Shown: positions 1 to 64,000 of the stretch, piece after piece
How positions within the stretch are numbered: the first letter of the stretch is position 1
Layout: each line of letters begins with the position of its first letter
NCBI GenBank assembly: GCA_032906765.1
Contig: JAJTZB010000003.1
Location: 141,072 to 205,071 of the forward strand
DNA: 64,000 bases
Source of the DNA: Nitrososphaerales archaeon
GTDB taxonomy: Archaea; Thermoproteota; Nitrososphaeria; Nitrososphaerales; Gagatemarchaeaceae
Direction: 5' to 3'
The notes under the pieces: model-generated
Databases searched by the model: none
Told to the model about the DNA's origin: nothing
What the model saw: only the letters and a program-made list of their open reading frames with translations
Program-made: the position numbers and the translations under genes

Positions 1-368
1 CCCTGTTCTACGCGCTGGACGAGGCGCTGAAGGAACTCCTCGAAGAGGGTCTGGCAAAGCGAGTGGAGAGGCACGACAAGATGTCGGTCGCGTTCTACCG
101 CGGCATGGCCGAGCTTGGGTTGAAGCAGGTCGCGGCCGACGAGGTCAGGTCAAAGACTGTGGTCGCTACGTATTATCCTCAGGGGGTCGTAGACGCAGAG
201 TTCAGGAAGTCGATGGCGCACGACATGGACGTCGTGATTGCTGGAGGCTTCGGTCCTTTCGCTGGCAAAGTCTTCAGGATTGGGTGCATGGGACAAATCA
301 ACCAAGGGCACGTCGACAGGACGCTGAAGGCAGTGAAGGAGACGCTGAAGAAATTCAAAGCGTCGTGA
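1..368 (+). CDS. Class V aminotransferase, C-terminal fragment
   Basis: The frame is open from the left edge, so only the last ~121 residues are present. The end carries a motif of the form VFRIGCMGQ followed by a final helix, typical of the small domain of the alanine-glyoxylate/serine-pyruvate aminotransferase branch of fold-type I PLP enzymes. The PLP lysine lies outside the window, so substrate cannot be judged. It ends 38 bases before the FKBP gene on the same strand. Family call is by motif recognition. Confidence 0.75.
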   Translation, partial: LFYALDEALKELLEEGLAKRVERHDKMSVAFYRGMAELGLKQVAADEVRSKTVVATYYPQGVVDAEFRKSMAHDMDVVIAGGFGPFAGKVFRIGCMGQINQGHVDRTLKAVKETLKKFKAS

Positions 369-406
369 AAGTCTATAAACCAATACTGGAGGGCAGGTGA
401 AAGTTC

Positions 407-1207
407 ATGACGCTTCAAAAGGGCACTCTCATCTTCGCCAACTACACAGCGAAAGTCAAGGACACTGGAGAAGCAATAGAGTCGACTTTGGAGGAAGAGG
501 CAAAGAAGCTCAACATCCACGATGCCACAAGAAAATACGAGCCAAGGCTGATCGCCGTTGGGGAGGGATGGGTGATCGGCGGCCTGGACGACGAGGTCAT
601 GAAGATGGACGTTGGACAGAAGAAGCAAGTTGAGCTCACTCCTGACAAGGCTTTCGGACAGAGAGACCCGACGCAGCTAAGGATGATACCACTGAGGAAG
701 TTCGGAGAGCGGGCGCACGAACTCACCGTGGGCGACTCTGTCGACGTGGATAACAGGGTCGGGGTGGTGAGGTTCATAGGTTCCGGCCGTGCCCAAGTCG
801 ACTTCAACCACAGGCTTGCTGGAAAGAACGTGGTCTACGACTTCGAGGTTGTAAGGAAGGTGGAGACTGACAGCGATAAGGTCAGAGCTCTCATCGACAG
901 GAGGTTCGGCGGCGAAGGAGCCAAGGTCACGTTCTCGATGAAGGAGAGCGAGCTCGACGTCGAGATCCCCGAGGAGCTGTTCCTCCTAGACGGCCTGCAG
1001 ATAATAAAGAGAGGAATCTCTACGGATATCTTCAAGTTCCTCCCTCACGTGGCCAAAGTGACCTTCGTCGAGAGGTTCGCGAGCAAGAAGGCCGAAGAGA
1101 AGAAAGTAGAGCCGAAGGCCGCGAAGGCAGAGGCACCTGAGGCGCCCAAAACCGAGGTTCCAAAGCCTCGACAGAAGAAGAGGGCTGCGGCCTCTAAGAA
1201 AGCTTAG
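407..1207 (+). CDS. FKBP-type peptidyl-prolyl isomerase, SlyD-like, with basic tail
   Basis: This 266-residue protein has an N-terminal FKBP domain (about residues 1-155) with an inserted flap domain, as in archaeal long FKBPs that isomerise prolyl bonds and act as chaperones. The motifs VGEGWVIGGLDDEV and KAFGQRD match the FKBP core. A second domain (about 155-230) follows, then a Lys/Ala/Glu/Pro-rich tail likely to be disordered. No signal peptide is seen, so it should be cytoplasmic. It ends convergently with egsA, overlapping by 4 bases. The ATG at 407 is the natural start. Confidence 0.88.
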   Translation: MTLQKGTLIFANYTAKVKDTGEAIESTLEEEAKKLNIHDATRKYEPRLIAVGEGWVIGGLDDEVMKMDVGQKKQVELTPDKAFGQRDPTQLRMIPLRKFGERAHELTVGDSVDVDNRVGVVRFIGSGRAQVDFNHRLAGKNVVYDFEVVRKVETDSDKVRALIDRRFGGEGAKVTFSMKESELDVEIPEELFLLDGLQIIKRGISTDIFKFLPHVAKVTFVERFASKKAEEKKVEPKAAKAEAPEAPKTEVPKPRQKKRAAASKKA

Positions 1208-2244
1208 ACAACTCCGGTGGACTCGGCCAGTTCGAGCGCCTCCTTTCTGCCGAGCCTCGTTCTGGAGAGAATCGTGTACCTCTCAGGCCTTATGGAGCTT
1301 GCTTTCATGAGCGCCTCGACCACCTGATCGTCCTTCACCCCGATCTCGGAGGCACGGGTGGGGGCGTGCACGATTTTCAGAGCGGACCTGACCAATGCCC
1401 AGTCGCCCCTCTGTAGCTTCGCCATCATGATGGTCCCAATGCCGCACTTCTCACCGTGTAGTCCGACCCCCGGGGCGACAAGGTCTAGGTAGTGGCTGAA
1501 CAGGTGCTCTGACCCGCTGCACGGCCTCGAGCTGCCCGCAATCCCAGCCGCCACTCCGGCGCTTATCAGTCCCTCTACGAGGTCCCTGACGCTGTTCTTG
1601 TCATACCTCCCCATCTTCCTGGAACCCTCGATGACAACCTTGGCGCTCATCAGGGCGAGGTTGGCCGCGTAGCTCCCGTAGTACTCGCCTGTCACCTTGT
1701 GGGCCAGCTGCCAGTCATTCACAGCGGTGAGCTTAGAGACGAGGTCCCCGCACCCAGCTGCGAGTAGGCGTCTTGGCGCTGACGCGATGATGTCTACGTC
1801 GGCGAGAATGCCGACGGGAGGCTTCGCCTTCACCGAGTAGGGCCTGTCCAGGCCTTTAAGCGAGGCGAACGGGCTTGAGATTCCGTCGTGCGAGGCGCTC
1901 GTCGGCACTGAGTAGAAAGGAAGCCCCTTTCTGAAGGCTGCGAGTTTCCCTACGTCGACGCTCTTTCCTCCGCCTATGCCAATGATGCAGCCTGTGTCCG
2001 AGGCAGACGCCATCACCTTCCTGACGTTGGGCAAGTCGGCGGCAGAGACTTCGACCCAGCTTGTTCTGCCCCTGAGTGTCCGGTCGACCTCCCTCTTGAC
2101 CTTCGACTGGACGTTAGCCCCGGCGGCTATTACGACCTTCCTTCTCCCTGCCGAATCGCTGATGAACTCTGCGAGCTGAGAGAGCACTCCCTCGCCGATC
2201 AGGACCTTCGTCGGGAGCTCCATCAGGTGGAAGTGGGAAGCCAC
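1204..2244 (-). CDS. egsA: sn-glycerol-1-phosphate dehydrogenase
   Basis: NAD(P)-dependent reduction of dihydroxyacetone phosphate to sn-glycerol-1-phosphate, the backbone of archaeal ether lipids. At 346 residues it has family length. It shows the nucleotide-binding GIGGGKSVDVGK segment (about residues 90-101), the SASHDGISSP region with the metal-binding Asp, and a downstream HGEKCGIG motif with a metal-binding His. A TATA-like element lies 26 bases before the ATG, suggesting a leaderless transcript. A DGGGP-synthase-like gene of the same lipid pathway is at 48.3 kb. Confidence 0.93.
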   Translation of the reverse strand: MASHFHLMELPTKVLIGEGVLSQLAEFISDSAGRRKVVIAAGANVQSKVKREVDRTLRGRTSWVEVSAADLPNVRKVMASASDTGCIIGIGGGKSVDVGKLAAFRKGLPFYSVPTSASHDGISSPFASLKGLDRPYSVKAKPPVGILADVDIIASAPRRLLAAGCGDLVSKLTAVNDWQLAHKVTGEYYGSYAANLALMSAKVVIEGSRKMGRYDKNSVRDLVEGLISAGVAAGIAGSSRPCSGSEHLFSHYLDLVAPGVGLHGEKCGIGTIMMAKLQRGDWALVRSALKIVHAPTRASEIGVKDDQVVEALMKASSIRPERYTILSRTRLGRKEALELAESTGVV

Positions 2245-2265
2245 GCGGCGTCAAGCCAGCCGAGT

Positions 2266-2275
2266 CAATTTAAGG
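2266..2275 (-). promoter_or_regulatory. TATA box of egsA
   Basis: Reads CCTTAAATTG on the minus strand, centred about 26 bases before the egsA ATG, fitting a leaderless archaeal promoter. Seen in sequence; function inferred. The rest of the 2245-2478 gap shows no convincing gene. Confidence 0.5.
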
Positions 2276-2418
2276 TGATTGAGGGTCGGCGCTCCAGCCG
2301 CGTGACCGTGAAGGCCCGGACACGCTTGTAGAGACAGCGCGTCGGACGCTTCCGAATTCCACTCTTCGACTCTCGAAGCGTGTGAAAGGTGAGAGTTGTT
2401 CACCGAAGCCCCTCGAAA

Positions 2419-2428
2419 GATTAAATAA
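2419..2428 (+). promoter_or_regulatory. TATA box of psmB
   Basis: GATTAAATAA lies about 55 bases before the psmB ATG. A start site near 2450 would leave a leader of about 30 bases. Confidence 0.45.
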
Positions 2429-2478
2429 GGAACGGCGGTCACGGGCGATTCGTCCGTTCTGGAAGGTTTGTCCGTCAA

Positions 2479-3150
2479 ATGTCAAGAGAAACCAAAGGGA
2501 TGAGTGGAAAGGCGCTCGGGTCTGCCATATACCATGGCACGACGACTGTCGGGCTTGTCTGCTCCGACGGCGTCGTGTTGGCCACAGACACGAGGGTGAC
2601 AGCGGGAGGTTTCATAGCCCACAAGAGGGGGAAGAAGCTTCTCAGAATCGACTACAACCTTGCGATGACCATCTCCGGGGGCGTGGCAGACGCGCAGAAC
2701 GTGGTTGACACGCTCAAGTACTACACGAACATCTACACGATGGAACGGGGCAGGCCAATGCCCGTAAGGTCCGCAACCCAGATCGTCTCGAACATGCTCT
2801 TCTCTGCAAGGCTGTACCCGTACATCGCCGACGTGCTCGTCGGAGGAGTGGACAACGGCGGAGGCTCGATATACCACGCAGACATCTTTGGGTCGATGAA
2901 CCAGGAAAAGGTCGTGGCAACGGGTAGCGGTTCGCCCGTCGCCTACGGCGTACTAGAGGCGGAGTTCAAGGAGGGGGTCCCAGTCGCTAAGGCTTATCCT
3001 CTTGCCGCAAAGGCGATAATAGCAGCGATGAGGAGGAACGTGGCCACTGGAGACCACTTCGACATCGCGCTGATCGACAAGAGCGGATTCAGGGAGATAA
3101 CCGAGCAGGAGAAGGACAAGCTCCTTGCTCAGTTCACGAATCACAGTTAG
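2479..3150 (+). CDS. psmB: Proteasome beta subunit
   Basis: Catalytic subunit of the archaeal 20S proteasome. A 20-residue propeptide ends in HG, and autocleavage would expose Thr21 of the TTTVGL motif as nucleophile. Counting from that Thr, Asp17 (TDTR) and Lys33 (GKKL) occupy the canonical catalytic positions. The 223-residue length is normal. It lies just upstream of the aCPSF1 nuclease gene. Archaea often have two beta subunits; only one is in view. The ATG at 2479 is preferred because it gives a normal propeptide. Confidence 0.95.
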   Translation: MSRETKGMSGKALGSAIYHGTTTVGLVCSDGVVLATDTRVTAGGFIAHKRGKKLLRIDYNLAMTISGGVADAQNVVDTLKYYTNIYTMERGRPMPVRSATQIVSNMLFSARLYPYIADVLVGGVDNGGGSIYHADIFGSMNQEKVVATGSGSPVAYGVLEAEFKEGVPVAKAYPLAAKAIIAAMRRNVATGDHFDIALIDKSGFREITEQEKDKLLAQFTNHS

Positions 3151-3183
3151 GGTTTGGAACAGAAGACAAACGGCGTCAACACG

Positions 3184-5067
3184 ATGAGTACCATACTGAA
3201 TGGTATCCCAGCGGACGCTCAGATCACGCGAATAGAATATGAGGGGCCGAGGATTGCGCTGTACACGAGGAATCCGGCCTTCCTCCACAAGAACAGTTAC
3301 GTCATATCAGAGATTGTCAACACGCTGAAGAAGAGGGTGGTCACGAGGACTGAGAAAGCAATCAGGAAACCAGAAAGCGACGCCAGGAGCATCATGGAGA
3401 GGCTGGTGCCGCCGGAGGCGGGTGCGAGCACATACTTCTTCGACGACGCGCTGGGCGAGATTACAATTGAGGCGAACAACCCCAAGGTGCTGTCTCAGGA
3501 GGCAGGCTTCGACTTGGGGAACGCAATGGACCAGACGGGATGGAAGGTGAAGGTGAGGAAGGCTCCCCACATCCCGTCGACGGCGATCCAGAACGTCTAC
3601 TACACGATGAAGGCTGAGAGCGACACTAGGGAGAAGTTCTACAGGGAGCTGGGCGAGGCAATCTTCAGGCCCAGGATGACCTCGACAGAGCACGTCACGA
3701 TTAAGACGCTCGGTGCTTTCCAAGAGGTCGGAAGGTCGTGCCTCCTCGTCGAGACCGCGGAGAGCAAGGTCCTGCTCGACTGCGGGATACACCCAGGGAG
3801 CAGGTACGCGTGGGACGCGTATCCCAGGCTGGACTGGGCGGACGTGTCGCCCGGCGAGCTGGACGCGATTGTGATAAGCCACTCGCACCTCGACCACATG
3901 GGCTTCCTGCCGGCCATGTTCAAGTACGGCTACGACGGCCCCGTATACTGCACAGAGCCTACGCTTCCGCTGATGACGCTATTGCAGAACGACTTTGTGA
4001 AGATTGCCCAAATCGAGGGTGGCAGGCTGATCTACGACCAGAAGGACATCAGGGACGAAGTGGCTCACACCATCACCCTGCCGTATGGCCTCGTGACAGA
4101 CATAGCCCCCGACGTCAAGCTCGTCTTCAACAACGCCGGGCACATCCTCGGCTCGGCCACGGTGCACCTTCACATTGGCGAGGGGGCCCACAACATAGTC
4201 TACACGGGCGACTACAAGTACGGGAGGACGCAGCTCTTTGACTCGGCCACGTGGAACTATCCGAGGGTCGAGACGCTGATCACGGAGAGCACCTACGGGG
4301 CGAAGGAGGACATAATGCCAATCCGAGAGGAGGTGGAGATGAACTTCATCAACGCCATCAACAGCATCCTCAAGGGAGGCGGGAAGGTGCTTATCCCGAT
4401 ACCTGCCGTGGGAAGGGCGCAGGAGATTCTTCTCGTCCTGGACCAGTACATGAGGAACAAGGTTCTGGTTGAGGCGCCTGTCTTCACCGAAGGGATGATA
4501 TCCGAGGCGACAGCGATCCACGTCTCCTACGCAGACTACCTCTCGAGGGAACTGAGGACGAAGATACTGGAGGAGGGCGTCAACCCGTTCACCTCAGAGT
4601 ACTTCACGGAAGTGGAGCACCCGTCTGACCGGGAGGAGGCGTACAGAGAGGGGCCAGCGATCATCATGGCCACGTCGGGTATGCTAGAGGGAGGCCCGGT
4701 GCTTGACTACTTCGAGAACATCGCCCCTTCGGAGAAGAACAAGATAATCTTCGTCTCGTACCAGGTCCAGGGCACCATGGGCAGGAGGGTACTGGACGGA
4801 AGCAGCCAGGCCAGCCTCATGGACCAGAGCGGCAAGATCAAGATCGTGGACGTCAGGTGCGGAGTCCAGAAGGTCGAGGGCTTCAGCGGCCACAGCGACT
4901 ACAACCAGATCATCAGGTTCATCGGCAAGTTGAGGCCGAAGCTGCAGCAGGTGCTGGTGAACCACGGCGAGAAGAGGAAGACGGAGAACCTCGCTTACGC
5001 CATCAACAGAATATACAGGATTCCTACGCTGCATCCGGCAGTCCAGGAAGCGATAAGGGTCTACTGA
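3184..5067 (+). CDS. KH-domain beta-CASP ribonuclease aCPSF1/FttA
   Basis: Homologue of the archaeal CPSF73-like nuclease that cleaves nascent RNA and terminates transcription. N-terminal KH domains (about residues 1-150) are followed by a metallo-beta-lactamase domain with HSHLDHMG, then TGDYKYG, a beta-CASP insert, and C-terminal SGHSDYNQ. Length (~627 residues) fits the family. The ATG at 3184 is chosen; an in-frame TTG at 3154 would add ten residues but has no better signal. The gene ends convergently with the SepF gene, overlapping by 7 bases. Confidence 0.93.
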   Translation: MSTILNGIPADAQITRIEYEGPRIALYTRNPAFLHKNSYVISEIVNTLKKRVVTRTEKAIRKPESDARSIMERLVPPEAGASTYFFDDALGEITIEANNPKVLSQEAGFDLGNAMDQTGWKVKVRKAPHIPSTAIQNVYYTMKAESDTREKFYRELGEAIFRPRMTSTEHVTIKTLGAFQEVGRSCLLVETAESKVLLDCGIHPGSRYAWDAYPRLDWADVSPGELDAIVISHSHLDHMGFLPAMFKYGYDGPVYCTEPTLPLMTLLQNDFVKIAQIEGGRLIYDQKDIRDEVAHTITLPYGLVTDIAPDVKLVFNNAGHILGSATVHLHIGEGAHNIVYTGDYKYGRTQLFDSATWNYPRVETLITESTYGAKEDIMPIREEVEMNFINAINSILKGGGKVLIPIPAVGRAQEILLVLDQYMRNKVLVEAPVFTEGMISEATAIHVSYADYLSRELRTKILEEGVNPFTSEYFTEVEHPSDREEAYREGPAIIMATSGMLEGGPVLDYFENIAPSEKNKIIFVSYQVQGTMGRRVLDGSSQASLMDQSGKIKIVDVRCGVQKVEGFSGHSDYNQIIRFIGKLRPKLQQVLVNHGEKRKTENLAYAINRIYRIPTLHPAVQEAIRVY

Positions 5068-5378
5068 AGGCCGCGCCAGATCTTCACGCCGGGCGGGGCT
5101 ATCACGATTCTCTCGTCTCCCAGCCTCGCGATGTCGCCTCCCACAGAAGTGGCGAACTCGTAAAGCTGCTCGACCGACGACTTCAGCTCCTCGAGGCTCT
5201 TCTGTGCCAGCGGCGTTACCTTCAGGATCACTATCGTCTTGTTCGTCACGTCTTCCTGGATCTTGGGAATGTCCTCGACACTCCTGAGAGCGAGGGCCTT
5301 CAAGAGTATCTCCTTGCCCTTCGCCTCCATCTTCTTCTCCTGTATCAAATTCGAAGACATCTCTTGTCTTCTTCCCAT
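5061..5378 (-). CDS. sepF: SepF-like cell-division protein (DUF552)
   Basis: A 105-residue protein with the SepF core: a beta-alpha-beta domain with ILKVTPLAQKSLEEL, then GGDIARLGDERIVI and a terminal PPGVKIW. In other archaea SepF anchors FtsZ to the membrane. The N-terminus is highly charged and lacks an obvious amphipathic membrane-targeting helix, so it may be a soluble crenarchaeal-type variant. The start is uncertain: a TATA-like element near 5398 would put transcription start close to 5372, favouring the in-frame ATG at 5360. Family call is strong, role inferred. Confidence 0.82.
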   Translation of the reverse strand: MGRRQEMSSNLIQEKKMEAKGKEILLKALALRSVEDIPKIQEDVTNKTIVILKVTPLAQKSLEELKSSVEQLYEFATSVGGDIARLGDERIVIAPPGVKIWRGLQ

Positions 5379-5392
5379 TCGAACCCGCCACT

Positions 5393-5403
5393 CATTATTA
5401 AAG
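5393..5403 (-). promoter_or_regulatory. TATA box of the SepF gene
   Basis: Minus-strand CTTTAATAATG lies 15-25 bases before the first ATG. The remaining gap to 5596 contains no gene or RNA that I can support. Confidence 0.4.
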
Positions 5404-5596
5404 ATGAACTGCGTTGGGCGCGACAGAATTAGTCGCTATGTGAATTTGTTAGACCCTTTGGTAGAGATTACTTGCTAAGGGGCGGGAGGGTAGGCTGAAA
5501 GTGTCGGAGGCCAAGCTCTCGCATGGTTTAGGGTCGTCTAGTGATATGGCGCATCTGTAGTCAGACAGCATTCTGCCACTTGGACCGTAGTGACTC

Positions 5597-6076
5597 TCAG
5601 ATCTTCTTGTAGAGGTTCCAGTACCTGTCACCAACGTGGTGCAGGTTCTTCAGGCAGACACCCTTGGACATGGTCTGCGCCTCGTCGCTGCTGACAGTCG
5701 ACTGCCCGACTGCTATCGCCCTCATCTTTTTCTCCTCCTTCACTACGACTGTCCTGCCGGTGGCACCCCAGGGCTCGAATGTTCGTACGCCTGGCCGCAT
5801 GACATCAGCGCCGTTCAGCATGAACCTGATCGCCCCTTCGTCGACCGTGGCGGAGGGGAACAGGGCCAAGGCGCGCGGGGAACCGAGGAACGGGAAGAAG
5901 ACGTCGCCCGGGTGGACGAACGTGAGGTCGTCGAAGTGGACGAAGATGACGCCATCCTCCGGCTCCTCGCAGCTGGCCTGGGCAGAGCGGGGCAGATTGA
6001 GGTTCACTGCCAACGACGATTCTATCTTGCCGATCATCTCCGCTGAATCGTGCCTTGAAATGACCCACTTCTTCAT
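5597..6076 (-). CDS. PUA-domain RNA-binding protein (MCT-1/Tma20-like)
   Basis: About 159 residues. An N-terminal MCT-1-type pre-PUA domain (MKKWVISRHDSAEMIGKIE) is followed by a PUA domain with NGADVMRPGV and a GQSTVSSDEA segment. PUA proteins bind structured RNA; the archaeal MCT-1-like group is linked to ribosomes or tRNA modification, but the exact role is unknown. A longer frame opens at 6112, but the TATA box at 6098-6109 is 27 bases before the ATG at 6076, so 6076 is chosen. Confidence 0.82.
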   Translation of the reverse strand: MKKWVISRHDSAEMIGKIESSLAVNLNLPRSAQASCEEPEDGVIFVHFDDLTFVHPGDVFFPFLGSPRALALFPSATVDEGAIRFMLNGADVMRPGVRTFEPWGATGRTVVVKEEKKMRAIAVGQSTVSSDEAQTMSKGVCLKNLHHVGDRYWNLYKKI

Positions 6077-6097
6077 TCGATGCCGACCATCCCACTG

Positions 6098-6109
6098 CTT
6101 AAATAAATC
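6098..6109. promoter_or_regulatory. Shared bidirectional TATA element, PUA gene and LSm gene
   Basis: CTTAAATAAATC reads as a TATA box on both strands. On the minus strand it is 27 bases from the PUA ATG; on the plus strand it predicts a start near 6130, just before the LSm ATG at 6151. Confidence 0.5.
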
Positions 6110-6150
6110 CATCCGAGACGGCGGGAAAGGCGAAGGTTTTGTCAGTAGAC

Positions 6151-6369
6151 ATGGCTGTGAAGGTGCTCGATGAGAGCGTGGGGAAGGTCGTGCTCATCAA
6201 GCTGAAGGGTGGGAAGGTCATCAGGGGCACGCTTCAGGGGTTCGACCAGCACATGAACCTCTCTCTGGAGAAGGCGGAGGAGGTCGCAGAGGACGGCAAG
6301 TCCAACAGCCTAGGCACGTTGATAGTCAGGGGAGACAACATAATCATGATTTCCCCGCCGCCAAGCTGA
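6151..6369 (+). CDS. LSm/Sm-like archaeal protein (SmAP)
   Basis: A 72-residue Sm-fold protein that should form a ring binding U-rich RNA. The Sm1 motif (KVVLIKLKGGKVIRGTLQGFD) and Sm2 motif (LGTLIVRGDNII) are clear. The ATG at 6151 is chosen over an in-frame TTG at 6139 because it gives the usual SmAP N-terminus. It diverges from the PUA-domain gene. Confidence 0.92.
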   Translation: MAVKVLDESVGKVVLIKLKGGKVIRGTLQGFDQHMNLSLEKAEEVAEDGKSNSLGTLIVRGDNIIMISPPPS

Positions 6370-6418
6370 CTCTTGTTTTAATACGGAGCAAGCCAAAGCC
6401 GCAAGGAGGAATATCTGA

Positions 6419-7084
6419 ATGGTCGACCTGGTCACAGCATTGGCTGCGGGCGCAGGGGGCGCCCTTGCCGGGGTGGCGGTCGCATACTTTGTCTTCTTCG
6501 GCCGCCCTAGGAAAGCGCAAGCTGAGGTCCTGGTGAGAGAGCCGGACGGCAGCCTGAGAAGCTCCTCGGTAACGCAAACTCAACTCGAACGCTCCAGGCG
6601 CGAGATGAGGACGATGATGGTCGAGAGGGACCTGCTCTCTTCGGCACTGATGAAGGTCTACGAGGCAGAGACCGAGGGGAGGATAACCAAGGAGGAGAGG
6701 GAGATGATAGCGAAGAGGTACGCCGACCAGCTGAAAGAGGTCCAGGGCAAGATGAAAGATGTCGAGCTGGTCGTGGAGGTCGGCGAGCTCGAGAAACTAA
6801 GGGAGGAACTGGTCAGCCTGTTCCAAGAGAAGATACAGAACATAGAGGCGAGGCTCGACCAGGCAAAGGAAAGGCTCGGGGCTGTCGCTCCGCTGGCAGT
6901 CAAGAAGGAGCCAGTTGCTCGGATCGAGCGCAAACCGGAACTCGAGAAGGTGGTTGAGAAGAAGGCGAAGCCCGAGATATCCGAGTCCGAGAGGAGGGTG
7001 AAGGAGATAAGAAACGAGGTAATGGAGGCCCTCACTAGGCTCGAGCAGATAGATATAGAGAAGAAACAGCAGCAGGAAACCTGA
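6419..7084 (+). CDS. Membrane-anchored coiled-coil protein, function unknown
   Basis: A 221-residue protein. Residues 4-27 form a Gly/Ala-rich transmembrane helix, followed by a long charged region (about 55-150) with heptad-like Leu/Glu/Arg spacing, a Lys/Glu/Pro linker, and a short C-terminal helix. I do not recognise a family. A strong Shine-Dalgarno AGGAGG at 6404-6409 precedes the ATG, unusual here, where most genes look leaderless. Its stop overlaps the rpiA start (TGATG), so the two are translationally coupled. It could be a scaffold or membrane tether. Confidence 0.7.
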   Translation: MVDLVTALAAGAGGALAGVAVAYFVFFGRPRKAQAEVLVREPDGSLRSSSVTQTQLERSRREMRTMMVERDLLSSALMKVYEAETEGRITKEEREMIAKRYADQLKEVQGKMKDVELVVEVGELEKLREELVSLFQEKIQNIEARLDQAKERLGAVAPLAVKKEPVARIERKPELEKVVEKKAKPEISESERRVKEIRNEVMEALTRLEQIDIEKKQQQET

Positions 7085-7779
7085 TGGACAAGCTGAAGCA
7101 GGCTATCAGGGCGGTTGCGGAGGAGCTCGCAGGGCGCATCCAGGCGGGCGCAACGCTCGGCCTTGGGAGCGGTTCGACTGTGGCCGCCCTCCTCGACGAG
7201 CTCTCGCCGTTGCTCAAGAAAGCGGGAGGGATGACCGGCGTCACCACGTCGACCCAGATTGAAACGGTGGCGGCCAAGAACGGCATCGAGATTGTGCCTT
7301 TCAGGGGCTCGGTGGACCTGGTTCTGGACGGTGCGGACCAGGTAGACTCCGAGCTGAACCTGATCAAGGGAGGGGGAGGGGCGTTGCTGAAGGAGAAGGT
7401 CTTGATGAGCGGCGCGAAGAGCATAGCCATAGTGGCCGGGGAGCACAAGTTCGCGGGCAGACTGTGCGAGAACGGCGTCGTCGTGCCAGTGGAGGTATTC
7501 CCGCTCGCGAGGCAGAGCGCCAAGGCGCGACTGACGGAGCTCGGAGGAAGGCCGGAGGAGAGGCTCCTCCCGAAGGGGTATCCGTACTTCACCGAAAACG
7601 GAAACCTGATCCTCGACACTGCGTTCCCGCCGATCAAGAACCCGCGCGAGTTGGAGGTCATGGTGAAAACTGTCCCCGGTGTTGCAGAGGTTGGCATCTT
7701 CACGTTCAAACCGATAACAGTCTTCAGACTGAGCGACGACGGCAGTTACGACGAGCTGAAAAGACTCGGCCCGAAGTAG
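7084..7779 (+). CDS. rpiA: Ribose-5-phosphate isomerase A
   Basis: Interconverts ribose-5-phosphate and ribulose-5-phosphate. The protein has 231 residues with GLGSGSTVAALLDEL near residue 25, a TSTQIE loop, FRGSVDLVLDGADQVD with the catalytic Asp, and KGGGGALLKEK with the catalytic Lys. The ATG overlaps the stop of the upstream coiled-coil gene, implying one operon. Confidence 0.94.
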   Translation: MDKLKQAIRAVAEELAGRIQAGATLGLGSGSTVAALLDELSPLLKKAGGMTGVTTSTQIETVAAKNGIEIVPFRGSVDLVLDGADQVDSELNLIKGGGGALLKEKVLMSGAKSIAIVAGEHKFAGRLCENGVVVPVEVFPLARQSAKARLTELGGRPEERLLPKGYPYFTENGNLILDTAFPPIKNPRELEVMVKTVPGVAEVGIFTFKPITVFRLSDDGSYDELKRLGPK

Positions 7780-7780
7780 T

Positions 7781-7790
7781 GCTTATATCA
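7781..7790 (+). promoter_or_regulatory. TATA box of zinc ferredoxin gene
   Basis: GCTTATATCA lies about 35 bases before the ATG at 7821, directly after the rpiA stop. It predicts a transcript starting near 7812 with a leader of about 9 bases. Confidence 0.45.
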
Positions 7791-7820
7791 GGGCCTTTGG
7801 CGCCGATTTTCGCCAGCAAG

Positions 7821-8249
7821 ATGACAAGAGACGTAGGTTACAAGTCAGCGCCAATAGATCCGAACTTCCTTTCAAAGCCAGACCAATTCCCGGTCACTGG
7901 AGACCATAACGGGCACAAGGTCAGGGCAGCGGGGGCCCAGAGAATGGACGGCGAGGGGAAGCCATACCCGACGGCCCACGGAATCCACGGCACTGCGGTT
8001 GCTGTCGACTGGGAGTCTTGCGTGGCGGACGGCGTGTGCATGGACGTCTGTCCAGTGTTCGTGTTCGAATGGATACTGAACCCGGGCCAGGCAGGGACTG
8101 GGAAGGATAAGGTTCTAGAGCCAAATAGCGACGAATGGAATGCGTACAGGTCGGACAAATCTGAACCCATCAGGGAGGCCGACTGCATCTTCTGCATGGC
8201 TTGTGAGACTAGCTGCCCTACGCAGTCGATTAAGATTACCCAACCCTAG
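7821..8249 (+). CDS. zfx: Zinc-containing dicluster ferredoxin
   Basis: A 142-residue ferredoxin of the thermoacidophile-archaeal type, electron carrier for 2-oxoacid oxidoreductases. An N-terminal extension carries His residues (GDHNGHK, AHGIHG) that would bind the structural zinc. The first cluster motif is C-x2-D-x2-C-x3-C-P: Asp replaces the second Cys, the pattern of a [3Fe-4S] site. The second, CIFCMACETSCP, is a complete [4Fe-4S] motif. The 3' end overlaps the end of the opposing LAGLIDADG gene by 14 bases. The ATG at 7821 fits the promoter. Confidence 0.93.
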   Translation: MTRDVGYKSAPIDPNFLSKPDQFPVTGDHNGHKVRAAGAQRMDGEGKPYPTAHGIHGTAVAVDWESCVADGVCMDVCPVFVFEWILNPGQAGTGKDKVLEPNSDEWNAYRSDKSEPIREADCIFCMACETSCPTQSIKITQP

Positions 8250-9300
8250 AAGGGTGGGTCTTCAAGAACTCGGTCCGAGCAAGTGCAACGAACTGATCTA
8301 CATCCTGTCGAATCTGGGACCGGATTGCCTGCACTTGACTCTGGATTCTTGAATAGGGCAGGCCCTTGGTCACCGATGATGCGAGTTCTGCTTTCTGAAC
8401 CTTCTCAGGGTGTGAGGGTCTAACCCTCTGAAGTAACGCTTGGACCCTCTCGAGTCCGAACACCGAAAGTTGCCAGTAATCATGTCGGTGGATTATTCCG
8501 TACTTCTTAGTTCTGTAACCCTCCGACTTGTTGATTCTCAGACTCGAAACATAACCAAGTCCTGCCAGATTCAGTTTGACCCATTCCAGCAGCGACTTGT
8601 CGGAACCGTAGTAGTCTAGGAATAGTGCGACATATCCCCTGTTATCTCGGGTTATCACGATGGATCCGTCTGAATCCAGAAGGCCTGCCAAGAAAGCAAA
8701 CAACGTGCTTTCCTCGGCCTGCACCCATGAAAGAACTTCATCCGGATTCGCGAGGAGAAAGCCAAACGTGTCATCCAGGATGACGCTCAGGTTCCACTCA
8801 AACGTCTGAGTGTCTTCCTTGTACCGTGAATGCTGATAGACATGCCCATAAGGTCCAAGGCAGCTTCGGAACAGCTTCACCATAGCGGGATGCGTAGTGC
8901 TCGTCGAAACCCTCACTACTCCTCGCCAAGGCTTTGACGCCGAAAGGTCTCCGCGTCTTAATCCGAGAAGGTACGCCTTGTCCTCGTCGGTCCCGTCGAA
9001 GGGCTTCCGCTCGTACTTCCTCCGCTTCTCCCTGATGGCCTTCAGCCTGGACTCCTCGAAGGGCCTGGCGCTGACCCCGAGCTGCCTGCAGACCCACGAG
9101 GTGTAACCGCTCGTCTTGTTGCCGACCAGTTTCGCGATGTCGTTGAGCGAGAGGCCCATCGAGTTGTGCAGCTGGTCCAGGAAGAGGCGGAGCTCATCCC
9201 TCTTTTCCCCGTCGAGGTTCCTGATGCTCAGGTTGCTGGTCCTGCGGAGCGAGAGCAGATCCTCCTGCTCGGCGCTGAGCGGCGGTTGCTGCGAAAGCAA
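8236..9300 (-). CDS. Free-standing LAGLIDADG endonuclease-family protein with N-terminal helical/HTH region
   Basis: A 354-residue protein. Residues ~25-110 look like a DNA-binding helical region (SLNDIAKLVGNKTSGYTSWVCRQLGV resembles a helix-turn-helix). Two LAGLIDADG-like helices follow: a degenerate YLLGLRRGDLS and a better FLAGLLDSDGSI, each with an acidic residue. No intein or intron context surrounds it, so it is either a solitary homing endonuclease or a co-opted DNA-binding protein. The TTG start at 9300 is set by a minus-strand TATA-like GATTATAGG near 9345. The distal coding half looks less GC-rich than neighbouring genes, consistent with transfer. Confidence 0.75.
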   Translation of the reverse strand: MLSQQPPLSAEQEDLLSLRRTSNLSIRNLDGEKRDELRLFLDQLHNSMGLSLNDIAKLVGNKTSGYTSWVCRQLGVSARPFEESRLKAIREKRRKYERKPFDGTDEDKAYLLGLRRGDLSASKPWRGVVRVSTSTTHPAMVKLFRSCLGPYGHVYQHSRYKEDTQTFEWNLSVILDDTFGFLLANPDEVLSWVQAEESTLFAFLAGLLDSDGSIVITRDNRGYVALFLDYYGSDKSLLEWVKLNLAGLGYVSSLRINKSEGYRTKKYGIIHRHDYWQLSVFGLERVQALLQRVRPSHPEKVQKAELASSVTKGLPYSRIQSQVQAIRSQIRQDVDQFVALARTEFLKTHPSRVG

Positions 9301-9391
9301 GTGGAGACGAACATTGTCCGAGGTTAGTTGGCGTCGTCCTATAATCGGATACGACGCAACTACATACGAGCCCCTTAAAGAGAATGAACGC

Positions 9392-10276
9392 GTGGCGGCG
9401 GGGTTGGCTAGCGCCCGCGGCTACGTCCCGCTGATAGTCCTCAGCGTGATCTGGGGTCTCGCCTTCGTGGCGATCAGGAGGGCAGACTTCGAGCTCAGCT
9501 GGGAGAACCTCACTCTCCTGAGGTGGATGTTGGTCAGCGCGTGCTTCTTGGCGCTCTACCCATTCATAGGCAAGTCGAAGGTGCCCCTGGAGAGGAGGGA
9601 CATCCCGAGGCTGCTTGTCGTCTCCCTGGCCAATGTCGCTGTCTATCACCTGTCGCTGAACTTCGCAGAGAAGACAGTCTCTGCGTCACTCTCTGGCCTC
9701 CTGATCTCCCTTGGTCCTGTTTTCACGGTCATCCTGTCGACAATCCTGCTGAAGGAGAAGGTCGGAAGAAGGCTCGGTTTCGCCGTCGTCCTTGCCCTGG
9801 TTGGCGCCGTCCTGATATCCCTCCCAGACATGGACCTGGGATTCGCAACGATGATCGGCCCTCTCGCGGTCGTCATCGCGGCCTTTGCCAACGGCGTCTA
9901 CGCTGTAGTATCGAAACCTCTCGTCACCAAGTACGGAGCGTCCCCGGTGGCGATATGGGCCTCCCTGGTGGGAACCGCATCAATCCTCCCTCTCGCTTCT
10001 GGGAGTCTGATTCAGGAGGCGTCCGCCCTTTCATTCGGCGGTTGGGTTTCAGTACTTTACCTCGTGGTCTTGAGCACCGTAGTCGGGAACCTGATCATCT
10101 ACACCCTGATAGGGAGGCAGCCAGTCTCCAGGCTCGGTGTCCAGCTCTACCTCATCCCCCTGGTCAGCGTCATCGGCGGGATACTCATCCTGGGGGAGAC
10201 GATCGGCGTCCTGACCGTGCTCGGGGGCGCCTTCCTACTGATGGCAGTCGGAATGACAACCACCATCAGGCGATGA
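9392..10276 (+). CDS. EamA/DMT-family transporter
   Basis: About 294 residues with some nine to ten hydrophobic segments in two tandem EamA repeats, typical of drug/metabolite exporters. The first repeat opens with VPLIVLSVIWGLAFVAIRR; the second ends with LGGAFLLMAVGMTTTIRR. The frame is open far upstream, antisense to the LAGLIDADG gene, but hydrophobic homology starts after 9392. GTG 9392 is chosen; TTG 9404 is close and also fits the CTTAAAG element near 9376. Substrate unknown. Confidence 0.85.
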   Translation: MAAGLASARGYVPLIVLSVIWGLAFVAIRRADFELSWENLTLLRWMLVSACFLALYPFIGKSKVPLERRDIPRLLVVSLANVAVYHLSLNFAEKTVSASLSGLLISLGPVFTVILSTILLKEKVGRRLGFAVVLALVGAVLISLPDMDLGFATMIGPLAVVIAAFANGVYAVVSKPLVTKYGASPVAIWASLVGTASILPLASGSLIQEASALSFGGWVSVLYLVVLSTVVGNLIIYTLIGRQPVSRLGVQLYLIPLVSVIGGILILGETIGVLTVLGGAFLLMAVGMTTTIRR

Positions 10277-10319
10277 TTCGGAAGCGTTTTATTGAGAGAG
10301 GAAAGAGGAGCCTTCGACC

Positions 10320-10703
10320 TTGGAAGAGGACGCTGAGCTGAAGATTATCGAGCAGAGGAAGATGGAGCAGATGAAGAAGAGGCTCACCGCGTCCGCACCC
10401 CAAAAGCCTGAGAAGGCAGAGAAGCCGTCGAGACAGACAGTAGAGGAGATGCTCTTCGACAGGGGAGACGAGGTCCTCGATGCAGCCTATTCGTTCTTCC
10501 CGGAACAGACAGAGAGGATTGTGGAGGAGCTGGCGAGGATGATCAGGGACGGCAGGCTCAAGGAGAAGGTGTCTGGAGGCGAACTACTCTCTGTGTTCAG
10601 GCAGCTGGGCCTCAGGTTCAACCTCAAGACCTCGATAAAAGTCCAGGAGAGAGGCAAGTTTGTGGAGCTCAGCGAGAAGTTGAAGCGCAGGGAGGACGAG
10701 TGA
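10320..10703 (+). CDS. PDCD5/TFAR19-like DNA-binding protein (probable)
   Basis: A 127-residue charged protein. The N-terminal helix (ELKIIEQRKMEQMKKRL), a Lys/Pro linker, a three-helix core with LDAAYSFFPEQTERIVEELARMIRDG, and a basic C-terminus resemble the archaeal PDCD5 family, though the core is divergent. The TTG start at 10320 follows a TATA-like GTTTTATTG near 10288. It is followed after one base by the PAC2 gene, so they form an operon. Confidence 0.55.
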   Translation: MEEDAELKIIEQRKMEQMKKRLTASAPQKPEKAEKPSRQTVEEMLFDRGDEVLDAAYSFFPEQTERIVEELARMIRDGRLKEKVSGGELLSVFRQLGLRFNLKTSIKVQERGKFVELSEKLKRREDE

Positions 10704-10704
10704 C

Positions 10705-11490
10705 GTGCCTGCCGCGTCTGCCTCGACCAAGGGAGTCCAGCAGAGGGTCCTGTCCGTCCCGAGGGCGAAGAACCCCGTGCTCGTCTGCGGCCTCCCGGGC
10801 AGCGGATACGTGGGGAAGCTAGGTGCAGACCACCTGATTGACGTGTTCAAGGGGAAGAAGGTGGCTGAATACAGCTGCGACAGCTTCCCGCCTCAGGTCA
10901 ACGTGAAAGAGGATGGGACTGCAGAGCCGCTGAAGGCAGTGCTCTTCTACGCCCGTCTCAGGAAGGGGCGCGACCTCTTCATCTTCACCGCTGACGCGCA
11001 GCCGATGACGTCAGAGGGCGAATACGAGCTCTCGGACGCTGTCGTATCTTTCGCGAAGAGGTGCGGTGTGAAAACGGTCTACACGCTCGCCGCCTACATC
11101 ACCGGAGCCTTCTCAAACACGCCCAAGGTCTACGGCGCTGGTACGTCGAAGGCGATGCTCGACAGAATAGCTGACAAGGGAGTCACGCTGATGAAGGACG
11201 GAGGCATCAGCGGCATGAACGGACTCCTCATAGGCGTGGCTGCCCTTCGGGGCATGGAAGGCGCGTGCCTGCTCGGCGAGACATCGGGATACCTCGTCGA
11301 CGCTGCTGCGTCAAAGTCGGTACTGGAGACGCTCTCGAAGATCATCGGAGTCCCCGTCGATACGACGAAGCTCAAGGAGAAGGCGGAGGAGACGCAGAAG
11401 GTGATCAGCCAGCTACAAGGGATGGCGGAGCAGACCCGCGAGAGCGCAGCGCCGCCGAGAAGGGAGCCCAGGCCCGGCTACATCAGCTAG
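10705..11490 (+). CDS. PAC2-family (proteasome assembly chaperone-like) protein
   Basis: A 261-residue ATP-grasp-superfamily-like PAC2 domain protein (COG2047 type). Features: LVCGLPGSGYVGKLGADHLI near the N-terminus, the FTADAQPMTSEGEYELSD segment, and GISGMNGLLIGVA. The C-terminal 50 residues are a helical, then Pro/Arg-rich tail. The GTG start at 10705 follows the previous stop by one base. Family members relate to eukaryotic proteasome assembly factors; the archaeal function is not settled. Confidence 0.82.
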   Translation: MPAASASTKGVQQRVLSVPRAKNPVLVCGLPGSGYVGKLGADHLIDVFKGKKVAEYSCDSFPPQVNVKEDGTAEPLKAVLFYARLRKGRDLFIFTADAQPMTSEGEYELSDAVVSFAKRCGVKTVYTLAAYITGAFSNTPKVYGAGTSKAMLDRIADKGVTLMKDGGISGMNGLLIGVAALRGMEGACLLGETSGYLVDAAASKSVLETLSKIIGVPVDTTKLKEKAEETQKVISQLQGMAEQTRESAAPPRREPRPGYIS

Positions 11491-12944
11491 CCCTTGATGT
11501 TGCCAATCGGTCTAAGCGCGACGACCTTCTTCGAGATCCCCGCCCTACTCATCGTCTCCACGACTTCGGATATGTCCTTGTAAGCAAAGCCCGCCTCCTC
11601 GGCAAGGCCGTCCATCGTCGTCGCCCTCACGTAGATACCCCTGTCGAGCATCCTCCTCTGGAGTTCGTTCCCCCTAACCATGTTCTTTGCCGCGGTCCTA
11701 GACATCGTCCTCCCCGAGCCGTGCGCCGTCGAGCCGAAGGTCTCCTCCATCGCCTTCGCAGTGCCGATGAGCAAGTACGAACCGGTCTCCATTGAACCGC
11801 CAATGATGACGGGCTGCCCGACCTGCCTGTAGGGCGCAGGGATGTCCGGGTGGCCGGGCCCGAAGCTTCTCGTCGCCCCCTTCCTGTGCACGAGCACGTC
11901 TGCGCTCGACCCGTCGATAGCGTGCCTCTCGACCTTCGCCACGTTATGACAGACGTCGTAGATGAGGTGCATGTCCATCGCCTCAGCGTCCCTGTGGAAC
12001 ACCTTGCTGAACGCCTCCCTCACCTTCTGGACAATCACCTGCCTATTGGTGAAGGCCATGTTCGCGGCGCAGACCATCGCTCCGTAGTAGTCCTTCCCCT
12101 CCTTGGACGAGAAGGGGGCGCACGCGAGCTCCCTGTCCCGCACCGAGATGCCGTACCTCCTCATCGCGGTGTCGAAGACCCTGAGGTAGTCGCTTCCTAT
12201 CTGGTGGCCGAAGCCCCTGCTCCCGCAATGGACCATTACGACAACCTGGTCGTCGTGGACGATTCCGAACTGCTTCGCGAGGTCGGGGTCCAAGAATCTC
12301 GCAGGATCCACGACCTGAATCTCGAGGTAGTGGTTGCCCGAGCCCAGCGTCCCTAGCTGGTCTATACCCCTGTTCGTGGCCTGCCTGCTCACCTTGGAGG
12401 GTTCAGCGCCCTTGATGAAGCCGCCCTCCTCGACGTGGGAAGGGTCGTCCTCCCAGGCGAGTTCGTTCTCCGCGCACCACTTGACTCCGAACTTCATTAT
12501 CTCGTCGAACTGAGATTCACTCACCCTGAGGGTCCCCTTGACGCCGACCCCAGCCGGGACGAGGCGGAACATCAGGTCCACCAGCTCCTTGACCTTCAGC
12601 TTCACCTCCTCAAACCTCAGGTTTGTGCGAATCAACCTCATGCCGCAGTTTATGTCGAATCCGATTCCGCCAGGAGATATCACCCCTTTCTCGAGGTCGA
12701 AGGCCGCAACCCCTCCGATGGGGAAGCCGTAACCCCAGTGTGCGTCAGCCATCGCGTAGGCGTACTTGACGATGCCCGGCAGGGATGCCACGTTGGTCAC
12801 CTGCTCGATGACGCCATTGTCCATGTGGTCGAGCAGCTGCTTTGTGGCGTAGATTCTCGCCGGGACCCTCATGCCCTCCTTGTAGCTCGTCGGAATCTCC
12901 CATGAAACTTCAGTTACCTGCTTGAATGTGCCTGCCACTGGCAA
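11487..12944 (-). CDS. rtcB: RNA-splicing ligase RtcB
   Basis: GTP-dependent ligase joining 2',3'-cyclic-phosphate and 5'-OH ends, required for tRNA exon joining after EndA cleavage. At 485 residues it has archaeal length without an intein. Landmarks: GIGFDINCGMRLIRT, GTLGSGNHYLEIQ, VMVHCGSRGFGHQ, and a C-terminal GSGRTMSR segment containing the guanylated-His region. It overlaps the PAC2 gene end by 4 bases. The cofactor archease is 600 bases upstream on the same strand. Confidence 0.95.
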   Translation of the reverse strand: MPVAGTFKQVTEVSWEIPTSYKEGMRVPARIYATKQLLDHMDNGVIEQVTNVASLPGIVKYAYAMADAHWGYGFPIGGVAAFDLEKGVISPGGIGFDINCGMRLIRTNLRFEEVKLKVKELVDLMFRLVPAGVGVKGTLRVSESQFDEIMKFGVKWCAENELAWEDDPSHVEEGGFIKGAEPSKVSRQATNRGIDQLGTLGSGNHYLEIQVVDPARFLDPDLAKQFGIVHDDQVVVMVHCGSRGFGHQIGSDYLRVFDTAMRRYGISVRDRELACAPFSSKEGKDYYGAMVCAANMAFTNRQVIVQKVREAFSKVFHRDAEAMDMHLIYDVCHNVAKVERHAIDGSSADVLVHRKGATRSFGPGHPDIPAPYRQVGQPVIIGGSMETGSYLLIGTAKAMEETFGSTAHGSGRTMSRTAAKNMVRGNELQRRMLDRGIYVRATTMDGLAEEAGFAYKDISEVVETMSRAGISKKVVALRPIGNIKG

Positions 12945-13069
12945 CGAAAATCACCGATTCGGTGCCGCTAGCCCTGCTTTGATTCTTTAAGTGTTTGGGC
13001 ACGGGGCTCTGTCAAGTTGACGGGCCACGATTGGAGTTGTCAACATTCGGGCCATGCGCCTAATCGAAG

Positions 13070-13513
13070 TCATCTGTTCAGGTTGCCGACGTTGACTTCA
13101 GGGGTTGGGCCGATTATTCCGCAAGCTGTTGGCGCCGTAGGGTTGGTCAGGACGGATACGGCGGAAGATGGAGGCCCTGTCTTGAAGGATTGAAGTGAAA
13201 CCCAGACTTGAGGGAGGTCATATGAAACGTAAAACACCCAACTTCCCGTCGAATCTGGGTTGGTATTGGCGACGGGGGGTTCGTTGGAATCCTCGTAGAG
13301 GTAAATCGTTTGACCCTGAGGCGCGGTTCCGCAGACCATCACTATAGAATGCTGGGCCGCATAGAGTTGAGAGGAGAAGAGCCATCCAGTCAGGACAAGA
13401 AGAATAATGATTGCGCCGATTCCAGCCTTTTCTGAGAGTTCCACTACTCGGCCTTCATGGCCCGACGCCTTACAACCTTTGCTGTGGCCCATCAACTTGA
13501 CAGAGCCGGGCAC
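13070..13513 (-). CDS. Small membrane-anchored extracytoplasmic protein, unknown
   Basis: Up to 147 residues. A hydrophobic segment (IGAIIILLVLTGWLFSSQLYA) serves as signal anchor, followed by ~90 residues rich in Ser/Thr/Pro/Val with two Cys, likely a small beta domain outside the cell. No family recognised. The first ATG gives a basic 22-residue leader before the anchor; an in-frame GTG near 13445, about 27 bases after a weak AT-rich stretch, would start directly before it. It separates rtcB from archease. Confidence 0.5.
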   Translation of the reverse strand: MPGSVKLMGHSKGCKASGHEGRVVELSEKAGIGAIIILLVLTGWLFSSQLYAAQHSIVMVCGTAPQGQTIYLYEDSNEPPVANTNPDSTGSWVFYVSYDLPQVWVSLQSFKTGPPSSAVSVLTNPTAPTACGIIGPTPEVNVGNLNR

Positions 13514-13528
13514 GGTTCGGTCGGGGAA

Positions 13529-13951
13529 TCAGATGTCTAGGACGACCGTTGCCTTCCAGCCCCTGCCCTCTCGTCTGACGCCGAACATGTGCATCGTGAC
13601 AGCCTTCACGTCGTTCCTCAACCCGTGCTTCAGGCGGTTGATCTTCTCTCCTGCCAACTTCGCTTCGAGCCTGCGGCCGCTCCGCTCTACTCGGACCTCG
13701 GCGTCCTTGACCAAGAAGAGGTCAACGTCCTTGCGGATGATCAGGTCGGTCAGGAAGTCGTAGAGGAGCCTGTCGAGGTCCTCGGCCTCGAGTCGCAACG
13801 TGCTTGTCTTGCGCCGGGCCAGAGTCTGCCTGTCCACCATCACCTCCGTGAGCGCTGCCGCTGCATCCTTGAACAGGCCTGAGACCGAGGTGGAGGTCAC
13901 CTCGAAGGCTACGTCTGCGAGCGCGACGTCTGGCAGGAACCGGAATGGCAT
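13529..13951 (-). CDS. Archease
   Basis: Metal-binding cofactor that activates RtcB for multiple turnover in tRNA splicing. The protein has 140 residues. The N-terminal MPFRFLPDVALADVAFEVTS fits archease (variant of the H-T-A-D region), with LLYDFLTDLIIRKD mid-protein and the C-terminal VKAVTMHMFGVRREGRGWKATVVLDI strongly diagnostic, ending in the conserved Asp-Ile. It is on the same strand as rtcB, with one membrane-protein gene between. The start overlaps the upstream region of the divergent lipoate ligase gene. Confidence 0.88.
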   Translation of the reverse strand: MPFRFLPDVALADVAFEVTSTSVSGLFKDAAAALTEVMVDRQTLARRKTSTLRLEAEDLDRLLYDFLTDLIIRKDVDLFLVKDAEVRVERSGRRLEAKLAGEKINRLKHGLRNDVKAVTMHMFGVRREGRGWKATVVLDI

Positions 13952-14013
13952 GGGCTGCGGCTCGCAATGGCAGGTTGAAAACCCTTAACGCCCGCACAGG
14001 CTCGCCCTGCCCG

Positions 14014-14763
14014 TTGAAGGGCAGGCTCCTGGACGTCACTCTCGGGGACCCTTACTCGAACCTGGCGGCGGAGGAGGCGATCTTCAGGCTGATGAGGGTG
14101 CCCACGGTGAGGGTCTGGACCAACCAGAAGTCGGTTGTGATAGGGAGGGCGCAGCTGGCAAGCATGGAGACGGACATGGCGTACTGCGCAGAGCGAGGTT
14201 TTCCAGTGGTGCGGCGCTTCACAGCCGGTGGGGCGGTCTACAACGGACCGGGCAACGTCAACTGGTCGTTCTTCGCCCCCAAGGGGGCGCGGGGTTCGAG
14301 GGTTGCGTACTCTGCGGATGCAAAAGGTGTTTTCAGGACGTTTGCGGGCATAGTGGCGGACGCACTCTCTGCATGCTGGGTCTCAGCATCTTTCCAACCC
14401 CCCAACAGGATTGTCACAGAGAAGGGGAAGGTCTCGGGCATGGCTGCCTACATTACAAGCTCTGGGGCGGTCTGTCACGGAACGCTCCTCATGAACGCTG
14501 ATGTCGACGAGGTGGAGAGGCTGACTAGGCCGCGAGAGGCCAAGGTCGAGAGGAAGTATCCGAGGAGCAACTTCGCCAGAGTTGCGAACTCTGGGGTCGG
14601 GAGGGACGGCTTCGTCAAAGCCCTGCTTGATGCAGCAGACTTCGACCATGAAGACGATACGCTGAGCAGGGAGGAAGAGGATTCTGTGGCGAGGCTCCTC
14701 GCGGAGAAGTACGGCACGGAGCGCTGGAACCTAGGAGACCCCTTCTCTCTAGATTATCTGTAG
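14014..14763 (+). CDS. lplA: Lipoate-protein ligase A family, catalytic domain
   Basis: Attaches lipoate to lipoyl domains such as GCV H protein or 2-oxoacid dehydrogenase E2. The BPL/LplA catalytic fold shows VVIGRAQ, VVRRFTAGGAVYNGPGNVNWS and a GKVSGMAAY segment with the catalytic Lys. At about 250 residues it lacks the C-terminal accessory domain, as in bipartite archaeal LplA/LplB; no lplB is seen nearby. The frame is open from 13945, but TTG 14014 lies about 28 bases after a CCTTAAC element, so it is preferred. It ends convergently with kbl, overlapping by 15 bases. Confidence 0.85.
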   Translation: MKGRLLDVTLGDPYSNLAAEEAIFRLMRVPTVRVWTNQKSVVIGRAQLASMETDMAYCAERGFPVVRRFTAGGAVYNGPGNVNWSFFAPKGARGSRVAYSADAKGVFRTFAGIVADALSACWVSASFQPPNRIVTEKGKVSGMAAYITSSGAVCHGTLLMNADVDEVERLTRPREAKVERKYPRSNFARVANSGVGRDGFVKALLDAADFDHEDDTLSREEEDSVARLLAEKYGTERWNLGDPFSLDYL

Positions 14764-15942
14764 TTCCCTTCCGACCTTCTCGAAGGCAGCGATTGCGAAG
14801 TCTAGGTCGCTCCTGCTCAGGGCCGCGTTCATTATCGTCCTGATTCTCGCCTTCCCCTGGGCCACCATGGGGTACACTATCGGGAGCGCGAACACTCCCT
14901 CCTCGAACAGCCTGGAGCTCAGCTTCTTCGCCTTGCCGCTCTCCCCGACCATGACTGGCGTGATCGGCGTCTCACTCTTCCCTATGTCGAAGCCGAGGTC
15001 CCGCATTGCCTTCTTGAAGTGACGTGTATTCTCCCACAGCCTCTGGACGTGCTGTGGCTCGTGCTCGAGGACGTCCACTGCTGCGAGACACGCGGCAGCT
15101 ACAGCCGGGGGGGCCGAGCCGCTCAGCAGCCAAGTCCTCGACTTGTTGTAAGCGAAGTTGATCAGGTCCCTGGAACCTGAGATGTGGCCGCCGACCACGC
15201 CGAATGCCTTTGAGAATGTCCCCATCTCGACGTGCACCATGTCTCTCGTCAGCTTGAAGTGAGACACTATTCCTCTCCCGCCGTCGCCCAGCACTCCTTC
15301 GCCGTGCGCGTCGTCCACGTAGACCATGGCGCCGTGCTCCTTGCCCACCTTCGCAATCCTGTCCAGAGGCGCGATGTCCCCGTCCATCGAGAAGACGCCA
15401 TCTGTGATTATCAGGATGCGCCTGTAGGGTGTTGGCCGCTTCTCTGCCTCATCGAGGACCCTCGCCAAGTCTTCGGTGTCCGCGTGCTTGTAGACGCCGC
15501 GCTCAGCTCGCGAAAGCCTGACGCCGTCAATGATGCTGCCGTGGTTCAGTTCGTCGCTGATTATGATGTCGCCCTCGCCCGCCAGCTGGGGAATGAGCCC
15601 AGCGTTGGTCGCGAAGCCCGTCTGGTAGACGAGTGAGGCCTCTGCTCCCTTGAACCTCGCCAGCCTCCTCTCAAGCTCGACGTGTATGTCCATGTTTCCT
15701 GCAATTGGCCTGACAGAACCGGAACCAGCTCCGTGAGTCCTTACGGCGTTGATGGCCGCCTCCTTCAGTTTAGGATGGTTGCTCAGGCCCAGGTAGTTGT
15801 TCGAGCAGAACATCAGGACCTTCTTCCCGTCAACGACGCACCACGGGGCACTGGGGCCAGCGAGGACCCGGAGCCTCCATTCTATCTCCTGTCTGACCAG
15901 GTCGTCGTACTCTTGCTTAAGGAATGATGTCGGATCTCTCAT
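14749..15942 (-). CDS. kbl: Glycine C-acetyltransferase (2-amino-3-ketobutyrate CoA ligase)
   Basis: PLP enzyme splitting 2-amino-3-oxobutyrate with CoA into glycine and acetyl-CoA. 397 residues, alpha-oxoamine synthase family: CSNNYLGLSNHPKL near residue 47, HGAGSGSVRPIAGN, DELNHGSIIDG, YVDDAHGEGVLG, and the PLP-lysine motif GTFSKAFG. It lies 31 bases downstream of the threonine dehydrogenase gene on the same strand, making a complete two-step threonine degradation module, possibly reversible. Confidence 0.94.
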   Translation of the reverse strand: MRDPTSFLKQEYDDLVRQEIEWRLRVLAGPSAPWCVVDGKKVLMFCSNNYLGLSNHPKLKEAAINAVRTHGAGSGSVRPIAGNMDIHVELERRLARFKGAEASLVYQTGFATNAGLIPQLAGEGDIIISDELNHGSIIDGVRLSRAERGVYKHADTEDLARVLDEAEKRPTPYRRILIITDGVFSMDGDIAPLDRIAKVGKEHGAMVYVDDAHGEGVLGDGGRGIVSHFKLTRDMVHVEMGTFSKAFGVVGGHISGSRDLINFAYNKSRTWLLSGSAPPAVAAACLAAVDVLEHEPQHVQRLWENTRHFKKAMRDLGFDIGKSETPITPVMVGESGKAKKLSSRLFEEGVFALPIVYPMVAQGKARIRTIMNAALSRSDLDFAIAAFEKVGRELQII

Positions 15943-15973
15943 ATCACGTCGGCTCGGCCGTCAGGAGGCTGCC

Positions 15974-16942
15974 TTATCCGCTTTTCTTCGCAGGCCCGAC
16001 CCGTTCGCCCAACTTCTCAACCATGTCCTTCGCCATCCTCTCCAGGTCGTACCTGTGCGACCACCCCCAGTCCCTCCGCGCCTCCTTGTCGTCTATGGAC
16101 ATCGGCCAAGAGTCTGCGATCTTCTGCCTGGAGTCTGGAGAGTAGGTGCAGTGGAAGGCCGGTATTCGCTTCCGGATCTCGGAAGCGAGCTCTCCCGCGG
16201 AGAAGCTGATCGCGGCTAGGTTGTAGCCCATGTGCCTCGGCGTCTTTGTCGGGTCCGCCTCCATTATCCTCACGGTCGCGTCCAGCGCGTCAGGCATGTA
16301 CATCATCGGAAGCACGGTGTCCTCCCTGACGAAGCACTGGTAGTTCTCCCCACGGAGAGCGGCGTAAAAGATCGCGACTGCGTAGTCTGTCGTCCCCCCG
16401 CCCGGTGGCGTCATGCTGCTGATCAAGCCAGGGTAACGCAGAATCCTCGTATCCAGGCCGAACTTGAGGTAGTAGTAGTTGCAGAGGAGCTCGCCAGCCA
16501 CTTTTGTCACGCCGTACATCGTGGTTGGGTTGAGCGCTGCCCCCTGAGGAGCCATCGAGCGCGGCGCGTCCGGTCCGAAGACCGCGATTGAACTCGGCCA
16601 GAAGACCTTGCTGACTCCTGTTGAGAGGGAGGCGTCAAGGACGTTCTTCAAGCCCTGCATGTTGACCTCCCACGCCAGCTGCGGATCCTTTTCGCCGACC
16701 GCAGACAGGACTGCGCCCAGGTGGTAGACGGTGTCCACTCCGTGCTTCTTGATCAAGCGTTCTATCGTCGCGCGTTCTTTCACGTCGAAAACCTCCTGCG
16801 GGCCCTCACCAAGTCCCTTCGCGTGCTCCAGATGGTGGACGCCGGCTACAACCTGAGAAGAACCGTACCGCTCCCTCAGTAGTGGCGTCAGTTCGGAACC
16901 AATCTGACCCGTGGCACCGGTCAAGAGAATCTTGGGTTTCAT
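15974..16942 (-). CDS. L-threonine 3-dehydrogenase, NAD-epimerase (SDR) type
   Basis: Oxidises L-threonine to 2-amino-3-oxobutyrate with NAD+. The 322-residue extended SDR has the Rossmann motif TGATGQIGSEL at the N-terminus and a catalytic YGVTK. The RYPGLIS and GGGTTDYAVAIFY segments are characteristic of UDP-galactose-4-epimerase-like threonine dehydrogenases as found in Thermoplasma, Flavobacterium and animals. The product feeds kbl immediately downstream. General sugar epimerase function is unlikely given the kbl neighbour. Confidence 0.9.
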   Translation of the reverse strand: MKPKILLTGATGQIGSELTPLLRERYGSSQVVAGVHHLEHAKGLGEGPQEVFDVKERATIERLIKKHGVDTVYHLGAVLSAVGEKDPQLAWEVNMQGLKNVLDASLSTGVSKVFWPSSIAVFGPDAPRSMAPQGAALNPTTMYGVTKVAGELLCNYYYLKFGLDTRILRYPGLISSMTPPGGGTTDYAVAIFYAALRGENYQCFVREDTVLPMMYMPDALDATVRIMEADPTKTPRHMGYNLAAISFSAGELASEIRKRIPAFHCTYSPDSRQKIADSWPMSIDDKEARRDWGWSHRYDLERMAKDMVEKLGERVGPAKKSG

Positions 16943-16985
16943 CTCGGCGGGTCCCGACGCTACGCTGTTTAAGCGTTGGCTGCCT

Positions 16986-17216
16986 CTACTTGAGGACCTT
17001 CATTGTGATTGTGGATACGACGCCCTCATTTGCTCTGAGTCTGTCAGAGATCGTTGCCTTCACCGCCTGGTCGTCCTTCCCTTCGACGATCACTAGGAGG
17101 TCGTATAGCCCATAGACTTGGTAGACGGCTTGGACTCCCGGCGCTCCCTTCAGCGCGGCGATGCTCCGCTCCTCGGCGCCTGGAGAGAGGTTGACAAGTA
17201 CGACTGCCCGTTCCAT
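16986..17216 (-). CDS. Stand-alone AsnC/Lrp effector (RAM) domain protein
   Basis: 76 residues forming one alpha-beta RAM domain: an N-terminal VVLVNLSPGAE strand-turn, VYQVYGLYDLLVIVEG in the middle, and VSTITMKVLK at the end. It has no DNA-binding helix-turn-helix. Such proteins form decameric rings, bind amino acids and may modulate full-length Lrp proteins. It lies between the threonine catabolic genes and the lys/arg operon, on the same strand as both. Confidence 0.85.
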   Translation of the reverse strand: MERAVVLVNLSPGAEERSIAALKGAPGVQAVYQVYGLYDLLVIVEGKDDQAVKATISDRLRANEGVVSTITMKVLK

Positions 17217-17305
17217 TTCTCTCGAGGAAGCTCGGACATCCCGAGATTAAAGAGTATCCTGCGCTGTCTCGCCCGACACCGGGCCGGGTGTGAGAAGCGG
17301 GCGCA

Positions 17306-18436
17306 TCACGTCTTTGCGCTCAGGGTGGCAACCTGCCTTATCGCCTCTTCCAAGACGCCTATGCTGTCCAAGTAGTCCCGGACAGAGACCTTCTCCTTGT
17401 CTGTGTGGGAATACTCCGAGTCCCCGGGGCCGTATGTTACGCACTGCGCATCCGTGGCGGAGGCAAGGGTGTTCATGTCGCCAGTCCCCGTCTTCCTGAC
17501 CATCACTGGCTTCGCCTTCAGCTTGAGAATGATCGAGCGCTGGAAGGCCCTCGTGAGGATTGAGTTGGGGTCCGCCTCATAGGGCTCTGTCGCCTCGTCG
17601 AACTGCACTTCGACCGAGGTGGAGCCGTGGACTGATTTTCGGACGACCCCCTCGACCATCTCCATGCCTCGAGAACTCTTCATGCCAGGGGGTATTCTGA
17701 TGTCGAAAGTCGCTTCGCAGGTGGGTGGGACGACGTTGTGATACGTTCCTGCCTTCATAAGTGTGGGCGAGACAGAGAGCGACCTGAAGTGGCTCGCCCC
17801 GACAGCGCTGCCTCTTTCGAGTTCCTTGAGGGCGTTAACGATGGAGTAGAATTCATCTAGGGCGCTAACGTGTGCCCATGAAGAGCCCGCGTGCCCGCCT
17901 CCCGTCTTGAGCACGACCCTCATGCTTACCCTCCCCCTGTATCCTATGGTGACTCGATCCGCTCCAGAAGGTTCACCGAAGATGGCGAACTTGTACTTCG
18001 TCCCGCTCCTTGTCAGCGTCTGAATCCCGAAGCCATCCCCCTCCTCGTCTGTAGCAGCCGCGAAGGTCATCTTGACGCCGGCGTCCCTTGCCCTGGCGCC
18101 TGCGATTAGCAAGGCGCAAAGGGGAGACTTCGCGTCGACAGCTCCCCTCCCGTGGACGAAGCCAACTTCAGATTTCACATCAAGCCTTCCGGGGATTGTG
18201 TCCATGTGCCCGCAGAGAAGAAGACTGATTGGTCCCCTGCCAACTTCTCCAATTACGTTACCCGCCCTGTCGACCCTGACCTTGGAGTAGCCAAACTCCT
18301 TCATGCGGGCTCTGATGTAAGAAGCGAGCCTCCCCTCCTCCCCGGTGGGAGAGTAGATTCTGAGCGCCCCCATGAGAAGCGCGACTGGGTCGATGGCCAA
18401 ACGCTCATCTTCTCTGGATAAGGACCGAGGAGTCAA
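17306..18436 (-). CDS. lysK: LysW-gamma-L-lysine/ornithine carboxypeptidase, M20 family
   Basis: Releases lysine (or ornithine) from the LysW carrier at the end of the pathway. M20 metallopeptidase motifs are present: LLCGHMDTIPG (metal His), GRGAVDAKSPLCA (bridging Asp) and AATDEEGDG (catalytic Glu). Up to 376 residues from TTG 18436; the homologous start IYSPTGEEGRLASYI suggests real initiation may be an internal TTG or the ATG at 18373. It follows lysJ, separated by a lysX-like remnant. Confidence 0.88.
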   Translation of the reverse strand: MTPRSLSREDERLAIDPVALLMGALRIYSPTGEEGRLASYIRARMKEFGYSKVRVDRAGNVIGEVGRGPISLLLCGHMDTIPGRLDVKSEVGFVHGRGAVDAKSPLCALLIAGARARDAGVKMTFAAATDEEGDGFGIQTLTRSGTKYKFAIFGEPSGADRVTIGYRGRVSMRVVLKTGGGHAGSSWAHVSALDEFYSIVNALKELERGSAVGASHFRSLSVSPTLMKAGTYHNVVPPTCEATFDIRIPPGMKSSRGMEMVEGVVRKSVHGSTSVEVQFDEATEPYEADPNSILTRAFQRSIILKLKAKPVMVRKTGTGDMNTLASATDAQCVTYGPGDSEYSHTDKEKVSVRDYLDSIGVLEEAIRQVATLSAKT

Positions 18437-18614
18437 CCACTCCTTTTGGGAATCCTTCCACCGTCGCCGCAGCTGTGTTCTTGATCTCCATCGTGTTGTT
18501 CACGTCGCGAACCACCGGCCCTCTCTCCACGTCCAACAGGCCCACGTCAACGAATTTCGCGCATGGAGCTTCTGCGGCCTCCGGCGACAGGTCGTCAACG
18601 GGGCCCGAGTCGCC
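18405..18614 (-). pseudogene. 3' remnant of a second lysX/argX-type ATP-grasp ligase
   Basis: Between the lysJ stop and the lysK coding start, a 69-codon frame with no ATG start encodes FVDVGLLDVERGPVVRDVNN followed by TMEIKN. This matches the C-terminus of LysX, where the intact copy in this window has GYVVHEVNNTVEFKG at the equivalent place. Stop codon at 18405-18407; an in-frame TAA closes the other side at 18615-18617. The catalytic domains are missing and the frame overlaps both neighbours, so it is a decayed end of a paralogue, not a gene. Confidence 0.72.
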
Positions 18615-19791
18615 TTACCTCCTCTGCACCCAAAACTCCTGCCAGCACCTCCAGCCCCATCTCTACTTGGCTATCCTCGATGACGAGCGGTGGGAGGAAC
18701 CTGAACGTCTCCCTGCCCGAATACGCGAAGATTGCGCCGCGCTTGATGGCGTCCAGCAGCGGCTGGTGAAGGTCCACCCTCGTCTCGAGCGCGAGCATCA
18801 GACCCATCCCCCTGACTTCTCTTGAGAGCTTGGACCCCGAGGCGACCCTGGTGAGCCCCTCCTTCATCTTCCTCCCCTTGGACTCGGCCTTGGCTGGCAG
18901 GTCGTCGCTTCGAATGAACTCGAGGGTGGCAGAGGCGGCCGCGCAGGCGAGGGGGTTGCCTGCGAATGTGCTCGTGTGCTCGCCTCTCTTCAGGCTGCCC
19001 ATGATCTCGCTGGTCGAGAGCGCCGCCCCGATGGGGACACCTCCGCCAAGACCTTTCGACACCGCCATTATGTCGGGTACAACATTCCAGTGCTGTGATG
19101 CCCACATCTTCCCTGTCCTCCCCAGCCCGGTTTGTATCTCATCTAGGATTAGGAGCGCGCCCTCCCTATCGCAGATCTCCCTCACTTGTCTGAGGTAGTC
19201 AGCCGGAGGCACGATGATGCCTGTCTCGCCCTGAATCGGTTCCGCTATCACCGCCGCGGTCTCCTTGTTCACGAGCGAAGCGAGTGAAGAGGCGTCGCCG
19301 TATTCAGCGAAATCGAAGTTGTCGAGGAGGGGCGCGAATGGTTCCCTGTACTTCTTGTTCCAAGTGGCAGAGAGGGCGCCGAATGTCTTTCCGTGGAAGC
19401 CCCCTTTCATTGAGACGAAGCGTTTCCTACTCGTGTGCCGCCTCGCCAGTTTGATCGCTGCTTCCACGGTCTCAGTCCCGCTGTTTGTGAGCAGCGCCCT
19501 GTCCAAGCCGCGTGGCGCGGCTCCCGCGAGCCTCTCGAGAAACTCCGACCTGGCGTCGTTGTAGACCGAGCCGTGGCAGGTTATCAGCCTCTCGGCCTGC
19601 TTCTTCACCGCCTCCACAACCGCTGGGTTGGAGTGCCCGACTATCGCGACCCCGTAACCAGCCATGAAATCCACGTACTCCTTTCCTTCTGCGTCCCAGA
19701 CCGACGCTCCCTTCCCCCGAACAATCGTGAGAGGGAACTTCTGGAATGCGGACGAGCCGAAGGTCTCCTCAAGTTCCTGGTATCTGTCCAT
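18595..19791 (-). CDS. lysJ: LysW-gamma-semialdehyde aminotransferase
   Basis: PLP class III aminotransferase that aminates the LysW-bound semialdehyde (lysine or ornithine branch). About 398 residues from ATG 19791, two bases after the lysZ stop. It shows LLTNSGTETVEAAIKLARRHT, KGGFHGKTFGALSAT, the PLP region LILDEIQTGLGRTGK and the Schiff-base lysine in AVSKGLGGG. An upstream in-frame start at 19863 lies within lysZ and is less likely. The C-terminus overlaps the lysX-like remnant. Confidence 0.92.
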   Translation of the reverse strand: MDRYQELEETFGSSAFQKFPLTIVRGKGASVWDAEGKEYVDFMAGYGVAIVGHSNPAVVEAVKKQAERLITCHGSVYNDARSEFLERLAGAAPRGLDRALLTNSGTETVEAAIKLARRHTSRKRFVSMKGGFHGKTFGALSATWNKKYREPFAPLLDNFDFAEYGDASSLASLVNKETAAVIAEPIQGETGIIVPPADYLRQVREICDREGALLILDEIQTGLGRTGKMWASQHWNVVPDIMAVSKGLGGGVPIGAALSTSEIMGSLKRGEHTSTFAGNPLACAAASATLEFIRSDDLPAKAESKGRKMKEGLTRVASGSKLSREVRGMGLMLALETRVDLHQPLLDAIKRGAIFAYSGRETFRFLPPLVIEDSQVEMGLEVLAGVLGAEEVRRLGPR

Positions 19792-19793
19792 TT

Positions 19794-20597
19794 CTATGCT
19801 ATCACCGTGCAAGTTCTGTGGGCCAGCGCGTTCGAGAGCGGTTCTTCCCTGGTTCCAGAGCAAATCAACGCTTCTTTGACGCCGGATTGCACTGAGTCGA
19901 TGGCCGCCATCACCTTCTTCTGTATGCCGTAGCCTATCTGCGGCAGTCTCTCCACCGCCTCAGCGACTGTCATCCTTTCCACCAGCCTTCCGTCGAGAAG
20001 GACTCCGTCAACGTTCGTGAGGAAGACTACGGCATCAGCCGAAATTCCAGACGCGAGGGAGGAGGCCGCCCTGTCTCCGTCGATGTTGAGGGGTTCCGAT
20101 TCCTCCCCCATCGCGACCGGAGACACGACTGGTATGTACCCGCCTGAGATCAGCATGTTGATCAGTGAGGAGTTGACAGACTCGACCTTCCCGGTGTATC
20201 CACCCTCGATTAGCACCTTTCTGCCCCTCTCGTCGACAACGACAAGCTTCTTTTTTCTTCTGCCCTGGAACAGCGAGCCGTCCAGGCCGGAGAGGGAGAC
20301 CGCCTCCAGTCCTCGCGACTTGAGGGAGAGAACTATTCGCTTTGACAGCATACCACTCATCACCATGGTGTAGATCTCTGCAGTCTCCCTGTCAGTGTAC
20401 CTGCTCCTGACCCCCTCTGGAGAAACGACAAACCTCTGCTCTTTGCCCAGCCTAGTGGCAATCTCCGTTACTGTATCCGCACCTCCATGGACCAGGGCGA
20501 TCTGGCAGGTCTTTGCGAGCCTGGCCACATCATCCAACAGGTTGTCCGGGACGCCTCCCCTCATGAGGCTCCCGCCTATCTTGACGACGAGCTTCAT
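19794..20597 (-). CDS. lysZ: LysW-aminoadipate/glutamate kinase
   Basis: Amino-acid kinase family enzyme phosphorylating the LysW-bound acyl group. 267 residues from ATG 20597: N-terminal MKLVVKIGGSLMRGG, LVHGGADTVTEIA, LNIDGDRAASSLAS and FLTNVDGVLLDG are typical of acetylglutamate-kinase relatives. A basic TVTEIATRLGKEQRFVVSPEG loop suits binding of the acidic carrier. It starts five bases after lysY ends. The first frame opening (20672) overlaps lysY and is not used. Confidence 0.92.
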   Translation of the reverse strand: MKLVVKIGGSLMRGGVPDNLLDDVARLAKTCQIALVHGGADTVTEIATRLGKEQRFVVSPEGVRSRYTDRETAEIYTMVMSGMLSKRIVLSLKSRGLEAVSLSGLDGSLFQGRRKKKLVVVDERGRKVLIEGGYTGKVESVNSSLINMLISGGYIPVVSPVAMGEESEPLNIDGDRAASSLASGISADAVVFLTNVDGVLLDGRLVERMTVAEAVERLPQIGYGIQKKVMAAIDSVQSGVKEALICSGTREEPLSNALAHRTCTVIA

Positions 20598-20602
20598 GCT
20601 CC

Positions 20603-21664
20603 CTACACCGGGTGGAGGGGCGCCTGTGTCAACCCTCTCTCTTCGTCGAACCCAAGCATGAGGTTCATGCACTGGATGGCGTTCCCTGCCGCTCCCTTCA
20701 CGAGGTTGTCTGTGGCCCCTAGGGCCACGATTCTGTCTGTCCTCTCCTCTATCTCGAAGCCGACGTCGCAGAAGTTCGAGCCTATCACCAGCTTTGGGTC
20801 CGGGAGTCTGAAGGGCCCCTTCTTCTCCCTGACCAGTCTGACGAAGCGGCAGTCAGAGTACGCCGCCCTGAACGCCTTCCACACTTCAAGAGGCTGCACC
20901 TTGACGCCGGTGAACATGTGGCAGCTGCTGAGTATCCCCCTTACCATGTTCACTGCGTGCGCAGACATCGAGACCTTCACCTCCTCGCCAGCCACTGAGG
21001 AGAGGACCTGCTCTATCTCGGCCGAGTGCCGATGGCCCGCAGGGGCGTAGGGCCTGACGACGTTGTACCGCTCGGAGAAGTGTGTGGAGACCGAGGGCTT
21101 GCCTCCCGCACCGGACGAGCCGACCTTGGCGTCGACCACTATCCTACTCTTGTCGATTGCGAGAGACTTCTCCTTCAGGAGCGGAGCCATGGCTAGTATC
21201 GACGTGATGGCCATGCAGCCAGGCGAGGCGACGAGCCTTGCTCCCTTGACTTGCTCCCTGTTCAGCTCAGGTATGCCGTAGACGAACTCCTCGAGGAGCT
21301 CTGGCGAGGGGTGTTCGTAGCCGTACCAGCGCCTGTACTGCGCCGGGTCCTTCAGGCGGAAGTCGGCGCTCAGGTCGACTACCTTCATCCCTGTGGCAGC
21401 GAGCTGCGGTACGAACTTTATCGACTCGCCGTGCGGCAGCGCAGTGAATGCCACTTCCGCCTTTTCTGTTATTTTGGCCTGGTCGTACTTCGTGAACTTG
21501 AGGTCGGTGATCCCCCTCAGGTTCGGATGGACCTTGAAGAGGTACTCGTCGTCGTGGCTCCTCGACGTCGCGACGGTCAGCTCCACGTCAGGATGCTGGA
21601 GGAGCAGCCTCACGAGTTCGCCACCTATGTAGCCCGACGCCGCGACTACGGCCGCCCTGACCAT
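20603..21664 (-). CDS. lysY: LysW-aminoadipyl/glutamyl phosphate reductase
   Basis: NADPH-dependent reduction of LysW-bound acyl phosphate to semialdehyde; ArgC-like, 353 residues. N-terminal ASGYIGGELVRLLLQHP, catalytic Cys in LVASPGCMAITS, and GSSGAGGKPSVSTHFSERY with the conserved His are present, plus the C-terminal ATDNLVKGAAGNAIQ. It begins immediately after the lysX stop region, indicating tight coupling. Confidence 0.93.
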   Translation of the reverse strand: MVRAAVVAASGYIGGELVRLLLQHPDVELTVATSRSHDDEYLFKVHPNLRGITDLKFTKYDQAKITEKAEVAFTALPHGESIKFVPQLAATGMKVVDLSADFRLKDPAQYRRWYGYEHPSPELLEEFVYGIPELNREQVKGARLVASPGCMAITSILAMAPLLKEKSLAIDKSRIVVDAKVGSSGAGGKPSVSTHFSERYNVVRPYAPAGHRHSAEIEQVLSSVAGEEVKVSMSAHAVNMVRGILSSCHMFTGVKVQPLEVWKAFRAAYSDCRFVRLVREKKGPFRLPDPKLVIGSNFCDVGFEIEERTDRIVALGATDNLVKGAAGNAIQCMNLMLGFDEERGLTQAPLHPV

Positions 21665-22516
21665 CTAGCTCTTCACCGTACTCGCCACGTACTCGACTAT
21701 CTTCTTCGGTATGCTCCACTCCACGGCAGACTGCGCCCCCTTGAACTCCACCGTGTTGTTGACCTCGTGGACGACGTAGCCAGACTGGGATTCCATAGCG
21801 TCCACGCCCAGGACTCCGCCTCCGACGACAGAAGCTGCCTTGTGGATTAGCTCCTCGAGCTCATGATCTGGCGAGAAGGCCCTGGAGGTGCCTCCCCTCG
21901 CGACGTTTGTCCTCCAGTCGCCCTCGGCGGCGTACCTGTACACGCAGGCCACAATCTCCGCGCCGGCCACGACTGCCCTGATGTCCCTGGGCGGCCTTCG
22001 GATGTACTCTTGGACGTAGTACATGTGCTCGATTGGGTTCGGCAGCTCCTCCCTCAGCTCGACTATCGACTGGAGGGTGGAGTTGTCCCTCACGACGCTG
22101 ACCATCCTCCCCCAGCTGCCGGTGAACGGCTTCAATACCAGCGGGAAACCGAGCTCCTCCGCCGCCTTCTGCACCATCTCTGAAGAGAGCGCAACGATCG
22201 TCCTCGGAGTCGGAACTCCAGCCTTCGCGAGGGCCATTGTCGTCGCCAGCTTGTTGCCGCACAGCTCTGCTACTGCGTACTTGTTGATCACGCTGACTCC
22301 GGCCCATTCGAGCATTCTGGAGAGGAACAGGGCCCTGTAGTGGCTGATGCACCTCTGGACGACGACGTCGCCGAGGTCTTGCGCGCCGCTCCTGGAGATG
22401 TCGAAGAGTAGTCCCTTGGCGTCGACCAAGGAAGCCTCGATTCCCACAGCGTCCGCTGCCTCCTTGAGCGCCTTCTCCTCCCACCTGAGACGGTCGAAGG
22501 CTATGCTAGCCCGCAA
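21665..22516 (-). CDS. lysX: LysW-glutamate/aminoadipate ligase
   Basis: ATP-grasp ligase joining the alpha-amino group of glutamate or aminoadipate to the C-terminal Glu of LysW. 283 residues; GFPLVLKPFTGSWGRMVSVV is the ATP-binding loop, and VVHEVNNTVEFKG at the C-terminus supplies metal ligands. TTG start directly abuts the lysW stop. Whether it is LysX, ArgX or bifunctional cannot be decided from the sequence; the argG/argH neighbours mean the operon must at least serve arginine. Confidence 0.9.
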   Translation of the reverse strand: MRASIAFDRLRWEEKALKEAADAVGIEASLVDAKGLLFDISRSGAQDLGDVVVQRCISHYRALFLSRMLEWAGVSVINKYAVAELCGNKLATTMALAKAGVPTPRTIVALSSEMVQKAAEELGFPLVLKPFTGSWGRMVSVVRDNSTLQSIVELREELPNPIEHMYYVQEYIRRPPRDIRAVVAGAEIVACVYRYAAEGDWRTNVARGGTSRAFSPDHELEELIHKAASVVGGGVLGVDAMESQSGYVVHEVNNTVEFKGAQSAVEWSIPKKIVEYVASTVKS

Positions 22517-22690
22517 TTACTCTCCCCAGTCCTCCTCTACCTGTTCCGCTGGCTTCAGCATCGCCGTTCCACCCTTGATTTCTGCGACTTCGTACTCTGA
22601 GCCGCAGTCCTTGCACGAGACAATCTCGCCGGTGATGGCGTCGTTGGGTACGGAGATTCCAGCGTCGCATTCTGCGCACTTCATGTCCAT
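22517..22690 (-). CDS. lysW: Amino-group carrier protein LysW
   Basis: A 57-residue acidic protein. An N-terminal zinc ribbon is formed by CAEC and CKDCG. The C-terminus ends in EDWGE, the hallmark motif whose terminal Glu gamma-carboxyl carries the substrate through LysX-Z-Y-J-K. Its ATG is two bases after the argH stop and its TAA directly precedes lysX. Short, but the two motifs make the call secure. Confidence 0.95.
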   Translation of the reverse strand: MDMKCAECDAGISVPNDAITGEIVSCKDCGSEYEVAEIKGGTAMLKPAEQVEEDWGE

Positions 22691-22692
22691 CT

Positions 22693-24171
22693 CTACTTTT
22701 TCACCTCCTTGGTTATCAGGTCGACCTCCCTCAAGAGCTTCTTCTCAGATGCGGCCAGGGAAGCCTTGAGACGCGAGAGGGAAGCCCTCGTTGCGTCGAG
22801 CGAGGCCGAGCGCCTCTTCAGCTCTTCAGGGATGAACCTCGGGTTGCTCCCCCCTTCTGTCGTGACGCTCTCTAGGTAGGCGGATGGGTCGAGGACTTCC
22901 TCGACCTCGCGCTTGTCCATCGAGATCTTCCTTGCAATCTTCGATGAGACTGATGGCATTCGCTTCGATACGGCCTCGGCGAATGGAACTCCTTCTTCCA
23001 GTGAGGCCTTGACGAGCTCGCCTACGATTGCGTGCGCCTGTCTGAACGAGATGCCGTCTTTCTCCACGAGATGGTTAGCCAGCGCCGTGGCAGTGGAGTA
23101 GTCGTTGCTGATGGACCTGCGTATTGCGTCGAGGTTGAACTTCATGGTCGACAGAGACCGGCCGAGCATGGTCACGGACGAGGTCGAGTCGGCCAGAGCA
23201 CGCCAGAGATGAGGGGTCGTCTCCTGCAGGTCGAGGTTGTAGGAGTAGGGGAGGGCCTTCACAATCGCTGTGGCAGCCATCAAGCTCCCCATGACGGAAC
23301 CGGACTTCGCCCTCGCAATCTCCGCCACGACGGGGTTCTTCTTCTGTGGCATGATGCTGCTCGAGGCCGTGTACTCGTCAGTGAGTTCAACGAACCCAAA
23401 CTCCTTCGAGCTCCAGAGAATCTGCTCCTCTGCGAGCCTGCTGAGGTCGACCATCACCATGGTCGCGCACCAGATGCACTCCAGAACAAGGTCGCGTGAA
23501 GAGACCGCGTCCATCGCGTTTGACGTCACGCTTTGGAATCCGAGCAGGTCTGCGACCAGCTTCCTGTCTACCTTCACGCTTGTTCCCCCCAGGGCTGCGG
23601 ACCCCATGGGCGACACGTTGATCCTGTCGTAGAGCTGGAGGAGCCTCTGGACGTCGCGCTGGAACGAGTCGAAGTATGCGAAGAAGTGGTGCGCGACGGT
23701 GACAGGCTGGGCCCTCTGGAGGTGAGTGTAGCCCGGGATTATCGTCCCACCGTACTTGCGCGCGACGCTCAGGATGACGTCCTGCAGGCCTGAGACCGCC
23801 TCGAGGAGAGAGACCAGCTGGCCGCGGGCTTCCATCCTTATCGCCGTGGCCACCTGGTCGTTCCTGCTCTTCCCCAGGTTGATGTATCCGGCCACGTCCA
23901 CTCCGAGCGAGTCCACCGCCTCCTGTTCGAGCTGCTGGTGGAAGTCCTCGGCGACTGCGCCGGGTTTGACCACTGCAGGGGCGCTTGACAGGAACCTGAG
24001 GCACCTTGCACCTACGGCCCTCGGCACCTGCCCTGCGCGGACGAGCGAGACCATGTGCGCCATGTTCGTCCTGATCACGCGACCGGCGATTTGCCCGTCG
24101 AACGCCATCGAGGAGACGAAGGCGGTCGTCTCGTCACTTTGTTTCCTTAGCCTTCGCCCTCGGACGTCCAC
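22693..24171 (-). CDS. argH: Argininosuccinate lyase
   Basis: Cleaves argininosuccinate into arginine and fumarate. 492 residues of the fumarase/aspartase superfamily: LGKSRNDQVAT near residue 102, PGYTHLQRAQPVT, and the signature SSSIMPQKKNP. The C-terminal ~60 residues form a charged helical extension. The GTG start at 24171 lies inside the end of argG (38-base overlap); an internal start is possible. Followed two bases later by lysW. Confidence 0.93.
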   Translation of the reverse strand: MDVRGRRLRKQSDETTAFVSSMAFDGQIAGRVIRTNMAHMVSLVRAGQVPRAVGARCLRFLSSAPAVVKPGAVAEDFHQQLEQEAVDSLGVDVAGYINLGKSRNDQVATAIRMEARGQLVSLLEAVSGLQDVILSVARKYGGTIIPGYTHLQRAQPVTVAHHFFAYFDSFQRDVQRLLQLYDRINVSPMGSAALGGTSVKVDRKLVADLLGFQSVTSNAMDAVSSRDLVLECIWCATMVMVDLSRLAEEQILWSSKEFGFVELTDEYTASSSIMPQKKNPVVAEIARAKSGSVMGSLMAATAIVKALPYSYNLDLQETTPHLWRALADSTSSVTMLGRSLSTMKFNLDAIRRSISNDYSTATALANHLVEKDGISFRQAHAIVGELVKASLEEGVPFAEAVSKRMPSVSSKIARKISMDKREVEEVLDPSAYLESVTTEGGSNPRFIPEELKRRSASLDATRASLSRLKASLAASEKKLLREVDLITKEVKK

Positions 24172-25378
24172 TCTTCCCCTTTTCCTCCTTGAATGAGGCC
24201 AGGCTCGCAGCTACTCTGGACTGCAGCCCCCAAAGCTCGATGAACCCGACTGCGTTCCTCTGGTCGAAGGTCGAGTTCTTGTTGTACGTCGAGAGGTCCA
24301 GCTTGTAGATGGAGTACTCTGAGGACCTGCCCACGACCCTCATGCCTCCCTTGTACAGTTTCAGCCTGACCTTTCCGGTGACCCTGTGCTGGGTGGCCCG
24401 GATGAACCTGTCCAGGGCAACCCGAAGAGGCTCGAGCCAGAGCCCGGAATAGACCAGCCAGGCCCACTCCCGCTCCACCTGGGCCTTGAAGGCAAGCTCG
24501 TGTCTGGTCAGGACGAGCTTCTCGAGGTCCCTGTGGGCCTCGATTAGCGTGACCGCAGCTGGGCACTCGTAGACCTCTCTGGACTTTATTCCCACCAGCC
24601 TGTCCTCCACGTGGTCGATGATTCCGACACCGTGCTGGCCTGCGAACCTGTTGACGTAGTCTATGAGGTTGAGAGGTTCCATAGACCTTCCGTTGACCTT
24701 CACTGGAAGGCCCTCGTGGAACTCCAGCTCCAGGTAGCCGGGGGTATCCGGTGCGTCTTCGGGAGGGGTAGTCCATTCGAAAGCGTCTGCGGGCGGCTCC
24801 AGGTCCGGCCGCTCGAGCGGACCGCTCTCCACCGAGCGGCCCCAGATGTTCTGGTCAACGCTGTAGATTGACTTCGAAGGGTTGATCGGGATTCCGCGCT
24901 TCTGCGCGTAGACGATTTCCTCGTCTCTTGTCATGTTCCACTCCCTCACGGGCGCTATGACCTTGATCGAGGGATTCATCGCCCGGACGGTCACGTCGAT
25001 GCGGACTTGGTCGTTTCCCTTGCCGGTGCAGCCGTGCGCCACTGCGAACGCGTCTTCCTTCTCCGCCACCTCCACGAGCTTCTTTGCTATCAGGGGCCTA
25101 CCGAGGGCTGTGCTGAGGGGGTACTTCCCCTCGTACATGGCGTTCGCCTCGATTGCCGGGAAGACGTAGTCAGATACGAACTCCTGCCTCGCGTCGACGG
25201 TGTAGTGCTTCTTCGCCCCGATCGCGTAGGCGCGCTTTGCAATCTCATCGAGGTTGTCCTGCTGCCCCAGGTCCAGCGTCAGCGTGACGACATCGACGTC
25301 ATACTTCTCCTGCAACCACTTTATGCAGACTGAGGTGTCTAGACCTCCAGAATACGCAAGAACTACGGCCCTGCCCAA
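24134..25378 (-). CDS. argG: Argininosuccinate synthase
   Basis: Couples citrulline and aspartate with ATP. The N-terminal PP-loop AYSGGLDTSVCIKWL, AHGCTGKGNDQVR and the citrulline/aspartate-binding core are intact. The frame is open to 25504, but a TATA box at 25401-25412 is 28 bases upstream of TTG 25378, just before the PP-loop, so a leaderless TTG start is chosen. First gene of the leftward arg-lys operon. C-terminal 25 residues are a basic extension (GRPRAKAKETK). Confidence 0.93.
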   Translation of the reverse strand: MGRAVVLAYSGGLDTSVCIKWLQEKYDVDVVTLTLDLGQQDNLDEIAKRAYAIGAKKHYTVDARQEFVSDYVFPAIEANAMYEGKYPLSTALGRPLIAKKLVEVAEKEDAFAVAHGCTGKGNDQVRIDVTVRAMNPSIKVIAPVREWNMTRDEEIVYAQKRGIPINPSKSIYSVDQNIWGRSVESGPLERPDLEPPADAFEWTTPPEDAPDTPGYLELEFHEGLPVKVNGRSMEPLNLIDYVNRFAGQHGVGIIDHVEDRLVGIKSREVYECPAAVTLIEAHRDLEKLVLTRHELAFKAQVEREWAWLVYSGLWLEPLRVALDRFIRATQHRVTGKVRLKLYKGGMRVVGRSSEYSIYKLDLSTYNKNSTFDQRNAVGFIELWGLQSRVAASLASFKEEKGKSGRPRAKAKETK

Positions 25379-25400
25379 TCTTGACCCGAGCGTGGAGCAA

Positions 25401-25412
25401 AGGCTTTTATAG
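25401..25412. promoter_or_regulatory. Bidirectional TATA element between argG and the ACT-domain gene
   Basis: AGGCTTTTATAG on the plus strand reads CTATAAAAGCCT on the minus strand. It is 28 bases from argG TTG 25378 and about 32 bases from TTG 25437 of the divergent gene, so one core element could serve both. Confidence 0.5.
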
Positions 25413-25436
25413 ATTTTGGCCACGTCTGACCTAAGA

Positions 25437-26132
25437 TTGGCTCGACGTGACCCGAAACTGGTCAAAGCCAGCTCGATATCAGGGGCTGTCAGGGACGAGG
25501 TCAACTTCGACCTTTCAGTGCAGGACGCATTGGTGAGGGACTACGTCAATCTGAGCGCACTAGCGAGGATGCTCGTCCCCAAGGTGGCGGCGAGGACAGG
25601 GACGCGTGTCAACGAGGAGAGCGTGATCACTGCCCTCAAACGCCTGAGGGGCTCCTACTCGCCTGCGTCCCACGAGATAGGGAACGTTGTCGCCGGCAGC
25701 GTCGTCAATGTGAGGACGCACGTCTCCAAGATGTCCGTCGAGAAGACGAAGAGGACGCTGCGGGTGGTCGGGTCGATGTTGTCGAGCCACCAAGAGGACT
25801 TCATCCAAGTCTCGGAGAGCCTTTCCTCGATCACCCTGATATTCGACCAGCGGCTCCACAGGAAGGTGAAGAGGGAGCTGTCGGGTGGAGAGGTGCTCGA
25901 GGAGGGGGACGACTACGCAGCGATAATCGTCCAGAGCCCCGACGAGATAATATCCACGCCCGGCTGTCTTATTGCATTCTACAACCAGCTCTCGAGGAGG
26001 CACGTCAACATTGAGGACACAGTCAGCTGCCACACGGACACGATCATGGTGGTCAAGATGCGCGAGGTCGGTCGGGCCTTCGAGGCCCTGACAGAGCTGA
26101 TCAACGAGGAGAAGAAGAGGGCCGAGTCGTAG
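25437..26132 (+). CDS. ACT-domain protein divergent from argG, probable amino-acid sensor
   Basis: About 231 residues. The N-terminal ~75 residues (VRDYVNLSALARMLVPKVAARTG and VITALKRLRG) look helical, like a winged-helix domain. The remainder holds one or two ACT-like folds, with LIAFYNQLSRRHVNIEDTVS typical of the ACT ligand interface. It lies back-to-back with the arg/lys operon on a shared promoter, so an effector-responsive regulator of that operon is a reasonable inference. TTG 25416 is an alternative start. Confidence 0.65.
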   Translation: MARRDPKLVKASSISGAVRDEVNFDLSVQDALVRDYVNLSALARMLVPKVAARTGTRVNEESVITALKRLRGSYSPASHEIGNVVAGSVVNVRTHVSKMSVEKTKRTLRVVGSMLSSHQEDFIQVSESLSSITLIFDQRLHRKVKRELSGGEVLEEGDDYAAIIVQSPDEIISTPGCLIAFYNQLSRRHVNIEDTVSCHTDTIMVVKMREVGRAFEALTELINEEKKRAES

Positions 26133-26135
26133 CGC

Positions 26136-27415
26136 TCAATGCAGCGCCTTGATGTGGGCCAGAGCCTCATCGAAAGGAATCTGCCGCTCGCTTCTGTCGC
26201 GCATGTCGCGGAGTGTTACCACGCCTGAGGCGACCTCCTTCTTGCCGACAATCAGCGCCCACCTCGCGCCCATGCCGCTGGCCTCCTCCAACTGCTTCCC
26301 AAGGGGCTTCTCTTGCAGCGCTGCCTCGGCCCTGATTCCTTCCGACCTGAGCCCTGACAAGAACCTCAGCGCGCTCCCGTAGACGTCCCTGCTCGCGAAC
26401 GCAACGTAGGTAAGCGAGTCGGCCTGTCTCCCCTCTTTGGAGAGCGATAGGACTGCCCTCTCTATGCCGCCCGCGCAGCCGGTGGCCGAGAGCTCTGGCC
26501 TTCCGAAGACCCTGGGCAGAAGGTCGTACCTCCCTCCCCCGCACAGCGACCCCAGGTCCGGGTGCGCCCCGTCCACGATTTCGAAGACGACGCCTGTGTA
26601 GTAGTCGATTCCCCTCACGATGCTGAGGTTGAACTCGAAGTTCTTGACGCCCCGCTCCGTCAGCCTGTCCTTCAACTCGCCCAGACCGTCTGCCGTGGGC
26701 AGCTTGAGCTCGCCGAGCTTTGAGAGAATCTTCTCGGGCTGGCCCCTGAGCCCGCCGAACTCGAGCAATCTCTCGATGTCAGCGCTGGAGTACCCCTTCT
26801 GCGTGTACTCCTTGAGGAGCTCACCTCGGGTCTTCTTCTGGACCTTGTCGAGGGCCCTCATCAAGTCGAACATCCGCTCACCCGCTTCCATCTTCAGCTC
26901 CCTCTCGATGAACTCTTGGACGACCCTTCTGTCTCCTATCTCGACGACGTCGCCACCCAGCCCGAGTCTGTCGAAGATGCTCCTGCCGAGGTCTATCACT
27001 TCCGCGTCCGAGTCTATCGACGGCGTTCCGTAGATCTCTGCGTCCCACTGCGTGTGGAACCTGTACCTCGCGTGTTGCGGCTCGTCGTACCTCCAGACCC
27101 CGCCTGCGCAGGCGAGCTTGACCGGCGGTTTCAGGTCCCTCCTCGAGCAGACGTACCTCGTCATCCCGACTGTGAGGTCGAACCTGAGCCCGACGTCCCT
27201 TCCCCCCTTGTCCTTGAATGAGTAGATCTCCTTGTCCACCTCTGCGCCGCTCTTGGCCCTCAGTACGGACAGGTGTTCAATCGAGGCCGGATCCATCAGC
27301 TTGAAGTTGAAGAGGGTGGCGGTCTCCTGGAATGTCCGCTGAACCTTCGAGTGCAACTCGTATTCATCTGGTTCGATGTCCCGGATGCCCCTTGGGAGAG
27401 AGAGGTCCGTGCCAA
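26136..27415 (-). CDS. hisS: Histidyl-tRNA synthetase, apparent frameshift near 5' end
   Basis: Class II synthetase for tRNA-His. The main frame (26136-27356) carries motif 2 (CAGGVWRYDEPQHARYRFHTQWDAEIYG), the histidine-binding IVRGIDYYTGVVFEI and CGGGRYDLL, and a C-terminal anticodon-binding domain. The family's N-terminal PRGxRDI is encoded just upstream as LPRGIRDIEPDEYE, but no ATG/GTG/TTG is in frame there. A TTG at 27415 gives LARTS, then needs removal of two bases from a CTCTCTCT run (27396-27405) to join LPRGIRDI. It is a real lesion, slippage site or sequence error. Confidence 0.88.
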
Positions 27416-27417
27416 CC

Positions 27418-28380
27418 TCACTTCCGCTTCAGGGCAGAGAGTTCGGCGAGCATCGCCGTCAGCTGGAGCTCGGGCTGAGCGCCCTGGACGAGGCGGAAGT
27501 CGTACTCTGCCATGATTGAAATCGCCTTTCCGATGTCATCCAACTTCGCGGAGTTCAGCGCCTCGTTCGCGTACTTGAGGAAGTCGCGCTCTGGGACTCC
27601 GTAAACCCTCGTCATTTCGACCATTCCAGCCCTGGCGCCATCGAAGTCTCCGTTCAGGGCGAGCTTGATTATGTCCGCGACCCTGGTCTTGACCGCCGCC
27701 CCAGTCACAGACTTCACGCTCTCCATTGTCAATTCGCCGGAAACGGACGCGGCCTGCAAGAGGTTGATTGCCTGTCTAAGGTCGCCCTGCGTCGCCTCGA
27801 AGACCTCACCGAAGACACTGTCGCTCGATGCCTTCACCTTCTCCTTCTTCGCTATCTCCTTGAGGTGGGTGACAACAGCCCCCTCGTCCAGCCTCTGGAA
27901 CCTGAATATCGCGCACCTGCTCTGCAGGGGCTCTATTATCCCGGAGGAGTAGTTGCAGATTAGGATGAAACGGGTGAATGTCGAGGTCTCTTCCATTATC
28001 CTCCTGAGGGCGGTCTGTGCATCGCCTGTCATCTCGTCCGCTTCGTCCAGCACGACCAGCCTGAATGGGACGCCCTCCCTCCTGTCAGAGAATCGGGCGA
28101 ATGTCTTCACCCTCTCCCTCACCATGTCGATGCCCCTCTCGTCGCTCGCGTTGAGCGAGAGGGTGTAGTCCCTCCACAAGTCGCCGAGTATCTGCTTCGC
28201 GATTATCAGCGCTGTCGTTGTCTTTCCTGAGCCAGGAGGACCCGCGAAGAGCAGATGCGGAAGCTCCGCCTTCTTCCCGATCAGGAGCTTGAGCCTCTGT
28301 TTGACCCCTTCCTGGTCGACGAGCGCGTCCAGGCTCGCGGGCCTGTACTTCTCAATCCACATCAGCTGTTCAATGGGCAA
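27418..28380 (-). CDS. rfcS: Replication factor C small subunit
   Basis: AAA+ clamp-loader subunit loading PCNA. 320 residues: WIEKYRPASLDALVDQ, Walker A FAGPPGSGKTTTA, NASDERGID, Walker B LVVLDEADEMT, sensor/SRC motif LQSRCAIFRF. C-terminal collar domain complete. The large subunit rfcL is at 49.1 kb. Its stop is only a few bases from the presumed hisS start, so the two are co-transcribed. Confidence 0.95.
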   Translation of the reverse strand: MPIEQLMWIEKYRPASLDALVDQEGVKQRLKLLIGKKAELPHLLFAGPPGSGKTTTALIIAKQILGDLWRDYTLSLNASDERGIDMVRERVKTFARFSDRREGVPFRLVVLDEADEMTGDAQTALRRIMEETSTFTRFILICNYSSGIIEPLQSRCAIFRFQRLDEGAVVTHLKEIAKKEKVKASSDSVFGEVFEATQGDLRQAINLLQAASVSGELTMESVKSVTGAAVKTRVADIIKLALNGDFDGARAGMVEMTRVYGVPERDFLKYANEALNSAKLDDIGKAISIMAEYDFRLVQGAQPELQLTAMLAELSALKRK

Positions 28381-28497
28381 TCAAGTCAACACCTTGGACG
28401 AGGATATCTTCTCCCCTGTTCTCCAATCCGAGTCGACGAGACTTCTTATTTATTCATTGCAAGATGGGAGGCCAAAGGCGGGGTGGCTTGTTTCGCT

Positions 28498-29220
28498 TCA
28501 GGCCTGGGCCACCTTTATCCCGAGGTAGAGCTTGGCAAGCTCCCCGTGAGTCAGCAGCTCCTTGGCCGTCCCCACGAACGCGTTCTTCCCCCCCACCAGC
28601 AGGTAAGCTGCGTCGCCTACTTCGAGCGCCCTTCGTGCGTTCTGCTCGACAAGCACAATCGTGAGACCTCTCTCCTTGGCAAGCGTCGCGATGGTCTTCA
28701 GGACCTGGGTGGCCAGCTTGGGCGAAAGGTTCGCGGTGGGCTCGTCGAAGAGGATGACCTGGGGCTTGCGGACGAGAGCCATAGTCATTGCGACCATCTG
28801 TCGTTCCCCGCCGCTCAAATTGATAACTTTGGACTTCATGTAGTTCTCCAACTGAGGGAATATGCTGAACGCGTCCTTGATCCTGGAGTCAAAGTCGCTC
28901 TTTGATACAGTGTAAGCCGCCATCTTGAAGTTCTCGGACACGGTCAGCTGTGAGAATGTGCTGTCCGTCTGGGGCAAATAGGCTACGCCCGACCTGGCTA
29001 TGACATGTGATGGTAGGCCCGATAGGGTCTTGCCGTCGAGAGTTACAGTGCCGTTGTACATTGTGGTCAGGCCAGATATCGTCTTTAGCAGGGTGCTTTT
29101 GCCTGACCCGTTGGGGCCGACCACAACTGTTAGCTGGCCCGGGCTTGCATCAAGCGAGATGTCTGATATGATCTGAAGTTTTCCGTAGCCTGCGGAGACG
29201 CCTTCGACCCTGAGTGACAT
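28498..29220 (-). CDS. livF: Branched-chain amino-acid ABC transporter ATPase LivF
   Basis: 240-residue ABC ATPase. Walker A VVGPNGSGKSTLLKT, signature LSGGERQMVAM, Walker B VILFDEPTANLSP followed by the switch region. Closest in pattern to LivF (HAAT family). The start directly follows the livG stop. It energises uptake by the LivHM channel with LivK as binding protein; amino acids are the expected substrate, but urea or amides are possible. Confidence 0.88.
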   Translation of the reverse strand: MSLRVEGVSAGYGKLQIISDISLDASPGQLTVVVGPNGSGKSTLLKTISGLTTMYNGTVTLDGKTLSGLPSHVIARSGVAYLPQTDSTFSQLTVSENFKMAAYTVSKSDFDSRIKDAFSIFPQLENYMKSKVINLSGGERQMVAMTMALVRKPQVILFDEPTANLSPKLATQVLKTIATLAKERGLTIVLVEQNARRALEVGDAAYLLVGGKNAFVGTAKELLTHGELAKLYLGIKVAQA

Positions 29221-29979
29221 CTAGGCCCCCAGATACGCCTCGACGACCTTCGGGTCGGCCATCACGAGCTCTGGCTTACCAGCCGCGACTACCTTGCCAA
29301 AGGCCATCGCGGTGACAGTGTCGACGTAGCTCAGCGCAATGTCCAGCCTGTGCTCGACGATGAGGAAAGTGACCCCGAGGTCGTCTCGCAGCTTGAGTAT
29401 CCTCCCGAAGATTTCGTGGGCCAGGGTGGGGTTTACCCCCGATATCGGCTCGTCGAGTAGAATGAGCTTCGCGCCACTCATCAGCACCCTCCCCATCTCG
29501 AGGAGCTTCATCTGTCCGCCGCTCAGGTTCAGGGCGGGGATGTCCCAGACTTTGCTCAGGCCCAAGAGCTCCAAGAGCTTCAAAGCCCTCTCGGTCGCAT
29601 CAGTTTCAATCTTGACCCATCTTCGCTTGAAAAGCGACTTCAGAAAAGATTCCCCCGGGTTGCCCTTCTCCGCCACAAGGACGTTCTCAAGCACCGTGAG
29701 TTTTCCGAATAGGTTCGGAATCTGAAAGGTGCGGGCAAGCCCCAGCCCGTAGACCTTGTAAGGAGGAAACCCAGTGATGTCTGTGCCATCAAAGGTCACT
29801 CTTCCGGAGTCCGGCTTGTAGAACCCGCTTACGGCGTTTATCAGGGTGGTCTTGCCGGACCCGTTAGGGCCGATAAGGATGTTTACCCTCTTTGCATCTA
29901 CGTCGAGTGTAACTCCGTCGAGCGCGTGAAGTTTCCCGAAGGACTTGGAGAGTTCCCTTACTTCCAGGAACGACGCCAT
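29221..29979 (-). CDS. livG: Branched-chain amino-acid ABC transporter ATPase LivG
   Basis: 252 residues with Walker A LIGPNGSGKTTLINAVSG, the LivG-type GLARTFQIPNLFGKLTVLENV Q-loop region, signature LSGGQMKLLEMGR, Walker B LILLDEPISGVNP and switch EHRLDI. It is followed by livF without a gap and preceded by livK after 36 bases on the same strand. Confidence 0.9.
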   Translation of the reverse strand: MASFLEVRELSKSFGKLHALDGVTLDVDAKRVNILIGPNGSGKTTLINAVSGFYKPDSGRVTFDGTDITGFPPYKVYGLGLARTFQIPNLFGKLTVLENVLVAEKGNPGESFLKSLFKRRWVKIETDATERALKLLELLGLSKVWDIPALNLSGGQMKLLEMGRVLMSGAKLILLDEPISGVNPTLAHEIFGRILKLRDDLGVTFLIVEHRLDIALSYVDTVTAMAFGKVVAAGKPELVMADPKVVEAYLGA

Positions 29980-30015
29980 TAACTATCACAAAAAGAAGAT
30001 GGGGGATCTCTTAGT

Positions 30016-31392
30016 TTACGGTGGGCTAGTCCAGGTGACGGTATCTGTGTTGTAGTCCCAGGTTCCCGCTAGAACCCAGGTGAACGTGCTGCCGCTGGGA
30101 ACGACCTTCCAGATCTGGTATGAACCAGGGATCCTGTCGTTTCCAGAGAGCCCTTCCCAGCCAGTTAGGCCGTAGAAGCTGTTAGCCACTGTGGGGAACA
30201 CAGCATGGATAGCGGTCCCATCGTTTGCCCCTGCTGAAAGTATTGACAGAGCTGCTAGCCAGACGTCGTCGTAGCCTTCCAGTGTGTAGAAGACTCCGCC
30301 GCCTACGATGGCTGCAACCTGAGATGTGCCCGCGTACTGTTTGAAGAAGGCGATTGTCTTGCTGTTGTTGACTACGTTGAATAGCGTCGAAGGTAGTTTC
30401 ACGTGTGAAGTGTATTGACCCACGGTGGAGTTGCTCAAAAGCGAGTTCTGAGCTGTGCCATCGCTGCCAAACCACGGCACAGCGTTGTAGATTGTTGGGC
30501 TTTGGGTCGACGCCTGCTTTAGCATCGTTCCAATCTCTTGGAATGACACAGCGACTATGGACACGTGTCCTGCGTTCGCTCCTGTATTGAGTGTGTTGTA
30601 GGCAGTGGTCATTTGAGTGATGAGAGCTGAGAAGTCTGTTGTGGCCGGGTCGTACTTGAACGGACCCGCAATGTTGGCCGCAGCCATGCCGTCTTGCTTA
30701 AGGAAGCTCACGGTTGCGTTCGCCAGCCCGCCGCCGTACGTGTCGTCCCTGTTGACGACGATGGCTGCCTTTGCACCCTGCGTCAATACTTCACGAGCAA
30801 TTCCCTGCCCCTGGGCCGCGTCGTTGGGCGCGGTCCTGAACAGGTAGTTGTTCGTGACGTCAGTTACGTGCAAAGCAGGAGACGTCGAGGATGGGCTGAT
30901 GAGCACAATGTGGTTGGAGTTCGCGTATGCGAGAATCGCTCGTGCCGCCCCGCTGTTAAGCGGACCAACCACGACGCGGATTCCTGAAGCATACATAGCT
31001 TGCAGTTCAGACAGCGCAGTCGGTCCGTCCAGCTTGTAGTCTTGGTTGTTCAGAGCGAATGTAAGTTTGCAGTTGGCGCTCTTCAGGTAGGTATTGACCT
31101 CCTGAATCGCGAGTTGCTCTGCGGCGAGGTCACCCTTGCCTTGGGCCGAAAGGTCGGCGCTAAGGTCGTTCAGTGCCCCTATTGTAATTGTTTGGCCATT
31201 GCATAGGCCTCCTGTGCCAGTGACTGTGGTTACGCCGCCAGTGACGGTGGTTACACCGCCGCTGACTGTTGTCGTGCTTACGCCACCGAGACCGATCGAT
31301 GGAGCAGCAGCGTAGATTAGACCTGCACCAATGAGAAGTCCCACGATAAGAGATCCGAAGACTGTTGCAGTAGATGCCCCTCTCTTTTTCAA
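30016..31392 (-). CDS. livK: Substrate-binding protein of the Liv transporter, membrane anchored
   Basis: 458 residues. An N-terminal anchor (residues 9-30) is followed by a Thr/Gly/Val linker with a repeated VTTVTGG unit (about 38-60), probably a flexible or glycosylated stalk, then a type I periplasmic-binding fold beginning ITIGALNDLSADLSAQGKGDLAA. VVGPLNSGAARAILAYAN and LISPSSTSPAL match the ligand-binding segments of Leu/Ile/Val-binding proteins. Promoter lies 25-37 bases before the ATG, shared with livH. Confidence 0.9.
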   Translation of the reverse strand: MKKRGASTATVFGSLIVGLLIGAGLIYAAAPSIGLGGVSTTTVSGGVTTVTGGVTTVTGTGGLCNGQTITIGALNDLSADLSAQGKGDLAAEQLAIQEVNTYLKSANCKLTFALNNQDYKLDGPTALSELQAMYASGIRVVVGPLNSGAARAILAYANSNHIVLISPSSTSPALHVTDVTNNYLFRTAPNDAAQGQGIAREVLTQGAKAAIVVNRDDTYGGGLANATVSFLKQDGMAAANIAGPFKYDPATTDFSALITQMTTAYNTLNTGANAGHVSIVAVSFQEIGTMLKQASTQSPTIYNAVPWFGSDGTAQNSLLSNSTVGQYTSHVKLPSTLFNVVNNSKTIAFFKQYAGTSQVAAIVGGGVFYTLEGYDDVWLAALSILSAGANDGTAIHAVFPTVANSFYGLTGWEGLSGNDRIPGSYQIWKVVPSGSTFTWVLAGTWDYNTDTVTWTSPP

Positions 31393-31417
31393 CGGAGTGT
31401 AGGTGGTCGTTGAGAAA

Positions 31418-31429
31418 GTATTTTAAGCC
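31418..31429. promoter_or_regulatory. Divergent promoter livK / livH
   Basis: GTATTTTAAGCC gives a TATA-like element on both strands, about 31 bases from the livK ATG and 38 bases from the livH TTG. No second TATA is evident in this 68-base gap. Confidence 0.45.
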
Positions 31430-31460
31430 TTTGTAGGGTCTCAGGCGGAGTTTCCAGCCT

Positions 31461-32558
31461 TTGGTTCCATCGTACGTGGTCGCATCCGTCGTATACGGAA
31501 CCTTCTTCGCTCTCATGGCCATGGGTCTGACACTGACTTACCTGACGACGAAAGTGCCCAATTTCGCCTACGGCTCCTTTGTCACCATCGGGCTCTACAC
31601 CGCGTACCAGCTCGACACCCTCAACCACCTAACACCATATGCGGCCAGTCTGGTTGCATTCGTTGTTGCAGGGGGAGCGGCCGTCCTCATGTACGTGGGC
31701 ATTCTGCGCCCACTGGCCAACAGGGGCACCCCGCTCGTCGCTCTCATGATAGCCACATTCGGAGTCGACATAGGGTTTATCGGCGTCTTTGGTATCTACA
31801 CTGACTATCTTCAGTCGCGCTACAAGCTCGTTGATGCTAAACAGTTCTATTCGCTTCCCGGCGACTTCAACCTCCTCGGTGTGCAAGGGGTTGTCGTGGT
31901 GGCACCGGTCGTCCTTGCCCTGATTACGCTCATGCTCTTCCTGTTGTTCACAAAGACGAAATTTGGGGTGGCGATGAGGGCTTCGGTAGAGAACCCGCCG
32001 TTGGCTAGGGTCTTGGGCATTAATGTCGAGCGGGTCTACGTGGTGTCTTGGCTGCTCGCAGGTGGATTCGCGGGGCTCGCGGGGGCTCTCTACACGTTGT
32101 GGCTCCCGGGCGGAACGAGTACTGGTTCTAACCTGATTGTGGAAATCTTCGCATCAAGCGTCCTGGGAGGTCTGACCAGCATCTTCGGGGCCGTCATGGG
32201 GGGCCTTGTAATCGGGGCAAGCGAGGACTTGGTTACGACCGGTTTGGGCCTTGGATTCGGCTATGCTGGGGCGGGGCTCATTGCTGCTCTGGCCATTCTT
32301 ATCGGAGTCTACCTCCTCAGGAAGAAGAGGACTGGCCCGAGGGTCGTGGCGGCGATACTGGGGCTGCTGGCAGCCTACATCATCGTCGAAATGGCCACCG
32401 GGTTTTCGACTGACGTATTCGTTCAAGGCTTGGTCAACGGCTTCGGTCCTAATGTGACGCCCTTTCAGAAGGGGATTCCGCTGCTGATAATGGTAATCGC
32501 TTTGATGGTCCTCCCACAGGGCCTCGTCTCGATCAAACTTAGGAGATCGAAGAAATAG
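31461..32558 (+). CDS. livH: Liv transporter permease LivH
   Basis: 365 residues with about nine to ten membrane segments; inner-membrane permease of the HAAT type. ALMAMGLTLTYLTTKVPNFAYGSFVTIG is the classic LivH N-terminal helix, and KFGVAMRASVENPPLARVLGINVERVY holds the EAA-like loop contacting the ATPases. The C-terminal third is longer than bacterial LivH. TTG start at 31461. livM begins one base after the stop. Confidence 0.88.
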   Translation: MVPSYVVASVVYGTFFALMAMGLTLTYLTTKVPNFAYGSFVTIGLYTAYQLDTLNHLTPYAASLVAFVVAGGAAVLMYVGILRPLANRGTPLVALMIATFGVDIGFIGVFGIYTDYLQSRYKLVDAKQFYSLPGDFNLLGVQGVVVVAPVVLALITLMLFLLFTKTKFGVAMRASVENPPLARVLGINVERVYVVSWLLAGGFAGLAGALYTLWLPGGTSTGSNLIVEIFASSVLGGLTSIFGAVMGGLVIGASEDLVTTGLGLGFGYAGAGLIAALAILIGVYLLRKKRTGPRVVAAILGLLAAYIIVEMATGFSTDVFVQGLVNGFGPNVTPFQKGIPLLIMVIALMVLPQGLVSIKLRRSKK

Positions 32559-32559
32559 T

Positions 32560-33759
32560 TTGGGGCTTCCACAGGTTCTGTTCTTCGGCACAGACCTCGT
32601 GAGCTTTGGTCTGAGCTTCCTGAACTTCTATGCGCTCTATTTCGCGATAAGCCTATCCCTCAACCTAGAGTTCGGGTATACCGGCATACCCAACTTCGGC
32701 AAGGTGATGTTCATAGCGGGCGGAGCAGCGTTTGCAGGTTCGATCTCCGGAAGGCTGGCAGCGTACGTCTACGGCGTCGGTGTCCACCGTGACTTCATCA
32801 TCTTCAATACCCAGATTATCAGCGATGTGAACGCCAAGCTGACGACCGACCCGGCTTTCGCGGTCGGGCTCACGGTATTATCGCTGCTGGTCGCCGCCGG
32901 TGTCGGCGCGCTCCTCGGGTACCTGTCCTCGTATCCGGCAATACGCCTGAGGGAGGATTATCTCGGGATGCTGCTGTTGGGCGCGGCCCAGTTCTTCCAG
33001 GTCATCCTTAGGACTTACGAGCCACTCACCGGGGGTGCCCAGAACATAGCGGTACCCGATCCGTACGTGTATTGGTCATCCCTTGGTTCAGGGTACAGGG
33101 ACCTGGTCGCTGGGTTGGTCGCCAGCGCGTTCGTGATAATTATCTTCCTTTACGCCGAGCGCGTGGCGAGGGCCCCTCTTGGAAGGATGTTGAGGGCAGT
33201 GAGGGACAATGAGGATGCGTCGAGGGCGCTCGGAAAGGATGATGCTGTGGTGAGGCGCAACATCCTGATTATCTCATCCGCAATAGCAGGCATGGCAGGA
33301 GCGATCTTCACGTTCTACGTTGCCTCAGTTGAGTACGATACCTGGACAAGGTTCGCGTGGACATTCTGGCCTTTCCTGATTGTCATCATAGGAGGGGCAG
33401 GCAACAATATCGGCGTCGCCGTGGGGACCCTTTTTTTCACGCTGGCATTCAAGGGTCTGCAGCAAGTCCAGCCCTATCTCCAGCCGTACATCTTCTTTGA
33501 CGTCAACTGGCTTCAGGACATCTTGTTCGCGACCCTTCTCATAGTAATCTTGCTACTTCGTCCCGAAGGCATCCTTAGAGAAAGGTCCACGCCAACGCTT
33601 TCGAGGTCGAAGGTGTCCGCGTTGGTCGGCGCCCTGAGAGGCCAGGACAGCGGAGAAGAAGCGGAGCCTGAGAGCTCCTCAAGGCTAGGGCGGCGGGGGA
33701 GAAGGCTGTGGAAACTCGCCAGGCGCAGGCAGAAGTCAGAGGCCGAGGGCCCACCCTAG
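32560..33759 (+). CDS. livM: Liv transporter permease LivM
   Basis: 399 residues with about nine to ten membrane helices; SLNLEFGYTGIPNFGKVMFIAGGAA is the LivM N-terminal signature, and LGRMLRAVRDNEDASRALGKD the cytoplasmic coupling loop. After LLRPEGILRERS there is an unusual ~55-residue soluble, highly basic C-terminal tail. TTG start one base after livH. A decayed copy of its 3' end follows downstream. Confidence 0.88.
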   Translation: MGLPQVLFFGTDLVSFGLSFLNFYALYFAISLSLNLEFGYTGIPNFGKVMFIAGGAAFAGSISGRLAAYVYGVGVHRDFIIFNTQIISDVNAKLTTDPAFAVGLTVLSLLVAAGVGALLGYLSSYPAIRLREDYLGMLLLGAAQFFQVILRTYEPLTGGAQNIAVPDPYVYWSSLGSGYRDLVAGLVASAFVIIIFLYAERVARAPLGRMLRAVRDNEDASRALGKDDAVVRRNILIISSAIAGMAGAIFTFYVASVEYDTWTRFAWTFWPFLIVIIGGAGNNIGVAVGTLFFTLAFKGLQQVQPYLQPYIFFDVNWLQDILFATLLIVILLLRPEGILRERSTPTLSRSKVSALVGALRGQDSGEEAEPESSSRLGRRGRRLWKLARRRQKSEAEGPP

Positions 33760-33886
33760 CTAGGAGACAGCAGTTGACTGAGGTCGACTCGAACGTTTAT
33801 TGTCGAGGCACGAGTTCGCGTCCCGCCTTTCCTAATGTACGGAGATAGTTGACTCGGTTTCTTGAACGCAGAGAGAGCCTCCTGGG

Positions 33887-34105
33887 CAGGACAAAGGTCG
33901 TCAAGCGCTCGTCGTGATACTCCCAGTCAGGCCGGAGGGAATCGTCCCCGAGAAACCTACACCGACTCTGCCGAAGGGCGCGGTAGCGTCTGTTGCTGGC
34001 TCAGTCGGGGGACCGGCCGTCACGCAACGACCCTCAGCCGAGCATCGGCGCGGGGCTGTCCAACAGCTGAGGAGAATCGTCTCGCGCCTCAAGAAGCTTC
34101 CCTGA
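33887..34105 (+). pseudogene. Decayed 3' end of a second livM
   Basis: A frame without a credible start encodes VVILPVRPEGIVPEKPTPTL followed by PKGAVASV and a basic tail ending RLKKLP. The intact livM has VILLLRPEGILRERSTPTL at the corresponding place, also followed by a basic tail. No membrane segments remain. It is best read as the remnant of a tandem livM copy. The bases 33760-33886 show nothing recognisable. Confidence 0.65.
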
Positions 34106-34161
34106 CTCGGCGACCTACGGTGCAGTAAGTCTAATGAAAGGGCAACAGGCAGACTCCCAAC

Positions 34162-34171
34162 ACTTAATTAT
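34162..34171 (+). promoter_or_regulatory. TATA box of the GINS-MCM-Hel308 operon
   Basis: ACTTAATTAT is centred 31 bases before TTG 34198, predicting a nearly leaderless transcript for the replication gene cluster. Confidence 0.45.
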
Positions 34172-34197
34172 GCAGCGAAGGTTTCCGACCTTTCGAT

Positions 34198-34761
34198 TTG
34201 GCAGACGGCTCTCAGGTCGTCAGGGATTTGTTCGAGCGGAGGGAGAGGGAGTTCCTCCTCACCAGGACGCGAGTCACGATGCGATCGTCAGTTGAGAACA
34301 TAGACGCGGGCGACTTCAAGATTGAGAGCCTGAAGGAGGGAGAGACAGTGGACCTTCCGCGCTGGGTCGCGGAGGAGCTCGTGCAGCTGAACGTGGCCGA
34401 GACGCGGGAAGAGCCGTTCGAGACAGAGATATTCAAGTCGCTCAGCAGAGAGAAGATGATGGGGCCTCTGCAGCTCTCCAGCCTCCCACAGGACTTCTAC
34501 CTGAGGATGAGGAGGCGCCTAGGCTACCTTGGGAACGGGATGAAGGACGGGAGGGTGAGGAGGGAGGACTACGAGAGGCTGAGGGGGGTCAGCTACGACT
34601 TGATCGGGATGAGGCTGAGCAAGCTCCTCTCGCTATCGAGCTCGTCTACACCGCTTACCTCCCTGGGAGACAAGCTGACGCCAGAAGAGAAAGAGTTCTT
34701 CACGGTGTCACAGTCCTTGTCGAGGGAGTGGAAAGGGGCGCTGCTCGGGGAGGGGGCATAG
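34198..34761 (+). CDS. GINS complex subunit
   Basis: 187 residues. An N-terminal helical domain (VVRDLFERREREFLLTRTRV), then VDLPRWVAEELVQLNVAE and a helical region PLQLSSLPQDFYLRMRRRLGYL, fits archaeal GINS, which joins MCM and GAN/Cdc45 in the replicative CMG helicase. Position one base before MCM supports this strongly; GINS-MCM adjacency is common in archaea. I cannot distinguish Gins51 from Gins23 with certainty. TTG start set by the promoter. Confidence 0.75.
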   Translation: MADGSQVVRDLFERREREFLLTRTRVTMRSSVENIDAGDFKIESLKEGETVDLPRWVAEELVQLNVAETREEPFETEIFKSLSREKMMGPLQLSSLPQDFYLRMRRRLGYLGNGMKDGRVRREDYERLRGVSYDLIGMRLSKLLSLSSSSTPLTSLGDKLTPEEKEFFTVSQSLSREWKGALLGEGA

Positions 34762-34762
34762 G

Positions 34763-36811
34763 GTGGCAACACTCGCCAGCGGCAAGCTCTCGGAGCTCTT
34801 CGAGGATTTCCTGAAGAGCGTGACGGACAGGGGCGGAAACTACGTCTACAGGACGAAGATATCCCAGCTCATCTCCACAGAGGGGAAGTCGCTGGCTGTC
34901 GACTTCGGCGACCTGTTGAAGTTCAACAACGACCTGGCGAACAGGGTTCTTCTCGAGCCCGACTCGTCGTTGGCCTCATTCAAGACAGCTGCCTTCGAGA
35001 CTATGCGCAGCGAGAACGCGCTCTATGCTGACAGGATAAAGAGGGATTTGGTGGTCAGGATCAAGGGCATACCAGACCAAGTGCCCCTAAGAAAGGTGGA
35101 CACGTCCCACCTGGACAAGATGCTCGCCGTTACAGGAATGGTCGTACGCACGTCAGAGCTGAGGCCGCTCATGGTCCAGGCTGCCTGGCTCTGCCCCAGC
35201 GGCCACGTCACATACCAGGACCAGGACGACCTTGCTCTCAAGCGGCCGCCCAAGTGCGAGCTGTGCGGCGAGGCAAGGAACTTCGAGCTGGAGAAGAAGC
35301 AAAGCCGGTTCATAGACTTCCAGATCGTCAGGATACAGGAGCTCCCGGAGGAGCTGCCCCCGGGCCAGCTGCCCCAGTTCTTCGACGTCAACGTCGAGGG
35401 CGACATCGTGAGTACCGCGAGGCCTGGCGACAGGGTCGTGATGACAGGCATCGTGAGGGCAGTCCCCGACTACGCGCTCGGCCAGCTGAGGACCAGGCTC
35501 TTCAGGTCGCAGATAGACTGCAACTACGTTGAGGTGAGGGGAAAGGAGCAAGACCAGGTCCAGGTAACGAAGGATGACGAGGCGGTGATCCGGAGCATCG
35601 CCGACTCCGCCGACGCATACGAGAAGCTGGTTGCCTCGATGGCGCCCACGATTCTGGGCCACGACGCAGAGAAGGAGGCAATCCTGCTGCTTCTCGTCGG
35701 TGGAACATCGACGGTTCTGCCGGACGGCACCAAGCTGAGGGGCGACGTCAACATCCTGCTCGTCGGTGACCCTGGAACGGCGAAGTCGGAACTATTGAAG
35801 TTCACGGCTCAAGTTGCGCCGCGAGGTCTCTTTGCGTCGGGAAGGGGGACGAGCGCTGCTGGACTGTCGGCAGCGGTAATCAGGGAGAAGAACGTCTTCA
35901 TGTTGGAGGCGGGGGTTGTTGTCCTGGCCGACCAGGGAATCGCATGCATAGACGAGTTTGACAAGATGAGGCCCGAAGACAGAAGCGCCCTGCACGAGCA
36001 GATGGAGCAGCAGACTATCACAGTCGCCAAGGGCGGTATCTACGCTAGCCTGAATGCCAGGACTGCGATACTCGCAGCCATGAACCCTGTGCTGGGCAGA
36101 TACAACCCCTTCCAGAACCTCACGGACAACATAGGAGACGTGCCAATCCCGCTGCTGACAAGGTTCGACCTGATCTTCGTGATAAAGGACCAGCCGTCCA
36201 TCGGGGAGGACGAGAAGCTCGCCACACACATACTCTCCGTCCACCAAAGGAAGGCGTACCCCAAGCCGCCCCCAGTCGAGTTCGGCCTCCTCAGAAAGTA
36301 CATCGCTTTCGCCAAGAAGGGGACCCCCTCGCTCACCAAGGAGGCAGTCGACAGGCTCAGGGAGTTCTACCTGGAGCTGAGGAGGAGTGGGGGAGAGGAG
36401 GGACAGATCCCGCCCACACCGAGGACACTCGAGTCCCTGATCAGGCTGGCCACTGCCCGGTCCAAGCTGCTCCTCAAGGGCGAGGTGGAGGAAGAGGATG
36501 CGCTCGCGGCTGTGGCCCTGATGAACAGGATGGTGCAGGACGTGCTGACGGACGCAACTACCAAGAAGACAGACTTCGGGATACAGCTCGGCAAGCCAGT
36601 AGGGGAAACGAGGAACCTAAGGTCTGCGATAGAGATTTTCAAGTCGCTGGAAGGGCCGGACAAGAAGCAAGTCGAGAGGAAGGTCTTCAAGGACGAGCTC
36701 CTGAAGGCGAAGTTCAGCGACGAAGACGCAGAGAAGATGATCAGGACGATGTTCAGGGAGGGATTGATATACGAATCGAAACCTGGACACTTCAGAAGGG
36801 TCAATGCGTGA
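34763..36811 (+). CDS. mcm: Replicative helicase MCM
   Basis: 682 residues, hexameric 3'-5' helicase. The N-terminal domain has a zinc-binding CPSGH...CELC site (about residues 150-175) and an OB fold. AAA+ core: Walker A GDPGTAKSELLKF, Walker B ACIDEFDKM, sensor 1 AAMNPVLGRY, arginine finger LTRFDLIF. C-terminal winged helix present. No intein. GTG start one base after GINS, indicating coupling. Confidence 0.96.
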   Translation: MATLASGKLSELFEDFLKSVTDRGGNYVYRTKISQLISTEGKSLAVDFGDLLKFNNDLANRVLLEPDSSLASFKTAAFETMRSENALYADRIKRDLVVRIKGIPDQVPLRKVDTSHLDKMLAVTGMVVRTSELRPLMVQAAWLCPSGHVTYQDQDDLALKRPPKCELCGEARNFELEKKQSRFIDFQIVRIQELPEELPPGQLPQFFDVNVEGDIVSTARPGDRVVMTGIVRAVPDYALGQLRTRLFRSQIDCNYVEVRGKEQDQVQVTKDDEAVIRSIADSADAYEKLVASMAPTILGHDAEKEAILLLLVGGTSTVLPDGTKLRGDVNILLVGDPGTAKSELLKFTAQVAPRGLFASGRGTSAAGLSAAVIREKNVFMLEAGVVVLADQGIACIDEFDKMRPEDRSALHEQMEQQTITVAKGGIYASLNARTAILAAMNPVLGRYNPFQNLTDNIGDVPIPLLTRFDLIFVIKDQPSIGEDEKLATHILSVHQRKAYPKPPPVEFGLLRKYIAFAKKGTPSLTKEAVDRLREFYLELRRSGGEEGQIPPTPRTLESLIRLATARSKLLLKGEVEEEDALAAVALMNRMVQDVLTDATTKKTDFGIQLGKPVGETRNLRSAIEIFKSLEGPDKKQVERKVFKDELLKAKFSDEDAEKMIRTMFREGLIYESKPGHFRRVNA

Positions 36812-36829
36812 TCCCGGGGAGGCGGCCTG

Positions 36830-39800
36830 TTGAGGTTTGACGAACTCCAACTACCACCTGAGCTCCTCTCTTTCATAGCGCGTAAGGGCTTCGCCGAACT
36901 CTACCCTCCGCAGGAGGAGGCCGTGAAAGCCGGCCTGCTCGCGGGGAAGAACCTGGTCGTATCGAGTCCGACAGCCTGCTATGACGGGAAGACAGAAGTG
37001 CTCACTAGAACGGGATGGAAGTCATTCAAGGACGTGGACTCGAATGAAGAAGTCCTGTCCATGAATCCGAAGACATTCGGAATGGAGTATGTCAAGGCGA
37101 TTGGCAAAGTCGGATACCCGTACACAGGAGTAATGGTGCATGTTGAGGGGAAAGAGATCGACTTCAGAGTTACTGCGAATCACAACATGTTCGTATGCCG
37201 CGAAGATGAGAGGAAAGCCAGAAACCCGTTATCGTCTCGACCCAATGGGCGACAACCGGCAAGGTTCGAGTTCCGCCCAGCTTGGGAAATCCACAGAAAC
37301 TGGAAATTCAAGACCGATGGCATTTGGGAGGGGAGAGCGAGTAGATACTTCGAACTTCCTCCAATGGAGGTTCGTGGGAGATATCCTCGGTCACAAAGGC
37401 CCCTCCCAACACTCAGGATTCCAATGAAGCAATTTCTGAATTTCCTCGGTTGGTACTTGGCGGAAGGCAGCACAAAGCATGGTCATGGTGATTACGAAGT
37501 GACACTGTGCCAGAGAAAGGACCCCCGCCGCGCAAGGGAAGCACTTGCGAAACTTGGCATCGCTAGGGTTTACACAACTGGGTCGGAGCGTCATCGGCAT
37601 TTCAGCATCAGCAGTCCTCAACTAGCGCGATACCTTTCTCAATTTGGCAGGACTTTCGAGAAGTTTGTTCCCGACTTTGTGAAGGAACTCACTTCAGATG
37701 AGATAAGAGTGTTTCTTGATTCATACCATCGCGGAGACGGGCATGTAGGGAGGGACGGGTCGAGTCCGGTATTCAACACCACCTCTAGGCGCTTGGCTGA
37801 CGATGTCCAAGAATTGTTGCTGAAGGTGGGGATAAGCAGTTCGGTGAGGTTCGGAGGCCTATCGCCATCTCACAGAATGCCAGACGGGCACACCATCAAG
37901 TCAAAGCATCCAGACTTTGAGATCGCAGGTAGGCGATATTCGGAGCACGGAATCGACTACAGGAAACCGAGCAAACCATCCTTTGAGAACACCAAGAACG
38001 AGACGGTCTACTGCCTGACCCTCCCGAAATATCATCTCCTGTATGTGAGAAGGAATGGAAAGGCATTATGGTGTGGTAATTCAGGCAAGACCCTCACAGC
38101 AATCTTGGCCGCCTTCGTGAAGGTGAAGGTCGAGGGCAGGAAGGTCGTCTACCTCGCGCCACTGAGGGCGCTGGCGTCAGAGAAGTACGCGGAGTTCTCC
38201 GAGCTTTCCGAGTTCGGGATAAGGACTGCGATCTCTACGGGTGACTACGACTTGAGCGGTGAGTCACTGGGTCGGGCCGACATCATAGTGCTGACCAACG
38301 AGCGCTTCGACTCGATAATGAGGCACAGGGTGAGCTGGCTGCACTCCGTGGGGCTCTTCATCGCGGATGAGGTCCACCTAGCCGGGAATGACTCGCGCGG
38401 CCCGACGCTCGAGATGATTCTCACGAAGGTCATGCACCTCGGGCTCGACGCTCAGCTTCTTTCGCTCTCCGCGACCATAAGCAACGCGAAGTTGATCGGG
38501 GAGTGGCTGAACTCGAGGCCCATCGAGCTCGACTGGAGACCAGTGCCGCTCAGACAGGGCGTCTTCGACTACGGCAAGGTCGTGTTCACCGACGGGGAGG
38601 AGAGGCCGGTGACACGGTCCACCTACGGGACGGCCATCGACGTGGCCATGGACACGGTGAAGGGAGGTGGGCAGTCCCTAGTCTTCGCGGGGACGAGGAG
38701 GAGGGCCGTCAGCCTGGCAACGAAGGCGGCGGAGGTCACACAGAGGTTCTTGGACGATGACGAGAAGCGTGCACTGTCGGAGGCGTCCAGAAGGATACTG
38801 ACATCGGGCGAGGAGACGAGCCTCAGCAGGCTTCTTGCTGAGATCGTAGCCAAGGGGGCCGCCTTCCATCACGCTGGACTCGAGGCGGAGCACAGGCGCA
38901 TAGTCGAGGACTATTACAGGGCGAGATCGCTCAAGGTGATAGCCGCGACTCCGACACTCGCGCTCGGTGTGAATCTGCCAGCGAGGCGTGTCGTCATAGC
39001 CGACGTCAGTAGGTACGATGTCGAGCGCGGCGGCAACTCGGACATATCAGTGCTGGAATACAGGCAGATGGCTGGCAGGGCGGGGAGACCTCAGTATGAC
39101 GACCACGGCGAGACGGTCCTAGTGCCGCCCCCGTCTCAGCCTGCGAGGCAGGTGCTGGAGCACTACGCGTCGGCGCTGCCCGAGCCAATCGAGTCGAGGC
39201 TGTCGGACGAGTCGGCGATGAGGATACACACCTTGGCGACTGTCGCGACTTCAGCCGGTCTCTCCAAGAAGGAGATTCAGGGACTTTTCGGGAGGACCCT
39301 TCTGGCATTCCAAATAGGTGAAGAGCGGGTCGGCAGGCTGATCGAGTCTGCTCTCGGTTATCTCCTGAGCGAGAGGCTGGTCGAATCGAGAGGGAACATC
39401 TTCCTAGCCACGGACTTCGGCAGGAAGGTCTCCATACTATACATCGACCCTGTCACAGGTGTTCAGTTCCGCGAGACGCTGAGGAAGACACAGCCTGGCA
39501 GCGACCACACAGCTGGGTTCCTCTACACGCTCGCAAACTGCCCAGACTTCGAGCCGAAGTTCCCCCTGAGGAGCAAGGACTACGACGCTGCCCTGGCGTT
39601 CATGGAGGAGCACGCGGCCGAGCTGGCTGCGAGGCCGAGCCGCACCTCGTTCGCCGAGTTCGACGAGGTTCTTCAGGGAAGCAGGACCGTAATGGCGCTC
39701 TATGGGTGGATCGAGGAGTGGAGAGAGGAGCAGCTGCTGACGAGGTTGGGAGTGGAGCCTGGCGACATGCATAGGGCCGTGGACAACGCGGACTGGCTCC

Positions 39801-40078
39801 TCCACAGCATGGCAGAGCTGGCGAAGCTGTTCAAGAGAGACGAGTCTGGCAGGGAGGTGGAGCGGCTGCGGAGGAGGGTGGAGAGCGGAGTGGCAGCGGA
39901 GCTTATCGAGCTGACCGCCCTGCAGGGCGTTGGCAGGGTCAGGGCGAGGTCTTTGTACTCTGCAGGGTTCAGGACGTTGGAGGACCTCAAGGAGGCGCCG
40001 GCTGACAGGCTGGCCCTGGTTGAGAAGGTGGGCACGGCAGTCGCGCGCAGGATCAAGGAGCAAGTGTCCAGGCTTTGA
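36830..40078 (+). CDS. hel308: Hel308 DNA repair helicase containing an intein
   Basis: SF2 Ski2-like 3'-5' helicase for stalled forks. The precursor is 1082 residues; removing a 368-residue intein (residues 50-417) leaves a 714-residue Hel308 of normal size. The intein splits motif I after SSPTA, before SGKT. Later motifs: FIADEVHL (DEVH box), SLSATISNAKLIGEW, GVNLPARRVVIAD, QMAGRAGRPQYD, and a C-terminal helix-hairpin-helix (LTALQGVGRVRARSLYSAG). Starts 18 bases after MCM; the next gene's TTG overlaps its stop. Confidence 0.95.
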   Translation: MRFDELQLPPELLSFIARKGFAELYPPQEEAVKAGLLAGKNLVVSSPTACYDGKTEVLTRTGWKSFKDVDSNEEVLSMNPKTFGMEYVKAIGKVGYPYTGVMVHVEGKEIDFRVTANHNMFVCREDERKARNPLSSRPNGRQPARFEFRPAWEIHRNWKFKTDGIWEGRASRYFELPPMEVRGRYPRSQRPLPTLRIPMKQFLNFLGWYLAEGSTKHGHGDYEVTLCQRKDPRRAREALAKLGIARVYTTGSERHRHFSISSPQLARYLSQFGRTFEKFVPDFVKELTSDEIRVFLDSYHRGDGHVGRDGSSPVFNTTSRRLADDVQELLLKVGISSSVRFGGLSPSHRMPDGHTIKSKHPDFEIAGRRYSEHGIDYRKPSKPSFENTKNETVYCLTLPKYHLLYVRRNGKALWCGNSGKTLTAILAAFVKVKVEGRKVVYLAPLRALASEKYAEFSELSEFGIRTAISTGDYDLSGESLGRADIIVLTNERFDSIMRHRVSWLHSVGLFIADEVHLAGNDSRGPTLEMILTKVMHLGLDAQLLSLSATISNAKLIGEWLNSRPIELDWRPVPLRQGVFDYGKVVFTDGEERPVTRSTYGTAIDVAMDTVKGGGQSLVFAGTRRRAVSLATKAAEVTQRFLDDDEKRALSEASRRILTSGEETSLSRLLAEIVAKGAAFHHAGLEAEHRRIVEDYYRARSLKVIAATPTLALGVNLPARRVVIADVSRYDVERGGNSDISVLEYRQMAGRAGRPQYDDHGETVLVPPPSQPARQVLEHYASALPEPIESRLSDESAMRIHTLATVATSAGLSKKEIQGLFGRTLLAFQIGEERVGRLIESALGYLLSERLVESRGNIFLATDFGRKVSILYIDPVTGVQFRETLRKTQPGSDHTAGFLYTLANCPDFEPKFPLRSKDYDAALAFMEEHAAELAARPSRTSFAEFDEVLQGSRTVMALYGWIEEWREEQLLTRLGVEPGDMHRAVDNADWLLHSMAELAKLFKRDESGREVERLRRRVESGVAAELIELTALQGVGRVRARSLYSAGFRTLEDLKEAPADRLALVEKVGTAVARRIKEQVSRL
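36977..38080 (+). mobile_element. Intein in Hel308 P-loop
   Basis: 368 residues from Cys1 (CYDGKTEVL, block A) through VTANHNMF (block B, T..H) to YVRRNGKALWCGN with Asn at the end and Ser as +1 residue. The penultimate residue is Gly, not His. It carries a LAGLIDADG endonuclease with FLGWYLAEGS and FLDSYHRGDG. All splicing residues except the penultimate His are present, so splicing is expected. Confidence 0.93.
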
Positions 40079-41235
40079 TCAGGTGCAGCGCGTTCTTCCT
40101 GGCGCAGGACGTCCGGATGGCTGAGAAGGCGTTTCACGCAGCGGGGAGGATAGACAGGTCAGCAATGGACGTGCGGATGACCGAGTGCGCTGGCCTCCGG
40201 TTGGTCACCCTTCGCCTGAAAGACGGGGACGACTTGCCGGCTGTGCATGGCTGGCTTGGAGAGGAGTCTGGGGGTGAGTACAGCATCGTCGAAGAAGAGG
40301 GCGGGGCCGTTGTGGCGCGCCGCGACGCGTTCGGGACCAGGCCTCTCTACGCTGCCAGGTCGGGAGGGTGGTTCGCGAGCGACCACAGGTTCATCAGAGA
40401 CGAGCCGTTAGAGGCGCTGCGTCCAGGAGCGAGGGTTGAGGTCGGAGCGAAGAAGAAATCTTTGGAGACGCGCGGGACAGCGGCGTTCGACGGCACCTTC
40501 GAGGCTGCCGCAGGTAGGCTCGCTGGACTAATCGAGACGTCGGTGAAGGAGAGGGTCAGCGGTCACAAGCTCGTGGCTGTCGCATTCTCAGGCGGCCTAG
40601 ACAGTTCGATACTCGCAGTCTGCGCCTTGAAGCACGCGAGGATAATGGCATGCTCGGCCTTTGCCCCAGGTTCTGCAGATAGCAAGGCCGCGAGTGACGC
40701 TGCGAATGCGATAGGGCTTGAACTCGTCGATTCGGCGTTGGACAGACCGACTGTGGCGAGGGAGTTGAACGCGATAGACCTGCCATTCGAACCCTCGCCG
40801 ATGGACAGAGGCCTCTGGTGCATCTACTCGCTCGTAGCGCGGTCTGCAGCGGAAGCCGGCGCGGAGTTCATAATGCTCGGGCAACTGGCGGACGAACTCT
40901 TCGGCGGGTACGCGAAGTACGAGAGGGCGCTGCGTGACGACGGGGCCGGACTGGCTGCGGCCATGATGAATTCCGACGTCTCGGAGTGCGGCATGAGGGG
41001 TTTCACCCGAGACGAGGCTGCCTGCTCCAGAAGTCTCGAGCCTCGCTTTCCGTTCGCAGACAGACGCGTGGCAGAGTTCGGTATGTCGCTCCCTGTGGGG
41101 TTCAAGATCAGGGGAGGTGTGCGCAAGGCAGTGCTCCGAGAGGCGGCCACCATGCTGGGCGTGCCTGAGGAAATCATCGACAGGCCGAAGAAGGCGGCGC
41201 AGTACAGCACGGGAGTCATGAAACTACTGCCCTGA
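40075..41235 (+). CDS. Asparagine-synthetase-like protein lacking a glutaminase Cys
   Basis: 386 residues. The C-terminal half (about 165-386) is an asparagine-synthase PP-loop domain with AFSGGLDSSILAVCALKH, LGQLADELFGGYAKYERAL and a PRFPFADRRVAEF segment. The N-terminal ~140 residues resemble a class II glutamine amidotransferase fold (RRDAFGTRPLYAAR, FASDHRFI) but the chain does not begin with Met-Cys, so glutamine hydrolysis is unlikely and ammonia may be used. TTG start overlaps the Hel308 stop by 4 bases. The substrate is not evident. Confidence 0.72.
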   Translation: MIRCSAFFLAQDVRMAEKAFHAAGRIDRSAMDVRMTECAGLRLVTLRLKDGDDLPAVHGWLGEESGGEYSIVEEEGGAVVARRDAFGTRPLYAARSGGWFASDHRFIRDEPLEALRPGARVEVGAKKKSLETRGTAAFDGTFEAAAGRLAGLIETSVKERVSGHKLVAVAFSGGLDSSILAVCALKHARIMACSAFAPGSADSKAASDAANAIGLELVDSALDRPTVARELNAIDLPFEPSPMDRGLWCIYSLVARSAAEAGAEFIMLGQLADELFGGYAKYERALRDDGAGLAAAMMNSDVSECGMRGFTRDEAACSRSLEPRFPFADRRVAEFGMSLPVGFKIRGGVRKAVLREAATMLGVPEEIIDRPKKAAQYSTGVMKLLP

Positions 41236-41271
41236 CTATGCTTTTCTAGTGCCAATCAGACACGGCCAGTC

Positions 41272-41535
41272 ATGATTCCATCACCCCAGCCGAAGGGAAA
41301 ACTCGTGGGTTTCAAGCCACTCCAGGAGAGGTTCAGCTACTACGCCTTGGACGACGGGACAGTGCTTGGAGTGAAGCCTGCTGTGGTCAAGGTGTACAGG
41401 CTGCAGAACCCGGATGGCAGCCTCGTCTCCACCCCTGATGGAGCGCCTGCGTATTTCTACCAGACGCAGAACATCACGCAAGTCCTGAGCCCAGACGAGT
41501 ACAAGTCGATGAAGAGCGACGACATAGGAACATGA
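41272..41535 (+). CDS. Small conserved-looking hypothetical protein
   Basis: 87 residues with no Cys, alternating hydrophobic pattern suggesting a small beta fold (VLGVKPAVVKVYRLQNPDG, AYFYQTQNITQVLS). No recognised family. The stop overlaps the start of the downstream methyltransferase gene (ATGA), so the two are probably co-translated. Codon use matches neighbours, supporting it as a real gene. Confidence 0.6.
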   Translation: MIPSPQPKGKLVGFKPLQERFSYYALDDGTVLGVKPAVVKVYRLQNPDGSLVSTPDGAPAYFYQTQNITQVLSPDEYKSMKSDDIGT

Positions 41536-42071
41536 GCCGGGGGGCATACCTGGCCTCTGAGGACTCAGCGCTTTTGCGTCGCGTCCTTCGGCTCTATTCC
41601 GGGGGCGCCTGCCTAGAAGTCGGCGCGGGAAACGGAGGCAGCCTGCTGGAGTTATCGAGGAGTTTCAGGGTGGTCGTGGGCACCGACGTTGTGCGACCAG
41701 ATGCTTCGGATTGGAGAGAGGCAGGATCGAGCTACATCATGGCCGACGCAGCGGCATGCTTCAGGAGCGGATCGTTCGACCTCGTTGCGTTCAACCCTCC
41801 GTACGTCCCATCTGAGGGGATTGCAGACAGAGCAGTGGACGGGGGAAGGGAAGGGGTTGAGGTCGCGCTCCACTTCCTACGCGAGGCGATGGGGGCTGTG
41901 AAGGAAGACGGCAAGATACTGATGCTGGTATCCAGCGACAACCCCCTTCGCGTGCTGGAACAGGAATGCGATGCGAGGGGTTGCACGATGCGGAGGGTCG
42001 CGGACGCGCGTCTCTTCTACGAGACGCTCAGCGTTTACGAGGTCTCGCGGCGCGGAAAAAGTCAGAGCTAG
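41532..42071 (+). CDS. HemK2/Mtq2-like N5-glutamine or lysine methyltransferase
   Basis: 179-residue SAM-dependent methyltransferase. N-terminal YLASEDSALLRRVL resembles the family's Y-x-P-x-E-D-S, CLEVGAGNGG is the SAM loop, and FNPPYVPSEG is the NPPY catalytic motif. Length and lack of an N-terminal domain fit the archaeal/eukaryotic HemK2 group, which modifies release factor aRF1 with a Trm112 partner. Ends convergently with the HTH-10 regulator, overlapping by 4 bases. Confidence 0.82.
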   Translation: MSRGAYLASEDSALLRRVLRLYSGGACLEVGAGNGGSLLELSRSFRVVVGTDVVRPDASDWREAGSSYIMADAAACFRSGSFDLVAFNPPYVPSEGIADRAVDGGREGVEVALHFLREAMGAVKEDGKILMLVSSDNPLRVLEQECDARGCTMRRVADARLFYETLSVYEVSRRGKSQS

Positions 42072-42745
42072 CCGAACGGGCTCGCAAAGGGAGCGTGGTG
42101 AGGGCCCCAGCCGTTCCCGTTCTGCACCTGACTCTCCAGGACCTTCCTCTCTGCGTTCCTGAGAATCTCGCTGAGGGTCGACGGCTTGACCCCGACCGCC
42201 TTGGAGAGGGCGGTGAGACTCACCTTCCTGGGGAAGTCGAAGTAGCCCATGGATACAGCGATGGATAATATCGCCTTCTGCCTGTCTGTGAGCTCCTCCT
42301 GCTGGCTCACCTCGGAAATCTCCTTCACGATGGCCTTTCCGCCCGACTTCTCGAGTCTGCGGATTACCTCCCTAAGGTCCTCCGACCTCCTCACGAGTAT
42401 CTTCCAAGTGGACGGGCTGGAGCGCGAGCTGAAGGGGCACTGCAGGCAGATAATCGAGGTGCCGACCGAGGCACTGCAGGGGAGTGGTCTGTCAACAACG
42501 ACAAGCGCGAGCATCTTTGACGGGGCGACCTCGCTCTCGTAGACGTGCCTGACCCCGGCGAGCTTCTTCAGCTCGACCAGGAATTCATCTTGTTGCTTCT
42601 TCTCTCCTGTCATCTCGAAGAGCAGCGTCATGCCATTTCCGTTGAAGGTCCTGCAGAACTCGAGTTCCAGCTTGACTCCAGTCTTTAGGGCTATATCCTG
42701 GAACTTGTTCTCTTCTGGAACCTCCAGCAGTACTTGGCGAAGCAT
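42068..42745 (-). CDS. HTH-10 (Bat-like) transcription regulator
   Basis: 225 residues. The C-terminal segment LTDRQKAILSIAVSMGYFDFPRKVSLTALSKAVGVKPSTLSEILRN is the HTH_10 domain common in archaeal bacterio-opsin-activator-like regulators. The N-terminal ~160 residues form a ligand or sensor domain with two nearby Cys (SIICLQCPF) that could be redox sensing. A minus-strand CTTATAATC about 30 bases before the ATG is the probable promoter. Confidence 0.85.
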   Translation of the reverse strand: MLRQVLLEVPEENKFQDIALKTGVKLELEFCRTFNGNGMTLLFEMTGEKKQQDEFLVELKKLAGVRHVYESEVAPSKMLALVVVDRPLPCSASVGTSIICLQCPFSSRSSPSTWKILVRRSEDLREVIRRLEKSGGKAIVKEISEVSQQEELTDRQKAILSIAVSMGYFDFPRKVSLTALSKAVGVKPSTLSEILRNAERKVLESQVQNGNGWGPHHAPFASPFG

Positions 42746-42911
42746 CCTAACTGGTTCGGCAAAACGGCGCGATTATAAGCTGGAGACATGATTTCCAACG
42801 GTGAGAATCACCCATTCCTAAGGCTAAGATGATGGAGCGGCTTTCCTAACAGAGTAGGGAGTCTTGTAAAAGAGAGACCAGCAACAAGACGAAACTCGCC
42901 GGAGGTGACTA

Positions 42912-42959
42912 ATGCCAACGCCTCGAACCCCGCGCCACCATCCTTTGCATGATAGGTGA
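42912..42959 (+). other. 15-codon open frame behind a strong Shine-Dalgarno
   Basis: GGAGGTGA at 42901-42908 sits three bases before an ATG opening a 15-residue frame (MPTPRTPRHHPLHDR). Too short to call a gene; it may be a leader peptide or the truncated start of a gene broken when the element inserted at 42981. Elsewhere in the 42746-43131 gap I see the att-like repeat and a TATA-like box only. Confidence 0.25.
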
Positions 42960-42980
42960 AATCCAAGAATGATAATGCTG

Positions 42981-43000
42981 GCGGGCCCGGAGGGATGCGA
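42981..43000 (+). repeat. Left attachment-like site (degenerate copy of tRNA-Arg 3' end)
   Basis: GCGGGCCCGGAGGGATGCGA matches the tRNA 3' end at 46423-46442 (GCGGGCCCGGTGGGATTCGA) at 18 of 20 positions in direct orientation. It is the expected displaced tRNA end left by integration of an element between the two copies. Confidence 0.6.
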
Positions 43001-43131
43001 TTAGTTATTTAAGCGAATCTCATGGCACGATTTGGTTTCGTTTGTTCAGTTGACCGCCGCTCGGTCGGCTGACTTCTCGCAGCGAAAAGCATCTAATGGC
43101 GTATGTGAACGAAGGGAGCGAAACTACCTGG

Positions 43132-43851
43132 CTAGGCGGTTATACTGTCTACCACTACAGCATAGGAGCCATAATAGAAATTGGCCGTTCCGTTGTCTCC
43201 TGACGAGCCCCCCGCACCTGGAGAGGGCACCGAGGAATAGGCATCGGGACCTCCATACGCAACAGTGTACCACGAACCCGAAGGAAAGCTTATTGTCACC
43301 GAGGGTTCGTAAACCGCATTCACAGACACCGACCCGCCTGTCTCGCTATAGACATCAATGTGGTAGTACCTAGTGAATGACGTCTGCGTACAACCAAAGC
43401 AAGGTGAATATGATACATACCAAACGCTTTCAAGTTGGGCACCAGAGCCAGCTGTGGATGTCAGCAGACCGTAAGCGGCATCAGCCTGCGAGAAGGTAAC
43501 ATACAAGTTCCCGAAATAGTAAGTGGCATACGGTCCATTTGGATTGAAATCAATTTCGGCCGTAGCGCTAGGAGCAGCTGGGCAACTTCCATCATTGCAG
43601 TAACTGACCGCAGAAGAGGAATAGATCAAAGCCCACCCATAGTTCAGGTTTGGATATGCGCATCGGTAGGTACTTGCGGCGCCAAATGACCAAGAAACAC
43701 ACGTCAGACTCGATGGGTTTGAAGCGTAATTCTGGTACGGAGGCTGAATTGTATTACTGGACGCGAAGACTGTACCAATTTGCGGCGCTATCAAGAACAG
43801 TGAGGCAACGTATGCCCATATGATCAGACCGTAGCGGGTCTCCATGTTCAA
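43132..43851 (-). CDS. Secreted Cys-containing protein, element cargo, unknown
   Basis: 239 residues. An N-terminal signal segment (YGLIIWAYVASLFLIAPQIGTVFA) precedes a domain rich in Tyr, Ser, Ala and Asn with several Cys pairs (TCVSW, RCAYP, YCNDGSC, PCFGC), suggesting disulfide-stabilised beta structure outside the cell. No family recognised. Its ATG overlaps the stop of the preceding gene (ATGA), so both are translated together. The coding sequence is visibly less GC-rich than the housekeeping genes. Confidence 0.6.
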   Translation of the reverse strand: MNMETRYGLIIWAYVASLFLIAPQIGTVFASSNTIQPPYQNYASNPSSLTCVSWSFGAASTYRCAYPNLNYGWALIYSSSAVSYCNDGSCPAAPSATAEIDFNPNGPYATYYFGNLYVTFSQADAAYGLLTSTAGSGAQLESVWYVSYSPCFGCTQTSFTRYYHIDVYSETGGSVSVNAVYEPSVTISFPSGSWYTVAYGGPDAYSSVPSPGAGGSSGDNGTANFYYGSYAVVVDSITA

Positions 43852-44468
43852 GCCACCACCTGGATAACAAAGGGAAAAGTGGTAACCGCATATCCAGGGC
43901 CGACAGTGTCTGGCTGCAACACTTGTAGCCAGAGGGACTCGTTTCCTGCTTCGGTTGCCGAAACAAACACTACTACGGGGAAGGTTACGTGATTAGGACC
44001 TTCGGTTGTCTCTGGGAACGTGGTGCCTTGGGGATAAGCTACGGTGACACCTGATGGAAGCGAAGTAGACTTTTCAGTGAGTGGAGGCGCAAGGACGTCC
44101 TGATTGGGACTAGTCACAACAATCGTGAGCGCCCCTGAAGCTTGCGAATTGACACTGAAGAATAACATCGTAGAGTGTCCAGCGACTACGATGGTTGACG
44201 AATTAACTAATTGGACTTGCGCGGCATATCCATGTTCGGCTATCGTCGTCGTAAATTGGTGAGATTGGATGCCAGTTCCGTGGCCGACGAAGGCGACGGC
44301 CCCTACGACCATCAACGTAAGAATGAGTACTGACACGAAGACAAAGGCGGCATAATTGCTGCGCTGAACGCCGGCACCAGCACGACGGATTCCGTTAGGG
44401 ATGTGTGGGCCTGCAAGCCCGTATCCATAGAGCCGCCCTTGCCCGCGATTCTCCAACCGAACCTTCAC
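43848..44468 (-). CDS. Membrane-anchored extracytoplasmic protein, element cargo, unknown
   Basis: 206 residues. A basic N-terminus of ~36 residues precedes one membrane helix (YAAFVFVSVLILTLMVVGAVAFVG); the remaining ~140 residues are beta-rich with Thr/Ser/Val and resemble an Ig-like or CARDB-type extracellular domain, without a firm match. A TATA box 27 bases before the ATG makes it the first gene of a two-gene unit with the Cys-rich secreted protein. Confidence 0.6.
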   Translation of the reverse strand: MKVRLENRGQGRLYGYGLAGPHIPNGIRRAGAGVQRSNYAAFVFVSVLILTLMVVGAVAFVGHGTGIQSHQFTTTIAEHGYAAQVQLVNSSTIVVAGHSTMLFFSVNSQASGALTIVVTSPNQDVLAPPLTEKSTSLPSGVTVAYPQGTTFPETTEGPNHVTFPVVVFVSATEAGNESLWLQVLQPDTVGPGYAVTTFPFVIQVVA

Positions 44469-44489
44469 GCGTTCTTATCGTGGCAAAGC

Positions 44490-44499
44490 AGTTATTTAT
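44490..44499 (-). promoter_or_regulatory. TATA box of the element's secreted-protein pair
   Basis: Minus-strand CATAAATAAC is centred 27 bases from the ATG at 44468, fitting a leaderless transcript. From 44500 to 44835 no gene is supported. Confidence 0.5.
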
Positions 44500-44835
44500 G
44501 CCTTTCACATAGGACTTCGACGTGAATATCATGTGAATCCTAGCGTAATCTTGTTAAGAGGCCAGTATTGGCGGTCAAGTGCGCGGCACATAAACAATTA
44601 CGCCCTCTGACAGCCGTCTCGATAATCGTCCTCACTCTCATTCGCTCGATGGAGTTCGCCCTCCGTCCCCTCTTCCGCCCCGACTAATACATTCCTCCCA
44701 GGCCTGCCGGGGTGGAACAGGCATCTTCGCTACTTGGAAAATAGGAGGGTCTGTTCCTCCCTTCAATGGTACCCATACCAGAATCTCCTCTATCTTCCAA
44801 TCAGAGTTCATTCCACTCCCCCTTCTTGGCGAGCA

Positions 44836-45066
44836 CATACCAGCTGACGCCCCCCGAGTGAGCAGAGCGAGTGAGGGCCCCGCAGGGGTGAAGGCGAAGA
44901 ACGAGCGGAGGAGCAAAGAGGGGGGAGGGAGCCCCGACCGTGGGGAGGGGCGGAAGGCCGTGAGGAGCGAAGGAGCGAAGCGACCAAGCGACGGACACGG
45001 CGAGCGAAGTGAGGGGGTGAATTTGCGATGAGCGAAGTCCGAGCCTGAAGGGCGCCGGCTGGTATG
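44836..45066. repeat. Purine-rich tract bounded by 17-bp inverted repeats
   Basis: CATACCAGCTGACGCCC (44836-44852) pairs with GGGCGCCGGCTGGTATG (45050-45066): 15 Watson-Crick pairs, one wobble, one mismatch. The 197 bases between are strongly purine-biased and contain degenerate GAGCGAAG units near 44968-45037, plus short CCCC..GGGG hairpins. No frame is convincing. It could be a replication origin of the element, a structured RNA, or a fossil insertion. Confidence 0.5.
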
Positions 45067-45082
45067 GGCGAGCCTTCCTCGC

Positions 45083-46327
45083 TCAGAATGGAACCTTTAC
45101 TATCGCCTCTCCGTCTGGAAGGGAGGCGACGTACTCGAACCCTTGGCCTATGTACGACCTGACCTCTCCTATTGGAATTATCTTCTGCCTTGAGCCGTTG
45201 TCAGCCATCATTCCCGCTAACTTCTGCCTGACCAGGCTTTGAAGCTCCTCACTGCTCATCTCGTCTAGGTTCATCTTCTCGATGTCCTCTTTCTGGAACC
45301 CTGCCACTAATAGGAACTGCTCGTTGAAGGTTCTCTTGATCTGCTCTTCGGTTGCTGACTCGGTTTTTGTCGATAGAAGGGGCTCGCACTTCTTGTAAGC
45401 CTCCCTCATCTCCTCGATCATGGTGGGCGGGAGCCTGCCCTTGTTGGTTGAGTACCTGGCATCTATGTCTCCCTTGTGCCCCATCAGGAATTGAAGGTAG
45501 GGATGGGAGATCAGTCCTTTTGACTCGGCGATGATCATTCCAGTATCGCAGTAGGCTCTTAGGACATAGGGCCTCCGTGAAAAGCCCGCCTTTACAATCG
45601 CCTCCTTGATGTCCCTCGTCACCAGTGATGTCCTCAGGAACGCGTTCTTCTTCACTCCTCTTGGGTCGAATGCTAGAAGAGGGCTCTGAGGCGTTAGCTT
45701 CTCTCCATGCTTGACCCTCTCCTCCACGTATTCCTGAATGTACGTAATTGCCTCATCTCCCACGAATGTGAAGTATTGATGTCTGGCCTTGTTTAGCGGA
45801 TTCTTGATGCTGAGTATCGAGGGAACCTTACCGAAAGAGATTCCTTCGCCTGTAATCTTCGATTCTTTGAAGTCTCCGAGCCTTATTCCATCCGTGCCCG
45901 TGAAGTTACCCAAACTCTCAGGTCTCAATCCGCCCAGGGCCATCAGAGCGATGGACACTCTGCATCTGCGCGATGCCATCCTCAGAATCTTTGCAAGCTC
46001 CTCCTTGCTGGGCACTCTCTCATTCGCAATCGTGGGGGTCTCCGACCTTCCCTTGATATTCACCTTCAGCTTTACGTCAACGTTGTTGTAAGACAGCCAG
46101 GAGAGGATCACCTTCTTGAACCTCTGGATGTAGGAGCCTGCCTTTCCCTTCTTCTCCATCTCTCTTACAAAGTCCGTAAAGTCGTCCCTGAATCTCTTTG
46201 ATGGGCCATCCTTGAGAATCTCCTTCGGGTCGGCATGCACCAAGTCACAATAGAGGCCGAGCGTCCTGAGGTAAACCTCAGCCGTGATGGCTGAGTTAGC
46301 GGCCAGGTTATCGTGCCATCTGCTCAC
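45083..46327 (-). CDS. Tyrosine recombinase/integrase of the integrated element
   Basis: At least 414 residues. An N-terminal SAM-like DNA-binding domain (ITAEVYLRTLGLYCDL) is followed by a catalytic domain with ALGGLRPESL (Arg I), RPYVLRAYCDT (Arg II), FLMGHKGDID (His) and ARYSTNKG (nucleophile Tyr). The Gly-His and Arg-Tyr spacing is archaeal type. GTG 46327 is the first usual start, but the frame stays open upstream (KYGKYGDLLNDKDVSRW) into the tRNA-Arg gene, so the true N-terminus may be separated from its start by integration. Confidence 0.88.
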   Translation of the reverse strand: MSRWHDNLAANSAITAEVYLRTLGLYCDLVHADPKEILKDGPSKRFRDDFTDFVREMEKKGKAGSYIQRFKKVILSWLSYNNVDVKLKVNIKGRSETPTIANERVPSKEELAKILRMASRRCRVSIALMALGGLRPESLGNFTGTDGIRLGDFKESKITGEGISFGKVPSILSIKNPLNKARHQYFTFVGDEAITYIQEYVEERVKHGEKLTPQSPLLAFDPRGVKKNAFLRTSLVTRDIKEAIVKAGFSRRPYVLRAYCDTGMIIAESKGLISHPYLQFLMGHKGDIDARYSTNKGRLPPTMIEEMREAYKKCEPLLSTKTESATEEQIKRTFNEQFLLVAGFQKEDIEKMNLDEMSSEELQSLVRQKLAGMMADNGSRQKIIPIGEVRSYIGQGFEYVASLPDGEAIVKVPF

Positions 46328-46422
46328 GTCCTTATCGTTCAGTAGGTCGCCGTACTTCCCGTATTTGGCATGAGGTAGCTGGCAGAGGGGCGTTCTAATG
46401 AGGGATTCGCTTATGATTCTAA

Positions 46423-46442
46423 GCGGGCCCGGTGGGATTCGA
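46423..46442 (+). repeat. Right attachment-like site, 3' end of tRNA-Arg
   Basis: The tRNA acceptor and T-loop segment GCGGGCCCGGTGGGATTCGA is repeated almost exactly at 42981-43000. The two copies bracket the integrase and cargo genes, about 3.4 kb apart. Confidence 0.6.
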
Positions 46443-46511
46443 ACCCATGGTCTCTGACCTGATCTTCAGCTTCGAAGGCTGACGCCTTAATCCGTGCTAG
46501 GCTACGGGCCC
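46424..46511 (-). tRNA. tRNA-Arg(UCG) with 12 extra nucleotides before the T arm
   Basis: Acceptor GGGCCCG pairs with CGGGCCC, discriminator G; D stem GCCT/AGGC; anticodon stem TCAGC/GCTGA with loop CTTCGAA, anticodon TCG reading CGA. T loop TTCGAAT. Between AGATC (positions 44-48) and the T stem there are 12 extra bases that form a GGTC-AGA-GACC hairpin, making the gene 88 nt. It is either a very small intron or a class-II-like variable arm. The T stem has one A-C mismatch as written. CCA is not encoded. Confidence 0.8.
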
Positions 46512-46514
46512 GAG

Positions 46515-47579
46515 TTATTCCACCCGTCCGTCACTAATTAAGAGATGACCCCTGGCTATGTTCTCGGCAATCGGCTTCTCCACCAGCCCCTTGTCCGAGA
46601 CTATCGATGTGATGAGTTCAGGTGGGGTGGAGTCGAACGCAGGGTTCGAGACTGGCACTCCCTTGGGCGCCACCCTCCTCCCCCGTACCTTTGTCACTTC
46701 GTCGGGGCTCCTCTCTTCAATGATTACGTCGCCGTGGTCGTGTTTCAGGTCGAAGGTGGAGTACGGGGCGGCAGGGTGGAACGGAACGCCGTGCCTGGCA
46801 GAGAGGACCGCGATTTGGTAAGTCCCTATTTTGTTGAAGACGTAGCCGTCCCTCGTGATCCTGTCGGCTCCAACGATCACCTTGTCGACTCGACCGATGT
46901 TCATCATGTGCCCGACGGCCGTGTCAGAGATCAGGGTGCAGTCGATTCCGTCCCTTGCGAGCTCGAATGCCGTTAAGCGGGCCCCCTGGAGCGCCGGCCT
47001 TGTCTCGGGAACGATGACCTTGACCAGCTTTCCCTGTTCCTTGGCAGCCCTCACAACGCCGAGCGCGGTGCCGTACCCAACGGTGGCAAGCGCACCAGCG
47101 TTGCAATGGGTGAGAACCGTGTCGCCGTCCTCGATTAGGTCCGCGCCCACCTTGCCGAGTCTTCTGTTCACCTGAACGTCCTCCTCTTCCATCTTCATCA
47201 CCTCGGCCACGACGGCTTCCCTAGCCTCTCTTGCGGTGGTGGCCAAACTCGTCGAGGCGACGGCTCTCTCTATCCCCCAAAACAGGTTGACCGCGGTCGG
47301 CCTTGTGGAGCGGAGTATGGCGGCTGCGCCATCGAGCTCCTTCATCAGCTGGTCCTTGGTTGAGGCGCTGGAGTGGACCGCAGCCAGGGCGACTCCCATA
47401 GCAGCCGCGACGCCTATGGCCGGTGCACCCCGCACAACCATTCTCCGGATCGCGTCAGCGACGTCTTGGTACCTTCTGTACGACCGGTAGACCAGCCTGC
47501 GCGGCAGCATGGTCTGGTCAATCATCTTCACAGACGTGCCAGCCCACGTCACGGTCCTGAGCGTGAAGAAGTCTTCCAA
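46515..47579 (-). CDS. mtnA: S-methyl-5-thioribose-1-phosphate isomerase
   Basis: Converts MTR-1-P to methylthioribulose-1-P in methionine salvage; archaeal relatives can act on other ribose-1-phosphates. 354 residues of the eIF2B-like fold: VVRGAPAIGVAAAMGVAL, LTHCNAGALATVGYGTALG with the catalytic Cys, and VIVGADRITRDGYVFNKIGTYQ with the catalytic Asp. TTG start at 47579 keeps the family N-terminus LRTVTWAG. The stop lies three bases from the tRNA 5' end. Confidence 0.9.
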   Translation of the reverse strand: MEDFFTLRTVTWAGTSVKMIDQTMLPRRLVYRSYRRYQDVADAIRRMVVRGAPAIGVAAAMGVALAAVHSSASTKDQLMKELDGAAAILRSTRPTAVNLFWGIERAVASTSLATTAREAREAVVAEVMKMEEEDVQVNRRLGKVGADLIEDGDTVLTHCNAGALATVGYGTALGVVRAAKEQGKLVKVIVPETRPALQGARLTAFELARDGIDCTLISDTAVGHMMNIGRVDKVIVGADRITRDGYVFNKIGTYQIAVLSARHGVPFHPAAPYSTFDLKHDHGDVIIEERSPDEVTKVRGRRVAPKGVPVSNPAFDSTPPELITSIVSDKGLVEKPIAENIARGHLLISDGRVE

Positions 47580-47697
47580 CGGAAGGGCTGGACCTGCTCA
47601 TTACTCAAAAGCGTTTCCAGCGCCCTGGCCCCCTGTGTGCTAGCCAGCCACCCGCTAAAGGTTAATACCGTAACTGGGCTGGCGGGCAAAGAGGAAG

Positions 47698-48255
47698 ATG
47701 GAAAAGTCAGAGCAGGAGGAACAAACCCCACCGATTTCGGCCGAGGTGAAGGAAGGACGCATCATCGTCCCCGACCCCGGCAGGATTGGGGAGTTGGAGG
47801 AGTCGGGGTACGGCTCGAGAGAGGGAAAGAGCCTCGGGCTCAGGGACTACGAGGCTCTCTACCTGTTGCACACCAAGAAGCTTGACCTCAAGCGACACGG
47901 GGGCAAATCAGTCAGCTTCGAGGAGCTCGCGGAGGAGACGCAGAGGAGGGCTCGCGACTCCTGGACCAAGTTCATCATCTACCGGGACCTGAGGAGCAGG
48001 GGGTACATTGTGAGAGAGGGCTTCGGGTTCGGGACAGACCTCAGGGTCTACGAGAGAGGGGACTACCCGAAGAAGGCGGCAAAGTACGTAGTCTTCGCCC
48101 TTGACGAAGGGATAGAGAGGAGGGTCGACGACCTCCAGACGTCAGTGAAGGAGATGGCTAAGATGGGCAAGGAGGCGATCATAGCCGTCATAGAGAGGAG
48201 GGGCGAGGTCATCTACTACAAAGTTAGCAGGGCAAGATTCCAAGTGGAAACTTGA
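47698..48255 (+). CDS. endA: tRNA-splicing endonuclease subunit, catalytic His absent
   Basis: 185 residues. The N-terminal domain (EALYLLHTKKLDL) and C-terminal nuclease fold (YRDLRSRGYIVREGFGFGTDLRVYERG) match EndA. Tyr118 and Lys158 fit the catalytic Tyr and Lys, but the His of the usual HSKYLV motif is Ala (KKAAKYVVF, residue 127). This suggests a structural subunit needing a catalytic partner elsewhere, as in heterotetrameric enzymes, or an altered enzyme. The stop overlaps the TTG of the UbiA gene. Confidence 0.82.
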   Translation: MEKSEQEEQTPPISAEVKEGRIIVPDPGRIGELEESGYGSREGKSLGLRDYEALYLLHTKKLDLKRHGGKSVSFEELAEETQRRARDSWTKFIIYRDLRSRGYIVREGFGFGTDLRVYERGDYPKKAAKYVVFALDEGIERRVDDLQTSVKEMAKMGKEAIIAVIERRGEVIYYKVSRARFQVET

Positions 48256-49097
48256 GCCTGAGAACCGGCATAGAGATACTGCGTCCCGTCAACTGCGCGA
48301 TGATAGGCTTCGCTGTAATCGTGGGAGAGTTCGTCTCGAGGCCTCCCGGGATACCCCTCCTGCAAACTGCGCTGGGCTTCATGACCGGGTTCTTCCTCTG
48401 CGCGTACTCCATGGTCGTGAACGACGTCTATGACGTGGAGGTCGACAAAGTGAACAGGCCTGAGCGACCGATCCCAAGCGGGAGGATCACAGAACAGGGC
48501 GCCTCGCGGCTCTCCATCGTCGCCCTCCTCCTCGGAATCGCTTCCTCGGTGCTCGGCCTGAACCCGGTGGCCGTGGGGATTGCACTGCTCTACGCTCTCG
48601 TCTCCTGGCTGTACAACTCAAGGGCGAAGAAGGCGGGGTTCTCGGGGAACGTGATGGTCGCCTCCTCCCTCGCGATACCATTCATCTACGGCGGGGTCAT
48701 CTCGGGTGGCAGCGTCTTCAACTCCCTCCTGCTGATGATGGCGTTCACGTCGTTCTTCTCAGGCGTCGGGCGCGAAGTTGTGAAAGCCATGGCGGACATT
48801 GAAGGCGACGCGAAGCGCGGAATCAGCTCAGTTGCCTGGAGGCGGGGCTCCAAGACCGCGGCCGCCGTTGGGGCCGCCTTCTTCTTGCTCGCCGTCCTCA
48901 CGAGCTGGCTGCCTCTGGTTCTCGGCCTCGCGAACGGGATCTATACCTTCGGGGTGATCGTGCCCGACCTCGTGTTCGTCTACCTCGCTGCGTCCATACT
49001 GAGGGACTGGCAGCCGAAGAACGCTCACAGAGTGAAGAACACGGCGCTGCTCGGGATGCTGGCGGGGCTCTTCGTTTTCATAGGTGGCGCGGTCTGA
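48252..49097 (+). CDS. Geranylgeranylglyceryl phosphate prenyltransferase (DGGGP synthase), UbiA family
   Basis: Adds the second geranylgeranyl chain in archaeal membrane lipid synthesis. 281 residues with about eight to nine membrane helices; first Asp-rich motif NDVYDVEVDKVNRPERPIPSG, second KAMADIEGDAKRGI. TTG start overlaps the endA stop by 4 bases and its end overlaps rfcL by 14 bases. Menaquinone or heme prenyltransferase is an alternative, but motif spacing favours DGGGP synthase. Confidence 0.87.
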   Translation: MSLRTGIEILRPVNCAMIGFAVIVGEFVSRPPGIPLLQTALGFMTGFFLCAYSMVVNDVYDVEVDKVNRPERPIPSGRITEQGASRLSIVALLLGIASSVLGLNPVAVGIALLYALVSWLYNSRAKKAGFSGNVMVASSLAIPFIYGGVISGGSVFNSLLLMMAFTSFFSGVGREVVKAMADIEGDAKRGISSVAWRRGSKTAAAVGAAFFLLAVLTSWLPLVLGLANGIYTFGVIVPDLVFVYLAASILRDWQPKNAHRVKNTALLGMLAGLFVFIGGAV

Positions 49098-50292
49098 CTT
49101 GCTGACAGAGAGGCGCAGGCCGAAGCGGTTGGAGGACATGGTCGGGAACGAGGATGCCAGGACGAAGCTAGCAGCGTGGCTGACGAAATGGAAAGCAGGT
49201 TCCAAGGCAGCGCTCCTGGTGGGTCCCCCAGGCACAGGGAAGACGACGCTCGTCCACCTGCTCTCGGAGAAGCACGGGCTCAACCTCGTCGAGTTGAATG
49301 CCAGCGACTCGAGGACGAAGCAGAAGCTCTCGCGGAAGCTAGGCGAAATCCTCACCAGCACCAACCTCTTCGGTGAGAGGACGCTCATCTTCTTGGACGA
49401 GGTGGACGGTCTGGCCGGCAGAGCCGACTACGGGGCAGTCGAGTTCATCAGGGGCTCGGTCCGCGCAAGCGAGAACCCGATCGTAATGGCGGCCAACAAC
49501 CCGGACGCGGACGAGGTGAAGAAGCTCGCCAGCGTCGCAACTCGCATTGAGTTCGAACCCCCGTCCGTGAACGAGGTGTTGGTCTACCTCAGGAGGGTGG
49601 CAGAGGAAGAGGGCTTGGCGGTGGAGGACGGTAGGCTCTTCGCCATCGCCGAGTCGGCCAAGGGAGACATCAGGTACGCGCTGAACGCGCTGCAGAGCGG
49701 GCTTGCAGGGGGAAAGGATGAGGAGCTGACTGCCGCCAAGGCGCTGGACGCATTCTTCGAGGCTGCCGGCCGTAGGAAGGCGCTGGAGGCCCTGAGGGCT
49801 TATCCTGCCCAGCCGAGGGACAAGCTCAGGGACATCCTGGCAAGCGTGTCAAGGGCAAAGTTGCCTGAAGAAAAGAGGGCCCGTGCACTGGAGGTCCTTT
49901 CGAGGGCCGACGTGCTGATGGGCAGGATCATACGCGGTGGGAACTGGAGGCTCCTGAGGTATCTCGACGCCCTGCTCGCCTCCGACCTCAAGGTGGCGCT
50001 AAGCGGGGAGGTCGTCCGCTTCACGACGGACGGGGTCCCGTGGATGCTGCAACTGAGGATCTGGAACGACTCCAAGAAGATCAAGGAGATGGGCGACCTC
50101 GCGGGGCGCAGGCTTGGAATCAGCCGTAAGGGCTGGGCTGTCGAGGACTTCCCGTACATCGCGCGCCTGTGCGCCGACAAGGGCTTCAGGGAGGAACTCG
50201 TCAGGAGCCTGAACCTGGACGAGCCCTTCGAGAGCTTCTTGGCCAAGGAGTCGGTCAGGAAGGTCGGCACAGAGCGGAGCAGCAGGCGCTAG
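49084..50292 (+). CDS. rfcL: Replication factor C large subunit
   Basis: 402-residue AAA+ clamp-loader subunit: RRPKRLEDMVGNEDA, Walker A LLVGPPGTGKTTLVHLL, ELNASDSRTK, Walker B LIFLDEVDGLAG, and sensor region MAANNPD. The C-terminal part lacks a long PIP-bearing extension but ends in a basic tail. GTG start overlaps the UbiA gene. Works with RfcS (27.4 kb). Confidence 0.94.
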   Translation: MARSDLLTERRRPKRLEDMVGNEDARTKLAAWLTKWKAGSKAALLVGPPGTGKTTLVHLLSEKHGLNLVELNASDSRTKQKLSRKLGEILTSTNLFGERTLIFLDEVDGLAGRADYGAVEFIRGSVRASENPIVMAANNPDADEVKKLASVATRIEFEPPSVNEVLVYLRRVAEEEGLAVEDGRLFAIAESAKGDIRYALNALQSGLAGGKDEELTAAKALDAFFEAAGRRKALEALRAYPAQPRDKLRDILASVSRAKLPEEKRARALEVLSRADVLMGRIIRGGNWRLLRYLDALLASDLKVALSGEVVRFTTDGVPWMLQLRIWNDSKKIKEMGDLAGRRLGISRKGWAVEDFPYIARLCADKGFREELVRSLNLDEPFESFLAKESVRKVGTERSSRR

Positions 50293-50606
50293 CTGAACGA
50301 CCGCTGCAGCGGAGTCTCTGCGATCCTCTTCCACTCGGAGAGGAACCGGTACAGCGCCGCCACGAACGGGTTCGAGTGGTCGACCCTGAATATCCGTATC
50401 CTGTTGAACCTCTTCTCCGTTATGAGCCCTGACTTCGCAAGGAACTCGAGGTGGCGGGCCGTCGACGAGTGGGAGAGACCGGACCTGCGCGTTATCTCCG
50501 AGATGTTCAGCTCGCCGCTCTCCATCATCACAGTCAGCACCTTCGCCCTCCCGTAGGAGGAGAAGAGCCTCTCAACCTCTAACGTCTGCAACCATCCCCT
50601 TCTCAA
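50289..50606 (-). CDS. ArsR-like winged-helix regulator
   Basis: 105 residues. One winged helix: KVLTVMMESGELNISEITRRSGLSHSSTARHLEFLAKSGLITEK is a clear helix-turn-helix with wing, followed by a short C-terminal helical segment. No metal-binding Cys cluster. Overlaps rfcL convergently by 4 bases and the 3' end of cdc6 by 35 bases, so it is likely translated behind cdc6. The first in-frame start is used. Confidence 0.78.
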   Translation of the reverse strand: MRRGWLQTLEVERLFSSYGRAKVLTVMMESGELNISEITRRSGLSHSSTARHLEFLAKSGLITEKRFNRIRIFRVDHSNPFVAALYRFLSEWKRIAETPLQRSFS

Positions 50607-52809
50607 GCTCGCCGATCAGCTCCTTCGCCGAGACGAGCGAGAGGCCGATCAGCGTTGTCCTGCCCCTCATACCCCTCCCGGAGAGCTGCGTCTCTATGAT
50701 GCCCTTCCTGGAGAGCTCGTTGACGTCGTTCCAGACCTGGGTGTGGTGGTTGGGAGTGGTGCCCATTCCCTCGCAGAGGGCACCGTAGCTCTTCTCCACC
50801 TCACCTATCGTCACGTAGGTCGAGTCGCCCTTCTTGAGCAGGCCCGAGACGGCCATCAGTATGATCCTCTGGTGCTTCGTCAGATAGCTCAACTCCTCCT
50901 TCCTGAATTGCGGGGGAAGCGAGGCCTTCGCAGACCTGATGTGCTCGGGCAGGACGCGCGGGGACTCGGACATGTCAGCAAGCTTGCCCGCCCTGTAGAC
51001 GAGGTCGAGGGCGTAGCGGGCGTCGCCATACACGCTGGCTATGCTGGCCGCGAGTTGCATGCAGTTGTCTTCGAGAGCGCCCTCGTTGAACGCCCCGTCG
51101 CTCCTCGAAGCGATGATGTCGAAGAGCTGCTTCGACGAGTATGGCTCGAGGGAGACCTGGTTCCACTGGACCGAGCTCAGGGTGCTCAGGTCCACCATCT
51201 TCAGGTAGTCCAGCGTCTTCGAGACCAGAAGAGAGGAGAAGACCTGGTTGCCCTCCGCGGTCTCCCTGAGCCTGGTTATCGTGTAGAGGGCGGTCGGGTC
51301 GGCAGAGATCAGCGAGTCGACTTCGTCGAAGGCTATTATCAGGTGGGTGTGGTTGCTCTTCAGTCCTTCGACCAAGGCGTGAAGGAGCTCCTCGAAGCTG
51401 TACCCCCTCGACGGATAGTTCTGGCCCAGCGAGTTCAGCGCCCTTACCAGGACGGCCTGCAGCGTCTTGTCGATCCTGCAGTTGACGTGGAGCATCTTGA
51501 CGAGGTTGCCGTAGAGGGCTGCCTTCTTCTGGAGCGACTCGCCCAGCTTCTTTGCGAGCATCGTCTTGCCAGAATTGTGCGTTACCGTGAAATCATCTAG
51601 GAGATATCGTTGGTCAGAATCGACTCTAAAACCGAAGTACACCTCTTCCCCCAGAGGTTTTAGTGTGAAGCCCGTCCTTAAGACGCTCTTTTTCTGCTTT
51701 CTTGTCGGTGCCTGTTTTCTACTAACCCTAGTAGGAATTTTGGAAATGTCGCCTGAAATTCCAACTCTGTAATACAGTCCCTCATGACCAAATTGGTCAT
51801 GGGAAGATTTCTCCCTGACAAAAGCGTAGAATCCAAGGCTTCTAGACACAAATGCTACATCTTCAGCGAGCTGTTTCGACCTCGTGATGAAATCGTAGTA
51901 TCCTGCATCTAGGCTACCGTCTGTGTCCAGTAATCCAGCCAGAACTTCTAGACGTATTCTTCTCGACCCAAACTTATACTGGGATGGGATGAACTTCGAT
52001 TCAGATGTTTTCTTGTAAAGTCCTAACGCCATTAAATCCTTGGCTAGCCCATTTAGTAATGCTTGTCCACCTGTCCTCCCCGGAGTCAGTACATATTCTT
52101 GGGCTTGGCCTGCTGGATACCGGCGTACCTTTAGCAAGTACTTTCCAGATTGGCTATTTACGATAGTTGATATTTCTGCGTCCGCCGAAGTGACAGTGAT
52201 ATGGCCATTGGCACTACTTCCGTCCCCTAAATACACACCAAGAAAGTAAGGATCCATCGACCCAGCTGGCATCTGAGGGAAATCGACACCAGTTCTCATT
52301 AACTTGTAAAGTCCCTTGGGACCAACATACCATCTTGGAAGCCTTAACAGCTCGCTTACTCTAATGTCTTTGATTATCCCTTCAGTATCTTCAGATGGTT
52401 TTCGTGGGTGCTTCTTCAATCGAGTTTGTATGACTGTCAGAACATGGTCCTCAGAAACTACAAACGATTTCCCCTTTATCGGCTGGACTTCGATCATTCG
52501 TCCGAAACCATGTACCGTCTCAAACACTTTTCTTGGGGTACTATCTGGACCCATCAACAAATCTCCTTGAGCCACGTCTTCGACACGTTTGAGTGATCCG
52601 TCAAGCATCAAAACGAGTTGTCCTTTCCTATGACACCCGACCGGCCCGGAGAGCATCACGTTCTGGCTCGCCTTGGAGGCGTTCTGCACCACGCTCTGGA
52701 AGTAGAGCTCGAGCGCCCTCAGCTGTGCGTCGCGGTGGGGCGTCTGGTGAGGGAGATACTCGGGAAACAGAATACTCTCGTCCCTGAAGACAGAACGCTG
52801 CGTCGCCAA
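50572..52809 (-). CDS. cdc6: Orc1/Cdc6 origin-binding AAA+ protein containing an intein
   Basis: Binds replication origins and loads MCM. The intein-free protein is about 391 residues. Walker A is split: LSGPVG, intein, SGKTMLAKKL. Walker B LIIAFDEVDSLI, sensor 1 near LDYLKMVDL, GDARYALDLVYRAGKLAD (sensor 2) and a C-terminal winged helix (LTKHQRIILMAVSG, VEKSYGALCEGMG). The frame opens at 52860 but includes the TATA box; TTG 52809 is 34 bases from its centre and is chosen. Confidence 0.93.
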   Translation of the reverse strand: MATQRSVFRDESILFPEYLPHQTPHRDAQLRALELYFQSVVQNASKASQNVMLSGPVGCHRKGQLVLMLDGSLKRVEDVAQGDLLMGPDSTPRKVFETVHGFGRMIEVQPIKGKSFVVSEDHVLTVIQTRLKKHPRKPSEDTEGIIKDIRVSELLRLPRWYVGPKGLYKLMRTGVDFPQMPAGSMDPYFLGVYLGDGSSANGHITVTSADAEISTIVNSQSGKYLLKVRRYPAGQAQEYVLTPGRTGGQALLNGLAKDLMALGLYKKTSESKFIPSQYKFGSRRIRLEVLAGLLDTDGSLDAGYYDFITRSKQLAEDVAFVSRSLGFYAFVREKSSHDQFGHEGLYYRVGISGDISKIPTRVSRKQAPTRKQKKSVLRTGFTLKPLGEEVYFGFRVDSDQRYLLDDFTVTHNSGKTMLAKKLGESLQKKAALYGNLVKMLHVNCRIDKTLQAVLVRALNSLGQNYPSRGYSFEELLHALVEGLKSNHTHLIIAFDEVDSLISADPTALYTITRLRETAEGNQVFSSLLVSKTLDYLKMVDLSTLSSVQWNQVSLEPYSSKQLFDIIASRSDGAFNEGALEDNCMQLAASIASVYGDARYALDLVYRAGKLADMSESPRVLPEHIRSAKASLPPQFRKEELSYLTKHQRIILMAVSGLLKKGDSTYVTIGEVEKSYGALCEGMGTTPNHHTQVWNDVNELSRKGIIETQLSGRGMRGRTTLIGLSLVSAKELIGELEKGMVADVRG
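51574..52635 (-). mobile_element. Intein in Cdc6 P-loop
   Basis: 354 residues from Cys1 (CHRKGQLVLMLDG) to FTVTHN followed by Ser. Block B has VVSEDHVLTV. LAGLIDADG motifs FLGVYLGDGSS and LAGLLDTDGSLD are intact with both acidic residues, so the endonuclease may be active. The insert is strikingly AT-richer than the flanking host gene, arguing for recent arrival. Confidence 0.95.
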
Positions 52810-52837
52810 GCAGGTTTCTACTTTTCTCCCTGTTTTT

Positions 52838-52848
52838 GATATATAACC
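52838..52848. promoter_or_regulatory. Divergent TATA region, cdc6 / alcohol dehydrogenase
   Basis: GATATATAACC reads as TATA on both strands; a second GATTATAC follows at 52851-52858. It lies 34 bases from the cdc6 TTG and about 100 bases from the dehydrogenase GTG. Confidence 0.5.
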
Positions 52849-52940
52849 GTGATTATACACTGCGTAGAACTGAGGGTGGAGGGTTCAGTGAAAGTGAATC
52901 CGCAGAAACGCAGAAATGAAGAGGGGGAGACCAGAGGAAC

Positions 52941-53969
52941 GTGAAGGCAGTAAGGTTCCACAGGCACGGAGGGCCCGAGGTGCTGCAGTACGAGGAGGCG
53001 CCGGACCCGAAGCCGAACAGCGACGAGGTCCTCGTCAAGGTGAAGGCCTGCGCGCTCAACCACTTGGACCTGTGGGCGAGGAACGGGTTGCCGAACGTCC
53101 AGATCCCGCTGCCGCACATCTCAGGCTCGGACGTCTCGGGGGTGGTTGAGTGGGCGCCGCCAGAGGAGAAAGAGATGGTGAAGGGCACTGAGGCGATAGT
53201 CAACCCGGGGCTTGGGTGCGGAAGGTGCGACAAGTGCCTGCTGGGGAGGGACGACCAGTGCAGGTACTACACGATAATCGGCTACGGCATCGACGGCGGC
53301 TACGCCGAGCTCGTTAAAGTCCCCAGGATCAACGTGCTCCCGAAGCCGAAGGGGATGGGATTCGTCGAGGCGGCTTCGTTCCCCCTCGTCTTCCTCACGG
53401 CATATCACATGCTCGTCACCAAGGCACGCCTGCAGGCGGGCGAGAAGGTGCTCGTCCTGGGAGCCGGGTCCGGCGTTGGCTCTGCGTCAATCCAGGTGGC
53501 CAAGCTCTTCGGCGCGGAGGTCATAGCCACTGTGGGCGACGATGGCAAGCTGGCGAAGGCCAAGCAGCTGGGCGCTGACCATGTCATCAACCACTACAAA
53601 CAGGATGTGCTGGAACAGGTCAAGACGATCACGGACGGGGCGGGCGTGGACGTCGTGGTGGAACACGTGGGGAAGGCCACCTGGGACAAGAGCGTGAGGG
53701 CGCTCGCGAAGGGCGGGAGGCTGGTCACGTGCGGGGCGACCACGGGGGCCGAGGTGACGACGGACCTGAGGTACGTCTTCAACAGGGAGGTCACGATATA
53801 CGGCAGCTTCATGGCTGGCAAGGGAGAGCTCCTCAAGGTGGTCGAGCTCTTCGAGGCCGGGAGGCTGAAGACCGTCGTGGACTCGACATTCCCGCTCGTG
53901 AAGGCGGCCGAGGCGCAGGTGAGGATGGAGAAGAGCCAGCACTTCGGGAAGATAGTCCTGACCGTCTAA
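52941..53969 (+). CDS. Zinc-dependent medium-chain alcohol dehydrogenase
   Basis: 342-residue MDR protein. Structural-zinc site CGRCDKCLLGRDDQC is complete; the catalytic region starts with ACALNHLDLW, GSDVSG, and the NAD(P) Rossmann motif is LVLGAGSGVGSASIQVAKLFGA. The quinone-oxidoreductase-like N-terminus (FHRHGGPEVLQYEE) and Asn in place of the first catalytic ligand region suggest it may lack catalytic zinc. Substrate unknown. GTG start follows a weak GAGGAA. Confidence 0.86.
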   Translation: MKAVRFHRHGGPEVLQYEEAPDPKPNSDEVLVKVKACALNHLDLWARNGLPNVQIPLPHISGSDVSGVVEWAPPEEKEMVKGTEAIVNPGLGCGRCDKCLLGRDDQCRYYTIIGYGIDGGYAELVKVPRINVLPKPKGMGFVEAASFPLVFLTAYHMLVTKARLQAGEKVLVLGAGSGVGSASIQVAKLFGAEVIATVGDDGKLAKAKQLGADHVINHYKQDVLEQVKTITDGAGVDVVVEHVGKATWDKSVRALAKGGRLVTCGATTGAEVTTDLRYVFNREVTIYGSFMAGKGELLKVVELFEAGRLKTVVDSTFPLVKAAEAQVRMEKSQHFGKIVLTV

Positions 53970-54358
53970 CGGACTATTTCATAGGAGTACGATATCTTCA
54001 CGCCCGGTCTCAGGGTGGCAGCCACGCTGCAGAATTTCGACATGCTGTCGTCAACCGCCTCGTCCACGAACTTCTTTTCGAGGTCCCCCGCTAGGACATA
54101 CTTCACATCGATTGTCTGCCATGGCTTCGGGTACCCGTGCTCCGGCCGGCTGCCAGTTAGCAGCACTTTGAGAGACTTCAGTTTCTGCTTCCTCTTCTTC
54201 AGAATGGCCACCACGTCCATCCCAGAACAAGCCCCCAGCGACGTGAGCACCGCCCGCATCGGGCTGATGCCCTTTGGAGTTGGGTCGTCAGAATCATAGA
54301 CCACCGAGTGGCCCTTCAGGTCTGTCCCTACGAACAGGTAGTCGCCGGCCCAGGACAC
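53966..54358 (-). CDS. OsmC-family peroxide-detoxification protein
   Basis: 130 residues. Two conserved Cys are present in LGACSGMDVVAILKK and MSKFCSVAATL, the thiol peroxidase pair of Ohr/OsmC. The N-terminal strand region is short; GTG 54358 gives SWAGDYLFVG. Overlaps the convergent dehydrogenase end by 4 bases and follows the upstream hypothetical gene after 19 bases on the same strand. Confidence 0.86.
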   Translation of the reverse strand: MSWAGDYLFVGTDLKGHSVVYDSDDPTPKGISPMRAVLTSLGACSGMDVVAILKKRKQKLKSLKVLLTGSRPEHGYPKPWQTIDVKYVLAGDLEKKFVDEAVDDSMSKFCSVAATLRPGVKISYSYEIVR

Positions 54359-54377
54359 CTCTGCGAGCCAGTTTTCC

Positions 54378-54941
54378 TTACTCGACCTCGACCGCCACCG
54401 GTTTCGACTTCGCCGACAACTCGCCCTTCTCTATGAAGCTGCGCCTTCCCCACCTGACGCTCGCCGAACCCGCAAGCCAGTGCCTCCCCTTCCCGAGCTC
54501 GTCGGCCGGGATCTCGAATGACTTCGCCACGTCCAGCATCCTCGACTTCGCGTCCTCAACGTTCAGCGGGATCTGCGGCGGCCCGCCGTCCTCAGGCATT
54601 ATCATCACCCAGATCCTGTAGGGAAGGTCCGGGTCGCGGCTCCAGTAGAAGCTCGCCTTCCTGACCTCCTTCTTGATCTGCGCCAGCTGCTTGAACCTGA
54701 TGCCGCGCTGGACGCCCACAGTGGCCCCAATCGTCAGCCTCACTATCTTGTCGTAGTCCTCCCATGCGACAGTCCACACGTCTGGATGGAAAGACTCGCG
54801 GAGCCCTCCGACGACCCTGAAACCTAGGTTGACCAGGACGGGTTCGTTCCTGGAGTAGGTCTTCTTGTCGGTCATCAGCTCGACGTCGGTCAGATTGCTC
54901 GGAGCCCACGAGTACTGCTGCCTCCTGTTCTTCAGGGGCAT
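54378..54941 (-). CDS. Hypothetical beta-rich protein
   Basis: 187 residues, soluble, no signal peptide or Cys. A central stretch (KTYSRNEPVLVNLGFRVVGG) resembles an arrestin- or Ig-like strand pair, but I cannot name a family. Codon use matches neighbours and a TATA box 27 bases upstream supports expression. It precedes the OsmC gene and is probably in the same transcript. Confidence 0.6.
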   Translation of the reverse strand: MPLKNRRQQYSWAPSNLTDVELMTDKKTYSRNEPVLVNLGFRVVGGLRESFHPDVWTVAWEDYDKIVRLTIGATVGVQRGIRFKQLAQIKKEVRKASFYWSRDPDLPYRIWVMIMPEDGGPPQIPLNVEDAKSRMLDVAKSFEIPADELGKGRHWLAGSASVRWGRRSFIEKGELSAKSKPVAVEVE

Positions 54942-54962
54942 GTCGTGGAAGTGCCAGTGTGG

Positions 54963-54973
54963 CGAATAAAAGG
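54963..54973 (-). promoter_or_regulatory. TATA box of the hypothetical-OsmC transcript
   Basis: Minus-strand CCCTTTTATTC is centred 27 bases before the ATG at 54941, consistent with a leaderless start. Confidence 0.45.
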
Positions 54974-55110
54974 GTGATTGCAGCCGTCGAGCTAGGCCTG
55001 CTTTTCTGAGGAATACGCATCCGCTGGACGCGGGGAGGGGAGTTCTTCGATGGGGATGGAGGCGGTAGCCAAGAGACTACTGCATACTTGGAATGGGCAT
55101 GGTTTAAATC

Positions 55111-56298
55111 ATGACTCTGTGTGCGATATCGCGTATCAGGGGCGAGGGGGTTATAGTGTTAGAGGAGCCGGAGTCTCGGAAGGACATAAACGTCCTAACG
55201 GCGCAATTAGTGCACCTCATTACCGAGCTTGGGCCGGACATACCAGAGATTTCGAGGCGGCTCGGCCAGTTCAAGGAGTCCGTCAGGTACAGGTATAAGG
55301 AGAAGATACTTGGGAAGGGATTCGGAATATTCGGATCGATAGATCATGAGAAACTCGGGCTGAAACGCGTCGTCCTATTCGCGGACTTCGCTCCGGAGTA
55401 CAGGGAATATGCGCAGGCGGTCTTGACGGCGATGAACGAACTCTGCTACGTGGTCTACTTCGAGAAGAGGATGATTGATGACGATTATTTGATAATGGCA
55501 AGCGTGCCCTCAGAGTACGTGGAGGCGTTCATATCCTTCATGGTCAAGCTGAAGGAAAACGGCCTCTTTACCAAGCTCGGGACAACCACCTTCGACTGGT
55601 TCAGAAACATCCCCATGCGCGCAGAGCTTTACAACTTTGACACCGGAAGATGGGACTTCGACTGGTCGCCTCTGACAACTTCCGAAGCCGCTTCGCACAG
55701 ACCATCGGAAAGAGTGAAATTCGATTACACCGACCTTCTCATACTCAAGGAACTCCAGATAGACGCCACGAAGACGTTGACGGAGATGGCGAAGAAGCTG
55801 AACGTGAATTACAAGATGCTTGTGTGGCACTACCGCAACCATGTGAGAGACAGGGGGATGGTCAGAGGATACGCAGAGGTATGGATGGGAACCAAGTATG
55901 ACACCAGGATTGAGAAGGCACTCAACAGGAGGCACAGGTATCAGAAGCTCGTTCTCGTAGCGAAAAACTTGAGGGAAGTTGATAGGATGAAGTTGATGTC
56001 GGCAATGAACGGGTTACCCTTTCTATGGTCCGAATCCGTGGGAGCCACTTGTTATGCCTGCGAGCTCTTCTTCCCGGTTGAGATGGTTACCGAGGCCCTG
56101 CAGTATCTAACCAAAGCAACTGCCAATGTCAAGGAGACGACCAGCATCATGTTCATGGACCAAACCCAAGCCCTTGCTTTCACGATCTCCTACAAGCTCT
56201 TCGACCACGTAGAGCACAAATGGACGTTCAACGAGGCTGAACTTCTCAGCAGATTTGATTCTCTCTTCGCGAAAATCAGGGAGACGGGTGGGCACTAG
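55111..56298 (+). CDS. Large two-domain AsnC/Lrp-like winged-helix regulator
   Basis: 395 residues arranged as a repeat: a helix-turn-helix (LITELGPDIPEISRRLGQFKESVRYRYKEKILG), an alpha-beta sensor-like domain, then a second helix-turn-helix (DYTDLLILKELQIDATKTLTEMAKKLNVNYKMLVWHYRNHV) and a second sensor-like domain. This tandem fold is typical of thaumarchaeal regulators and could act as a pseudo-dimer. ATG 55111 is used; GTG 55156 is possible. A GGTTTAAATC box lies just before the ATG, which would favour the later start. Confidence 0.72.
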   Translation: MTLCAISRIRGEGVIVLEEPESRKDINVLTAQLVHLITELGPDIPEISRRLGQFKESVRYRYKEKILGKGFGIFGSIDHEKLGLKRVVLFADFAPEYREYAQAVLTAMNELCYVVYFEKRMIDDDYLIMASVPSEYVEAFISFMVKLKENGLFTKLGTTTFDWFRNIPMRAELYNFDTGRWDFDWSPLTTSEAASHRPSERVKFDYTDLLILKELQIDATKTLTEMAKKLNVNYKMLVWHYRNHVRDRGMVRGYAEVWMGTKYDTRIEKALNRRHRYQKLVLVAKNLREVDRMKLMSAMNGLPFLWSESVGATCYACELFFPVEMVTEALQYLTKATANVKETTSIMFMDQTQALAFTISYKLFDHVEHKWTFNEAELLSRFDSLFAKIRETGGH

Positions 56299-56424
56299 CT
56301 ACCTTGAGCCAGAGCCACCCGCTATATCCAGAGGTCCAGGCAGATGTAGGCCTAGCGCAACAAAGACCAGGCTCGCTCCCGTTAGGGCCAGCATTCCTAT
56401 CCGTATCTTCTCGTCTAAGGTCAT
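56299..56424 (-). CDS. 41-residue single-helix membrane protein
   Basis: A short frame with a charged N-terminus (MTLDEKIRIG), one hydrophobic helix (MLALTGASLVFVALGLHLPG) and a Gly/Ser tail. A minus-strand TATA box (CTTAAAT) lies about 30 bases before the ATG, the spacing used by other genes here. Its stop abuts the stop of the convergent regulator. No homologue recognised; it is offered because promoter, start and membrane pattern agree. The rest of the gap to 56609 appears empty. Confidence 0.5.
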   Translation of the reverse strand: MTLDEKIRIGMLALTGASLVFVALGLHLPGPLDIAGGSGSR

Positions 56425-56609
56425 GTCACTGAGGTAGGACGAGTCTCCGATTTAAGATTAGGCATACGCATAACGCATGGGGCTCTGAATTAAACAAATT
56501 CCAACGCCGAATAGGTAACCAGCAAGATTTCAGGGCTTTTTGGCAGGTCAGAGGGGCAAAGACCACCAACTCCTAAATACGAACTCCCTCCGAAAGCCAC
56601 GACTGTCGC

Positions 56610-57314
56610 GTGGCCAAGAGCCAGGTCGAGAAACATCCCCACCTGCCCGCAAGGGAGATCATAGACAGGATTGTGCTTGGCGGGAGTGACGGCGTAATAG
56701 AAGGAGTCGCTGCCACCTCAGCTCTGAACGGGGCCGGGGTCGACTTCAGGACGATCCTGGTGGCTGGGTTCGCGTTCGCAGTGGCGGGAGGGCTCTCGAT
56801 GTTCTTCAGCAACTACCTCTCGCGCAAGTCGGAGCTGAATTCCCTCAAATTTGACATACAGAGGGAGCGGATGGAGATAGAGACAGAACCAGATGAGGAG
56901 AGGAGGGAACTCGAGGACCTGTTGGCGAAGGAGGGATACACCCAGGACGAGATAGGCGTGATCATGAACAGGCTTACGAAGAACAAGGACATGTGGCTCA
57001 AGGCGCAACTCCGCCACGAGCTTCACCTCCACACAGAGGAGCTATCCAGCGACCCCTTGGCTCGCTCCGTGCCTATTGGAGTTGCCTACTTCCTGCTCGC
57101 TCTGCCGTCACTCGTCCCTTATCTGTTCAGCGTCGGCCGGACCACCGCATTGCTGGCGTCGGTGAGTCTCTCCCTCGTGGCGCTATTCGCAGTCGGGTCG
57201 AAGGCCTATACCTTGCGCCACTTCAGCCTCAGGCGAGGGGTCGAATCCGCTGTCGTGGGCGCAGTGGCCGCCTGCCTGTTGTACGGAGTGGGGCTGTTGG
57301 TCGGCCGGCTGTGA
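56610..57314 (+). CDS. VIT1/CCC1-family transporter-like protein
   Basis: 234 residues. N-terminal SDGVIEGVAATSALNGAG and AGFAFAVAGGLSMFFSNYLSRKSE match the paired helices of VIT1/CCC1 iron/manganese transporters. A cytoplasmic acidic helical region (ERMEIETEPDEERRELEDLL) corresponds to the metal-binding domain, and three more helices follow. GTG start at 56610. Metal specificity cannot be read from sequence. Confidence 0.82.
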   Translation: MAKSQVEKHPHLPAREIIDRIVLGGSDGVIEGVAATSALNGAGVDFRTILVAGFAFAVAGGLSMFFSNYLSRKSELNSLKFDIQRERMEIETEPDEERRELEDLLAKEGYTQDEIGVIMNRLTKNKDMWLKAQLRHELHLHTEELSSDPLARSVPIGVAYFLLALPSLVPYLFSVGRTTALLASVSLSLVALFAVGSKAYTLRHFSLRRGVESAVVGAVAACLLYGVGLLVGRL

Positions 57315-57330
57315 CGAGGTCAGCCGAGTC

Positions 57331-57340
57331 GTTAATTAGC
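57331..57340 (+). promoter_or_regulatory. TATA box of the SpoIIM-like gene
   Basis: GTTAATTAGC is centred 27 bases before ATG 57362, deciding that start over longer open frames. Confidence 0.45.
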
Positions 57341-57361
57341 GGTCAAGTTTCCGAACTACTA

Positions 57362-58051
57362 ATGGCCGAGACAGAGACGACCTTCCCGCAGACAACTGAG
57401 CCAGAACAGGGAAGAGGCATTCTGGATGAGCTGGTGAAGCGAAACCGAATCGTCATCTTTGGCCTAGCCTTCGCCATAGAACTTGCAATATACTTCGGAG
57501 CTACGGTGATCCCAATCGACCCCGCACAGCAGCAGGAACTGGCCAATCTGCCGAACAGCATCCTCGGGTCAGCTCCAAGCCAGGGCTCGGTCTCAATCTT
57601 TGCAGCACTCTTCTCTCACAACCTCGAAGTGGCCCTATTGGAGATGATTCCAGCTGCGGGGGCTGCGGTTTTCTTCATCTCGACTTTCTTAACAGGACAG
57701 GTGATTCAGGCGGGCGCCATCTCGAGCAACCTCCCCGGGCCGCTCCTCGGAGTGTTCCTCTTCCTAGTCCCTGATACTCTGGTGGAGCAGTTCGCCTACG
57801 CAGTCGCAGTCGCTTCCGGCACGATGCTAATCGTGGCCTGGCGGAGGAGGCAGCTAGTTCGGGAGCTCAGGGTTTTCGCGCTCGAGGCTGGAGTCGTTGC
57901 CTTCACCCTCGTCTTGGCTGCTGCTTTGGAGACAGTAGTAATTGTAGATTCACTGGTGGGCTTCGCACTTTGGCTTCCGACGGCGTTGGGCATATTCGCG
58001 CTAGTGATGGCCGTAAGGGGTGCATGGAGATTAAGGACTTCACCTACCTGA
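57362..58051 (+). CDS. SpoIIM/DUF95-type membrane protein
   Basis: 229 residues with about five to six membrane helices. IFAALFSHNLEVALLEMIPAAGA, FLTGQVIQAGAI and LVPDTLVEQFAYAVAVASG follow the stage II sporulation protein M pattern found widely in archaea, where its function is unknown. Start is set by the promoter. The C-terminus overlaps the HAD gene by 28 bases. Confidence 0.75.
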   Translation: MAETETTFPQTTEPEQGRGILDELVKRNRIVIFGLAFAIELAIYFGATVIPIDPAQQQELANLPNSILGSAPSQGSVSIFAALFSHNLEVALLEMIPAAGAAVFFISTFLTGQVIQAGAISSNLPGPLLGVFLFLVPDTLVEQFAYAVAVASGTMLIVAWRRRQLVRELRVFALEAGVVAFTLVLAAALETVVIVDSLVGFALWLPTALGIFALVMAVRGAWRLRTSPT

Positions 58052-58689
58052 CATTCGACTGCTACGGCACGCTGATCGACTGGAAGGCAGGGATTGTGCG
58101 GTCGCTCGAGGAATCGTTCAGGCTTCCCCACACAGACGAGGGCGATTTGATGGAGAGATATGTGGAGGCTGAAAAGGCGCAAGAAGGGGCCTACAAGAGG
58201 TACAGGGAGGTGCTGAAGGGGACAGCGCTCAAGCTCGCGCGGGACCTTGGGGCGCCGGCCTCCGAAGAGGCTTCAGCGAAGTTCGCAGCCTCGGTCCCTG
58301 AATGGCCGGCGTTCAAGGACACCACAGATTCGCTGAGAGCACTGGGGGAAATGGGATATAAGAGGTACATACTCTCAAACGTCGACGAAGACCTCCTGAG
58401 AGAGACGATTCGGAGACACGGGCTGGAAGTGGAAGGCTTCGTGACTGCGGAGGAGGTGAAGTCGTACAAGCCATCATACGGCCACTGGATGAGGTTCTTC
58501 GAGAAGACCGGCGCGAACAAGAAGGAGTTGCTTCATGTCGCCCAGAGCCTCTTCCACGATATAGCCCCCACCGGACAGCTCGGCATCGCCTCGGCCTGGG
58601 TGAACAGGTACGGAGAGCAGCTCCCGTCTAACGTGGAACCGCTCTTCGTCTGCGAGAGCCTCTCGCAGCTGGTGGGCCTTCTGGATTGA
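58024..58689 (+). CDS. HAD-superfamily hydrolase, haloacid-dehalogenase-like
   Basis: 221 residues. Motif I TFDCYGTLIDW (nucleophile Asp; the +2 residue is Tyr, the L-2-haloacid dehalogenase pattern rather than DxD phosphatase), motif II ILSNVDED, motif III Lys in KPSYGHW, motif IV LFHDIAPTGQLG. Cap domain in between is helical. ATG 58024 lies inside the previous gene's end. Dehalogenase versus phosphatase cannot be resolved. Confidence 0.85.
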   Translation: MEIKDFTYLTFDCYGTLIDWKAGIVRSLEESFRLPHTDEGDLMERYVEAEKAQEGAYKRYREVLKGTALKLARDLGAPASEEASAKFAASVPEWPAFKDTTDSLRALGEMGYKRYILSNVDEDLLRETIRRHGLEVEGFVTAEEVKSYKPSYGHWMRFFEKTGANKKELLHVAQSLFHDIAPTGQLGIASAWVNRYGEQLPSNVEPLFVCESLSQLVGLLD

Positions 58690-58755
58690 TGCGCTCGGCC
58701 ACCTCTGCGGTGCCAGCGAGAGCTCACCTTCCCGGCGGCACAGGGCAAGAGGGAG

Positions 58756-60174
58756 TCACGCGCCAATTCTTCCGGCGAGTCTCAAGAAGTCCGACCCCTT
58801 CTTTGTTAGTTCGTAGAACACCCTCTCCCTTCCGTTGACTGTCCTGATGCCTGACCTTCTCACGAGGGCGAGGCCTTCGAGCTCGGCCAGATGCTGGTAC
58901 ACGCTCGCAGTCGTCATCGCCCTCTCCTGCTTGAGGCTCTGCCACAACTCATAACCGAAGCGCGGCTTGGCCAAGATGAGATCCATGAGGTGAAGCTTCG
59001 TTCGGCCGACCTGCACGGGGGTGAAGATGTCTTCCTTGACGGCCACATGCTTCGAAGCCCTGGCGATCCTCGCTACCGCCCTTGTGTCTTTCAGGCCCGC
59101 GCCAGTCACCACGCAAACCACGGTTTCGTCCCTGTCAATGAGTCCGTGCGACCTTGCGGATTCGAGTGCTGCTATCACAGACGCGGATGCGGGTTCCGCG
59201 AAGATTCCCTCCGTCTTGGCAAGAAGACCGGTAGCGCGAATGATCTCCCTCGCGGTCGTCTCGATGCCAGACCCGCCCGACTCTCTGATCGCCTCGTCAG
59301 CCGCGCTCCTGAAGATGGGCTCGGACTCTTCGAGTTCTGTGAAGGGCACCTTGGCCGCTTCCTCTGATCCGCCGCGTCGCCAAGGTGTCGGGGCAGAGCC
59401 TCGGACCTGGACACCGGCCAGTCTGCAAGCGGAGTTGGCAACCAGCCCGCACTCTTTCAGTTGTTTGATTGCGCGCCAGATCATGCTAATGTGACCTCCG
59501 GTTCCGACAGGCACCACCAACACGTCTGGTGTCTGCCATCCCAGATCTTGGATGATCTCGAAACCGGTGGTCTTCTCTCCTTCGAGGATGTATGGGTTAC
59601 CGGCCGTGACTTGTAACGTGCGTCGGTCGTATTCAACCTCCGTCATTGACTTGGCTTCGACCCGGGCGCCGTACGCAATCATCTGGTATAGCTTTCCGCG
59701 GTCAGCGTGGAGCTGGATTCTAACCTCAGCTTCGATGCCCGCCTTGGCGCAGTAAGCGGCTAGCGATGCACCCAGGTTCCCTGTTGTCGTGCACGATATC
59801 GCCTTGACACCTTTCTGTCCCGCCAGGCTCACGAGGACAGTCGAACCACGATCAATGAACGAGCCAGTCGGGTTCCTTGTCTCGTCCTTTAGCAGGACGT
59901 GGTCGAGCCCCAGCTCCCTCCCCAACCTCTCTGCTTTCAGAAGCGGTGTTCCTCCCTCCCCCAGACTCACCGTCCAGCCGGCGGCCAGTTCTGGAAGGAA
60001 CGCCCCATACCGCCAGACGCCTGGAGGCAGTCTTTCGATTTCCGCCCTGGAGATCTCAACCCGAGGGCCCTCCAGCAGGAGGGCTGAACGACATCTTGGG
60101 CACCTCGGCTCGAGTGCTTCGCTTTCAAGAAGCTCGGAGCAGGCGACGCATCTGAGCAGGGGCAAAAGTGTCAT
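58756..60174 (-). CDS. Threonine-synthase-like protein fused to a winged helix; PLP lysine replaced by Ile
   Basis: 472 residues. N-terminal zinc ribbon (C9, C12, C25, C28), then a fold-type II PLP domain with NPTGSFIDRG at 101-110, TTTGNLGASLAAYCA and VPVGTGGHI. In threonine synthase the motif is NPTGSFKDRG, where Lys binds PLP; here residue 107 is Ile (codon ATT). Residues ~387-472 form a PadR-like winged helix (FGYELWQSLKQERAMTTASVYQHL). This may be a regulator derived from an enzyme, or an unusual enzyme. TATA-like elements lie near 60195 and 60209. Confidence 0.82.
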   Translation of the reverse strand: MTLLPLLRCVACSELLESEALEPRCPRCRSALLLEGPRVEISRAEIERLPPGVWRYGAFLPELAAGWTVSLGEGGTPLLKAERLGRELGLDHVLLKDETRNPTGSFIDRGSTVLVSLAGQKGVKAISCTTTGNLGASLAAYCAKAGIEAEVRIQLHADRGKLYQMIAYGARVEAKSMTEVEYDRRTLQVTAGNPYILEGEKTTGFEIIQDLGWQTPDVLVVPVGTGGHISMIWRAIKQLKECGLVANSACRLAGVQVRGSAPTPWRRGGSEEAAKVPFTELEESEPIFRSAADEAIRESGGSGIETTAREIIRATGLLAKTEGIFAEPASASVIAALESARSHGLIDRDETVVCVVTGAGLKDTRAVARIARASKHVAVKEDIFTPVQVGRTKLHLMDLILAKPRFGYELWQSLKQERAMTTASVYQHLAELEGLALVRRSGIRTVNGRERVFYELTKKGSDFLRLAGRIGA

Positions 60175-60290
60175 CTTCGCTGGTTCAACCGATATATAGG
60201 TTCCAACTTATATGTCAAGGAGCCGCGCGTCCGCGTCGTGGCGCTGGACTGTCGCACGTGTTCGGGGGCAGACGAGGTGAGCTGGAGAAG

Positions 60291-61043
60291 GTGACCGCCA
60301 CTAGGACGGTTGCCAGCACAGCGGTCTTCACGGCCTTTGTTGCAGCTGCGACGATGGCCTTCAGCCTCTCGATTCCCGTGACGAGCGGGTACTTCAACGT
60401 GGGCGAAATCATGGTCTACACAGCTGCGCTTCTGATGGGACCCTATGTGGGCGCGTTCGCAGGCGGGGTGGGCTCGATGTTATCTGACCTCTCGCTCGGC
60501 TTCCCAAGCTATGCCCCAGGGACCCTCGTAATCAAGGGAATTGAGGGGTTCCTCGTAGGTTACCTCAGCAGCAGGACTCTTGCGAACCTACCGAGGTCCG
60601 CATGGAGGGCGACGACTGTCATATTGGGAGCAGCGGTCGGAGTTTTGGCGGCGTGGCTGGGGTCGACCTACCTCTCAGGTGGATACCAGCTCGCACTCGG
60701 CTTCCCGATAGGTCCGCAGGCGACTCTGAGCTTCAGTGTGCCCACGGTCTTCTGGCTCGCGCTTGGTGCGGCAATCTTCATCGTGATCCTGGCGGTGGGA
60801 CTCTCCGCGGACGAGAAGGTCGGTTGGACCGCACTGGCAGTACTGATCGGGGGCGCAGAGATGGTGGTCGGTTACTTCCTATACGAGAGCGTCGCGCTTC
60901 AGCTCGGGTTCGTGAGTGCTTCGGGCGAAGTGCCCTTCAATATCACGCAGGCGCTCGTAGGGCTGCTTGTTGCAGTGCCGCTCTCAAGAACCATCAAGAG
61001 AATAGCTGGAGGAAGAGGCGCAGCCGCGCCAGCCCAGGCTTGA
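60291..61043 (+). CDS. ECF transporter substrate-binding S component
   Basis: About 250 residues, six to seven membrane helices. FNVGEIMVYTAALLMGPYVGAFAGG, SMLSDLSLGFP and GTLVIKGIEGFLVGYLSS are the signature of vitamin-type S components (RibU/ThiW-like). No energising EcfA or EcfT is in the window. GTG 60291 with a preceding GGAG is preferred; upstream GTG 60258 is possible. It precedes the AIR-synthase-like gene by seven bases, so they share a transcript; substrate unknown. Confidence 0.78.
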   Translation: MTATRTVASTAVFTAFVAAATMAFSLSIPVTSGYFNVGEIMVYTAALLMGPYVGAFAGGVGSMLSDLSLGFPSYAPGTLVIKGIEGFLVGYLSSRTLANLPRSAWRATTVILGAAVGVLAAWLGSTYLSGGYQLALGFPIGPQATLSFSVPTVFWLALGAAIFIVILAVGLSADEKVGWTALAVLIGGAEMVVGYFLYESVALQLGFVSASGEVPFNITQALVGLLVAVPLSRTIKRIAGGRGAAAPAQA

Positions 61044-61050
61044 CCGGGAC

Positions 61051-62049
61051 ATGGAAAGACTCGGATTCGGCAAGATCCCGATTAAGGTTCTGGGCAAGAC
61101 AGTCCTCCGGATGACAGGCGTCACCTCAGCGAGGTTGCTCACAGGGCCCAACCCGGGCGTTGACTTCGCAGCAGTGAAGGTCGACGGAGGTTACATGATC
61201 GTATCCTCCGACCCAATAACCGGTGTCTCATCGGGCATCGGAGAGTACGCCGTCGTCGTGAGCGCAAATGACGTCGCAACAAGCGGGAACGCGCCGCAGT
61301 TCATGGAGTCGATCATAATGATGCCAGAAGACTCCACCTCCAAGACGCTCGGCAGGTTGGCTGCAGACATGGATGCTGCCGCAAAGAGGCTCGGGATCTC
61401 GGTCGTCGGCGGTCACACCGAGGTCACGCCGGGGCTCAAGAGGCCGATCGTTGTCGTCACGGCATTCAGCTTCGTGAGGAGCTTCGTGTCATCTGAGATG
61501 GCTACCGCTGGCGACGCAATCCTGATGACAAAGACGGCAGGCCTAGAAGGCACGGCCGTGCTGGCACGCGAGGCCAGAAGGCTTCGCCGGCCCCTCCCCA
61601 GCCGACTCGCTTCAGACGCGGTCGTGCTTGAGAAGGAGCTCAGCATAGTGAAGGAAGCGACTGCTGGGTTCAGCAGCGGTCACGTGCACGCGATGCACGA
61701 CTGCACAGAGGGAGGAGTCGTGGGGGCTGCCTACGAGATGTCGCTCGCGTCTGGCCTCGGGTTCGAGCTGTACGAGGAGGACGTCCCAGTCGCACGGGTG
61801 ACGCGCGAGGTCTGCCGCAGGTTCTCGCTGGACCCACTCCGACTCATCGGCTCGGGGTCTCTCCTCATCGCTGTCCCCGAGAGCGAACAGGGTGCAGCGG
61901 CCCGCGCGATAGGGAAGGTCGCGGAGGTGACGCGGGTCGGGCGCTTCAGGAAAAGGGGGAGATTCTTGGTCAGAGCGGACGGAAAGAGGGAGACGGTCGG
62001 GGAGGCCCCTGCCGACGAGCTATGGCGCGCCCTCGGCCGGTCTCGCTGA
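61051..62049 (+). CDS. AIR-synthase/HypE-like ATP-binding protein
   Basis: 332 residues of the PurM/HypE/ThiL superfamily. VDFAAVKVDGGYMIVSSDPITG is the N-terminal metal/ATP segment, VVSANDVATSGNAP and VVGGHTEVTPG follow, and HDCTEGGVVGAAYEMSLAS starts the C-terminal domain. It lacks the HypE C-terminal Cys. The archaeal group is uncharacterised; coupling with an ECF S component suggests cofactor-related work. Overlaps topoisomerase IB convergently by 30 bases. Confidence 0.82.
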   Translation: MERLGFGKIPIKVLGKTVLRMTGVTSARLLTGPNPGVDFAAVKVDGGYMIVSSDPITGVSSGIGEYAVVVSANDVATSGNAPQFMESIIMMPEDSTSKTLGRLAADMDAAAKRLGISVVGGHTEVTPGLKRPIVVVTAFSFVRSFVSSEMATAGDAILMTKTAGLEGTAVLAREARRLRRPLPSRLASDAVVLEKELSIVKEATAGFSSGHVHAMHDCTEGGVVGAAYEMSLASGLGFELYEEDVPVARVTREVCRRFSLDPLRLIGSGSLLIAVPESEQGAAARAIGKVAEVTRVGRFRKRGRFLVRADGKRETVGEAPADELWRALGRSR

Positions 62050-63600
62050 CTTCGCCACAACCTCGACGGACTTCGCCTCGGGTTCCCACTTCTTCCCCGA
62101 GTTGGCAACCCACGAGAACTTCCTCTGCATCGACTTCGAGTACATCTTGGCCCAGTCTAGCCCGACGTGGTCGCACCACGCCTTGTAGACGCGGGGGTCT
62201 ATGTAGTTCTTCAGGGAAGTGTTGAGGTTGTAGTTCTTGGTGCGGACGTAGAAGTCCAACTCCTTCTCCAGCTTCTTGATTCGTTTCTCGTCCCTCTTCT
62301 CCCTCCCCTTCGCATCTTCGAGTTTCTGCTTCTTGTTCTCGAACGACTGCTCCCATGTCTTGGGAGGAGTCCTCTGATGGTTGCAGAAGATCGCTGCCTG
62401 CAGGTTCGCCTCCTTCGCGTAGTAGAGCTTGTCGACATCGTCCCACTCTCTGACGTCCTTGGCGCGCAGGACCTCCTTTGTCTTTGCTGTGGCGTGGTAC
62501 GTCCTGAAGACCTTGGCGGTCAGACCCGGGACAATCGAGGAGAGGAACTGGTTGACCATTCCAGAGCTGACGTCGTGGAATATCTCGGTCTCCGCCTTCT
62601 TCCCGGCCATGAACTCCTGGAGGTTCTTCAGGACCTGGGGCGGCGGACTGTCCTTCTTGTTCCAAAGGACGCTGTCCTTCCCTAGAAAGTTGAATTCGAC
62701 TGTGTCCCCTTGAATGTCCACGTGCTCCACTCTCAGCGTACTCGCCCCGACAGTGTCCGCCTCGTCCTCGTCCTTCTCGTCCCCCACCCTCATTCCCAAC
62801 ACGTGGATGAGGTAGCAGACTGTGGCGACCTGCCTTTCCCTGGCATCCTCCGACGAGAGCCCGTCCTTGATCTTGGCCTCGATCTTCTTGAGGTTGGATT
62901 CGACCCTCGCGGCGTTGTCGTACTTCGCCTTGCTCCTAGACTGCTGAATGTGCGAGCTCTCGTGGAGCCATACGTACTTCTCCTTGTCAGTGAGCTTGTC
63001 GACCCACTTCGCCATCCACATCGACTCGTGGTCATGGACGACCTTCTTCCAGTCTCTAGGCACGTGTGTCTTCTCGTCCAGGTTCAGGATGACGTCCCGC
63101 TGGGTCACCCTCGGCTTCCACTTCCCTCTCATGGGATGCAGGCCTCTCCCCATGAACAGGCCGGGAGGCTCCACCATGTAGTTGGCTATCTCGACTCGCT
63201 GGTCATCGAGAGTGGCGTACCCGTACCTCTCCTTTAGGGCCTCCCTCCTTTTCTTGCGGTCTGCGGCCTGAGCCTTCTTCTCCTCCTTGCTCATCTTCTC
63301 CTTCGCTGCCTTCTCGCTGTCGACCTTTCGGAAGAGCTCAGTGAAGTCGACGTCCTCGTACTTCGCGCCCTTGCACCAGTCAGGGAGCTGGAGGACGAAG
63401 TCAGACATGAAGTTGGACCTGAAGACCGGGTCCTGTATGTACGGCGTGTCCTTCTTCTTCGCCAGGCTGTATGCCATCTCCTCTGCGAGCGGGGAGAGCT
63501 TGACCTCCCTCCCCTTCACTCTGACAGCGAGCCCGGCCGGCGCGTAGAGGTCTGGGAAGCAGACTCCGTTATGGGATAGCGTTGTCCAGTATGCCTTCAT
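62020..63600 (-). CDS. DNA topoisomerase IB, eukaryote-type
   Basis: 526 residues. The core has RGKWKPRVTQRDVILNLDE, LGMRVGDEKDEDEADTVGASTLR (catalytic Arg region), GKDSVLWN (Lys loop) and KVFRTYHAT. A coiled-coil linker rich in Lys/Glu leads to the catalytic LNTSLKNYIDPRV, where Tyr forms the 3'-phosphotyrosine. Among archaea this enzyme is a marker of Thaumarchaeota and relatives. A TATA box (CTTAAATAAG, minus) lies about 34 bases before the ATG. Confidence 0.96.
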   Translation of the reverse strand: MKAYWTTLSHNGVCFPDLYAPAGLAVRVKGREVKLSPLAEEMAYSLAKKKDTPYIQDPVFRSNFMSDFVLQLPDWCKGAKYEDVDFTELFRKVDSEKAAKEKMSKEEKKAQAADRKKRREALKERYGYATLDDQRVEIANYMVEPPGLFMGRGLHPMRGKWKPRVTQRDVILNLDEKTHVPRDWKKVVHDHESMWMAKWVDKLTDKEKYVWLHESSHIQQSRSKAKYDNAARVESNLKKIEAKIKDGLSSEDARERQVATVCYLIHVLGMRVGDEKDEDEADTVGASTLRVEHVDIQGDTVEFNFLGKDSVLWNKKDSPPPQVLKNLQEFMAGKKAETEIFHDVSSGMVNQFLSSIVPGLTAKVFRTYHATAKTKEVLRAKDVREWDDVDKLYYAKEANLQAAIFCNHQRTPPKTWEQSFENKKQKLEDAKGREKRDEKRIKKLEKELDFYVRTKNYNLNTSLKNYIDPRVYKAWCDHVGLDWAKMYSKSMQRKFSWVANSGKKWEPEAKSVEVVAKSARPAEGAP

Positions 63601-63627
63601 GAACGGGTTGGAAAAGACTTTGCTCCC

Positions 63628-63640
63628 GCTTATTTAAGAA
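63628..63640 (-). promoter_or_regulatory. TATA box of topoisomerase IB
   Basis: Minus-strand TTCTTAAATAAGC, centred 34 bases from the ATG at 63600. Confidence 0.45.
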
Positions 63641-63658
63641 AAATGCTCGGAGGTTCTG

Positions 63659-64000
63659 TCAAGTCTGCGGGTTCTCCCTTGTTTTCGTCTCGCTGTCAAG
63701 CCTCGGGACTTTCGAGGCGTTCTGGATGATTGTCAGCCACTTGTTTGACCCCTCAACCTTGATACCGCATCGGTCGGCTGGCGTGTCTCCGTCCAGCGCC
63801 TCATGCGGTCGGATGTAGTTGTGGAACAACTGATACCCCTTGAGTATCGGACTGTCGGTCGTCTTTAGACCCCGCATCACCTTCTCTCTGTCCCTGACTT
63901 CGCCGTTCATGCGTTCCATCTTGTTGTTGTGCATCCTCCCCGTGATGGCAATCTCCCTGACGTGGATGGGGTTGGTCGAAGTGAAATGGGTGGTGTATTC
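63659..64000 (-). CDS. DDE transposase, C-terminal part (runs off window)
   Basis: The frame is open from the right edge (HVREIAITGR, then NNKMERMNGEVRDREKVMRGL) and ends at 63659. The pattern NNKMERMNGE with the catalytic Glu, followed by FHNYIRPHEALDGDTPAD, is the C-terminal end of an rve-type integrase-core DDE transposase common in archaeal IS elements. The N-terminal DD residues and the element ends are outside the window, so it cannot be told whether the copy is intact. Confidence 0.82.
   Translation of the reverse strand, partial: EYTTHFTSTNPIHVREIAITGRMHNNKMERMNGEVRDREKVMRGLKTTDSPILKGYQLFHNYIRPHEALDGDTPADRCGIKVEGSNKWLTIIQNASKVPRLDSETKTRENPQT

Follow-up and report, generated by a model that had tools for sequence, protein, structure and literature searches.

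A compact integrative element at an archaeal tRNA-Arg gene, with a conserved structured noncoding tract and exchangeable cargo

The 3' end of a tRNA-Arg gene in a Nitrososphaerales genome recurs some 3.4 kb away, and the DNA in between raises the question of whether it is a mobile element, what defines its ends and what the inverted-repeat-bounded tract within it may do. The first-pass annotation of the window (the whole stretch of DNA that was analysed, 64,000 nucleotides) had proposed a small element integrated into the tRNA gene. The anatomy on which that proposal was built was recovered in our analysis: the 20-mer of the tRNA 3' end at 46423-46442 is repeated in direct orientation at 42981-43000 with 18 of 20 positions identical. 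Between the repeats lie a tyrosine integrase (PHROG_1, E=3e-7), two predicted secreted or membrane proteins, both with a single hydrophobic segment at the N-terminus and without a significant match to any family, and an inverted-repeat tract whose 25-nt arms (44828-44852 and 45050-45074) are 80% complementary. We conclude that the locus is probably a compact integrative element, of a kind confined to one archaeal family, that combines a conserved folded noncoding element acting in cis with swappable cargo for secreted or membrane proteins. Its features are as follows.

46423-46511, minus strand: intact tRNA-Arg gene (anticodon TCG), 89 nt, the attachment target (ARAGORN, Rfam RF00005)
42981-46422, minus strand: integrated element, ~3.44 kb, read from the tRNA side (repeats, arms, composition, element-free loci)
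46423-46442, minus strand: proximal att core TCGAATCCCACCGGGCCCGC, equal to the tRNA 3' end (repeat search and arm comparison)
46401-46422, minus strand: right att arm TTAGAATCATAAGCGAATCCCT (kept by the sisters; matches the left arm as an imperfect inverted repeat)
45083-46327, minus strand: tyrosine recombinase, 414 aa from GTG (PHROG_1, XerA-like, invariant residues)
44823-45074, minus strand: structured noncoding element, covariance model R1, 8 nt past the integrase stop (covariation; Rfam-negative)
45050-45074, minus strand: terminal stem P1, 5' arm (compensatory changes)
44828-44852, minus strand: terminal stem P1, 3' arm (compensatory changes)
43848-44468, minus strand: cargo 1, 206-aa signal-anchored protein (hydrophobic segment; relative L171)
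43132-43851, minus strand: cargo 2, 239-aa predicted secreted protein (hydrophobic segment; relative L169)
43001-43022, minus strand: left att arm TGAGATTCGCTTAAATAACTAA (conserved in eight elements)
42981-43000, minus strand: distal att core TCGCATCCCTCCGGGCCCGC, containing 'GCATCCC' (repeat search and comparison of eight elements)

The 20-base repeat proved to be above chance level genome-wide: with up to two mismatches the motif was found at 13 sites of the 1.77-Mb genome, against 0 for a reversed control. These counts indicate that the distal copy is a tRNA-type sequence rather than a chance match. Three of the 13 sites were identified, namely the tRNA-Arg end, the tRNA-Ile end and the distal copy in the window, and the other 10 look like tRNA 3' ends. 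The distal copy differs at one position from the tRNA-Ile end and at two from the tRNA-Arg end. The GC content of the element (0.529, against a mean of 0.588) was the lowest, and its tetranucleotide profile the most deviant, among 115 same-sized stretches of the window; thus, the lower GC noticed earlier was borne out, and none of the 115 background stretches was as low or as deviant.

The distal att site was located for eight elements, the one in the window included, and this set was the basis of the arm comparison. The left arm had the GATTCGCTTAA...TTAA form in all eight, with the variants GATTCTCTTAA and GATTCGCCTAA in one element each, and the right arm, at the tRNA side, had the TTAGAATnnTAAGnGAATCC form ('TTAGAAT..TAAG.GAATCC') in all eight, despite differing flanks and cargo. 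In every element the two arms form an imperfect inverted repeat, with 11-15 matches over 18 positions (random mean 7.1, P<=0.01 each), whereas the outer flanks, used as a control, gave no inverted-repeat match, although one control reached 10. An exact genome search with the left arm of the window element returned one other site, the distal end of an element beside tRNA-Ile, and this match sets the length of that element at 12.3 kb. The motif 'GCATCCC' was present in the distal core of six of the seven other elements, and its tRNA counterpart is 'GAATCCC'. Since the motif recurs in the sisters, the distal mismatches in the window look like the attP form and are probably the element's own attP sequence. 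The tRNA was indeed intact at the integrase side, as had been claimed; a distal tRNA copy that had degraded is unlikely, as the mismatches are of the attP type. Integration would proceed by the tyrosine recombinase joining attP, a tRNA-like core between inverted arms, to the 3' end of the tRNA gene, with the tRNA restored; excision would likewise be driven by the integrase.

Six sister elements were found in Thaumarchaeota/Nitrososphaerota MAGs that belong to the same archaeal family, and they have the recombinase, the att arms and the tract in common, with unrelated cargo. The integrase copies in relatives are 74-82% identical. A seventh sister, the tRNA-Ile element in the window's own genome (L108), has an integrase 84% identical and keeps the arms, and the tract is absent from it; the tract is thus not needed for integration as such. 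Both ends are defined for seven tract-bearing elements, of which six measure 3.1-4.9 kb and have the same plan, with both arms intact. The tract-bearing members as a whole range from 3.1 to 8.7 kb, the largest being L132. As the first-pass annotation had noted, the window element has no replication gene, and the same is true of the other small elements of the family. Profile searches of the window element gave no capsid, Cas1 or conjugation match, and among the viral contigs searched there was no integrase relative and no exact motif match.

The clearest evidence of mobility comes from a pair of strains, YP1.bin46 (L129) and FK2_bin.84 (L133), whose identity is 99.6% across 9.9 kb upstream of the site and 99.5% across 433 bp downstream. 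At the same site, their integrase genes are 80% identical at the DNA level and their cargo has no similarity. That strains so nearly identical carry different elements at a single site shows that the family is mobile. The integrase also reaches 82% identity between genomes that share 69-73% in the neighbouring IF-2B gene.

The flanking gene order is kept in at least 11 relatives on both sides of the tRNA-Arg locus, with Hel308, an Asn-synthase-like gene, p87, a methyltransferase and HTH_10 on one flank, and tRNA-Arg, IF-2B, a tRNA endonuclease, UbiA, RfcL, ArsR and Orc1/Cdc6 on the other. The search for an empty site, which had been suggested as a check, yielded element-free tRNA-Arg loci in at least 11 relatives but not a base-exact junction, as these relatives are distant (IF-2B ~70%). 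What follows tRNA-Arg in these genomes is unrelated sequence, free of any element of the window's family. The conserved sister termini, the element-free tRNA-Arg loci and the differing elements at one site together uphold the reading as a tRNA-targeted integrated element.

As a separate observation, a core (L049) with arms of both types beside it lies just after the same tRNA-Arg in G018; it looks like an old scar of the element family.

The integrase is a distant tyrosine recombinase. Besides PHROG_1, it matched the archaeal XerA model (E=4e-6, below the XerA cut-off), and no confident match was found among solved structures. Residues R135, R257, H284 and Y292 are invariant in 12 integrase homologues; they stand at the usual tyrosine-recombinase positions, and we take their catalytic roles from general knowledge of the family. 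The ATG start of the sisters, whose integrase gene is full-length, corresponds to 46371, and a 1-nt loss after it puts the ATG in the window out of frame. Unless this is an assembly error, translation would begin at the GTG at 46327, with the loss of ~16 residues, and the integrase of this copy may be inactive and the element immobile.

The shift at the integrase start bears on the reading of the window copy as the dead remnant of a larger element, made compact by deletion, for which the known larger relatives (8.7 kb L132 and 12.3 kb L108) also speak. However, the small size is normal for the tract-bearing elements, whose arms are intact, and the integrase is otherwise an open reading frame with the catalytic-type residues conserved. 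We therefore regard a dead remnant as possible but rather doubtful. The earlier suggestion of a degraded mini-element fares accordingly: an isolated remnant does not agree with a family of compact elements, while partial decay is possible, given the frame-shifted integrase start.

The tract of ~250 nt is noncoding and begins 5-9 nt past the integrase stop in seven elements. Its DNA identity among the sisters is 74-84%, and the terminal stem P1 is preserved by compensation, with the paired arms CATACCAGC/GCTGGTATG, TGCACCAGC/GCTGGTGCA and CATAGCAAGC/GCTTGCTATG. In 13 tract sequences, 15 of 53 pairs were changed on both sides, a number reached in 0 of 500 shuffles, and pairing fell from 94% in register to 40-51% once the partner was slid. 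The alignment was extended to 22 sequences and fitted to a covariance model, which gave 18 compensated pairs; over the two sets, pairing was 91-94% in register and 39-51% after sliding. Related sequences served both to derive the structure and to test it. A central domain is missing in some members, and conservation extends to several inner helices and to an internal sequence of 24 nt. A protein-coding tract was rejected, as single-base indels and the compensatory changes speak against a conserved reading frame. The minimum free energy of the tract was only modestly under that of shuffles (z=-1.2), and Rfam 15 held no family match, the sole hit being at chance level (E=0.14, far under the gathering score). 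The 5' edge of the tract is sharp and similarity runs on past the terminal stem on the 3' side. It was also noticed that the C-rich invariant loop of the tract could form a pseudoknot with the G-rich 3' flank.

The covariance-model search covered 300 genomes of the order and detected 23 tract copies; the 17 genomes that carry them all belong to the same family as the window. In a phylum-wide sample of 398 genomes the tract was found only in the window's genome; strict filters were used in these large-sample scans, so weak copies may be missed. At the integrase-adjacent copies, the tract comes after the integrase and before one to three genes, which may lie on either strand; each element has one R1 match, and the far end of the cargo has none. 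Several copies lie far from any recognisable integrase, and examples without one are L160, L195 and L201. In the window's own genome, a further copy (L158) is preceded by a different Phage_integrase and by an ATPase that weakly resembles HerA.

Our best guess from these comparisons is that the tract is a transcribed RNA acting in cis. It would be transcribed either on its own or within the integrase mRNA, as its 3' part, and may serve in the control or maintenance of a small Rep-less element. The main rival to the RNA reading is that the tract acts as DNA, that is, as a single-stranded or cruciform origin or as a transfer or packaging site served by proteins of larger relatives, which would make the element a satellite. 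The lack of a replication gene in the small elements would suit such a role, as would the weakly HerA-like ATPases that lie upstream of the tract in two larger carriers, L132 and L158, and are 56% identical to each other; pairing of single-stranded DNA is also compatible with the covariation. However, in the paired columns (without L162) G-U occurs in 42 cells and A-C in 10, an excess that favours an RNA of the integrase-sense strand and is weakened by the share of two columns, which supply 23 of the G-U cells. The tract also persists beside cargo at loci where no integrase was found, and no capsid or transfer gene was seen. A DNA-level site thus appears unlikely.

The position directly behind the integrase stop, the inverted repeats at the borders, the sharp 5' edge and the often convergent cargo would also fit a tract that is merely a strong terminator or insulator, or a hitch-hiking MITE-like hairpin. 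Such a tract is, however, expected to be neither so large and branched nor conserved in an internal sequence and inner helices, and its similarity should end at the terminal stem, as at a transposon end, rather than continue on the 3' side. Moreover, a convergent gene is absent at some copies, and no target duplications were noticed, although there was no systematic search for them. We consider this explanation improbable. We would give equally little credence to a bolder version of the RNA reading, in which a new class of RNA drives the maintenance of Rep-less mini-elements or licenses it, for instance by serving as a signal for packaging or transfer, or by priming replication of the circle once excised; if true, the members would rank with the smallest mobile elements of archaea that depend on an RNA. 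Finally, chance repeats around ordinary chromosomal genes, which a distal repeat of just 20 nt with two mismatches might suggest, have a negligible probability, being already refuted by the polymorphic L129/L133 site and the conserved arms, with the motif counts and the composition also against them.

In the preferred reading of a compact element with a cis-acting RNA, the interchangeable genes downstream of the tract would encode secreted or membrane-anchored products, represented here by an overlapping anchor/secreted pair. The genes of cargo 1 and cargo 2 overlap by 4 nt. Cargo 1 is predicted to be mainly beta, with low confidence, and its distant relative L171 lies beside a secreted gene; the distant relative of cargo 2, L169, lies beside a possible cargo 1 relative. 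Nearly all the main downstream ORFs of the sister elements have an N-terminal hydrophobic segment, and they show little mutual resemblance. A Pfam search of eight sister cargo proteins gave no matches. A reading of cargo 2 as an AID/APOBEC-like deaminase (Pfam E=0.006 over 20 residues, below the cut-off) was judged spurious, and the AlphaFold models of both cargo proteins (pLDDT 50 and 34) were too poor for a fold search. The cargo probably consists of surface proteins that would benefit the host cell.

Comparison with known systems placed the window element closest in anatomy to the cryptic integrated elements (CIE) of Thaumarchaeota, which span 2.6-98 kb, have short att repeats (median 17 bp), target tRNA genes and often have no recognisable replication gene, and for which neither signature genes nor a conserved structured noncoding element were reported (Krupovic et al., 2019; PMC6563490). 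The likeness extends to the integrase, the short att repeats, the tRNA target, the small size and the absence of a replication gene; the element is multigenic, and hallmark genes of viruses, casposons and ICE are absent. As to the host, the close carriers of the family are titled Thaumarchaeota or Nitrososphaerota MAGs. Unlike the elements in that report (PMC6563490), the window's family is defined by a common integrase, arms, an RNA-like tract and secreted cargo. The archaeal 'dark matter islands' also contain fast-evolving secreted and membrane proteins with integrases (PMC4158269), whereas the present family consists of elements with defined ends and a noncoding hallmark. The window element thus fits a CIE by anatomy, and the conserved RNA-like tract sets this variant apart.

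With SSV-type (suicidal) integrase elements it has an archaeal tyrosine recombinase and a tRNA target in common, but a split integrase was rejected, as a single ORF lies on one side of the element. Integrons and cassette arrays likewise have a tyrosine recombinase, a folded sequence and swappable cargo; an attC-like site was rejected, since each element has one folded tract and recombination is at the tRNA att sites. The pNOB8-type elements are mainly plasmids and viruses that carry replication or transfer genes, from which the window element differs in having neither. As in these elements (reviewed in PMC8371274), an intact integrase gene lies beside the tRNA with att outside it, the att core being 96 nt upstream of the integrase GTG. 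A search of the open-access literature found nothing similar to the tract and the family plan, which is weak evidence of absence; neither the conserved structured element nor the plan of the family has, as far as searched, been described.

Cryptic elements borne by tRNA genes are most of the integrated mobile elements reported for Thaumarchaeota. For the present family, exact ends and a noncoding hallmark absent from Rfam make covariance model R1 a handle for finding more members. The tract is a concrete candidate for the maintenance or control function that is missing from Rep-less elements, and the strain pair with different cargo at the same site shows such elements as a route for the exchange of presumed surface proteins among archaea.

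Immediately beyond the element integrated in the tRNA-Arg(TCG) gene (42981-46422, minus strand), the sequence CTCGAACCCCGCGCCACCA at 42920-42946 was similar to another tRNA 3' end, and it may be a relic of an older att. The distal att is adjoined by a gene for an HTH_10 regulator (42068-42745, minus strand), whose strand was opposite to that of its relatives in at least 10 genomes; this difference in orientation may reflect either a local inversion or a different paralogue.

Additional att sites were observed in the related genomes. At locus L129 of strain YP1.bin46, an additional distal att bearing an identical left arm was found (14752-17910), and this region is an integrase-less segment accreted in tandem at a single site. 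In genome G018, a scar-like att core with both arm types on either side was located directly behind the same tRNA-Arg gene. The genome under study also carried a second element of the family, about 12.3 kb in length (L108, 2876-15214), which sits in tRNA-Ile, lacks the structured tract, and has an integrase followed by a DnaJ-domain gene.

Two further genes of the window contained inteins: a LAGLIDADG intein inserted at the ATP-binding motif of the Hel308 helicase (36830-40078, plus strand), and a Hint/LAGLIDADG intein inserted at the Walker A motif of Orc1/Cdc6 (50572-52860, minus strand).

At three loci with the structured tract (L159, L164, and L160, which has no recognisable integrase), the tract was preceded by a short antitoxin-like gene, similar among them, which is encoded on the other strand. 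The tract itself has a C-rich invariant loop, TCCCCCCTCTTTGC, near 44905-44930, and a G-rich stretch (44740-44820) lies directly 3' of its terminal stem. The loop and the G-rich stretch could possibly pair to form a pseudoknot.
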